Below are positions 1 to 28,531 of a stretch of DNA of 28,531 bases, in pieces (within the stretch, counting starts at the first letter, position 1; each line of letters begins with the position of its first letter). The position numbers and the translations under genes were made by a program. The notes beneath the pieces were generated by a model. The model had not been told where the DNA came from, did not search any database, and saw nothing but the letters and a program-made list of their open reading frames with translations. The stretch is from a virus: positions 1-28,531 of the IMG/VR virus record IMGVR_UViG_3300039456_000034. The stretch is one strand, 5' to 3'.

Positions 1-107
1 TCCTCCGGTTCTGGGCCTCCTGGCTCACAGTAGGCTTCCGCTGCTTTGCACAACTTCTCACGCTGCTCTGGTGTCAGTTGGTTCCAATTTGGTTGGGGGG
101 CGCTCAT
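1..107 (-). CDS. Partial small hypothetical protein, leftward operon
   Basis: The first 35 codons of a leftward gene are present and the rest lies beyond the window edge. It starts at ATG 107-105 with a GGAG ribosome site a few bases upstream. The visible peptide is hydrophilic (begins MSAPQPNWNQLTPEQ, then a Glu/Lys-rich helix and a Pro/Gly/Glu stretch) and carries no motif I recognise. It is the last visible gene of the operon that starts at 1609, 30 bases after the stop of the gene before it. Real-gene status rests on the ribosome site, the operon position and the protein-like composition; no function can be given. Confidence 0.5.
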   Translation of the reverse strand, partial: MSAPQPNWNQLTPEQREKLCKAAEAYCEPGGPEPE

Positions 108-137
108 GAGTATCTCCATTTTTCGGTGCGGTTTCGG

Positions 138-404
138 TCAGGCTTTGCCAGCTTCGCGGCGCATGCGTTTGATGCAGCGGCGTCTGATGGTGGCGCGGTT
201 TTCGACCAGCAGGATTAGGGCCTTTTGTTTGCGGATGATCCGGTTGTGCAGCTTTGCCAGCTCTTCCAGCTCTTTCTGGTTGGCGTGGTGGGTCCATGGG
301 GCGCCGAGGCCAAATGGCTCTTCCAATTCCGCCGGGGTTGGCAAATCTTGTATACCTGCTGCTAGTACCCTTATTTGAGCCTCTGAGACGTGTTTCATGG
401 CCAT
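138..404 (-). CDS. Small basic coiled-coil protein, leftward operon
   Basis: An 88-residue protein of unknown function. The N-terminal half contains a Pro/Glu/Gly patch. The C-terminal half (about residues 38-88) is a long charged helix rich in Glu, Arg and Lys ending in a very basic tail, so a coiled coil or nucleic-acid contact is possible. The ATG at 404 directly follows the TAA of the upstream gene (TAA-ATG), which indicates translational coupling; a second in-frame ATG at 398 is an alternative start. It belongs to the operon whose promoter carries the phage operator near 1650, so it is probably silent in the lysogen. No family recognised. Confidence 0.6.
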   Translation of the reverse strand: MAMKHVSEAQIRVLAAGIQDLPTPAELEEPFGLGAPWTHHANQKELEELAKLHNRIIRKQKALILLVENRATIRRRCIKRMRREAGKA

Positions 405-674
405 TTATCCAGCTTCTCTAGGGGCTTGCAGGCGACCCGACCAAAGCAGAAAGTTCGTGTGCATTTCTTGAAACCGCTTAAAGGCTGCGGCGTCAGTTGC
501 CAGATTGCGGCGGCTGAAGACACCGCAGACCGTGCGCAGATGTTCGGTGGCAGCGGTGGGGCTGAACTGGTGGCCGGGGAAGCCGTTGCGGGTGGCGGCG
601 TAGCGCTGAAAGGCCACGTCATTGGCCAGCATGGCGGCGCGCATGGGGGCCTTGTCCTGGGTGATCTGCTGCAT
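405..674 (-). CDS. Hypothetical protein, leftward operon
   Basis: An 89-residue protein with a strong start: GGAGG lies six bases before ATG 674. It is predicted soluble with helix-forming segments and several Phe/Arg residues (for example FKRFQEMHTNF near residue 66), and no transmembrane segment or known domain. Its stop abuts the next start at 404, so the two genes are co-translated. A competing rightward ORF across this interval lacks a ribosome site and is treated as an antisense shadow. The likely role is an early phage accessory protein, inferred only from operon membership. Confidence 0.6.
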   Translation of the reverse strand: MQQITQDKAPMRAAMLANDVAFQRYAATRNGFPGHQFSPTAATEHLRTVCGVFSRRNLATDAAAFKRFQEMHTNFLLWSGRLQAPREAG

Positions 675-749
675 GGGTGCCTCCTGTTGTCTGGATGGGG
701 CGCGACTGTTGTTCGTGAGTGGTGGGCTTGCCGCGCCCCTGTGCAGCGC

Positions 750-1079
750 TCACGCTGCTGGGTTGGGGGTTGCGCCGGGGGCGAGACCCTGGCCGTTGTA
801 GGGGCAATCTGGGCGACCATCTGTGGCGCGGCGATTACGGATGCCTGCGGCTTGGGCGGCTTTGGTCCAGGCGATTATGGCGCCAAAGAAGTTGTCGGCA
901 CTCGCCGTGATGCCGTGCAATTCGGCGCGGTGGGTCAGGTTTTCCGGTTCCCACCAGTCCTGCGGATCATCGCTGGGCGGGGTTAGGGTGCCGCCGAGAT
1001 CCTGAAATTTCAGAATTTTGCAAAGCCCCTGCTGGGTGGCGATTTCAGCCGCGGCTGCGGCAAGGCTATGTGGGGGCAT
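750..1079 (-). CDS. Hypothetical protein, leftward operon
   Basis: A 109-residue soluble protein with an Ala-rich N-terminal helix, a Trp-Trp pair (residues 42-43) and an acidic middle. The start ATG 1079 has a GAGGT-like ribosome site seven bases upstream, and an in-frame TGA just before that site fixes the start. It follows a roughly 250-base interval containing three inverted repeats, which may attenuate or protect its mRNA. No domain recognised. Within the leftward operon it is the second gene from the promoter. Confidence 0.6.
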   Translation of the reverse strand: MPPHSLAAAAAEIATQQGLCKILKFQDLGGTLTPPSDDPQDWWEPENLTHRAELHGITASADNFFGAIIAWTKAAQAAGIRNRRATDGRPDCPYNGQGLAPGATPNPAA

Positions 1080-1107
1080 GGTCTGACCTCAGCAGGTTGG
1101 GGGTGTC

Positions 1108-1273
1108 GTGCGGGCGGTGGGTTCTTTGGAGGAGGACTGAAACCGCCCGCACTATCCCGCGCATCAAAAGGAGAAGTGCGCGGTGTTCCGGTGAAACAAG
1201 ACCTGCGATGTCCTCCTGGTCGCAGGTCTGGTGTTGCTAGTGAGGCGGGGGTGGTGCCCGCTGTGATGCGGGC
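1108..1273. repeat. Three hairpin-forming inverted repeats in the leftward operon
   Basis: The 1080-1327 interval has no convincing gene but holds three perfect inverted repeats. An 11-bp arm GTGCGGGCGGT at 1108-1118 pairs with 1142-1152. A 10-bp arm AGACCTGCGA at 1199-1208 pairs with 1220-1229. A 6-bp arm GCCCGC at 1256-1261 pairs with 1268-1273. Read leftward, the second is followed by a short T-rich stretch (TTGTTT) and could be a weak terminator or attenuator between the genes at 1328 and 1079. A 40-codon leftward ORF crossing the interval was not called because it has no ribosome site and an odd composition. Confidence 0.55.
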
Positions 1274-1327
1274 TGCAGGGTGCCATGCCGGATGATGGGG
1301 CAGGCGCCGGGGCGGGATGGTTTCAGA

Positions 1328-1609
1328 TCACGCGGCATGGCGGCGCTGAACCCGGTATCCCTGTTTTTCCGCATAGCAGCGCACGGTTTCGCCCACCCGG
1401 ATCAGGGTCTGGTCGATTGGTTCCGGCGCGGGTTCGGGCCGGTCGATCAGATGCTGCGGCCGCAGGCGCCGGGGGTCAAAGCCCTGACCGCGCGCAGCCT
1501 TCATTGCCGCCCAAGCGGTGGTGAACAGGTTCGGATCATCAATGTGATCTTCGGGCGATCCGGCAATCTGCTGGGCGTCGCGCAGCACGGTATTTGATTT
1601 ATCTTGCAT
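1328..1609 (-). CDS. First gene of operator-controlled leftward operon, hypothetical
   Basis: A 93-residue protein of unknown function. ATG 1609 is preceded by an ideal GGAGG ribosome site (plus-strand CCTCC at 1615-1619). The N-terminal half is acidic and polar; a Pro/Arg-rich linker (about residues 46-62) leads to a basic C-terminus ending in Arg-Arg-His. It is the first gene after a promoter whose spacer is filled by the 16-bp phage operator, so it should be repressed in the lysogen and expressed early on induction. The position suits an excision, recombination or host-takeover gene, but the sequence gives no direct support for any of these. Confidence 0.65.
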   Translation of the reverse strand: MQDKSNTVLRDAQQIAGSPEDHIDDPNLFTTAWAAMKAARGQGFDPRRLRPQHLIDRPEPAPEPIDQTLIRVGETVRCYAEKQGYRVQRRHAA

Positions 1610-1636
1610 TCAATCCTCCATCGGTTGATGAAGGGG

Positions 1637-1664
1637 AATGTATAGGAGTTTTCTCCTACGTCAA
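1637..1664 (-). promoter_or_regulatory. Leftward early promoter with operator A between -35 and -10
   Basis: Read on the minus strand, TTGACG (1664-1659) is followed by exactly 16 bases (1658-1643) and then TACATT (1642-1637), a plausible sigma-70 promoter for the gene at 1609. The 16-base spacer is itself the perfect dyad TAGGAG-N4-CTCCTA. A repressor bound there would cover the polymerase site. Promoter strength and transcription start are inferred. Confidence 0.65.
1643..1658. promoter_or_regulatory. Phage operator A (TAGGAG-TTTT-CTCCTA)
   Basis: A 16-bp dyad with perfect 6-bp arms. Near-identical copies occur at 1672-1687 and 3033-3048, and a degenerate copy at 2974-2989. The repeated arms, dyad symmetry and positions on promoters around a divergent repressor/Cro-like pair mark it as the binding site of the phage repressor. 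The centre is 29 bp from that of operator B. Confidence 0.75.
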
Positions 1665-1671
1665 TAGTAAA

Positions 1672-1687
1672 TAGGAGAAAACTCCTA
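1672..1687. promoter_or_regulatory. Phage operator B (TAGGAG-AAAA-CTCCTA)
   Basis: A dyad with arms extending to 8 bp (1670-1677 and 1682-1689), the most symmetrical of the set. It lies just upstream of the leftward -35 and overlaps a rightward TATTAT (1686-1691) that could be the -10 of a divergent promoter for the small ORFs at 1744 and 1845, although no good -35 is visible for it. Same arms as operators A and C. Confidence 0.72.
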
Positions 1688-1699
1688 TTATGCAGAATC

Positions 1700-1723
1700 A
1701 AAAACCCCGCCCAGAGCGGGGTT
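1700..1723 (-). terminator. Rho-independent terminator, leftward
   Basis: Arms AACCCCGC (1703-1710) and GCGGGGTT (1716-1723) with a 5-base loop. Read leftward, the stem is followed by a run of T (1704-1700). It would stop leftward transcripts coming from the 2099-2972 genes before they reach the operator region. Read rightward it has no T tract. Confidence 0.65.
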
Positions 1724-1743
1724 CAGCACAAAAGGAGAGTAGG

Positions 1744-1842
1744 GTGTCGGAAGAAAAAGCAGGCGGAGCGGGCGGTCCGATGGGGGATATTCAATCGGCG
1801 CTCTGTATAGGGGAGGCTGCTGTTTCTATGGCTGGAGGTTGA
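1744..1842 (+). CDS. Very small Gly-rich ORF (32 aa)
   Basis: A GTG-initiated ORF with GGAG (1734-1737) six bases before the start. The peptide begins VSEEKAGGAGG and is Gly/Ala-rich with no known motif. Its TGA overlaps the spacer between the ribosome site and start of the next small ORF at 1845, the arrangement of a leader peptide or coupled pair. It could be translated from a rightward promoter overlapping operator B. Real-gene status is uncertain because of its size. Confidence 0.4.
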   Translation: MSEEKAGGAGGPMGDIQSALCIGEAAVSMAGG

Positions 1843-1844
1843 AG

Positions 1845-1994
1845 ATGAAGTTGGTTTTGTACACTTTTTGCAGTATATGCGTGATCGTCACCTTCCTGAT
1901 GGCAGTTGGCGGATCTATTTCTTCCGAGGTGGCATATCTGATTGGGGTTGTTCAGGGCGCAGCCTGTGCCAGGTTGATCCGGCGCTTGGGTTAG
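1845..1994 (+). CDS. Small hydrophobic membrane peptide (49 aa)
   Basis: ATG 1845 has GGAGG (1834-1838) six bases upstream, a near-ideal site. The 49-residue product has a strongly hydrophobic first segment (about residues 3-22), a short Ser/Glu turn and a second apolar segment (about 29-44) ending in a basic tail, so one or two membrane passes with a cytoplasmic C-terminus are likely. It lies beside the immunity region and is coupled to the small ORF before it. Small membrane proteins in this position sometimes act in superinfection exclusion, but that role is only a guess. Confidence 0.5.
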   Translation: MKLVLYTFCSICVIVTFLMAVGGSISSEVAYLIGVVQGAACARLIRRLG

Positions 1995-2098
1995 TCAGGT
2001 TTGGTTGGCCCCTCAATCATCAAGGTACTTTCTGGGGCCTGAAGGTAGGCAGCTGCCGTCTTCGTTCTGGCGCTGGATACGTTCTATCAGTTTAAGGG

Positions 2099-2530
2099 TT
2101 ATTTGTTGTCCTTTTGGGGGTGTCTCTGTGCGGAGATGGGGGGTGTGATCGGGGGTGTGGCTGGCCTTGGGGTCAGTTTTGCAACGTGGTCTAATATCTG
2201 GCTGGTGTTGATTGCTGTCGCCACCTGCGCCTGAACAAGCTGGGCAAACAGTATTAGCCCCAGCCCGGTGCCGGCAGTGGCTGCGCCAGCCGCTACAACC
2301 ATGAGCGCGGATATCCCGGTGGCTGTGTCGCCTATATAGAGCGTCAATGCAGTGAGGACTAAGGCGAGGGTGACAATCGCTACCCCAACCAGTTCTACTC
2401 CAAAGGCGAGCGCGCGGGCGGTCGTAAATGTCTGTTTCAATTTGTTTTTCCCGAATGTTGTGTTTGCTGTTGGTTGTTCCTGTGGCGGCCTCGGGTCTGC
2501 GGCTGGTGGTTTCGGCGCAGCCCAGGGCAT
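2099..2530 (-). CDS. Two-pass membrane protein in immunity region
   Basis: A 143-residue protein with a Pro-rich N-terminus (about 1-22), a short basic stretch, two adjacent transmembrane segments (about 43-70 and 74-103, Ala/Val/Leu/Gly-rich) and a Pro/Lys-rich C-terminal tail. It lies downstream of the repressor on the same strand, 82 bases away, so it may be expressed in the lysogen and stopped at the terminator near 1703. An imperfect dyad overlaps its translation start region. Expression in the prophage state with a membrane location fits a superinfection-exclusion type protein, but no family match supports it. The start ATG has only a weak ribosome site. Confidence 0.6.
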   Translation of the reverse strand: MPWAAPKPPAADPRPPQEQPTANTTFGKNKLKQTFTTARALAFGVELVGVAIVTLALVLTALTLYIGDTATGISALMVVAAGAATAGTGLGLILFAQLVQAQVATAINTSQILDHVAKLTPRPATPPITPPISAQRHPQKDNK

Positions 2531-2531
2531 T

Positions 2532-2550
2532 TTGTGTCACAATGATACAA
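2532..2550. promoter_or_regulatory. Imperfect dyad upstream of the membrane-protein gene
   Basis: TTGTGTCA (2532-2539), then CAA, then TGATACAA (2543-2550): the arms match at seven of eight positions. It differs from the TAGGAG operators and lies directly before the start codon at 2530, so it could bind another regulator or be an mRNA element. A chance origin is possible. Confidence 0.3.
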
Positions 2551-2612
2551 TTTTAACTATCGTGGCGGGCGGGTGGCGAATAAAGGAATTTTAAACGTGA
2601 CAGATCAGATGC

Positions 2613-2972
2613 TTATTCATTTTCTTCAGTGCCTTTTGGCTGAGACTGATCCGCAGCGGCAGCGAGACCTCGCCCGTAGCCCAGAAGCTGCTGCTTTAGC
2701 GGTTCGGGTAGCTGGGCAAACAGACGCACAATTTCTTGCTCTTCTGAGGTCTGGGCATTGCTCATAAACTCTTCCAGCGTCGTCCCCAGGGCGGCGCAGA
2801 TCTTACGCATGGTGGCAACGCGAGGACTTGCATTATTCTTGAGCATGGAACGGATCGCGGAGTTGTCGAGGCCTGCTTTTATGGCGAGGCCAGCCGCAGT
2901 CAGGTCCTGATCGCTTTCGATCCGGTCTTGAAGGCGCAGTAGGAATGGCTCTGTTATGTGGTCATCGTTCAT
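2613..2972 (-). CDS. XRE-family phage repressor (CI-like, no peptidase domain)
   Basis: A 119-residue DNA-binding protein, probably the lysogeny repressor. Residues about 20-70 form an XRE/Cro-CI helix-turn-helix: LTAAGLAIKAGL, then NSAIRSMLKN, then a helix leading into LGTTLEEF. The C-terminal part (about 74-103) is a helical segment with the pattern EEQEIVRLFAQLP seen in short XRE regulators. It lacks the LexA/S24 peptidase domain of lambda CI, so RecA-stimulated self-cleavage is not expected; induction must work another way, such as an antirepressor or proteolysis. It is divergent from the Cro-like gene at 3059, and a degenerate operator lies directly before its start, suggesting autoregulation. 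Confidence 0.85.
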   Translation of the reverse strand: MNDDHITEPFLLRLQDRIESDQDLTAAGLAIKAGLDNSAIRSMLKNNASPRVATMRKICAALGTTLEEFMSNAQTSEEQEIVRLFAQLPEPLKQQLLGYGRGLAAAADQSQPKGTEENE

Positions 2973-2973
2973 G

Positions 2974-2989
2974 TAGGTATTTTCTACTA
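2974..2989. promoter_or_regulatory. Degenerate operator D in the repressor leader
   Basis: TAGGTATTTTCTACTA differs from operator A at three of sixteen positions. It lies immediately upstream of the repressor start codon, between the repressor and the Cro-like gene. As a weaker site it could let the repressor limit its own synthesis at high concentration, or be the preferred Cro site. Function inferred from similarity and position. Confidence 0.5.
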
Positions 2990-3022
2990 TGCGGGGTTAA
3001 AGATAAATCGGTGTAAAATCCC

Positions 3023-3052
3023 TTGACCAATATAGGAGTTTACTCCTATTCA
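3023..3052 (+). promoter_or_regulatory. Rightward early promoter overlapping operator C
   Basis: TTGACC (3023-3028) and TATTCA (3047-3052) are separated by 18 bases, and operator C (3033-3048) fills most of the spacer. It would drive the early rightward operon starting at 3059. The -10 match is modest, so the exact start of transcription is uncertain; if right, the start codon at 3059 would be at or very near the 5' end of the mRNA. Confidence 0.5.
3033..3048. promoter_or_regulatory. Phage operator C (TAGGAG-TTTA-CTCCTA)
   Basis: Third copy of the 16-bp dyad, arms perfect and extendable to 7 bp (3032-3049). It lies 60 bp from operator D and between the -35 and -10 of the Cro-side promoter, so repressor bound here would block the early rightward operon. 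Confidence 0.75.
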
Positions 3053-3058
3053 GGGGTC

Positions 3059-3271
3059 ATGGAACAGTTCATGGCCAATGTGCGCGCCTATGCGGCGCAG
3101 TTCGGGATATCCCCGTCGACCGTCATCCAGAAGGCTGGGGTCGGCGGTGGCGGCACCTGGGCGAAATGGGAAAGCGGAGACGGTAGCCCAACGCTGCGCA
3201 CCGTTGACCGGCTGCGAGCCTATATGGCCGAAAACCCGCCCGCTGCTGACCAAGCGGAGGACGCCGCATGA
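3059..3271 (+). CDS. Cro-like small helix-turn-helix protein
   Basis: A 70-residue protein read from ATG 3059. It contains a helix-turn-helix-like region (FGISPSTVIQKAG, then TWAKWESGDGSP, then TLRTVDRLRAYMAEN) similar in layout to small XRE/Cro proteins. It is the first gene to the right of the repressor and divergent from it, the classic Cro position. An in-frame TTG at 3023 would lengthen it but would place coding sequence over the -35 and operator C, so it is rejected; ATG 3071, with GGAA upstream, is a possible alternative. Its stop overlaps the start of the next gene (ATGA). Confidence 0.65.
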   Translation: MEQFMANVRAYAAQFGISPSTVIQKAGVGGGGTWAKWESGDGSPTLRTVDRLRAYMAENPPAADQAEDAA

Positions 3272-3603
3272 GCCGCCCCACGAAACGGCCCCGTCTGACC
3301 CTGATTGTAAACAATGATGTACCATGCGCTGACCCTAGCGCGGTCGGCTCTCAAACCTCTTGGTCAAATCAGTTTGACCCCTACGCCCTAAAGTCCAGCG
3401 CGCCGGATCTGTGGTCCAGCTATTTCCGCGCCCGGTTCAACAGTCCGCGCGAGGTGGCGCTGTTTTGTGATGTCAGTTTCCAGACAGCGCTGAACTGGTG
3501 GGGTGCAGTTACCGCCCCCGCCAGTCATATCGCGCTGCTGGTCATGCTGACAGATCCGGCTGCGCCGGGTTTCTTTGGCGCGCAGCTGGGGCAGGCGGCA
3601 TGA
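3268..3603 (+). CDS. Early operon protein with possible HTH segment
   Basis: A 111-residue protein whose ATG overlaps the preceding stop, so it is translationally coupled to the Cro-like gene. The N-terminus is basic; the C-terminal half contains PREVALFCDVSFQTALNWW followed by TAPASH, a pattern resembling a helix-turn-helix that selects a cognate site. A DNA-binding early regulator is plausible. It is probably repressed in the lysogen through operator C. No named family recognised. Confidence 0.65.
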   Translation: MSRPTKRPRLTLIVNNDVPCADPSAVGSQTSWSNQFDPYALKSSAPDLWSSYFRARFNSPREVALFCDVSFQTALNWWGAVTAPASHIALLVMLTDPAAPGFFGAQLGQAA

Positions 3604-3986
3604 GCGCTAACGATCCAGATAGTCAAGACTGCCCTGTGTGCCGAGAACTAGAAAGTCTGGGGGCGCAGGTGGGGCTGGATGTGTCACGCCTTCCGCTAGA
3701 CGATAAATCGATAGCGCTTATTTTGCGTAGTCTGGCCTTCGAAACTCAATGCTTTGCTCTTTCGTGCGGTATCTTTCATCACACGGTTGAGAGCCAGTTG
3801 CATCTCGCTCGTGATGTACTCTCCAACAATCTGGAAAGCCTTCTTTTGGTCGGCCCAATTGTCGCAATCGGCACATCCGACCATTGCGGTGTCCGTATCA
3901 ATTTCTCCCTGGAGGCTTACCTTCGCCTTGCAGTGACCGCAAAGGATCGTGTGCGCGGTCCCATCGACGGAGACGGCAATGTCTGA
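3600..3986 (+). CDS. Coupled early ORF, doubtful, antisense to zinc-ribbon gene
   Basis: The ATG at 3600 overlaps the previous stop (ATGA), the usual coupling in this operon, and the first 32 codons (with a CPVC motif near residue 11) look protein-like. From 3696 onward, however, the frame lies exactly codon-on-codon opposite the more convincing leftward zinc-ribbon gene. The simplest reading is that the start of an operon gene survives and the rest was replaced when the leftward gene arrived, leaving a read-through product of 128 residues. Alternatively it is wholly real and the opposite ORF is the shadow. Confidence 0.3.
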   Translation: MSANDPDSQDCPVCRELESLGAQVGLDVSRLPLDDKSIALILRSLAFETQCFALSCGIFHHTVESQLHLARDVLSNNLESLLLVGPIVAIGTSDHCGVRINFSLEAYLRLAVTAKDRVRGPIDGDGNV

Positions 3987-3998
3987 ATCGTCACTCAT
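3696..3998 (-). CDS. Small zinc-ribbon protein, leftward moron
   Basis: A 100-residue protein with two CxxC pairs (CGHC at about 20-23 and CADC at about 42-45) forming a probable zinc ribbon, followed by a helical, Lys/Arg-rich C-terminal half (about 54-100) ending in RFIV. ATG 3998 has an AAGGGA ribosome site at good spacing. The gene opposes the surrounding early operon and its base composition is visibly more AT-rich than its neighbours, both typical of a moron. It may bind nucleic acid or act as a small transcriptional regulator; no precise family is claimed. Confidence 0.65.
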   Translation of the reverse strand: MSDDSDIAVSVDGTAHTILCGHCKAKVSLQGEIDTDTAMVGCADCDNWADQKKAFQIVGEYITSEMQLALNRVMKDTARKSKALSFEGQTTQNKRYRFIV

Positions 3999-4117
3999 TA
4001 GAATCCCTTTCGAATATCATTGGCGTGTGACGAAAGGTGCAGGCAATCGGGGTGCTAAACAAGCCCCGGTTGTCTGCGAAAACACTGCAGGACGCGGATC
4101 GCCATCCGTCGCTGACC

Positions 4118-4146
4118 GGGGGCAGGCGCGCCTGCAAGTGGCCCCC
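4118..4146. repeat. Perfect 14-bp palindrome in a nested inverted repeat
   Basis: GCAGGCGCGCCTGC (4122-4135) is fully self-complementary. It sits inside an outer pair GGGGGC (4118-4123, sharing two bases) and GCCCCC (4141-4146). It lies in the non-coding interval 3999-4171 upstream of both the leftward zinc-ribbon gene and the rightward ORFs, so an operator or an RNA hairpin is possible. The rest of that interval shows no gene I can support. Confidence 0.4.
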
Positions 4147-4171
4147 AAAACCTCCCTGTTGAACTTGGGGC

Positions 4172-4264
4172 GTGTTGGTGCAGATTGCGCCGCGCGCCCC
4201 GTTTTTTGGGGGGCGTTTTATGGATAATCGCTGCGATGAAGCGATGCGGGTTGCAGCCGAATGA
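4172..4264 (+). CDS. Very small ORF coupled to next gene (30 aa)
   Basis: A GTG-started frame, with an alternative ATG at 4220, whose TGA overlaps the ATG at 4261. The peptide is short and partly basic. The only support is the start-stop overlap with a probable gene; the ribosome site (TTGGGG) is poor. It may be the remnant of a longer gene or a translational leader. Confidence 0.25.
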   Translation: MLVQIAPRAPFFGGRFMDNRCDEAMRVAAE

Positions 4265-4707
4265 CTGCGCTCCCCACTCCTCTTGCGGTCCAGCGGCTGC
4301 AGTTTCCCGCGCAGCCAGATTGGACCTGGCTGCGGTGGCATTGGCAGCGTTTACCGGGCCTGCATGAGGCCATGCGCCTACGCGAAATCGCCACGCGCGA
4401 AAAAGACCAATTGGCGTGTTTGGCAACGCCATATCGCTACTCTGAGGGTGGGCCGGTGCTGGGTGCAGATTGTGCCGGCGCCTGGATGCAGGATCTCGCC
4501 GCTGCTGAAATTATGTCGATCTCGCCCGCCTTTCTGGCTGGCTGGTCAGGGTTGAAGGCCGCGCATGTCGCGCCATCGGTTCGGGTCAGCGGCTGCGTGG
4601 TGGTCCCGCCTGCGGTTGGCTGGCAAGAGGCCCCCGATGTCTGGCAGGCGGTTTGTCTGGCCTTGGTGGCGGTAAAACCTGTCTATCTGTTGGAGGGCTG
4701 CGCTTGA
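4261..4707 (+). CDS. Early operon hypothetical protein
   Basis: A 148-residue soluble protein, Trp-rich at the N-terminus (WTWLRWHW at about 21-28), with an Ala/Leu-rich middle and several Cys, and no transmembrane segment. It overlaps the following DnaA-like gene by one base (TGATG), so the two are coupled and probably belong to the same replication or early-control unit. No domain recognised. The start at 4261 is chosen from the overlap with a small upstream frame. Confidence 0.6.
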   Translation: MTALPTPLAVQRLQFPAQPDWTWLRWHWQRLPGLHEAMRLREIATREKDQLACLATPYRYSEGGPVLGADCAGAWMQDLAAAEIMSISPAFLAGWSGLKAAHVAPSVRVSGCVVVPPAVGWQEAPDVWQAVCLALVAVKPVYLLEGCA

Positions 4708-5117
4708 TGCCAATTAATCCAAGCGAGGCCATCAGGCACAGACTTGCATCGGACCCGGTGGCGGTCATTCTTGGTGTCGTGCGCGGTTATTACCATCTGC
4801 GCGCTGGCGAAATGATTGGGCCCAGCCGTGCGCGGCGCCTGGCTTGGCCGCGCCAGATCGCCATGGCGTTGGTGCGGCAGCGGGCCAATTGCAGCCTGCC
4901 AGAGATTGGCCGGCGCTTTGGCGGGCGGGATCACACCACTGTCATGCATGCGCTGCGCGCTGTTGCGGATCGGCGCAAAGCGGATCCGCGGTGCGCCGCT
5001 GAATTTGTCGAAATTGAACGCCGGGTCGAGATGGCCCTGGGGCGATCCTATGTCCGGCGTGAACACATCTGGGGCAGGCCGTTTGTCTCTGTTAGAGGGG
5101 AAGGGTGTGCCAAATGA
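4707..5117 (+). CDS. DnaA domain IV-like DNA-binding protein
   Basis: A 136-residue protein that matches only the C-terminal DNA-binding domain of the bacterial initiator DnaA. Residues about 24-110 carry the domain in order: YYHLRAGEMIG, then SRARRLAWPRQIAMALVR (basic loop and helix), then SLPEIGRRFGGRDHTTVMHA, the DnaA signature (about 63-82), then a helical tail. The AAA+ ATPase domain and Walker motifs are absent. ATG 4707 is preceded by GGAGGG (4692-4697); an upstream in-frame GTG is less likely. It would bind DnaA boxes, and a consensus box lies at 5885-5893. Roles could be phage origin recognition, recruitment of host replication proteins, or competition with host DnaA. Confidence 0.85.
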   Translation: MPINPSEAIRHRLASDPVAVILGVVRGYYHLRAGEMIGPSRARRLAWPRQIAMALVRQRANCSLPEIGRRFGGRDHTTVMHALRAVADRRKADPRCAAEFVEIERRVEMALGRSYVRREHIWGRPFVSVRGEGCAK

Positions 5118-5728
5118 ATGCTCATGCAAGCCATTTGCAGCCGGTCGATGCTGGCGGGTTGCCAGTTTATCCGATCGCGGTTGGGGAGCGGTTGGAAAGC
5201 CACTACTTTGTTGAATTTCATTATCAGCGCTGGTTGACAAGCGACACGCGGCTGCTGGCTGACCTTGAGGTTCGGTCAGTTTTCCTTGATCTAATCTGCC
5301 TTGCCCAAACGCAATCCCCGGTCGGCACGTTGCCAACCAATCCCAAGCTGCTGGCAAAGCTGGTCGGGCTATCGCAGGAAGTATTTGATGGGCTGTGCAA
5401 GCGCGAAGTCGGCCCGCTGCACAATTGGGCACCATGCCTGTGTGATGGGGTTCAGCGGCTGCATCACCCCGTGGTGACCGAAATCGCTCTGAAGGCGGTC
5501 AATTCCAAAAAACGCAATGCGGCCGCCAATGCCAATGATCGCGAACGCAAACGCTTTGCCAGCATCCGAAAGATCCTTGTACGCGATATTCCAGGCGGTG
5601 CCCGGTTTGCAGAGAGCCAGTCTATGGTTGAGCAGATCAGTGGTTGGATAGAGGGCGAGTATCCTGGCGGCAGTTGCACGGTGACGCGGGTGAAGGAGGC
5701 GCTGAATGCCTTGTCCGCGCGTGAGTGA
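5114..5728 (+). CDS. Putative replication protein (DUF1376-like)
   Basis: A 204-residue protein read from ATG 5114, which overlaps the stop of the DnaA-like gene; the upstream GTG at 5105 is less likely. The N-terminal two thirds (about 25-130) has Trp-Leu-Thr-Ser-Asp-Thr-Arg, a conserved helix, a TLPTNPKLLAKLVGLS segment and HPVVTEIALKAV, a layout resembling winged-helix replication proteins of the DUF1376 type. The C-terminal part is basic (KKRNAAANANDRERKRF at about 136-152). Its position after the DnaA-like gene and directly before the iteron/DnaA-box patch supports a role in replication initiation. The family assignment is tentative. Confidence 0.6.
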   Translation: MNAHASHLQPVDAGGLPVYPIAVGERLESHYFVEFHYQRWLTSDTRLLADLEVRSVFLDLICLAQTQSPVGTLPTNPKLLAKLVGLSQEVFDGLCKREVGPLHNWAPCLCDGVQRLHHPVVTEIALKAVNSKKRNAAANANDRERKRFASIRKILVRDIPGGARFAESQSMVEQISGWIEGEYPGGSCTVTRVKEALNALSARE

Positions 5729-5730
5729 TT

Positions 5731-5893
5731 TTCTTCCAGAAATCTTCCGCCGGAAGAAAACGGAATTCCGCCGGAAGATTTTGGAAGTTTTTTTTCTTCC
5801 AAAAAACGCGGTTCTGAAAGGAGAAGAGAAGAAAATGATAATGAAAAGATAACCGTTGGCGTGACGAAATTAGCCGGTTTCGGCTGTGGATAA
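5731..5893. other. Candidate phage replication origin
   Basis: A non-coding patch between two early genes. It holds two exact 13-bp direct repeats TTCCGCCGGAAGA (5745-5757 and 5766-5778) spaced 21 bp, two helical turns. Each contains the near-palindrome TTCC-GCC-GGAA. Further CTTCC/GGAAG half sites flank them (5733-5737, 5783-5787, 5796-5800). An A/purine-rich stretch follows (5801-5850). A consensus DnaA box in reverse orientation, TGTGGATAA, lies at 5885-5893. Iterons, an AT-rich stretch and a DnaA box beside replication genes are origin hallmarks; the assignment is inference. Confidence 0.55.
5885..5893 (-). promoter_or_regulatory. Consensus DnaA box (TTATCCACA)
   Basis: The plus strand reads TGTGGATAA, the exact complement of TTATCCACA, the high-affinity DnaA box. 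I saw no other exact box in the window. It overlaps the possible GTG start at 5886, and the phage encodes a DnaA domain IV protein 770 bases upstream. Confidence 0.6.
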
Positions 5894-6503
5894 GTGGGAA
5901 AGAGCAGAGAAAAGGTTCGGGGCTATGGGGTCAACAGACCTGAAGGAAGCAAAGAAGCGGGTCAGGGCGCATCTGGTGGATCCTCTGCTGCGATTGGGGT
6001 TGCGTCGGCCATCGGGAATGACGGTTAAGCAGTTCGATGAAATGGTCGATGAGCTGTGCGGGCGGTTGTCCTACATGACGGCATTGAACCTGGACGCCTT
6101 GGCAGAACAGGCAGCAGTGCGACCTAGTGGCCGGGATGGGTCGCGGTTTCCGATTGCTGCCAAGATCCTCGCATGGGCGGCGGAGATCCAAAGGCCTGAG
6201 GATACCGCCTCGCCCCTGATGATTGCAGTGTTTTCCGGGCCGATCGGTCAGGAGGCAGTGGCAGAAGATTGGGCGCCTGAATTGCTGTCGCATATACGAA
6301 AGTACCGGACATGGCCAAAGTCACCAGACTTGGCCGCCATCAAGGGGCGGGCTGATGATGCGCGGCGCAGGATTGCCAAGGCGCAGGAACTGGCGGGCCG
6401 TGGTTTTGTTGCCTCGCCAGAAGATCAGAGGCTGAAAGAGATGCGTGGCAAGGCGGCTCAAAGGTGCCGCCGGATACTGCAGGAAATTGAGGTGCAGCAA
6501 TGA
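5886..6503 (+). CDS. Early operon hypothetical protein, helical
   Basis: A protein of 205 residues if read from GTG 5886, or 192 from ATG 5925. The second start is better placed behind AAAGG (5911-5915), while the GTG has no ribosome site and overlaps the DnaA box; the extra 13 residues (WERAEKRF) still look protein-like, so both are kept. The product is largely helical, basic at both ends, with a Lys/Arg-rich C-terminal helix (about 150-205). It overlaps the next gene by four bases. Its location beside the candidate origin suggests a replication accessory role, such as a loader, but no helicase or loader motif is visible. Confidence 0.6.
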   Translation: MDKWERAEKRFGAMGSTDLKEAKKRVRAHLVDPLLRLGLRRPSGMTVKQFDEMVDELCGRLSYMTALNLDALAEQAAVRPSGRDGSRFPIAAKILAWAAEIQRPEDTASPLMIAVFSGPIGQEAVAEDWAPELLSHIRKYRTWPKSPDLAAIKGRADDARRRIAKAQELAGRGFVASPEDQRLKEMRGKAAQRCRRILQEIEVQQ

Positions 6504-7279
6504 ATGAGCAGGTGGTGATTGTAACCTCGGCTGGGGTGGCCCGATTGCAGGATGAGGCGGTTCGGATTGCCGAGATCAAGGCGCGTGGGTCTGTGCCGGT
6601 CGAGTGTGGCCCTGCTATCCCTATGGCTCCAGGCCGAGGCCCCATGATGCGCTTCACCCCGCGCGAAATGCGCCAGACCGAAGGCGGTGGCTATGTCTCC
6701 ATTAAGACAGGTGAGGCGGGACGGGATGCGGCACGGGTTGCAGATGCGTTCGATGCGATGGAGCGGGCTTCACTAAAGGCGCATCGGGCGGCAGAGGTCA
6801 GGCGGGCCTCGGTTGGACAGGATCCGCAAGCCTATAGCGCATTGTTCACGCCGGGGCAGATCAGCGTGGCGCGCGACTATGCGGCGCTGGTCGAGCGGGT
6901 CACAGCGTCGGGCGTCAAATGTTCGTCTCTTGAGGCTGTTCATTCCGGCGGTGCCGGTGGTGGTGATCGAGAGGCTGCGATTTTTCGGGACTTCCAGAGA
7001 TTGCGGGCTTTGCATCGCCGCATTGGCGATGGGCTGGCAAAGGAGGTTAGACGCATCCGGCCATCAAAGAATGGTGGGGTGAAGCGCCGGGCCATCTATG
7101 TTCGTCGGTTGGTGGATATGGTTTGCCTCGGTGACATGTCAATTCTTCAGGTTCTTCATTCGCATGGATGGTCAAAAGATGGTGGCGCATCAAAGGCTTT
7201 ACGGCTGTCTCTCTGTTCGGCTCTTGATCGAATGCAGGGATATGATTTGGCCAAAATGAAAAAGGGTGTTGACACTTAA
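6500..7279 (+). CDS. Putative late regulator or antiterminator
   Basis: A 259-residue protein, last gene of the early operon. The N-terminal 100 residues are low in structure cues. The C-terminal third (about 190-250) is basic and contains RRAIYVRRLVDMV, then MSILQVLHSHGWS, then a helix ending LDRMQGYDL, a pattern resembling a DNA-binding helix-turn-helix. The gene sits directly before a terminator (7314-7346) and the late operon, where Q-type antiterminators or late activators are found. Function is inferred from position and the HTH-like segment; there is no confident family match. ATG 6500 overlaps the previous stop. Confidence 0.6.
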   Translation: MNEQVVIVTSAGVARLQDEAVRIAEIKARGSVPVECGPAIPMAPGRGPMMRFTPREMRQTEGGGYVSIKTGEAGRDAARVADAFDAMERASLKAHRAAEVRRASVGQDPQAYSALFTPGQISVARDYAALVERVTASGVKCSSLEAVHSGGAGGGDREAAIFRDFQRLRALHRRIGDGLAKEVRRIRPSKNGGVKRRAIYVRRLVDMVCLGDMSILQVLHSHGWSKDGGASKALRLSLCSALDRMQGYDLAKMKKGVDT

Positions 7280-7313
7280 CCCACCCGCAGAGCATGAATA
7301 GTGCATCATCTAC

Positions 7314-7346
7314 AAAAGCGCCCACGGGAAACTGGCGGGCGCTTTT
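7314..7346. terminator. Strong hairpin terminator before the late operon
   Basis: Perfect 10-bp arms AAAAGCGCCC (7314-7323) and GGGCGCTTTT (7337-7346) with a 13-base loop. The A and T ends make it work in either direction. It separates the early operon from the HNH and terminase genes. A TTGACA (7269-7274) lies upstream, inside the end of the previous gene, but no good -10 is seen. Confidence 0.7.
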
Positions 7347-7382
7347 GCGTTGGTGGCTTTCAAACAGAGTTGGGATTACCCG

Positions 7383-7763
7383 ATGGCGCGACTAAAGATC
7401 TGCGTTGCTGCAGGTTGTGATGAGTTCGCATTGCCTGGGCTGTCGCATTGCGAAGAGCACGAGGCTGCGCGCAAGGCAAAGCTGAAGACGCGGCGCGCGG
7501 TGGCGCAGACCTCGCCAGCGGCCATTGCGGCTCGGCGTTTGTATGCAGATCCGAAATGGAAAGCCGCGCGACTGGTTCACTTGCGCGCCAATCCGATCTG
7601 CGCTGATTGCGATGAGCTGGGCGTGGTCGAGGCGGCAACGGATGTGGATCACATCATGCCGCACAAAGGCGATCGAAAACTGTTTTGGGATCGCAAGAAT
7701 TGGCAGAGCCTTTGCCACTCTTGTCACAGCCGCAAGACCGCGCGTGAGGTGTTCCACCGATAA
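7383..7763 (+). CDS. HNH endonuclease
   Basis: A 126-residue HNH nuclease read from ATG 7383; an upstream in-frame GTG at 7350 would start inside the terminator loop region and is less likely. The N-terminal segment has a Cys/His cluster (CVAAGCDEF, then HCEEHE), suggesting a zinc site. The HNH core follows: CADC (about 78-81), VDHIMPHKGD (about 92-101) with the DH pair, then LFWDRKNWQSLCHSCH with the catalytic Asn and the final zinc Cys pair. In HK97-like phages an HNH protein next to the terminase genes assists DNA packaging and cos cleavage, which fits its location here. Confidence 0.85.
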   Translation: MARLKICVAAGCDEFALPGLSHCEEHEAARKAKLKTRRAVAQTSPAAIAARRLYADPKWKAARLVHLRANPICADCDELGVVEAATDVDHIMPHKGDRKLFWDRKNWQSLCHSCHSRKTAREVFHR

Positions 7764-7765
7764 GG

Positions 7766-7789
7766 GGGGTATCTCAAAACTGAGGCCCC
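7766..7789. repeat. Hairpin in the HNH-terminase gap (cos candidate region)
   Basis: GGGG-TAT-CTCA (7766-7776), loop AAAC, TGAG-G-CCCC (7781-7789): a GC stem with small internal asymmetry. It begins the 109-base non-coding gap (7764-7872) between HNH and small terminase genes. In HK97-type phages cos usually lies in this position. No cohesive-end sequence can be named from sequence alone. Confidence 0.35.
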
Positions 7790-7872
7790 ACAATACAAAC
7801 CGGACGGATAACCTTTTTTTACGCGACCGGGAAATTGGAGAGAAAAACCCACTTTGAGAGGAGGGATGAGAA

Positions 7873-8331
7873 ATGAAGGGACGCAAGCCGGATCTGCAAA
7901 ATGTCATCCCCATGAAGGGGGATATCCAAAGAGAAATACCGGCGGCGCCGGACTTCATGGATGATCTCGCCCGTGATGTCTGGGATGAGCTGGTGCCGGA
8001 ACTGGTGAAGAAAGAACGGATGGAACTGCTCTTCAAATATCAGTTTGCGAGCTACTGCGTGGCGGTGTCAAATTTCATTTCCTCTACCAATACGGTGGCG
8101 ATGGAAGGCCAGTTTTATGACACTGGCAAGGGGCGCAACGGCAATCAAAAGCGCAAGCATCCAGCGCTGACCTTGCAGGAAACGGCGGCAAACACGATGC
8201 GGAGAGAGGCTGCTCTGTTTGGTTTGAGCCCAGTGGATGAGGCTCGGCTGGGGGCTGGAAGCCAAGGCGAGTTGTTTGATCAAGTAATGGCGCAGCTGAA
8301 TAAACCTACTGGAACCAATGGAACCAATTGA
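7873..8331 (+). CDS. Terminase small subunit, P27 family
   Basis: A 152-residue DNA-recognition subunit of the packaging motor. It has the P27/Terminase_4 layout: a basic start with Lys-Gly-Arg-Lys-Pro, a Pro-rich linker, a helical core (about 32-75) with DVWDELVPEL, then a G-K-rich turn and KHPALTLQETAANTMRREAALFGLSPVDEARLG (about 96-128), the family's characteristic end. ATG 7873 has a GGAGG ribosome site eight bases upstream. It overlaps the large-subunit gene by 14 bases. It probably binds the cos region just upstream. Confidence 0.85.
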   Translation: MKGRKPDLQNVIPMKGDIQREIPAAPDFMDDLARDVWDELVPELVKKERMELLFKYQFASYCVAVSNFISSTNTVAMEGQFYDTGKGRNGNQKRKHPALTLQETAANTMRREAALFGLSPVDEARLGAGSQGELFDQVMAQLNKPTGTNGTN

Positions 8332-9985
8332 CCACCCTGTCAGCCGCTATGCGCTGGGGGTTGTTGAGGGGGATCTGGTTGCGGGCGATCTGGTGCGGAT
8401 GGCCTGCGAGCGCCACCTGATGGATCTGGAAACCGGGGCCGATCGCGGGCTGTTTTTTGATTGCCAGGCCGCCAGCCGGATTATCAACTGGGGCGGCATG
8501 CTGCAGCACACAACCGGGCCGATGGCTGGCCAGCCTCTGAAGCTGGAACCCTGGCAGGAATTTAGGCATGGTTCTGTCTTTGGCTGGAAGCGATCGGAAA
8601 CCGGTCTGCGGCGGTTCCAGTCGACCTATCACCAGGTGGGCAAGAAGAACGGCAAAACCACGGATACGGCGGTGCCGATGCTCTATACCCAGTTGTTTGA
8701 TGGTGAGGCGGCGCCGCAGGGCTATTGCGCGGCGACCACCAAGAACCAGGCGGGGCTGCTATTCAAAGAAATGAAGCGGATGATCAAGCGATCACCGCTC
8801 TTGCGCGAATTCATGGATGTCTCACGCACCGCGATCGAGACGAACCAAACAGACGGGCTGATTGCCTGTCTGAGCCGGGACGGTGATTCCTCGGATGGGA
8901 TTAACCCCAGCTTTCTGGCGCGCGACGAAATGCACCGCTGGACCGATCGCGAACTGGCGGACACGATTGTTGAGAGCATGATCGCACGTGCGCAGCCGAT
9001 CGATTGGGTGATCACCACGGCGGGGCAAGACCGCGCATCGCTCTGCGGTGAGCTGCGCGACTATGGCGAAAGTGTGCTGCGCGGCGGCGTCGAGGATGAT
9101 GCCTTTTTTGGCTACATCGCAGAGCCGCCCGCAGATTGTGATCCGGCGGACCCGCAGTTCTGGGCCATGGGCAACCCCAATCTGGGGGTGAGCAAAAAGA
9201 TCGATGCGATGCAGTCGACGCTGAAAAAGGCTCTGGCGATCGCGGGGCGCATGCCCAACTTCAAGCGCTTTCACTTGAACCTCTGGACTGAAGGGGCAGA
9301 GACCTGGATTGCGCGGGATATCTGGGACAAGGGCATGGCCAGCGCGCCGTTTGACATAGAGCGCATGTATGGCCGCAAAGCCTGGGTCGGGCTGGATCTG
9401 TCCAACAAGATCGACACTACGGCGATTGTGATCGCGGTGCCAGTTGATGGGCTGATCTACCTGGTCGCCTTCACCTTCCTGCCAGAAGGGCCCAAGGGAT
9501 TTATTCAGCGGGCGCAATCGGAAAAGCGGGAATATGTCGGCTGGCGTGATCAGGGGTGGCTGGAGATCCACAAAGGCGGAACCATTGATGAGGATGAGCT
9601 GGCCACCCGGTTGGAATGGATCCGCCAGCACTTTGATCTGCAGGAAGTGGCCTATGACCCCTGGGGCATGAAGTATCTGGCCGACAAGCTGGACAAGCGC
9701 CGGTTTCCGATGGTGGAGCATCGGCAGGGCTATCAGTCGATGTCAAACCCGATGAAGCGGTTTGAAGAGAAGGTCATGGAAAACAAGATCCGCCACGGCG
9801 GCAATCCCATGCTGGCCTGGCAGGTTGGCAATGTGCACCGGGATGAGGACGCCTCGGAGAATGTTAAGCCGAACAAAAAGAAATCATCGGGCCGGATCGA
9901 TGCGGCTGTGGCCGCGATTATGGCGCTGGGGCGCGCCGAGGCGGGCGAACAGAAACGTAAAGCACGGGAAGTTGAAGTGGTATGA
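8318..9985 (+). CDS. terL: Terminase large subunit, HK97-type
   Basis: A 555-residue packaging ATPase and nuclease. ATPase domain: a deviant Walker A VGKKNGKT (about 107-114) and Walker B ending in ARDE (about 201-204, Asp203-Glu204), with an ITTAG coupling motif near 232-236. Nuclease domain: VGLDLS (Asp about 360) and AYDPWG (Asp about 447), plus a late Asp near the C-terminus (RIDAAVAA), the RNase H-like metal ligands. The length fits the Terminase_1 family. It pumps DNA into the prohead at the portal and cuts it with the help of the HNH protein. It overlaps the portal gene by four bases. Confidence 0.92.
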   Translation: MEPIDHPVSRYALGVVEGDLVAGDLVRMACERHLMDLETGADRGLFFDCQAASRIINWGGMLQHTTGPMAGQPLKLEPWQEFRHGSVFGWKRSETGLRRFQSTYHQVGKKNGKTTDTAVPMLYTQLFDGEAAPQGYCAATTKNQAGLLFKEMKRMIKRSPLLREFMDVSRTAIETNQTDGLIACLSRDGDSSDGINPSFLARDEMHRWTDRELADTIVESMIARAQPIDWVITTAGQDRASLCGELRDYGESVLRGGVEDDAFFGYIAEPPADCDPADPQFWAMGNPNLGVSKKIDAMQSTLKKALAIAGRMPNFKRFHLNLWTEGAETWIARDIWDKGMASAPFDIERMYGRKAWVGLDLSNKIDTTAIVIAVPVDGLIYLVAFTFLPEGPKGFIQRAQSEKREYVGWRDQGWLEIHKGGTIDEDELATRLEWIRQHFDLQEVAYDPWGMKYLADKLDKRRFPMVEHRQGYQSMSNPMKRFEEKVMENKIRHGGNPMLAWQVGNVHRDEDASENVKPNKKKSSGRIDAAVAAIMALGRAEAGEQKRKAREVEVV

Positions 9986-11262
9986 GGTTCTTTGGATGGG
10001 ATATTGCGCGCGGTTCAGATGAGACTGTTGTGCAGCGGGTCGAGCCGCCGGTGATGTCTGCCGAGGCCGCGACCTCTGGTACCATGGCACCAGAGCCTTG
10101 GCTGTCCGATATCGGCTGGGGCGGATCTGGTGGGCGGCTCGCGAAACATCTGCCGCGCGTCTCGCCCCAGCGGGGCGAACAGCATGCGACGGTGTTTGCC
10201 TGCTGCAACAATATCGCGGGGGATCTGGCCAAGGTGCCGTTGAAGCTCTGGCAGCGTAAAGGCGACGGGGAAGAGGTGCGGGTGCGCGATCACCCAGCGG
10301 CCTATCTGCTGAATGTCGAGGCCTCGGAGGGTGTGCCGGCCAAGGTGATGCGACTTGCTCTGATCTATGCCTGGGCGCTGCGCGGCAATAGCTATGCCTA
10401 TGGTCCTCGTGATGGCGGTGGCGAGCTGGAGCTGATCGAGATAATCAACCAGGATGCCTGCACGATGCTGCGCTCTGGCCGGTCGCGGTTCTATGATTTT
10501 ACCGATGGGGCAGACGTGCAGCGTCGCGCGCCCAGCCGGTCGATGGTGCATCTGCGCTATTTGGCGCTGGATGGCTGGACGGGCCGGTCTCCTTTGCAGG
10601 TCGCAACTGAGAGCGTTGGATTGGCTTTTGCCGGGCAAGAGGCGGCGGGCCGGTCTGTTTCTGGCGCCCATGCCAAGGCCTTTCTGAAACTAGGTGAAGG
10701 CTATGAAGACGATGCGGCGCGGACCCGCAATGCGCGGCGGCTCAAGGATCACATCACCAATCCGAACTCGGATGGCATTCCGGTTCTGGGGCCGGAGGAT
10801 GATATCAAAAGCCTTGATCTGACAGCGGCAGATCAGGAGCTACTGGCCAGCCGCAAGTTTGACCGCGAGCAATTGGCTGCAATTTACCGGATGCCGCCCA
10901 GCAAATTGCAGATGCTGGAAAACGGAGTGAAGGCAAACGGCGAACAGCAGGCGATCGATTATCTGACGGATTGCCTCTTGCACTGGTCGGGGTTGGCAGA
11001 GGAAGCCATGGCGATGTCGGTGCTGACGCGGGGCGAAAGAGATAGCGGCATGTTCCTGCGCCATGACTTTGGCGCTTTGCTGCAGCCCACAATCAAAGAT
11101 CAGATCGAGGCGGTGACCAAGGCGGTTGGCGGGCCGATCTATACCCCGAATGAGGGGCGCAAAAAGGTTGGGCTACCGGCCACGGAAAATGGCAACAAGA
11201 TGAACCCTGCGCCCAACATGACCCGCAAAGAAGAGGCAAAGCCGAAAGGAAAAGAGCAATGA
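9982..11262 (+). CDS. Portal protein, HK97 family
   Basis: A 426-residue protein of typical HK97-family portal length. Recognisable features are HATVFACCNNIAGDLAKVPLKLW (about 68-90), the loop NSYAYGPRDGGGELELIEI, VHLRYLALDGWTGRSPLQVA (about 191-210), a VLGPEDD/IKSLDLTAAD segment and the stem/crown region QLAAIYRMPPSKLQM (about 296-310). Twelve copies would form the ring at one capsid vertex through which DNA is packaged and to which the connector binds. It is coupled to terL upstream and to the protease downstream through ATGA overlaps. Confidence 0.92.
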   Translation: MRFFGWDIARGSDETVVQRVEPPVMSAEAATSGTMAPEPWLSDIGWGGSGGRLAKHLPRVSPQRGEQHATVFACCNNIAGDLAKVPLKLWQRKGDGEEVRVRDHPAAYLLNVEASEGVPAKVMRLALIYAWALRGNSYAYGPRDGGGELELIEIINQDACTMLRSGRSRFYDFTDGADVQRRAPSRSMVHLRYLALDGWTGRSPLQVATESVGLAFAGQEAAGRSVSGAHAKAFLKLGEGYEDDAARTRNARRLKDHITNPNSDGIPVLGPEDDIKSLDLTAADQELLASRKFDREQLAAIYRMPPSKLQMLENGVKANGEQQAIDYLTDCLLHWSGLAEEAMAMSVLTRGERDSGMFLRHDFGALLQPTIKDQIEAVTKAVGGPIYTPNEGRKKVGLPATENGNKMNPAPNMTRKEEAKPKGKEQ

Positions 11263-12182
11263 CAGTGACCACTATTGCAGCCCTGTTGGGGGCCGCGCCG
11301 CTGGCAATGTCCGAGCATGGATTGCCCATGTTGTCGATGGGGTTGCCAAAGGAAGAGGCTGTTTCCTCGGTTGATGTGTCAGCCATGGGTGGTGATGCGA
11401 TCAAGTTTGAACGTGGCCAGCGGTTTGCGGTGCATCGCGGCGTTGCCTTTGTTCCGGTGCGGGGCATCCTTACGCCAAACTCGGCCATGCTGGAGCGCTA
11501 TCTGGGCTGGGCCACCTATCACGGGTTGGCAGAAACCATGGCGGCAGTCACTGCCAGCGATGAGGTGCAGGCCACGGTGATGTTGTTTGACACGCCGGGC
11601 GGCTCAGTGATGGGCATTCAGGCCGCAGTGCAGGCGGTTCGCGCGGCAGTCTCGGTCAAGCCGGTGCATGGCTTGGTGCATCCGTTGGCGGCCTCGGCAG
11701 GCTACTGGCTGGCCAGCCAGTGCAGCGATTTGAGCGCCACCCCTGGCTCCTGGGTTGGCTCGGTTGGGACCATGGCCACAATGGCTCAACCAATGCAGCC
11801 GGGATCCGGTGGCGATCAAATCTTTATTCAGACCTCTGCCCATGCCGGGGCCAAGCGGCCTGACCCGTCAACAGATGAGGGCAAACAACTGACCCAGATG
11901 CGCCTGGATGAAATGGAAGGCGAATTCCTGGCGGGGGTTTCCGAGGGGCGCAAAATTTCCGTTGCAGATCTTCCTGGGCGGATGAGCCGCACGGATAATG
12001 CCGAGGATGGCGGCGACGTGTTTTGGGGAGCGGATGCAATCAGCCGCGGGCTGGTGGATGCAGAGGAAACCCTGCCTGATTTTCTGGGGCGCATCGGCGC
12101 GCTGTACGCTCCCAAACCGCGTGCCAAAACGCGGGCGGCCATGGCCCTGGCTGAAGCCGCCCAGGCGCAAGCTACCCTCTAA
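11259..12182 (+). CDS. S49-family head maturation protease
   Basis: A 307-residue protease of the SppA/S49 type found in HK97-like head modules. The oxyanion segment FDTPGGSV lies at about 110-117, the nucleophile Ser146 in LAASAGYW, the conserved GSVGT at about 167-171, and a Lys-containing segment AHAGAKRPD with Lys199 as the probable general base of a Ser-Lys dyad. The C-terminal part is helical with an Ala-rich tail. It would cleave capsid and scaffold-like regions during prohead maturation. It lies between portal and major capsid genes as expected. Confidence 0.88.
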   Translation: MTVTTIAALLGAAPLAMSEHGLPMLSMGLPKEEAVSSVDVSAMGGDAIKFERGQRFAVHRGVAFVPVRGILTPNSAMLERYLGWATYHGLAETMAAVTASDEVQATVMLFDTPGGSVMGIQAAVQAVRAAVSVKPVHGLVHPLAASAGYWLASQCSDLSATPGSWVGSVGTMATMAQPMQPGSGGDQIFIQTSAHAGAKRPDPSTDEGKQLTQMRLDEMEGEFLAGVSEGRKISVADLPGRMSRTDNAEDGGDVFWGADAISRGLVDAEETLPDFLGRIGALYAPKPRAKTRAAMALAEAAQAQATL

Positions 12183-12248
12183 AACTCACGATTAGTCACC
12201 GGCAACCTTGCCTGTGTTCACCTCGCGCATTTGCGGCGGGGCCAATTG

Positions 12249-12266
12249 GGCTGCGCTATTGCAGCC
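12249..12266 (+). repeat. Small hairpin before the capsid gene
   Basis: GGCTGC (12249-12254), six-base loop, GCAGCC (12261-12266), then TTTCC. It lies in the 109-base protease-capsid gap, 25 bases before the capsid start. It could be a weak terminator or an RNA processing or stability element for the abundant capsid mRNA. Confidence 0.3.
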
Positions 12267-12291
12267 TTTCCATGACGAAAAGGAAACCAAC

Positions 12292-13593
12292 ATGGATATC
12301 AACGATCTGCGCCGCATGCTGAAGGCGGCGGCTGAAACCATGGGAACCACGGCGCAGGCGCTGGATGATTTGGAAGCCAGCGGCACTGCCGAGGTCAGCG
12401 CGATCGAAGCGGCGACTGCTGCCTTTGATGCGGCCAAGGCGGACTTTGAAGGCCTGAAGGTGCGGGTTTCACGGGCTGAAGAGGTCGAGGCTGCCAAGGC
12501 CAGCACTGCCAGTTCTGAGCTGACCCCTGGTGGCCTTGGTGTCTCTGTGCCGGGGCAGGTTGCCAAGGCGGATGACAAGGGCGCTGATACCGGCCTGATG
12601 GTGGCGGCGCTGGCCAATTCCAAGGGCAACAAGGATCAGGCTGTCACCTTCCTTGAGGCGGAGGGGCACAGCGGTATTGCGGCCACTCTGTCTGGGGCCA
12701 GTGATGGGGCTGGCGGGGTGCTGATCCCACGGGCGCAAAGCGCGGTTTTGATCAGTCTTCTGAAGCCGCGTGTTGTGGTGCGCAAGCTGGGGGCACGGGT
12801 GCATGATATGCCTGCGGGCAAGCTGCGCATGGGGCGTGTCGCCTCGGCCCCCACGGCGGGCTATATCGGGGAAAACGCCCCGATTGTTGAAAGTGAACCC
12901 AGCTTTGACAAAGTGGATCAGGACTTCAAAACCCTGACCGCTCTGGTGCCGATCGGCAATGCGCTGCTATCGCATTCCAGCGCCAGCATTGGCGCGACGG
13001 TGCGGGATTTGCTGTTGGACTATATGGCGCTGCGCGAAGATCTTGCCTTCATTCGCGGCGATGGCACAGGCGAAACCCCCAAGGGTTTGCGCAACTGGTG
13101 CCTGCCCGCAAATGTCCGTCTGGCCGTGGCCAATACAGCGGCGGTTGTTGAAGCCAATCTGCGCTGGATGGTCAGCGTGGTGGAAGATGCCAATGTGGCC
13201 ATGCAACAGCCCGGCTGGATCATGCGGGGCGCAACCAAGCATTTTCTGGCCAGTCTGCGCGATCCATCGGGGGCGAAAATGTACCCTTCGATCGAGGCCA
13301 GCAATACGCTGCATGGCTACCCGATTGAGACCACCTCGCAGGTGCCGAACAATCTGGGCACGGGCAATGACACCGAAATTACCTTTGCCGACTTTGGTGA
13401 GATCATGATTGGCGACGATCAGGAAATCCGGGTGGCGTCTTCCACTGAGGCCTCGTTTGTGGATGTTGGTGGTAATACGATCTCGGCCTTTCAGCGGGAT
13501 CTGACCTTGATGCGGGCGGTCTCGCGTCATGACCTCGCCCCTGCCCATGATGAGGCGATCTCGGTGCTGACTGGCACCAGCTGGGGTCTCTAA
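12292..13593 (+). CDS. Major capsid protein, HK97 fold
   Basis: A 433-residue major capsid protein. ATG 12292 has an AAAAGGAAA ribosome site; a longer in-frame GTG reading from 12208 is unlikely. Residues about 1-105 form an Ala/Glu/Lys-rich coiled coil, the delta-like scaffold domain normally removed by the protease. The HK97 core follows: SDGAGGVLIP, LGARVHDMPAGKLRMGRV, GYIGENAPIVESEPSFDKV, LALREDL-like helix with FIRGDGTGETPKGLRN, GYPIETTSQVP, and the C-terminal FQRDLTLMRAVSRHD. It is followed directly by a strong terminator. Confidence 0.93.
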   Translation: MDINDLRRMLKAAAETMGTTAQALDDLEASGTAEVSAIEAATAAFDAAKADFEGLKVRVSRAEEVEAAKASTASSELTPGGLGVSVPGQVAKADDKGADTGLMVAALANSKGNKDQAVTFLEAEGHSGIAATLSGASDGAGGVLIPRAQSAVLISLLKPRVVVRKLGARVHDMPAGKLRMGRVASAPTAGYIGENAPIVESEPSFDKVDQDFKTLTALVPIGNALLSHSSASIGATVRDLLLDYMALREDLAFIRGDGTGETPKGLRNWCLPANVRLAVANTAAVVEANLRWMVSVVEDANVAMQQPGWIMRGATKHFLASLRDPSGAKMYPSIEASNTLHGYPIETTSQVPNNLGTGNDTEITFADFGEIMIGDDQEIRVASSTEASFVDVGGNTISAFQRDLTLMRAVSRHDLAPAHDEAISVLTGTSWGL

Positions 13594-13617
13594 ACCCCTC
13601 TGAACAGCACGACAATC

Positions 13618-13646
13618 GGGGCGGCCTAGCGGTCGCCCTTTTTTTT
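13618..13646 (+). terminator. Rho-independent terminator after the capsid gene
   Basis: GGGCGGCC (13619-13626), loop TAGC, GGTCGCCC (13631-13638) with one G-U pair, then eight T (13639-13646). It is a textbook intrinsic terminator inside the late operon, 25 bases after the capsid stop. Tail genes downstream must be reached by read-through, antitermination or another promoter. Confidence 0.85.
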
Positions 13647-13667
13647 CCTGAGATTTGGAGACGTGAG

Positions 13668-14150
13668 ATGACACGCATTCTGGTGCAATTCCTTGCGGGA
13701 TATTCCCGCTACAACAAAGGTGAAACCGCAGCGTTTGATGAGAAAAAGGCCAAACAGCTCTGCGCTGGGGCAAGCGCTGTCGCGCGGCTTGTTGGGCCTG
13801 TGAAACAGGTGACTGCTCTCACTAGTGAAGGCATCGATCTGCTGGAAAGCGATCGGCAGGAGCTGGCCCAGGCTGGCGAGAATATGGCGGATCAATTGGC
13901 GAGTGTTGAGCGCCGCGAAGAAGAGTTGCTGGTTGGTCTGTCTGGCCTTGAAGCGCGCGCGCGGGATCTGGCCGCGCGGGAGGCGGCTTTGCTGGGGCGC
14001 GAGGAAGAACTGCAGGCGGCACTGGATGCTGCGGTTGAATCCGTTTCTGAAGAAGAACCTGCAAAGACCCCCGCTGAACAGATTGAACCTGAAACGCAGG
14101 GCAAAGGGAAAGCGCCTGGTGCGCCGCCCAAACAGGGCGCAAAAAGCTAA
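13668..14150 (+). CDS. Small head-module protein with coiled coil
   Basis: A 160-residue protein. The N-terminal 45 residues have the pattern VQFLAGYSRYNKGETAAFDEKKAKQL seen in small proteins next to capsid genes. Residues about 75-130 form a long Glu/Arg/Ala coiled coil, and the tail is Pro/Lys/Gly-rich. ATG 13668 lies 21 bases after the terminator T-run with a GGAG ribosome site. It may be a head decoration or assembly protein; the exact role is unknown. Confidence 0.65.
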   Translation: MTRILVQFLAGYSRYNKGETAAFDEKKAKQLCAGASAVARLVGPVKQVTALTSEGIDLLESDRQELAQAGENMADQLASVERREEELLVGLSGLEARARDLAAREAALLGREEELQAALDAAVESVSEEEPAKTPAEQIEPETQGKGKAPGAPPKQGAKS

Positions 14151-14162
14151 GGGGCGCGAGTT

Positions 14163-14738
14163 ATGCGGGTGATTGAAGCGGGTGAAATTGCTGCTGGTGT
14201 GGATCTGGCTGACTTCAAGCGGTCGATCCACTTTCAGTCTGAGGATGCCGGGGATGATGCGGCACCGCAGTTGGCGCTGGAATCGGCGGAGGCCACTGTG
14301 GCAACCGCAACCGGTCGCCCGCTTACACCGCGCCGGGTGGAATTTGTTGTCACGCGTAGCGCGTGGCGGCGGTGGTGGTTTCCTGTGCTGCCGGTGCAGG
14401 AGCTGGTTGGGCTGGCGCTGGATGACGGTGCAGGTGGCTGGGTTGATCAGCCATTGGCCGGGGTCTGGGTGCAGCAGGCGCATGATGAGCCGCAGCTTGT
14501 TCTGGGCAACGCCTGGGCGGGGCATGCTGTGCATTCCGAACTGCTGCGGGTGCAGGCTAATGTTGGCGGCGCAGATGCGCCCACTGCGAAGCGTTTGCGG
14601 CAGGCGATCTTTTTGCTGGCCAAGGAATGGCTGGAAGCCGGGATCTCGATCGAGAATGAGGACGTGCCGCGCATGTCCTTTGGGGTGCGCCTGCTGATGA
14701 AACAGGCGCGCTACCGTCGCCCCTGCGAGGTGGCTTGA
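14163..14738 (+). CDS. Head-tail connector protein, gp6-like
   Basis: A 191-residue protein with the head-tail connector layout: an N-terminal helical part beginning with LADFKRSIHF and DDAAPQLALESAEATVATATGR (about 19-59), a beta-rich middle with conserved Trp residues and DVP-like turns, and a C-terminal helix (about 140-175) with LRQAIFLLAKEW. Proteins of this family form a ring under the portal and receive the tail. The position after capsid and before the adaptor supports this. AAGGGG serves as ribosome site. Confidence 0.8.
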   Translation: MRVIEAGEIAAGVDLADFKRSIHFQSEDAGDDAAPQLALESAEATVATATGRPLTPRRVEFVVTRSAWRRWWFPVLPVQELVGLALDDGAGGWVDQPLAGVWVQQAHDEPQLVLGNAWAGHAVHSELLRVQANVGGADAPTAKRLRQAIFLLAKEWLEAGISIENEDVPRMSFGVRLLMKQARYRRPCEVA

Positions 14739-14739
14739 T

Positions 14740-15069
14740 ATGGGCGGACGTTTGGACACACGCATTCAATTTCTGAGCAAAGCGCAGGTGGATGATGGGA
14801 TGCGGCGCGAAGACGTGTATCAGCCGCACGGCCAAAAAGTCTGGGCCTCTAAGGAGGATGCAAGCGCTGATGAGGTGTTTCGGGCGGGGCAGGATGCGGC
14901 GCACCTGGTGGCGCGGTTCAAGGTTAAGAAAACCGCCTTCACCTCATCGATCACTGCGGCGCATCGCCTGAGGTCCGGGGCGCAGGAATTTGAGATCTTG
15001 GGCATCAAGGAGGTTTCTGGCCGTGGCCGGATCCTTGAAATCACCGCCGTTGTGAAGATGCAGCCATGA
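14740..15069 (+). CDS. Head-tail adaptor (SPP1 gp16 / HK97 gp7-like)
   Basis: A 109-residue beta-rich protein starting GGRLDTRIQFLSK, followed by a charged segment with KVWASKEDASADEVFRAGQ (about 34-52), then strands with VKKTAFTS and EFEILGIKEVSGRGRILEIT, the pattern of phage head-tail joining proteins. It stacks below the connector ring to stop DNA leakage and dock the tail. It begins one base after the previous stop and overlaps the next gene by four bases. Confidence 0.85.
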   Translation: MGGRLDTRIQFLSKAQVDDGMRREDVYQPHGQKVWASKEDASADEVFRAGQDAAHLVARFKVKKTAFTSSITAAHRLRSGAQEFEILGIKEVSGRGRILEITAVVKMQP

Positions 15070-15515
15070 GCATGGAAATGAAGCTGGAGGGTTTCAGCGA
15101 ATTGGAAGATGCGCTGGACGAGCTGAGCAAATCAGCGGGGCGGGGTGTGTTACGCCGATCCCTGATGAAGGCGGCAGGGCCGATGGCGGATTTGATGCGC
15201 AGTGGTGCGCCGCACGGTGAGGGCGATCTGCAAGAAAGCATTGCGGTCAGCACCAAGCTGTCAAAACGGCAGGCGGCAGAGCATCGGGCGTTGTTCCGGG
15301 ATCAGCGGGCTGCGGTGGAGATGTTTGTGGGGGCGGGGCCATTGCCGCAGGCAACCCAGTCAGAATTTGGCAATGAGCATCAGGCGCCGCAGCCCTTTGC
15401 GCGGCCTGCCTGGGATCAGGATCAGCAGGCGCTGCTGGATCGGCTTGGCGGTCATCTCTGGGCGGAGTTTGAGAAATCACTGGCTCGCGCGCAGCGCAAG
15501 GCCGCGAAAGGATAG
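15066..15515 (+). CDS. HK97 gp10-like head closure/tail component
   Basis: A 149-residue protein of the HK97 gp10 type. Visible features are an N-terminal LEGFSELEDALDELSKSAGRGVLRRSLMKAAGPMADLMRSGAP (about 8-50), with basic helices leading to a Gly/Pro turn, a central beta region with MFVGAGPLPQATQSEFGN, and a C-terminal QPFARPAWDQDQQALLDRL (about 114-132) that matches the family's PFLRPA-type end. It joins head completion to the tail terminator. Coupled to the adaptor gene by an ATGA overlap. Confidence 0.85.
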   Translation: MSMEMKLEGFSELEDALDELSKSAGRGVLRRSLMKAAGPMADLMRSGAPHGEGDLQESIAVSTKLSKRQAAEHRALFRDQRAAVEMFVGAGPLPQATQSEFGNEHQAPQPFARPAWDQDQQALLDRLGGHLWAEFEKSLARAQRKAAKG

Positions 15516-15518
15516 CCC

Positions 15519-15911
15519 ATGCAAATTGAACTGCGATCACTTCTGCGCGGAGTGCCGACGGTGGCCGCGCTCTGCGGTGTGCGGGTGGATTGGGGCAAGC
15601 GGCCCCAGGGGGATCCGTACCCGGCCATTTGCTTGCATCTGATTGGCGATCGAGAAGGCCACACTCTGCAGGGGGCTGATGGGCTGTCACAGGGGCGGGT
15701 GCAGGTTGACTGCTACGCAGAGACCTATGGCGATGCTGCAGCAGTGGCCCGCGCGGTACGCGATGCCCTGGATGGATATCGCGGCGGTGGCTTTCGGGGC
15801 GTGTTCCTAGAGGCCACGCGCGACAACACAGAACGCGGATCAAATGAGCCTGACCGGGCCGCCCGTGTTTCAATGGATTTTTTGGTGAACTGGAGAGAGA
15901 GCAATGCCTGA
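15519..15911 (+). CDS. Tail completion/terminator protein (DUF3168-like)
   Basis: A 130-residue alpha/beta protein with the DUF3168 pattern: VPTVAALCGVRVDWGKRPQGDPYPAICLHLIGDREGH (about 12-49), a VQVDCYAETYGDAAAVARAVRDALDGYRG helix (about 62-90), and a final strand SMDFLVNWRE. Such proteins cap the tail tube at the head-proximal end. It is followed by the tube protein gene, which it overlaps by eight bases. Confidence 0.85.
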   Translation: MQIELRSLLRGVPTVAALCGVRVDWGKRPQGDPYPAICLHLIGDREGHTLQGADGLSQGRVQVDCYAETYGDAAAVARAVRDALDGYRGGGFRGVFLEATRDNTERGSNEPDRAARVSMDFLVNWRESNA

Positions 15912-16323
15912 GGTAGATGCAGATATCGGATATAACTCCGACTTTGGAATGGCGGATGATCAAGCGGGGCCATTCCCGGTAATCGCTGGGGTGGTCAGCA
16001 TTACCCCGCCCAGCAAATCGCGGGATGCGGTTGAGAAGACCCACCTCAAAAGCCCGGATCGTTACAAGGAATTCATTGCCGGGATGAAGGATGGCAGCGA
16101 GGCCAAAATCGGTCTGAACTTTGCGCCCTCGGTTGCCGCCACACTTGATGCGGCTTTTGAGGCTGGGACAAAATGGTGCCAGATCACTTTCCCGGATGAA
16201 ACCTCCACGCTCACTTTCAACGCGGTAATCACCGGGCTGGAATTTGGCGAATTGACCAATGACAAGATGACGGCAACGCTGACGGTGAAACCCAGCGGCA
16301 AGCCAGTTCTGGCGGTGGCATGA
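15904..16323 (+). CDS. Major tail tube protein
   Basis: A 139-residue beta-rich protein containing VVSITPPSKSRDAVEKTHLKS (about 30-50), GMKDGSEAKIGLNFAP and WCQITFPDETSTLTFNAVITGLEFGELTNDKMTATLTVKPSG (about 91-132), the pattern of lambda-like/GTA-like tail tube proteins. Hexamer rings stack to build the tube, with length set by the tape measure protein. The gene lies directly before the two tail chaperone frames, as in lambda-like phages. Confidence 0.85.
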   Translation: MPEVDADIGYNSDFGMADDQAGPFPVIAGVVSITPPSKSRDAVEKTHLKSPDRYKEFIAGMKDGSEAKIGLNFAPSVAATLDAAFEAGTKWCQITFPDETSTLTFNAVITGLEFGELTNDKMTATLTVKPSGKPVLAVA

Positions 16324-16676
16324 TGGCCAACCGTTTCATTGGTGAGACCACTGCCCAGGCGAATGGTAAGAGCTGGACCCTGCGCTGCGATTTTAACGCG
16401 ATGGCCGCGTTTGAAGAGGCGACTGGCAAGGATGCCATGACGGCTTTTGAGGCGGCGGAGCAGGGCGATGTCTCTATACTTGATCTGCGGCACCTGGTGC
16501 GCGCCTGTCTGCTGCGCCACCATCCCGACGCCACATTGTGCGATGCGGGCGATGTGCTGAGCCATGATCTGAGCGTGGTGCAGCGGCTGATTGAGGGGGC
16601 AATGCCCACGAGTGGCGAGGCCGCAGAGTTGGGAAACGGCCAGCTGGTGACAGCCCCGGTGACGGCGCCGGGCTGA
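16320..16676 (+). CDS. Tail assembly chaperone (gpG-like), upstream frame
   Basis: A 118-residue chaperone similar in layout to GTA/lambda gpG-type proteins: NGKSWTLRCDFNAMAAFEEATGKDAMTAF (about 15-43) is typical of this group. It overlaps the tube gene by four bases. At 16631-16637 it contains the heptamer G GGA AAC in the proper phase, where a -1 slip moves ribosomes into the next chaperone frame. The unshifted product ends at the TGA at 16674; the shifted product would be 229 residues ending at 17008. Such pairs coat the tape measure protein during tail assembly. Confidence 0.85.
   Translation: MMANRFIGETTAQANGKSWTLRCDFNAMAAFEEATGKDAMTAFEAAEQGDVSILDLRHLVRACLLRHHPDATLCDAGDVLSHDLSVVQRLIEGAMPTSGEAAELGNGQLVTAPVTAPG
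16631..16637 (+). other. Programmed -1 ribosomal frameshift site (G GGA AAC)
   Basis: The heptamer GGGAAAC lies with GGA (16632-16634) and AAC (16635-16637) as in-frame codons of the upstream chaperone. After a -1 slip onto GGG AAA, the next codon is CGG at 16637, and that frame stays open through ATG 16688 to 17008. Lambda uses the closely related GGGAAAG between G and T. A short GC stem (CCCGG 16655-16659 with CCGGG 16668-16672) lies 17 bases downstream and might stimulate slipping. Confidence 0.8.
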
Positions 16677-16687
16677 ACTACATCAAA

Positions 16688-17008
16688 ATGTTAGAAGCCT
16701 ATGTGGCCGCTGGGTTCCCGGATCCGGCGGCTTTCTGGTCTCTGACGCCGCGCCTGTACCTGGCCCTGATGAAGGGGGCGGGTCAGCGCTTGGAGCGCGA
16801 GCATAAGGATCGCGCCTGGCAGGTCTGGCATATCGCGGCGCTGTGTCGGGGCGATGCGCTACCTTCTTTCGATGAATTTCTGGGCGCTGGCCCTGTTGAA
16901 CCCCAATCGCCTGAAACCCTGCAGGCGATGTGTGAGCTTCTGGCGCAGAGCTGGGGCGCCCAGGAGGGTGGCCCTACCGATCACGCCATGGGGGCAGAGG
17001 AGATCTGA
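16688..17008 (+). CDS. Tail assembly chaperone, downstream (T-like) frame
   Basis: From ATG 16688 this frame encodes 106 residues, but it is open further upstream to the slippery site at 16631-16637 and is probably expressed mainly as the C-terminal part of a frameshift fusion. Features are MLEAYVAAGFPDPAAFWSLTPRLYLALMKGA (about 1-31), a basic helix with REHKDRAWQVWHIAALCRG, and an acidic tail, resembling the small phage/GTA chaperone found before tape measure genes. No ribosome site is seen before ATG 16688, which supports the fusion. It overlaps the tape measure gene by one base. Confidence 0.75.
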   Translation: MLEAYVAAGFPDPAAFWSLTPRLYLALMKGAGQRLEREHKDRAWQVWHIAALCRGDALPSFDEFLGAGPVEPQSPETLQAMCELLAQSWGAQEGGPTDHAMGAEEI

Positions 17009-18999
17009 TGGGCAAATCTGTAATCGGCGCGCTACGGGTCAATCTGGGGCTGAACAGCGCCAAGTTTGAACGTGGCGCCAAGCGGGTGAAATCCCCCCTG
17101 GCCGCGATGAAAAAGCAATTCCTTGCGGTGGCGGCGGTGGCTGCTGCGGCAGGGGGGGCGATCACGGCCATGGCCTTGGCGGGGGCGCGGGATCTGGACC
17201 GGGCGGCAAAGTCTGCCCGGCGCCTCGGCGCCTCGATCGGGGGCTTTCGGGCGTTGGAGCTGGCGGCTGGCGAGGCGGGTGTGAGCCTGTCGAGCATGAC
17301 CAATGACATCCAGACCATTGATCGCGAGATTGCTTCGATCGGAAAATCCGGCAATGCGCAGCGGGCGCTGGATGCACTGGGGGTCTCGGCTGAGCAGCTC
17401 TCTGGGTCAGACGCAGATGAAAAGCTGGCGCTGATTGCCGATCGGGTACAAGCGCTGGGGCTGAGTACCGGCGAGACCTCTTCGATCCTGCGAGATCTCG
17501 GTGTGCGCAACCGGGAAATGGTGCTGCTGATGCTGAACGGCGGGGAAGCTATTCGCGCTGCGCGCCGCGATGTTGAGGACTATGGGCTTGCGGTCAACTC
17601 AGTAGATGCGGGCAAGATTGAGCAGGCCAATGACCGCATCGCGCGGCTGGGCCTGGTGACGCAGTACCTGGGCCAGCGTCTGGCGCTGGAATTGGTGCCT
17701 GCCCTGGGACAGATGGCACAGGGGATCACCAACAGCCTGCGCACAGGTGGCGCACTGCGCGGGGTTCTGGACGGTTTGGCGGCCAATGTGAAGCGGCTCA
17801 CCACCTATTTGGCGGTGGCGGTCACCGGCTTTGGGGTGCGCTATGTGGCGGCCTTGGTTGCGGCGAAGCTGGCAACGGCCACGCTGTCCGGGGCGCTGGT
17901 GTTCCTACGCGGTGCCTTGATCCGTACCGGCATAGGCGCTTTGATCGTTATTGCGGGGGAGTTGGTCTATCAGTTCTCGCGATTGGTGGCGGGTGCTGGG
18001 GGCTTTGGCGAGGCCTTATCATTGTTGAAAAATGTCGCAGCGGAAGTCTGGGACCGGATGCGGCTTGGGGCTTCCTCTCTGGGCGCATCATTGAACGCGA
18101 CATGGGACGGGATCAAAGGCGGTTTCTTTTCGATGTTGGCGGCGTTGCAAGAGCGTTGGTCAATCTTTCTGCGTAACCTTGCCGGATCGATCAATGGTGT
18201 CCCTGGCATGGATGCGTTGACGCTGAAGCTGCATGGCGCATCTGTCGAGGCGCGATCGGGATCTTATGAGACCAGCGGTCTGGCGGATAACTATTCCGAT
18301 GCGGCAGATGCCGCACAAGCTCGCGCTGATGCCCTGGCCAAAGCCTCCAATGCGCCTCTGAAAAGCATTGAAGCGCTGCGGGCTGCGTTGAAAGGCACCA
18401 CAGAGGAAACAGAGGATGGCACCACGGCAGCCAATCGCCTCGGAGATGCTCTGGGCAACCTCGGCGGCGGTGGGGCTGGTGGAGTTAAACCGATCAAGGA
18501 AGAGATTGACGGGCTGTCTGAGGGTCTGCAGTCGGTGAAATCCTCGGCCAAGTCCGCCTTTGCGGGGCTGGTGACGGGTGCCAAGAGCGCAAAGGAGGCT
18601 TTGGCAGACATGCTGTCCAGCGTGGCTACGGCTCTGGCAAACAGTGCGTTCAATTCGCTGTTTGGCAATGCCTTTGAGGGGCTTTCTGGGATTCTTGGCT
18701 TTGCCAATGGCACCCTGTCAGCACCTGGCGGGTTGGCGCTGGTTGGGGAGCGGGGGCCGGAGCTGGTGAATCTGCCGCGCGGGTCGCAGGTGAACACAGC
18801 GCAGGCCACCAGGTCGATGCTGGGGGCGGCACAAAACCGGCTGCATGTGAGTGTTGGCGTGGATGATAGCGGCTATTTGGTTCCGCTCATCCAAGACGTC
18901 AGCGGTAATGTCTCGGCCCAGCATGTCTCTGCGGGGATGGCGATGCAGGACCGCAAAACGTCCAGCAATCTTGCAACCCATCTGGCGAGGCAGGGCTGA
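17008..18999 (+). CDS. Tape measure protein
   Basis: A 663-residue tail length protein. It starts with a GALRVNLGLNSAKFERGAKR segment (about 7-26), then Ala-rich hydrophobic stretches (about 38-58 and 270-330) typical of tape measure proteins that later insert in the host membrane. A long helical region follows, then a Gly-rich hinge (about 487-500). The C-terminal LALVGERGPELVNLPRGSQV (about 585-604) is the conserved end motif of this group. The length suggests a tail near 100 nm by the usual 0.15 nm per residue rule. GGAG lies before the start codon. Confidence 0.92.
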   Translation: MGKSVIGALRVNLGLNSAKFERGAKRVKSPLAAMKKQFLAVAAVAAAAGGAITAMALAGARDLDRAAKSARRLGASIGGFRALELAAGEAGVSLSSMTNDIQTIDREIASIGKSGNAQRALDALGVSAEQLSGSDADEKLALIADRVQALGLSTGETSSILRDLGVRNREMVLLMLNGGEAIRAARRDVEDYGLAVNSVDAGKIEQANDRIARLGLVTQYLGQRLALELVPALGQMAQGITNSLRTGGALRGVLDGLAANVKRLTTYLAVAVTGFGVRYVAALVAAKLATATLSGALVFLRGALIRTGIGALIVIAGELVYQFSRLVAGAGGFGEALSLLKNVAAEVWDRMRLGASSLGASLNATWDGIKGGFFSMLAALQERWSIFLRNLAGSINGVPGMDALTLKLHGASVEARSGSYETSGLADNYSDAADAAQARADALAKASNAPLKSIEALRAALKGTTEETEDGTTAANRLGDALGNLGGGGAGGVKPIKEEIDGLSEGLQSVKSSAKSAFAGLVTGAKSAKEALADMLSSVATALANSAFNSLFGNAFEGLSGILGFANGTLSAPGGLALVGERGPELVNLPRGSQVNTAQATRSMLGAAQNRLHVSVGVDDSGYLVPLIQDVSGNVSAQHVSAGMAMQDRKTSSNLATHLARQG

Positions 19000-19658
19000 T
19001 GCAGCGACCTATTGTTACCCTTCCAGATGGCTTTTTGAAGTTTCTGCAGGTGGATTGGGATATAGACTGGCGCGGCCAGGGTCTTGGAGAAAACACCGGG
19101 GGCGGCTCGTCGACGGTGTTCAACCGGTTCCCACGCTGGACCGGCGCGCCTTCGGTGTTTTTGGAAGGGGCTGAGTTGGCGCAGTGGCGCGGGATCCGGG
19201 CCATGGCGCAGGGGAGGCTGGGAATTTACCGCCTGCCCATGGTGGATCCGATCGGGTTTTCTGGCGCACCCGGTGCGGAACAAGCCTTTGCAGACGGTAC
19301 CAGCTTTGCATCCGGTGAGGGCTTTGCCTCTGAGCCGATGTGCTTTGCTGCGCAGGCTGCTGATCGTGGCGCAGAACAGATCCGGGTGACGGGTTTGGAT
19401 GCCGCGCCGCGTATCGGCCAGATCATGAGCCAGGGGCTATGGCCCTTCACCGTGACCTGGGTGCTGGAGGTCTCGGCGGGTGTATATGACCTTGGGGTGC
19501 AGATGCCCCTGCGAGAGGCGCTGGCAGCGGGTGATCCGATCCGGCTGGAAGCCATGGGCCTGTTTGAAGCGGTTGAGGGCGGCATGGGGCGGGTGCGTTA
19601 TGACACCAGCCGCGCCGCCCAGGTGAAACTGAACTTTCGTGAGGTTCTGAACAGATGA
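18999..19658 (+). CDS. Tail-tip protein, putative distal tail
   Basis: A 219-residue protein located directly after the tape measure gene, where lambda-like and GTA-like phages encode distal tail and tip proteins. It is beta-rich, with an N-terminal PDGFLKFLQVDWDIDW, a repeated Phe/Gly/Ala-rich stretch around residues 86-110 and a C-terminal strand ending VKLNFREVLNR. No catalytic motif is seen. It overlaps its neighbours by one and four bases. The call rests on gene order rather than a firm family match. Confidence 0.65.
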   Translation: MQRPIVTLPDGFLKFLQVDWDIDWRGQGLGENTGGGSSTVFNRFPRWTGAPSVFLEGAELAQWRGIRAMAQGRLGIYRLPMVDPIGFSGAPGAEQAFADGTSFASGEGFASEPMCFAAQAADRGAEQIRVTGLDAAPRIGQIMSQGLWPFTVTWVLEVSAGVYDLGVQMPLREALAAGDPIRLEAMGLFEAVEGGMGRVRYDTSRAAQVKLNFREVLNR

Positions 19659-20242
19659 GCTTTTTCCCTGAAGGGTATGATCCTCAAGGTGAGATCCTTG
19701 GGGCGCTGGACCTGTGCGAGATGGATACACCAGATGGGCCGATGCGCTTCATGATTGGGGCTGATGGTGTCTTCACGGATGTGAATGGTCACAAGTGGTA
19801 CGGCACCCAGCTTGCCAGTGTCAGCTCGCTTGAGAGCGCTCTTGAGGGTCGCGCGCCAGAGGGGTCGATCACGCTCTCCTACTTTCAGGACCCAGAAGCG
19901 GATGATCTGATCTCTGAGGTGAAAGCTCTCGGTGTCGACTATATCAAAGGCCGCGCCATCCGGTTCTTCTTCCAGCCCATCGGCAGCATGGCGGACTTCT
20001 ACAAGCCCAAGCATCCGCCCAAACAATGGATGCAGCGCACCATGCGCAGCCTGCGGTTCTCGGCCAGTGGGGCGCAGGATCGCTTGATCTCTCTGGGCTT
20101 TGAGGCCTGGACCGAGAAACGCCGGGCCGCCGGGCGGTTGGTGATGAATACTGAGGGCCACGCCAGGCTAACCGGCGCGCCCAATCCTTCACTGAAGTTT
20201 GCCCCTACAACCGCTTTTGAAGAAGAGAAGCTATTCGGATGA
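19655..20242 (+). CDS. Tail-tip/baseplate hub protein, putative
   Basis: A 195-residue beta-rich protein between the putative distal tail protein and the DUF6950-like gene. It contains GVFTDVNGHKWYGTQLASVSSLESALEGRAPEGSITLSYFQDPEADD (about 38-84), a strand pattern like tail-tip proteins of the lambda M/L or GTA DUF2163 class, and a RAIRFFFQPIGSMADFYKP segment. The position matches the second tip gene of these modules. The specific family is uncertain. Confidence 0.6.
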   Translation: MSFFPEGYDPQGEILGALDLCEMDTPDGPMRFMIGADGVFTDVNGHKWYGTQLASVSSLESALEGRAPEGSITLSYFQDPEADDLISEVKALGVDYIKGRAIRFFFQPIGSMADFYKPKHPPKQWMQRTMRSLRFSASGAQDRLISLGFEAWTEKRRAAGRLVMNTEGHARLTGAPNPSLKFAPTTAFEEEKLFG

Positions 20243-20685
20243 TGTCACCGCTGTATCATGAATTGCACCGCTGGAACGCCGCGCCCTTTATCTGGGGCGA
20301 AATGGATTGCGTTCTGTCGATTGCGGATTGGGTCTGGAAAGTTAAGGGCAAAGATCCGGCAGCGGCGCTGCGCGGTGTCTATGACAGTCGCGGATCCTGC
20401 CAGCGTGAGACTGGCTTTCTGCGCAATCCGGTGGAAGCGGTCGAGGCCTGCCTGGCCACGATCGGCGGGCTGCCCCGCGTTGCTACACCGGCGCCGGGCG
20501 ATATTGGCATTGTCATGGCCTATGACGCCAAGGGGCGGCTGTCGCCCTGTGGGGGGCTGTGGCTGGGGGAGGCCTGGGGCTTCAAAACCCGCAATGAGGA
20601 TCACGGGGGCAGGGGGGCAATCACTATCAAGCCCATTCTGATCCCGCAGGTTTTGGCAATCTGGGGAGTGGGCTATGAAGCGTAG
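20239..20685 (+). CDS. DUF6950-like tail peptidase-type protein
   Basis: A 148-residue protein with the start RWNAAPFIWGEMDCVLSIADWV (about 11-32) including a conserved Asp23-Cys24, then GKDPAAALRGVYDSRG and GDIGIVMAYDAKG, a pattern of small NlpC/P60-like tail proteins (DUF6950). In lambda-like tips an NlpC/P60 protein helps cross the peptidoglycan. Cys24 may be the nucleophile, but the usual His is not clear, so activity is uncertain. It overlaps the J-like gene by 11 bases. Confidence 0.75.
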   Translation: MMSPLYHELHRWNAAPFIWGEMDCVLSIADWVWKVKGKDPAAALRGVYDSRGSCQRETGFLRNPVEAVEACLATIGGLPRVATPAPGDIGIVMAYDAKGRLSPCGGLWLGEAWGFKTRNEDHGGRGAITIKPILIPQVLAIWGVGYEA

Positions 20686-22501
20686 CCTGCTCTTTGCTGC
20701 CCTGCTGGGCTGTACCATGCTGACGCCGCAACCTGCGCAGGCCGCGCCGGTGGTGGCCTGGGTCGCTGGCGCTTTGACCGTGGCGGGCGGTACTGCGCTT
20801 GCCGCCACGGCGGCCTATGCTGCAGGCGCGACTTTTGCGGCCTCGGTGGTTGGTGGCTTCATTGTCAAAACCGTTGTGGCCATTGGTCTGTCTGCACTGG
20901 CAGCGCAGCTTGCGCCCAAGCCCACATCGCCACCGCCCAGCGTCCAGATGGCCAATTTTGCCCAGCCGGTCACCTATGCAGAATGGGTCTATGGGCGCAC
21001 CCGCAAGGGCGGCTTTTTGGGCTTCACCGGCTTTGCAAAGGACAAACGGTTTTATGTGCCCATTCTGGCGGCGCATCCTATTGAGGGTGTGGTGCAGCAC
21101 TGGCTTGATGAGCGACTGGTGACGCTGACAGATGAGGCAGACCAGGACAAAAGCAATATCGCAGAGACCCCGATTGCGGGTTATGGCCGGATCAATGTCT
21201 TTGATGGCGCTGCGGGCCAGCAAGTTGATCCTGGGCTGAATGATGCCTTTGTCGAGATCACCGAGGAATTCGATTTTGCAACGCTGTCAGGGGCTGTGCT
21301 CTGGGCGGCGCGGCCTCCGTCGTCTTCGTTTACTCAGATCTACCCGGAAAGTCGCCAATGGGCCTATACGCCAGTGATCGATGGCAAGAAGGATCTCTTT
21401 GACCCGCGCGATGGTGGGCGGCGCTTCACCTCAAATGCTGCCCTGGTGTTGGCGGATTGGGTGGTGGAGATCCTGGGTCGCGAGGTGGATTGGGATGAGG
21501 TGGCTGATGAGGCCGAAGCCTGTGACGCGCAGATCCTGAACGCAGAGGGTTATCTGCAGAACCGCTGGGAGCTGAACGGCACCCTGTCGGATGAACAGGA
21601 TTTTGAGGGCCAGCGGGTCTCTCTGGCGGCGGCCTGTGATGCCTTTCTATATGAGCGCACGGACGGCAAGGTGGGCTTTACCGTGGGACGCTGGATTGCG
21701 CCGGATCTGACACTGGGGCCGGATGACTTTCTGTCGCTGGAGCTGAACAGCGGTGAGTTTGGCGCCGATGCGCCGGATGAGGTGGCCGGCGTCTATACTG
21801 AGCCGGGAAACGGCTGGCGCGAAACCCCCAGCGGAGCCTGGGTCGAGAATGAGGTGGCCAAGCCTAGCCGGGATGAGCCGCAGCTCTTCATGGTCACCAA
21901 TCACAATCAGATCTCGCGGCTGAACAAGCGGCTCGCCCGCACCAAACTGGCCGAATACCAGCTCACCGCGACCATCGGCTTTCAGGGCTATGAGATCCTT
22001 GGTGGGCGAACTGGTGAGAGCGGTGACGGCAGGGCGCATCGGTTCTTCCGGGTTGTGCATCCGGAACTGCAGATCGATGCGGTCTTTGAGGTGGGGGAGC
22101 TGACCCGCGAGGCCTCGGGGGTGTTCTCGCTCACCGCCAATTCGGTCAGCCCGGAGGATTTTGCCTTTGACGCTGCAGCAGAGGAACCAAGGCGCCCGAT
22201 CTATGACAGCGTCGAGGGTGACAACGGCATTCCGGTGCCAACGGGTCTGGTGGTCACCGGGGCAGGTGGGGGCAGCGCGACAGTGGGGTGGGATGCTCAA
22301 AGCGGCGCCTATAGCCAGGAGCTGCGCTATCAGCTCACGGCGGCGTCCTCGCCCTGGACCAATGTTCAGGCTGATGAGGGGGCGGTCACCTTTGCGCTCA
22401 CGGGTTTGACTGCCGGGGCAGACTACGCGGTGGAAATCCGCAACCGCAGTGCAGGTCTCGGGCTGTCCGACTGGTCTGCATCTGAAACATTCACAGCATA
22501 A
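20675..22501 (+). CDS. J-like tail tip protein with signal-like N-terminus and Fn3 domain
   Basis: A 608-residue central tip protein. Residues 1-24 look like a secretion signal (MKR, hydrophobic core, AQA-AP), followed by an Ala/Gly-rich hydrophobic stretch (about 26-82) that is common at the start of such tip proteins. The central part (about 95-500) contains YGRTRKGGFLGF, FYVPILAAHPIEGV and LNKRLARTKLAEYQLTATIGFQGYEIL, typical of phage tip/host-specificity proteins. A fibronectin type III-like domain (about 517-606) ends the protein. It connects the tail to the receptor-binding protein encoded next. Confidence 0.82.
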   Translation: MKRSLLFAALLGCTMLTPQPAQAAPVVAWVAGALTVAGGTALAATAAYAAGATFAASVVGGFIVKTVVAIGLSALAAQLAPKPTSPPPSVQMANFAQPVTYAEWVYGRTRKGGFLGFTGFAKDKRFYVPILAAHPIEGVVQHWLDERLVTLTDEADQDKSNIAETPIAGYGRINVFDGAAGQQVDPGLNDAFVEITEEFDFATLSGAVLWAARPPSSSFTQIYPESRQWAYTPVIDGKKDLFDPRDGGRRFTSNAALVLADWVVEILGREVDWDEVADEAEACDAQILNAEGYLQNRWELNGTLSDEQDFEGQRVSLAAACDAFLYERTDGKVGFTVGRWIAPDLTLGPDDFLSLELNSGEFGADAPDEVAGVYTEPGNGWRETPSGAWVENEVAKPSRDEPQLFMVTNHNQISRLNKRLARTKLAEYQLTATIGFQGYEILGGRTGESGDGRAHRFFRVVHPELQIDAVFEVGELTREASGVFSLTANSVSPEDFAFDAAAEEPRRPIYDSVEGDNGIPVPTGLVVTGAGGGSATVGWDAQSGAYSQELRYQLTAASSPWTNVQADEGAVTFALTGLTAGADYAVEIRNRSAGLGLSDWSASETFTA

Positions 22502-22515
22502 AACAGGAGGCGCCT

Positions 22516-24846
22516 ATGGTTGCCGATAATCCGCAAACAGTAATGCTTGGCAATCCGCCTAGCTCTGAACACCGCCCCTCAAGAGTGGATATTGCAAATT
22601 GGATGACGGGTGCCGCTGAGGCGACTCAGTCCGTGGCTCAGCGAGCTACAGCTCTGGAGATATCAGCTGTTGAGGCCGATGGGCGGACTGCAGCACTGGA
22701 GGAGCGGGCGGAGCTGTTAGAGGTCGGTCAGGTTTTTAGCCAAATTGTAAAACCTACTTGGTCTGATCTTCTTACTGCAGTCGGTGGTGGAGACGGGCAG
22801 GGGGGGGAGGTGTTGGACAGTGATGGCGGCACACATTTAGCAGCTTCTGAGACGGGATATGACGGTGCATCTGTAGACAATTCGGGGCGATATTCTTGGA
22901 ATGATGCATGGGGCCGATGGGTTCGTATTGGAAATACAGGACTGTCCGGTCGGTTGGATGTGACTGAGTTAAGAACCGTGGGTTCGATCTTCTGCTCTGT
23001 CGGTGGGACGGAAGATGCAATCGAGCTGGGCAACGATAACCTGACAGGATTCTCCGAAGGGACGCGACTTAGGTTTCGTGCGGTTTCTGATAACTCAGGC
23101 GCAGTCACCATTTCCCTAAATGGCGGTGCCTCTTTTGGATTGATTACTATGTGGGGTGGTCCGCTTTCTGAGGGGGATCTAAAGGCAGGATACTACTATG
23201 AGGTAGTTTGGGATGCTGGACCAGCAAACAAGTGGCGACTGACGACTATGGGTCAGGACACCAGGAAGCTGCGATCAATTTACGCAGTGGCTAGTAGTGT
23301 GGCCGGTTCAGAGAATGAAATTGAGGTTTTGGCTGACCATGGGCACGTAAACGGTACCCTGCTTGCATTTAAGGCGCTCCACGACAATACCTCCGTAAAT
23401 GTTACACTTTCATTGAATGAGTCTGCGCCTTTCTACATCAGGGGGGCAGCGGGTGCGCCTTTGCTTGTTGGCGATATCAAGGCTGGAAGTTGGTGTTTGC
23501 TCAGATATGACGCTTCTGGTGGTCACCCATGGATTTTGCTGACCTCTGGCGTATCTCGTGGAGAAATCTCTACAATTGTCGCGGATGTGGAGGGGCTGCA
23601 ATCGCGAGTGCAGGAGGTAGAGGGTCTAGTTGGTGAGTTAGAGGGGCGAGTGGGAGGTGAGGCTTTTGCTAGTGAGGCCCTTGCCCTGATGAACAAGATC
23701 AACGGGCCGGTGCCGTCTGATGCTGCTTACGCAGCATCGCCGCGCAACCCTAGCAACTTCTTTACGTGGACCGATGGTGTACGCGCAAAGGCGGCCCCGA
23801 CCACCTTGAAGGTGCTGAATTTCGGTTGCTCTTCTGACACCGATTTGCATGTGGGCAAGTCGCCTTCCTCACTGGCAATATCCGGTCTTACCAGTGCGTT
23901 TTCATACCTTCGTAACTTGGAGTTCACGCGGACAAGCCGTGCTGTGGGCGGCGCGTTTTTGAATGAGTACCTTGCTCAAATTCAAGGCGCGGCGGCGGGT
24001 GATTACGATATTGTAATGGGCGGTCAGCTTACTAACTCTGTGGGCATCGGGGCGATTTCTGGCGCGAATGATTACGACAACTATAGAGGTCAGTTACTGG
24101 ATCTGTTTACTGAAATCCGCGATGTTCGCAACGCCATGCCAATCTATGTGGGCTGCTATCACAACCACGTCGATTATCCTCAATCCTTCCCAAGTACCTA
24201 TCGTTCAAACTGGCCGGATAGCAACCAAACGTACGAAGTAAACGGGTCGCACGAATTTGATGCAGCGGGCGGGCGCGTCAAGATGATCAACCTGCGGCTT
24301 TACGGCTACACTCTAGCGGCGGGGGATAAGATTTACTTTGCATCCGGTCCAGGTGCGGGGACTTATACCGTCGATACGATTGACTGGGACACCAATTGGA
24401 TCACCTTTGTTGAGGCCATCCCTCACACCGGCTCATACGCCGTCTTGGCGAAAAACGTGGAGGTCGATGATGAGCGAGTGATATGGCCCGCAAACAGTGA
24501 CTTGTTAGTATCGCGAGATCGCACCGGGAACGGTGTGGAGTTGATGGGCTGGCGAACAACCGACATGGTGAACCAGCTAACGCAGCAAGTCTGCGATGAA
24601 GCGGGCGTGATGTTCTGGGATATGCAAAAGGCGCAGTATCTTTTCATGGAAAAGAGGCTTGCGGAAAATCCGACATGGACCACGACGCAGCTCTTTGACA
24701 GCGTGTTCAACTGGGTGACGCCGCCCGGTGTCCAATTCAATCATCCGAACGCAGAGTTCTTCGAGTGGGCGGGTCAGCGCTTTGCAGGAAAGCTGACCAC
24801 CCTGATCGAGGACGGAACTCTGCACAAGCAGCGGGTGATTTTCTGA
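22516..24846 (+). CDS. Receptor-binding tail protein with SGNH-like C-terminal domain
   Basis: A 776-residue probable tail fibre or tip adhesin. Residues 1-72 are an N-terminal attachment part with a helix. Two related modules of about 95 residues follow (152-246 and 252-344), each starting LR(T/S) and ending near W-x-L-T-x-G. A coiled coil (about 352-382) precedes a C-terminal domain (about 428-776) that resembles an SGNH/GDSL hydrolase: FGCSSD at 436-441 with possible Ser439, GGQLTN at 502-507 with Asn507, and QFNHPN at 740-745 with His743, but the usual Asp before His is replaced by Gln740. The gene is visibly more AT-rich than its neighbours, as expected for an exchanged adhesin. GGAGG ribosome site. 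Confidence 0.78.
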   Translation: MVADNPQTVMLGNPPSSEHRPSRVDIANWMTGAAEATQSVAQRATALEISAVEADGRTAALEERAELLEVGQVFSQIVKPTWSDLLTAVGGGDGQGGEVLDSDGGTHLAASETGYDGASVDNSGRYSWNDAWGRWVRIGNTGLSGRLDVTELRTVGSIFCSVGGTEDAIELGNDNLTGFSEGTRLRFRAVSDNSGAVTISLNGGASFGLITMWGGPLSEGDLKAGYYYEVVWDAGPANKWRLTTMGQDTRKLRSIYAVASSVAGSENEIEVLADHGHVNGTLLAFKALHDNTSVNVTLSLNESAPFYIRGAAGAPLLVGDIKAGSWCLLRYDASGGHPWILLTSGVSRGEISTIVADVEGLQSRVQEVEGLVGELEGRVGGEAFASEALALMNKINGPVPSDAAYAASPRNPSNFFTWTDGVRAKAAPTTLKVLNFGCSSDTDLHVGKSPSSLAISGLTSAFSYLRNLEFTRTSRAVGGAFLNEYLAQIQGAAAGDYDIVMGGQLTNSVGIGAISGANDYDNYRGQLLDLFTEIRDVRNAMPIYVGCYHNHVDYPQSFPSTYRSNWPDSNQTYEVNGSHEFDAAGGRVKMINLRLYGYTLAAGDKIYFASGPGAGTYTVDTIDWDTNWITFVEAIPHTGSYAVLAKNVEVDDERVIWPANSDLLVSRDRTGNGVELMGWRTTDMVNQLTQQVCDEAGVMFWDMQKAQYLFMEKRLAENPTWTTTQLFDSVFNWVTPPGVQFNHPNAEFFEWAGQRFAGKLTTLIEDGTLHKQRVIF

Positions 24847-24868
24847 CGCAGCCGCTGACTTCTCTGAT

Positions 24869-24900
24869 GGCAGGCACTGGCCAGGGTAGTGCCAGATGCC
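24869..24900 (+). repeat. Hairpin between adhesin and holin genes
   Basis: GGCA-GGCACT (24869-24878) pairs with AGTGCC (24888-24893) and, past three bases, TGCC (24897-24900). No T tract follows, so it is not a standard terminator; it may stabilise or process the late mRNA. It lies in the 111-base gap 24847-24957, which holds no gene I can support. Confidence 0.4.
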
Positions 24901-24957
24901 GATCTTACCGAGGCTGCATGTTCAGAAGATGTGGCAAATATTTAGACACAAGGCATC

Positions 24958-25179
24958 ATGATGATTGAGCACAAGATCCAAGGCGTTGCCAATATCTCAA
25001 CCCTGAGCGGCGCGGCGATTGCGGGCTTTGGGGCGCTGACCCTGACCCAGTGGTTGGCGATTGGCGGCTTTATCCTGGCGCTGGCTGGGTTTGGAGTGAA
25101 CCTGTGGCACAAGGTTGCCACCTACCGGCTGCAGCAGCGTGAGTTGCAGCTGAAGCTGACAGGCAAGCTGCCCAGCTAA
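24958..25179 (+). CDS. Holin, pinholin-like (two TM segments)
   Basis: A 73-residue membrane protein with two segments: a weak Ala/Gly-rich one (about 13-30) and a stronger QWLAIGGFILALAGFGVNLWHK (about 31-52), then a charged C-terminal tail. Length and pattern resemble small class II holins such as S21, whose first segment is weakly hydrophobic. Pinholins depolarise the membrane and so activate SAR endolysins; the next gene carries a SAR-like segment, which fits. Two adjacent ATG codons (24958, 24961) may both start translation; AAGG lies upstream. A terminator follows the gene. Confidence 0.75.
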   Translation: MMIEHKIQGVANISTLSGAAIAGFGALTLTQWLAIGGFILALAGFGVNLWHKVATYRLQQRELQLKLTGKLPS

Positions 25180-25210
25180 AACCTCTGAAAAACCTAAAAC
25201 CTGAACCCAA

Positions 25211-25233
25211 CCCTGCCTGCGGCGGGGCTTTTT
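25211..25233 (+). terminator. Terminator between holin and endolysin genes
   Basis: CCCTGC (25211-25216), 5-base loop, GCGGGG (25222-25227, one G-U pair), then C and five T (25229-25233). A short but proper rho-independent shape, 32 bases after the holin stop. It may lower endolysin expression relative to holin unless transcripts are antiterminated. Confidence 0.6.
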
Positions 25234-25250
25234 GCATTGGAGCAAACGCA

Positions 25251-25976
25251 ATGAAACTCATCTCAAACTGGCGCGCCACGCTTGGCAAGTCCTGGTCTGT
25301 CTGGCTCATTTTGGCCAGCCTGGTTCTGCTGGGCGGATACTTCCTGGCCCTGGTTCAACCCGGCATGCTGGGCTGGGATCCGCTGTATTTTGCCATGGCC
25401 TCGGCCACATGCCAGGTGCTGGCGATCCCGGCGCGGCTGATGCTGCAGAACGGGCTATCTGAGCTTGCAGCCTTCCGTCGGGACCAAAGCGGCGCGATGC
25501 GGCGGCGCGCGGTTGGGCTGATTGCGGGCAGCGGTATTGCGATGTCCGGCGCCATTGGCTTCATCGGCCAGTGGGAGGGGCTGCGGACGCAAGCCTACCG
25601 CGATGTCGTGGGTATCTGGACCGTCTGCTATGGCGAAACCAAGGGAGTGCAACCAGGCGACAGCTACAGCAAGGCGGAGTGCGATGCCATGTTGGCGCGC
25701 GAGATCCTGGCCTATGAGGCGGCGCTGGATCGCTGTTTGACCCAGCCGGTTCCGGTGGGCATGAAAATCGCCCTGGTCTCCTGGACCTACAATGTCGGGG
25801 CGGGGGCTGCTTGCAAATCGACCCTGGTGCGCAAGGCCAATGCCGGGGATCTGGTGGGGGCCTGCAATGAGCTGCCCCGCTGGAACCGCGCCGGTGGTCG
25901 GGTGATCCGTGGGCTGGGCAACCGGCGCGGTGCTGAACGTGCCATGTGCCATGCCGCGCTGAAAGAGGCGGCATGA
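25251..25976 (+). CDS. Fusion of holin-like domain and SAR endolysin (GH24 lysozyme)
   Basis: A 241-residue protein with two parts. Residues 1-82 resemble the small holin-like DUF7940 proteins: NWRATLGKSWSVWLILASL with two membrane segments (about 15-36 and 44-65). From Met83 the sequence looks like a complete SAR endolysin: MRRR, a weakly hydrophobic Gly/Ala segment (about 87-106), then the GH24 catalytic triad Glu109-Asp118-Thr124 with T4 lysozyme spacing, and CYGE at 126-129. ATG at 25497 (Met83) could start a separate endolysin, though its ribosome site is weak. It cleaves peptidoglycan in host lysis and overlaps the Rz-like gene. Confidence 0.85.
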   Translation: MKLISNWRATLGKSWSVWLILASLVLLGGYFLALVQPGMLGWDPLYFAMASATCQVLAIPARLMLQNGLSELAAFRRDQSGAMRRRAVGLIAGSGIAMSGAIGFIGQWEGLRTQAYRDVVGIWTVCYGETKGVQPGDSYSKAECDAMLAREILAYEAALDRCLTQPVPVGMKIALVSWTYNVGAGAACKSTLVRKANAGDLVGACNELPRWNRAGGRVIRGLGNRRGAERAMCHAALKEAA

Positions 25977-26320
25977 TGCAGGCCAAGCTTTGGGCCTGGG
26001 TTCTGCGCAACCTGCCAGGGCTTGCCCTGGTGGCGATGCTGGCTGGAGTGGTCTGGTTTGTTGGCGATGCCTTCAATGACCGCGCCCGGCTGCGCGGCGA
26101 ACTGGCTGCGGTGCAGTCGGATCTTGCGGCTGCGCAAGCCACCCTAGAGCAAGCCGCAGAGACCGCCCGCATTCACCGCGATCACCTGAGCCGAGCTGCC
26201 AAAGAGGCGCGCGCCTGGGTGGCGCTTTCCAATGACCTGCAACAAATGGAGGGACGCGATGCGCCTTTATCCCCTTTGCTGTCTGCTACTGCTGACCGGC
26301 TGTTTCGGGCGGGACAGTGA
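25973..26320 (+). CDS. Rz-like inner-membrane spanin
   Basis: A 115-residue protein with an N-terminal transmembrane segment (about 14-38) and a long Ala/Glu/Arg coiled coil (about 42-90), the layout of i-spanins. The start ATG 25973 overlaps the endolysin stop; a longer GTG reading from 25946 is unlikely. The outer-membrane partner is encoded in an overlapping frame from 26259. Together they would fuse inner and outer membranes in the last step of lysis. Identified by topology and gene position rather than by sequence identity. Confidence 0.75.
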   Translation: MMQAKLWAWVLRNLPGLALVAMLAGVVWFVGDAFNDRARLRGELAAVQSDLAAAQATLEQAAETARIHRDHLSRAAKEARAWVALSNDLQQMEGRDAPLSPLLSATADRLFRAGQ

Positions 26321-26507
26321 GCTAATCCAACCCCCGCAAAAAGTGCCGGCGGATTTGCTGCAGCCGGTGCTAGGTTACACCGGGCCGGTGCCCCAGACTG
26401 AGGGCCAGCTATCGGATGCGCTGATTGCGGAGCGCCGAGGGCGGCAAGCGGCAAACGCAAAGCTGGCCACTATTGGCGAAATACTGAACGACGAAAAGCC
26501 CCGGTGA
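26259..26507 (+). CDS. Rz1-like outer-membrane spanin lipoprotein
   Basis: An 82-residue lipoprotein that overlaps the end of the Rz-like gene by 62 bases in another frame. It has a short signal sequence with the lipobox LTGC (lipidated Cys15), no Asp after Cys, and a Pro-rich segment (about 22-45) typical of o-spanins. ATG 26259 is preceded by GGAGGG (26248-26253); an in-frame ATG at 26232 is rejected because the signal sequence would be buried. The stop lies inside the following terminator stem. Confidence 0.78.
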   Translation: MRLYPLCCLLLLTGCFGRDSELIQPPQKVPADLLQPVLGYTGPVPQTEGQLSDALIAERRGRQAANAKLATIGEILNDEKPR

Positions 26508-26521
26508 AAGCTGGGGCTTTT
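26494..26521 (+). terminator. Terminator at the end of the late operon
   Basis: AAAAGCCCC (26494-26502), 10-base loop, GGGGCTTTT (26513-26521) then CTTC. The stem overlaps the stop codon of the spanin gene. It ends the late operon and isolates the moron that follows. Confidence 0.75.
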
Positions 26522-26585
26522 CTTCGTTTGCGGAGGCAATTGGGGTGGTTTAGATGGTGTTGGGTTGGCATCTTAGGAGAAATCG

Positions 26586-26975
26586 ATGAAGGATTGGGCG
26601 AGTATTGTAAAGGAATTGCCAGGAAATCTGCAAAGCGCTGTATTCTTATATGCAGGAGCATTTCTGGCCCTTGGAGCCAGTTTTCATTTTTCTCAGTGCT
26701 ACAGTGGTTTGTTGGTGGTTATCGCTCAGGTTGGGGCGATACTGATTCATTTGTTCCTTGTTCTTCTCATGTTCCATATTTCGGTGGGCCCGCTCTTGGG
26801 GATGCTTCGGGGACGACGGCTTGCGCAGGGGGGTCTTTGTGCTCTTCTATTGTTCTTTGTACTCCCTGTTCACGTGATGTTTGTGGAACTTGTATGGCCG
26901 ATTTCTGAGGGAACAGAATGCTCAATGGCGGATGCTGTTTCATTGATTCCTGGTTTGTCCTTAAAGTCCAACTAG
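26586..26975 (+). CDS. Multi-pass membrane protein, moron
   Basis: A 129-residue protein with three likely membrane segments (about 17-35, 41-66 and 83-102) and a short C-terminal soluble tail. ATG 26586 has AGGAG at good spacing. The gene lies beyond the late terminator, has a lower GC content than the structural genes and sits beside the integrase: the classic place for a lysogenic conversion gene expressed from its own promoter. A weak promoter (TTTGCG, 17 bases, TTAGAT) lies at about 26526-26554. Function unknown; superinfection exclusion or anti-phage action are guesses. Confidence 0.65.
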   Translation: MKDWASIVKELPGNLQSAVFLYAGAFLALGASFHFSQCYSGLLVVIAQVGAILIHLFLVLLMFHISVGPLLGMLRGRRLAQGGLCALLLFFVLPVHVMFVELVWPISEGTECSMADAVSLIPGLSLKSN

Positions 26976-27137
26976 AGGGCAGTGTGAAAGCTCTGCGCCT
27001 TGGTGATCTCGCGTGGGAGGGGGCTAGCCAAAACCTGCCCTGAGATCTACTTACCGCACATGCTAAAGCGCGGCGGAACCAAGCTCTCAGTGATGTGCAG
27101 CTGCGGGCATGCGGAATCTGTAGCGGTCCTGGCTCTC

Positions 27138-28223
27138 CTAACAGTGGGGCTCGCTGCACACTCGCGCCAGCCATGGCCAACCATCATACTTGTCACCCGG
27201 CGTTTTAATGTGGCTGTATCGCTGCAAGCTTTGCCAACTGCGGTGGCCGGAAACGCTAGCGGCCAACGGGATCGTGCGGCCCATTTCAAACAGGCGGCTA
27301 ACCCCTTCATGCCGCAGATCATGGAAGCGCAGATCCTCGATTCCCAAGAGAGCGCAGGTCCGAATGAAGGACGCAGAAATGTTGTTTGCTCGGTAGGGGA
27401 ATATTGAAGCGCCCGCAGGACCGGTGGGCATGGATTTGATGATCCTCAGGGCCTCAGGGGTAAGTTCGCACCAAACATCATTCCCAATTTTTTCACCCGG
27501 ATTTTTCATATCCCTTACCAACACCCGGCTGTTTTCAGGTTCAAGATCCTCCCATTTGATCCTTACAATCTCTTCCTGTCGGCGCGTGGAGAATATCGCG
27601 AAAGCAATGATTTTGTGCATGGGCATGTGCCCGCGTCTGGCGCTGTCTTCATAGTGGCATAGGAGCTTATCCAGCTCATCTAGCGTAGGGCGTCTGTTGC
27701 GACGATTCGATTTCGAGATTATGCCGAGCTGTTTGCACACGACGAGTGCATCCGCCATAGCGGCGGGGTCAAGATCTAGGTTCCATGCAGGCCGCGCGAG
27801 CTTAAAGACCGGGGAGAGGTGAGTAAGGTAGTTCCCCACGGTGGAGGTCGCGCGGCTGCGCCCGAACTCTCTCGCAAAATCCACGATTTTCTGGCTGGTG
27901 ATTTCTTCGCAAGCAATTTGGGCAAGATCGGTTTGTGCTAGTTTTGCAAGGACTTGGGCCTTTGACTTCCCATAGCTCTTTTTGTGATCGTCAACATACC
28001 TGTTGATGGCGTCAGATAGGGTGGGGCGTGGTGCTCTGGCTTTTTCCAAAGCGCCAGGTTGGCGTAACTCTTTCTCGCGCCGTTGCATCCAAGCCTTTGC
28101 TGTGGCCCGGCGCGGAAACTGCCGAGACTCTCTGAAGGTTGGTTCACCCTTGCGTTTCAGAATAATCTGAGCCTTATAGGCGGTGCGTCCGTTGGATAAC
28201 TTGCGCTCTGCAATTGTTCCCAT
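27138..28223 (-). CDS. int: Tyrosine recombinase integrase
   Basis: A 361-residue phage integrase. The N-terminal part (about 1-60) is a basic arm-binding-like region, followed by a core-binding domain (about 68-165), then the catalytic domain (about 178-340). Catalytic residues are visible: Arg215 in STRRQEEI, a Lys near 240 (DMKNPGEK), His301-x-x-Arg304 in HDLRHEG, His327 in SGHRSW and the nucleophile Tyr336 nine residues later. It would integrate and excise the phage at attP/attB. It is transcribed toward the lysis genes, opposite to them, and its upstream region carries repeated GGTATGCC motifs. An antisense ORF across its end is a shadow. Confidence 0.92.
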   Translation of the reverse strand: MGTIAERKLSNGRTAYKAQIILKRKGEPTFRESRQFPRRATAKAWMQRREKELRQPGALEKARAPRPTLSDAINRYVDDHKKSYGKSKAQVLAKLAQTDLAQIACEEITSQKIVDFAREFGRSRATSTVGNYLTHLSPVFKLARPAWNLDLDPAAMADALVVCKQLGIISKSNRRNRRPTLDELDKLLCHYEDSARRGHMPMHKIIAFAIFSTRRQEEIVRIKWEDLEPENSRVLVRDMKNPGEKIGNDVWCELTPEALRIIKSMPTGPAGASIFPYRANNISASFIRTCALLGIEDLRFHDLRHEGVSRLFEMGRTIPLAASVSGHRSWQSLQRYSHIKTPGDKYDGWPWLARVCSEPHC

Positions 28224-28239
28224 GGTGACCCTGCTGTTT

Positions 28240-28279
28240 GGTATGCCCTGAGTGCTCAGGTATGCCTTGGGGGCATACC
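28240..28279. promoter_or_regulatory. Interlocked direct/inverted repeats upstream of int
   Basis: GGTATGCC occurs at 28240-28247 and 28259-28266 (19 bp apart), and its complement GGCATACC at 28272-28279, forming a hairpin with the second copy. Between the direct copies CCTGAG-TG-CTCAGG (28247-28260) is a separate dyad. Such sites could be integrase or excisionase arm-type sites, or an operator controlling int. They lie 16-56 bases upstream of the int start codon. Confidence 0.55.
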
Positions 28280-28465
28280 ATAAAAGGGAAATACTCGTAA
28301 ACGCTGGAAAATGGGCGGAAAAGATGCGAGTTTTTAGGCGGGTTTTAGTTATGAAATCGGGCTAACATGTTGAACTTTCAGGAGATTTCCCCCTGAACGT
28401 GGTAGATTTGTAACCGGATTGCGGGCCACGCTAAATATTCCGCTAAAGAGGTCAGGATGTGAAGG
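28280..28465. other. Non-coding right flank, possible att region
   Basis: No gene is supported between the int repeats and the terminator. It contains an A/T-rich stretch and one 6-bp inverted repeat TTCAGG/CCTGAA (28377-28382, 28392-28397). Because the lysis-int order is contiguous to the left and int's 5' side points here, the phage-host junction (attR) may lie in this interval. No tRNA-like arms and no second copy of a core were found, so the core is not assigned. Confidence 0.3.
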
Positions 28466-28498
28466 ACCCCCTTTCGCTTGGCCGGACGGGGGTTTTTT
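28466..28498 (+). terminator. Rightward terminator near the right edge
   Basis: ACCCCC (28466-28471) pairs with GGGGGT (28488-28493) and a T run (28493-28498) follows. No rightward gene is seen immediately before it in the window, so it may belong to a host transcript or a small RNA cut by the integration. Confidence 0.6.
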
Positions 28499-28526
28499 GT
28501 TGCGCGATCAGCGCGGAGGACTTGAG

Positions 28527-28531
28527 ATGAG
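28527..28531 (+). CDS. Start of a rightward gene cut by the window edge
   Basis: ATG 28527 with GGAGG (28515-28519) at ideal spacing. Only five bases are present. It may be the first host gene beyond the prophage. Confidence 0.35.

Follow-up and report, generated by a model that had tools for sequence, protein, structure and literature searches.

A free-standing DnaA domain IV gene varies independently of the adjacent origin-like region in a group of related phages

The closest described relative of the phage protein studied here, P1, is domain IV of bacterial DnaA (PF08299; 1J1V), with which it has in common the fold, a basic PRQ helix, an HTT recognition helix and all six canonical box-contact residues. 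P1 differs from bacterial DnaA in that domains I–III are missing, and with them the ATP switch, oligomerisation and the contact with DnaB. Stand-alone DnaA C-terminal domains like P1 also occur in Rhizobium phage RHph_N28_2, Aurantimonas phage AmM-1 (no AAA family was found in its DnaA-like protein), Pelagibacter phage HTVC203P and Bradyrhizobium phage ppBeUSDA76-2, mostly near replication-type genes; however, these proteins are only 34–43% identical to P1, have other flanking sequence and lack its C-terminal tail motif. The literature that we searched reports no function for these four proteins. For phage proteins made only of DnaA domain IV in general, it yielded annotations but no functional study or mechanism, in agreement with an earlier note, made from the sequence of this DNA, that no mechanism is established. 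P1 belongs to an annotated, functionally unstudied kind of protein, and the new information lies in natural swap pairs.

Other phage-encoded or phage-derived proteins invite comparison. The gene transfer agent activators GafA and GafY, from alphaproteobacterial phage-derived systems, have a small or N-terminal DnaA-like helix-turn-helix (HTH) domain (PMC9638019, PMC11150451), whereas the GafA family compared here has neither the PRQ nor the HTT motif of P1 and gives no significant profile match to it. The GcrA homologs of phiCbK-like phages (PMC3556154) and the truncated CtrA of RDJL Phi 1, which lacks the receiver domain (PMC6363796), are cases in which, as with P1, a phage carries a host cell-cycle regulator or its DNA-binding part, although they belong to other protein families and the regulator here is DnaA. 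The prophage protein YfdR is reported to bind host DnaA, and overexpression of its gene cluster to inhibit initiation (PMC4776307).

The DNA analysed, from a prophage of a marine bacterium and referred to here as the window, is the whole of the 28,531-base IMG/VR virus record IMGVR_UViG_3300039456_000034, on which repressor, terminase, capsid, tail and integrase ORFs are present. P1 is a 136-aa protein encoded on the plus strand at 4707–5117, from the ATG at 4707 to the TGA at 5117. Bac_DnaA_C (Pfam PF08299) covers residues 20–86 (E = 1.4e-23, 83 bits against a cut-off of 31.5), and this core, encoded at 4764–4964 (+), contains the basic PRQ helix and the HTT recognition helix. No AAA/ATPase family was found in P1 with Pfam, and the NCBIfam matches were likewise restricted to domain IV, with only the last 90 model positions of DnaA TIGR00362 matched. 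With a significant domain match and no AAA+ domain, P1 is a stand-alone Bac_DnaA_C protein; it has none of domains I–III, and so lacks both the AAA+ domain III with Walker motifs and the domain I that define a DnaA initiator. The earlier note had described a DnaA domain IV without the ATPase domain, carrying PRQIAMAL and GGRDHTTVMHA, and both motifs are present exactly as it gave them.

Structure prediction, which had been put forward as a check on that assignment, bears it out. An AlphaFold model of P1 built from 35 viral homologs has a pLDDT of 93–98 over the domain core, and a Foldseek search with this model returned 1J1V (TM 0.90, 1.0 Å rmsd), followed by the M. tuberculosis DnaA DNA-binding domain bound to DNA. 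The best solved relative of P1 by sequence is also 1J1V (E = 9.8e-18), the structure of E. coli DnaA domain IV on a DnaA box. All six E. coli box-contact positions (R399, R407, Q408, H434, T435 and T436) are identical in P1, and the divergent P1 of locus L126 keeps all six as well. R407, Q408, H434 and T436 are box contacts in 1J1V. Roles have been described for R399, S400 and T435 (PMC9638019). We infer that P1 would bind the DnaA box TTATCCACA. P1 is a maintained gene under purifying selection, because its dN/dS is low: 0.10–0.19 among the window phage, L002 and L215, and 0.13–0.19 between the window and the latter two, whose copies are 92% identical to it.

A second conserved feature lies in the C-terminal tail, where the motif (Y/F)VRxxHxxG(R/K)xFxxVR (5049–5096, +) is present in the P1s of the window, L002, L215, L126 and L129. 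The window and L126 have it in common although their P1s are only ~31% identical. Outside both P1 clades, the protein set held only one loose match (one short ORF, on two contigs), and 14,562 reversed ORFs gave 0 matches. The tail may contact a partner. In a domain IV tree, the P1s of both clades fall together (support 0.86), joined by one Mu-like phage protein, and the DnaA clade of Rhodobacteraceae (support 0.97) excludes this group, in a tree that is weak at 90 residues. P1 is ~52% identical to the DnaA domain IV found in one host whose prophage carries a P1; its placement outside the Rhodobacteraceae clade makes a recent capture from these hosts unlikely.

The P1 gene sits tightly between its neighbours. 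Upstream is P5 (4261–4707, +), a 148-aa early protein of unassigned family, whose stop overlaps the P1 start and which forms the left border of a swappable slot. Downstream is P2 (5114–5728, +), whose ATG at 5114 overlaps the P1 stop (ATGA). P2 is a putative replication initiator, a reasoned label: it has a weak match to PHROG 22470 'replication protein' (E = 1.9e-6), an annotated DUF1376 protein is detected as well with the HMM of the P2 family (E = 2.7e-4), and iteron type differs between phages when P2 differs. The predicted fold of P2 gave no significant match to the PDB, the weak matches being of winged-helix type and including plasmid initiators. P2 is followed by an AT-rich, origin-like repeat region (5729–5862; 40% GC against 59% overall) with two copies of TTCCGCCGGAAGA (5745–5757 and 5766–5778) and then, between the repeats and P3, by a single DnaA box TTATCCACA on the minus strand (5885–5893). 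The interval 5731–5893, proposed earlier for footprinting, thus does contain repeats and one exact box. P3 (5926–6503, +) is of unassigned family; its start is likelier to be the ATG at 5926 than the GTG at 5886, the latter overlapping the DnaA box.

P4 (6500–7279, +) is a conserved protein directly before the HNH and terminase genes. Its homologs in Rhodobacter phage RcapNL and Paracoccus phages Pthi1 and Psul1 likewise directly precede late genes, namely HNH, terminase or related ones, and RcapNL and Pthi1 have primase-type replication genes in place of P2. P4 precedes late genes whatever the replication module and is a candidate late regulator. Upstream of P5 we observed a structured noncoding element (4030–4225, +) that ends in a terminator-like hairpin and T run. 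It is 94% identical to two copies in L002 (122–315 and 877–1090), recurs in L085, L086, L122, L125 and L130, and shows two-sided changes at eight predicted pairs; Rfam gave no match, and a leader or antitermination RNA is possible. Near the right end of the window, a SAM-alpha riboswitch (RF00521, 55.8 bits; 28389–28467) lies beside the integrase gene (27138–28223), and this region is probably host DNA next to the attachment site. PADLOC gave no match, and a defence function was rejected on this basis.

One exact box in a window is not surprising in itself, but its conservation across relatives is. An exact TTATCCACA occurs in 33 of 44 distinct P2–P3 spacers and a one-mismatch version in 6 more, and in all 39 spacers that hold it the box has the same orientation, ~35 nt before P3. 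The window shows no enrichment of boxes (4 sites with at most one mismatch, 2.9 expected), and further boxes as targets of P1 were rejected for this reason. This agrees with a survey of cell-cycle regulator sites in alphaproteobacterial phages, which reported no positional bias for DnaA sites (PMC9437464). Iterons vary between phages while the box stays, and ~30 spacers have the box without P1. Since only 4 of the 44 loci surveyed for the box carry P1, the conserved box is most simply read as a site for host DnaA at these phage origins.

Does P1 travel with its origin? Scanning genomes and viral contigs for the P4 family, together with phages already collected, yielded 97 loci. P2 and P3 are present in ~60 of these, while P1 occurs only in the window, L002 (same contig as L121), L126 and L129, that is, in 4 of 44 distinct P2–P3 loci. 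The clearest comparison is with L084, a prophage in an uncultured Pseudophaeobacter genome that is 99.1% identical to window positions 5114–15275, a block comprising P2, the repeats, the DnaA box, P3, P4 and structural genes. L084 has two unrelated genes in place of P1, set exactly between the end of P5 and the beginning of P2; one is HTH/NUMOD-like and one encodes 211 aa, and the replacement forms the same ATGA junction with P2. In a second swap, L126 and L129 carry a P1 of the other clade where L125, L127 and L128 carry a 118-aa protein of unassigned family, and the two sets are ~93–95% identical across P2, the origin, P3 and P4. Change in the opposite direction is seen in L002 and a Pseudophaeobacter flagellatus prophage (L182/L215), which keep P1 at 92% while their P2s and iterons differ. 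In L215, P1 is present and the DnaA box absent; this prophage may be decaying, because it has two P2-like ORFs and no P4 within the stretch read. Given the swaps at a constant origin and the retention of P1 with other P2s and iterons, P1 and the origin vary independently. An essential initiator would be a required partner of its origin; here, near-identical origins are found with the gene replaced, and this natural variation suggests that P1 is not such a partner.

Where the slot holds something else, this is often another DNA-binding protein, be it NUMOD/HTH, weakly GcrA-like or degenerate DnaA-like. In a Rhodobacter aestuarii prophage the slot is taken by a 209-aa protein (L119, 5841–6470) with a degenerate DnaA-IV-like HTH that scores below the Bac_DnaA_C cut-off (E = 0.0016). 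Two further occupants (L133, 2751–3476, and L169, 5927–6505) have a weak GcrA-type HTH (PF07750) with 29.7 and 25.0 bits against a cut-off of 26.9.

ORFs consisting of DnaA domain IV only are widespread in phages. They were found in 68 viral loci, 24 of which have a replication-type gene within 3.5 kb. Most of these loci were recruited with patterns including DHTTVMHA, and conservation of that motif among them is partly by construction; outside the recruitment patterns lies the R399-equivalent position, where 72 of 73 viral proteins have R or K, and L126 and L129 were recruited through P4 and not via DnaA patterns. A Mu transposase C-terminal domain scored above the Pfam cut-off in 13 of 56 other viral records tested, so at least 13 Mu-like records have a DnaA-IV-only protein. 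In a Rhodobacteraceae Mu-like prophage (genome G112; L216, 6381–6896 and 6896–9892), the DnaA-IV gene directly follows and abuts MuB (Phage-MuB_C), which lies next to MuA (DDE_2). A search for Mor as the gene replaced by DnaA-IV in Mu-like phages was mostly negative. Clear short DnaA-IV ORFs beside a full DnaA were found in only two or three of 121 host-family genomes. Longer DnaA-IV ORFs were considered as a clue to fusions, and Bac_DnaA_C was the only domain found in them. Top 'phage' matches that were chromosomal dnaA in records with host DNA were set aside. The public 'Acinetobacter phage' record CAKLQH020000026.1 (L075), for example, carries the chromosomal order rnpA-rpmH-dnaA-dnaN-recF-gyrB and is therefore host DNA or includes some, and several other top phage matches resemble it in this respect.

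The earlier note had offered two proposals for P1, recruitment of host helicase-loading factors to the phage origin and occupancy of host DnaA boxes. The former corresponds to a reading in which P1 is an auxiliary initiation factor at its own origin, binding the box at 5885–5893, helping P2 to open the origin or recruit the helicase, and lessening dependence on host DnaA. The overlap of the P1 stop with the P2 start is what such a factor might show, but the replacement genes of L084 make the same ATGA junction. The conserved box directly after the iterons also fits, but the same origin is found in phages without P1, ~30 boxes occur without the gene, and L215 has the gene without the box. Proximity to a replication-type gene in 24 of 68 viral loci, and annotated phages with a DnaA-IV gene beside DUF1376, replisome-organizer or primase genes, favour a role at the origin; against this, such genes are also found in Mu-type phages, whose replication is by transposition and involves no theta origin. 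Domain I, with which full-length DnaA contacts DnaB, is absent from P1. Recruitment as a required role is weakened by these observations, above all by the swaps at the same origin (L084; the L126/L129 set), and we consider auxiliary initiation rather unlikely. It is also unlikely that P1 is a transcription factor without a replication role, acting at DnaA-box-like sites of phage early or late genes (e.g., P3–P4 via the leader box) or of the host cell-cycle regulon. The box ~35 nt upstream of the P3 start and the HTH proteins among the other slot occupants are consistent with this, as are the role of DnaA as a transcription factor in Alphaproteobacteria (PMC3193534) and the action in transcription of the DnaA-like domains of GafA and GafY (PMC9638019, PMC11150451). 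However, the phage has only one exact box, this box is conserved where P1 is absent, and the P4 family occurs without P1 in nearly all loci.

That last distribution also speaks against P1 as a GafY/GafA-type activator that switches on late genes with P4 as its GafZ-like partner. GafY and the N-terminal part of GafA have a DnaA-like HTH and GafZ a sigma-like HTH (PMC9638019, PMC11150451), and P4 lies at the late-gene boundary. We compared P1 and P4 with aligned RDJL Phi 1 gp38 and host GafA, a set that represents Rhodobacterales GafA. Here hhalign gave probabilities of 15% for P1 and 6% for P4, too low for homology of P1 to the GafA N-terminal domain, and the PRQ and HTT motifs for box contact are missing from GafA. 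P4, the candidate for a GafZ- or GafA-C-type sigma-like partner, shows no similarity to GafA and is usually found without P1, which speaks against a genetic coupling of the two. By sequence comparison with Rhodobacterales GafA, P1 is not of the GafY/GafA type, and we give this reading next to no credence. A passenger with no present function would account for the dispensability of P1 in close relatives, but it is very improbable in view of a dN/dS of 0.10–0.19 among the window, L002 and L215 and of the contacts and the tail motif that both diverged clades have kept.

Occupancy of host boxes, the other proposal, fits better, because the contacts are conserved, the phage has one exact box, Mu-like phages carry similar proteins and the gene behaves like an early cassette that is optional. 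We propose that P1 serves a temperate Rhodobacterales phage as an early, DNA-binding accessory protein that is not obligatory. As a free domain IV, it would keep DnaA-box specificity while the parts for ATP binding, oligomerisation and helicase contact are gone. Once made, P1 would occupy DnaA boxes on the host chromosome, at oriC and DnaA-regulated promoters, and would compete there with host DnaA, such that host initiation is delayed or the DnaA regulon shifted, while the phage replicates from its own P2 and iteron origin. We hold this with a probability of roughly 45%. Two observations argue against competition: the nearby replication-type gene in 24 of 68 viral loci is as expected for an origin helper, and most relatives with P1 conserve the origin box of the phage itself, a site that a competitor for DnaA boxes would occupy as well. 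That P1 is dispensable makes it accessory and does not show its action. A broader generalisation, which we regard as doubtful, is that temperate phages of Alphaproteobacteria reserve one swappable early position for proteins that mimic the DNA binding of host cell-cycle regulators. On this view, the free DnaA domain IV, carried by phages of both the iteron-origin and the Mu-like type, would be a general factor that reprograms the host or counteracts initiation by competing with host DnaA for its boxes.

The single, uniformly oriented box after variable iterons suggests that origins across Rhodobacterales prophages depend on host DnaA. Phage pairs with a common origin that differ at the P1 gene make the question testable, and they direct attention to the host rather than to the phage origin. 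Should competition with host DnaA prove true of these proteins, phages would have in them a simple means to pause host initiation or to shift the DnaA regulon.
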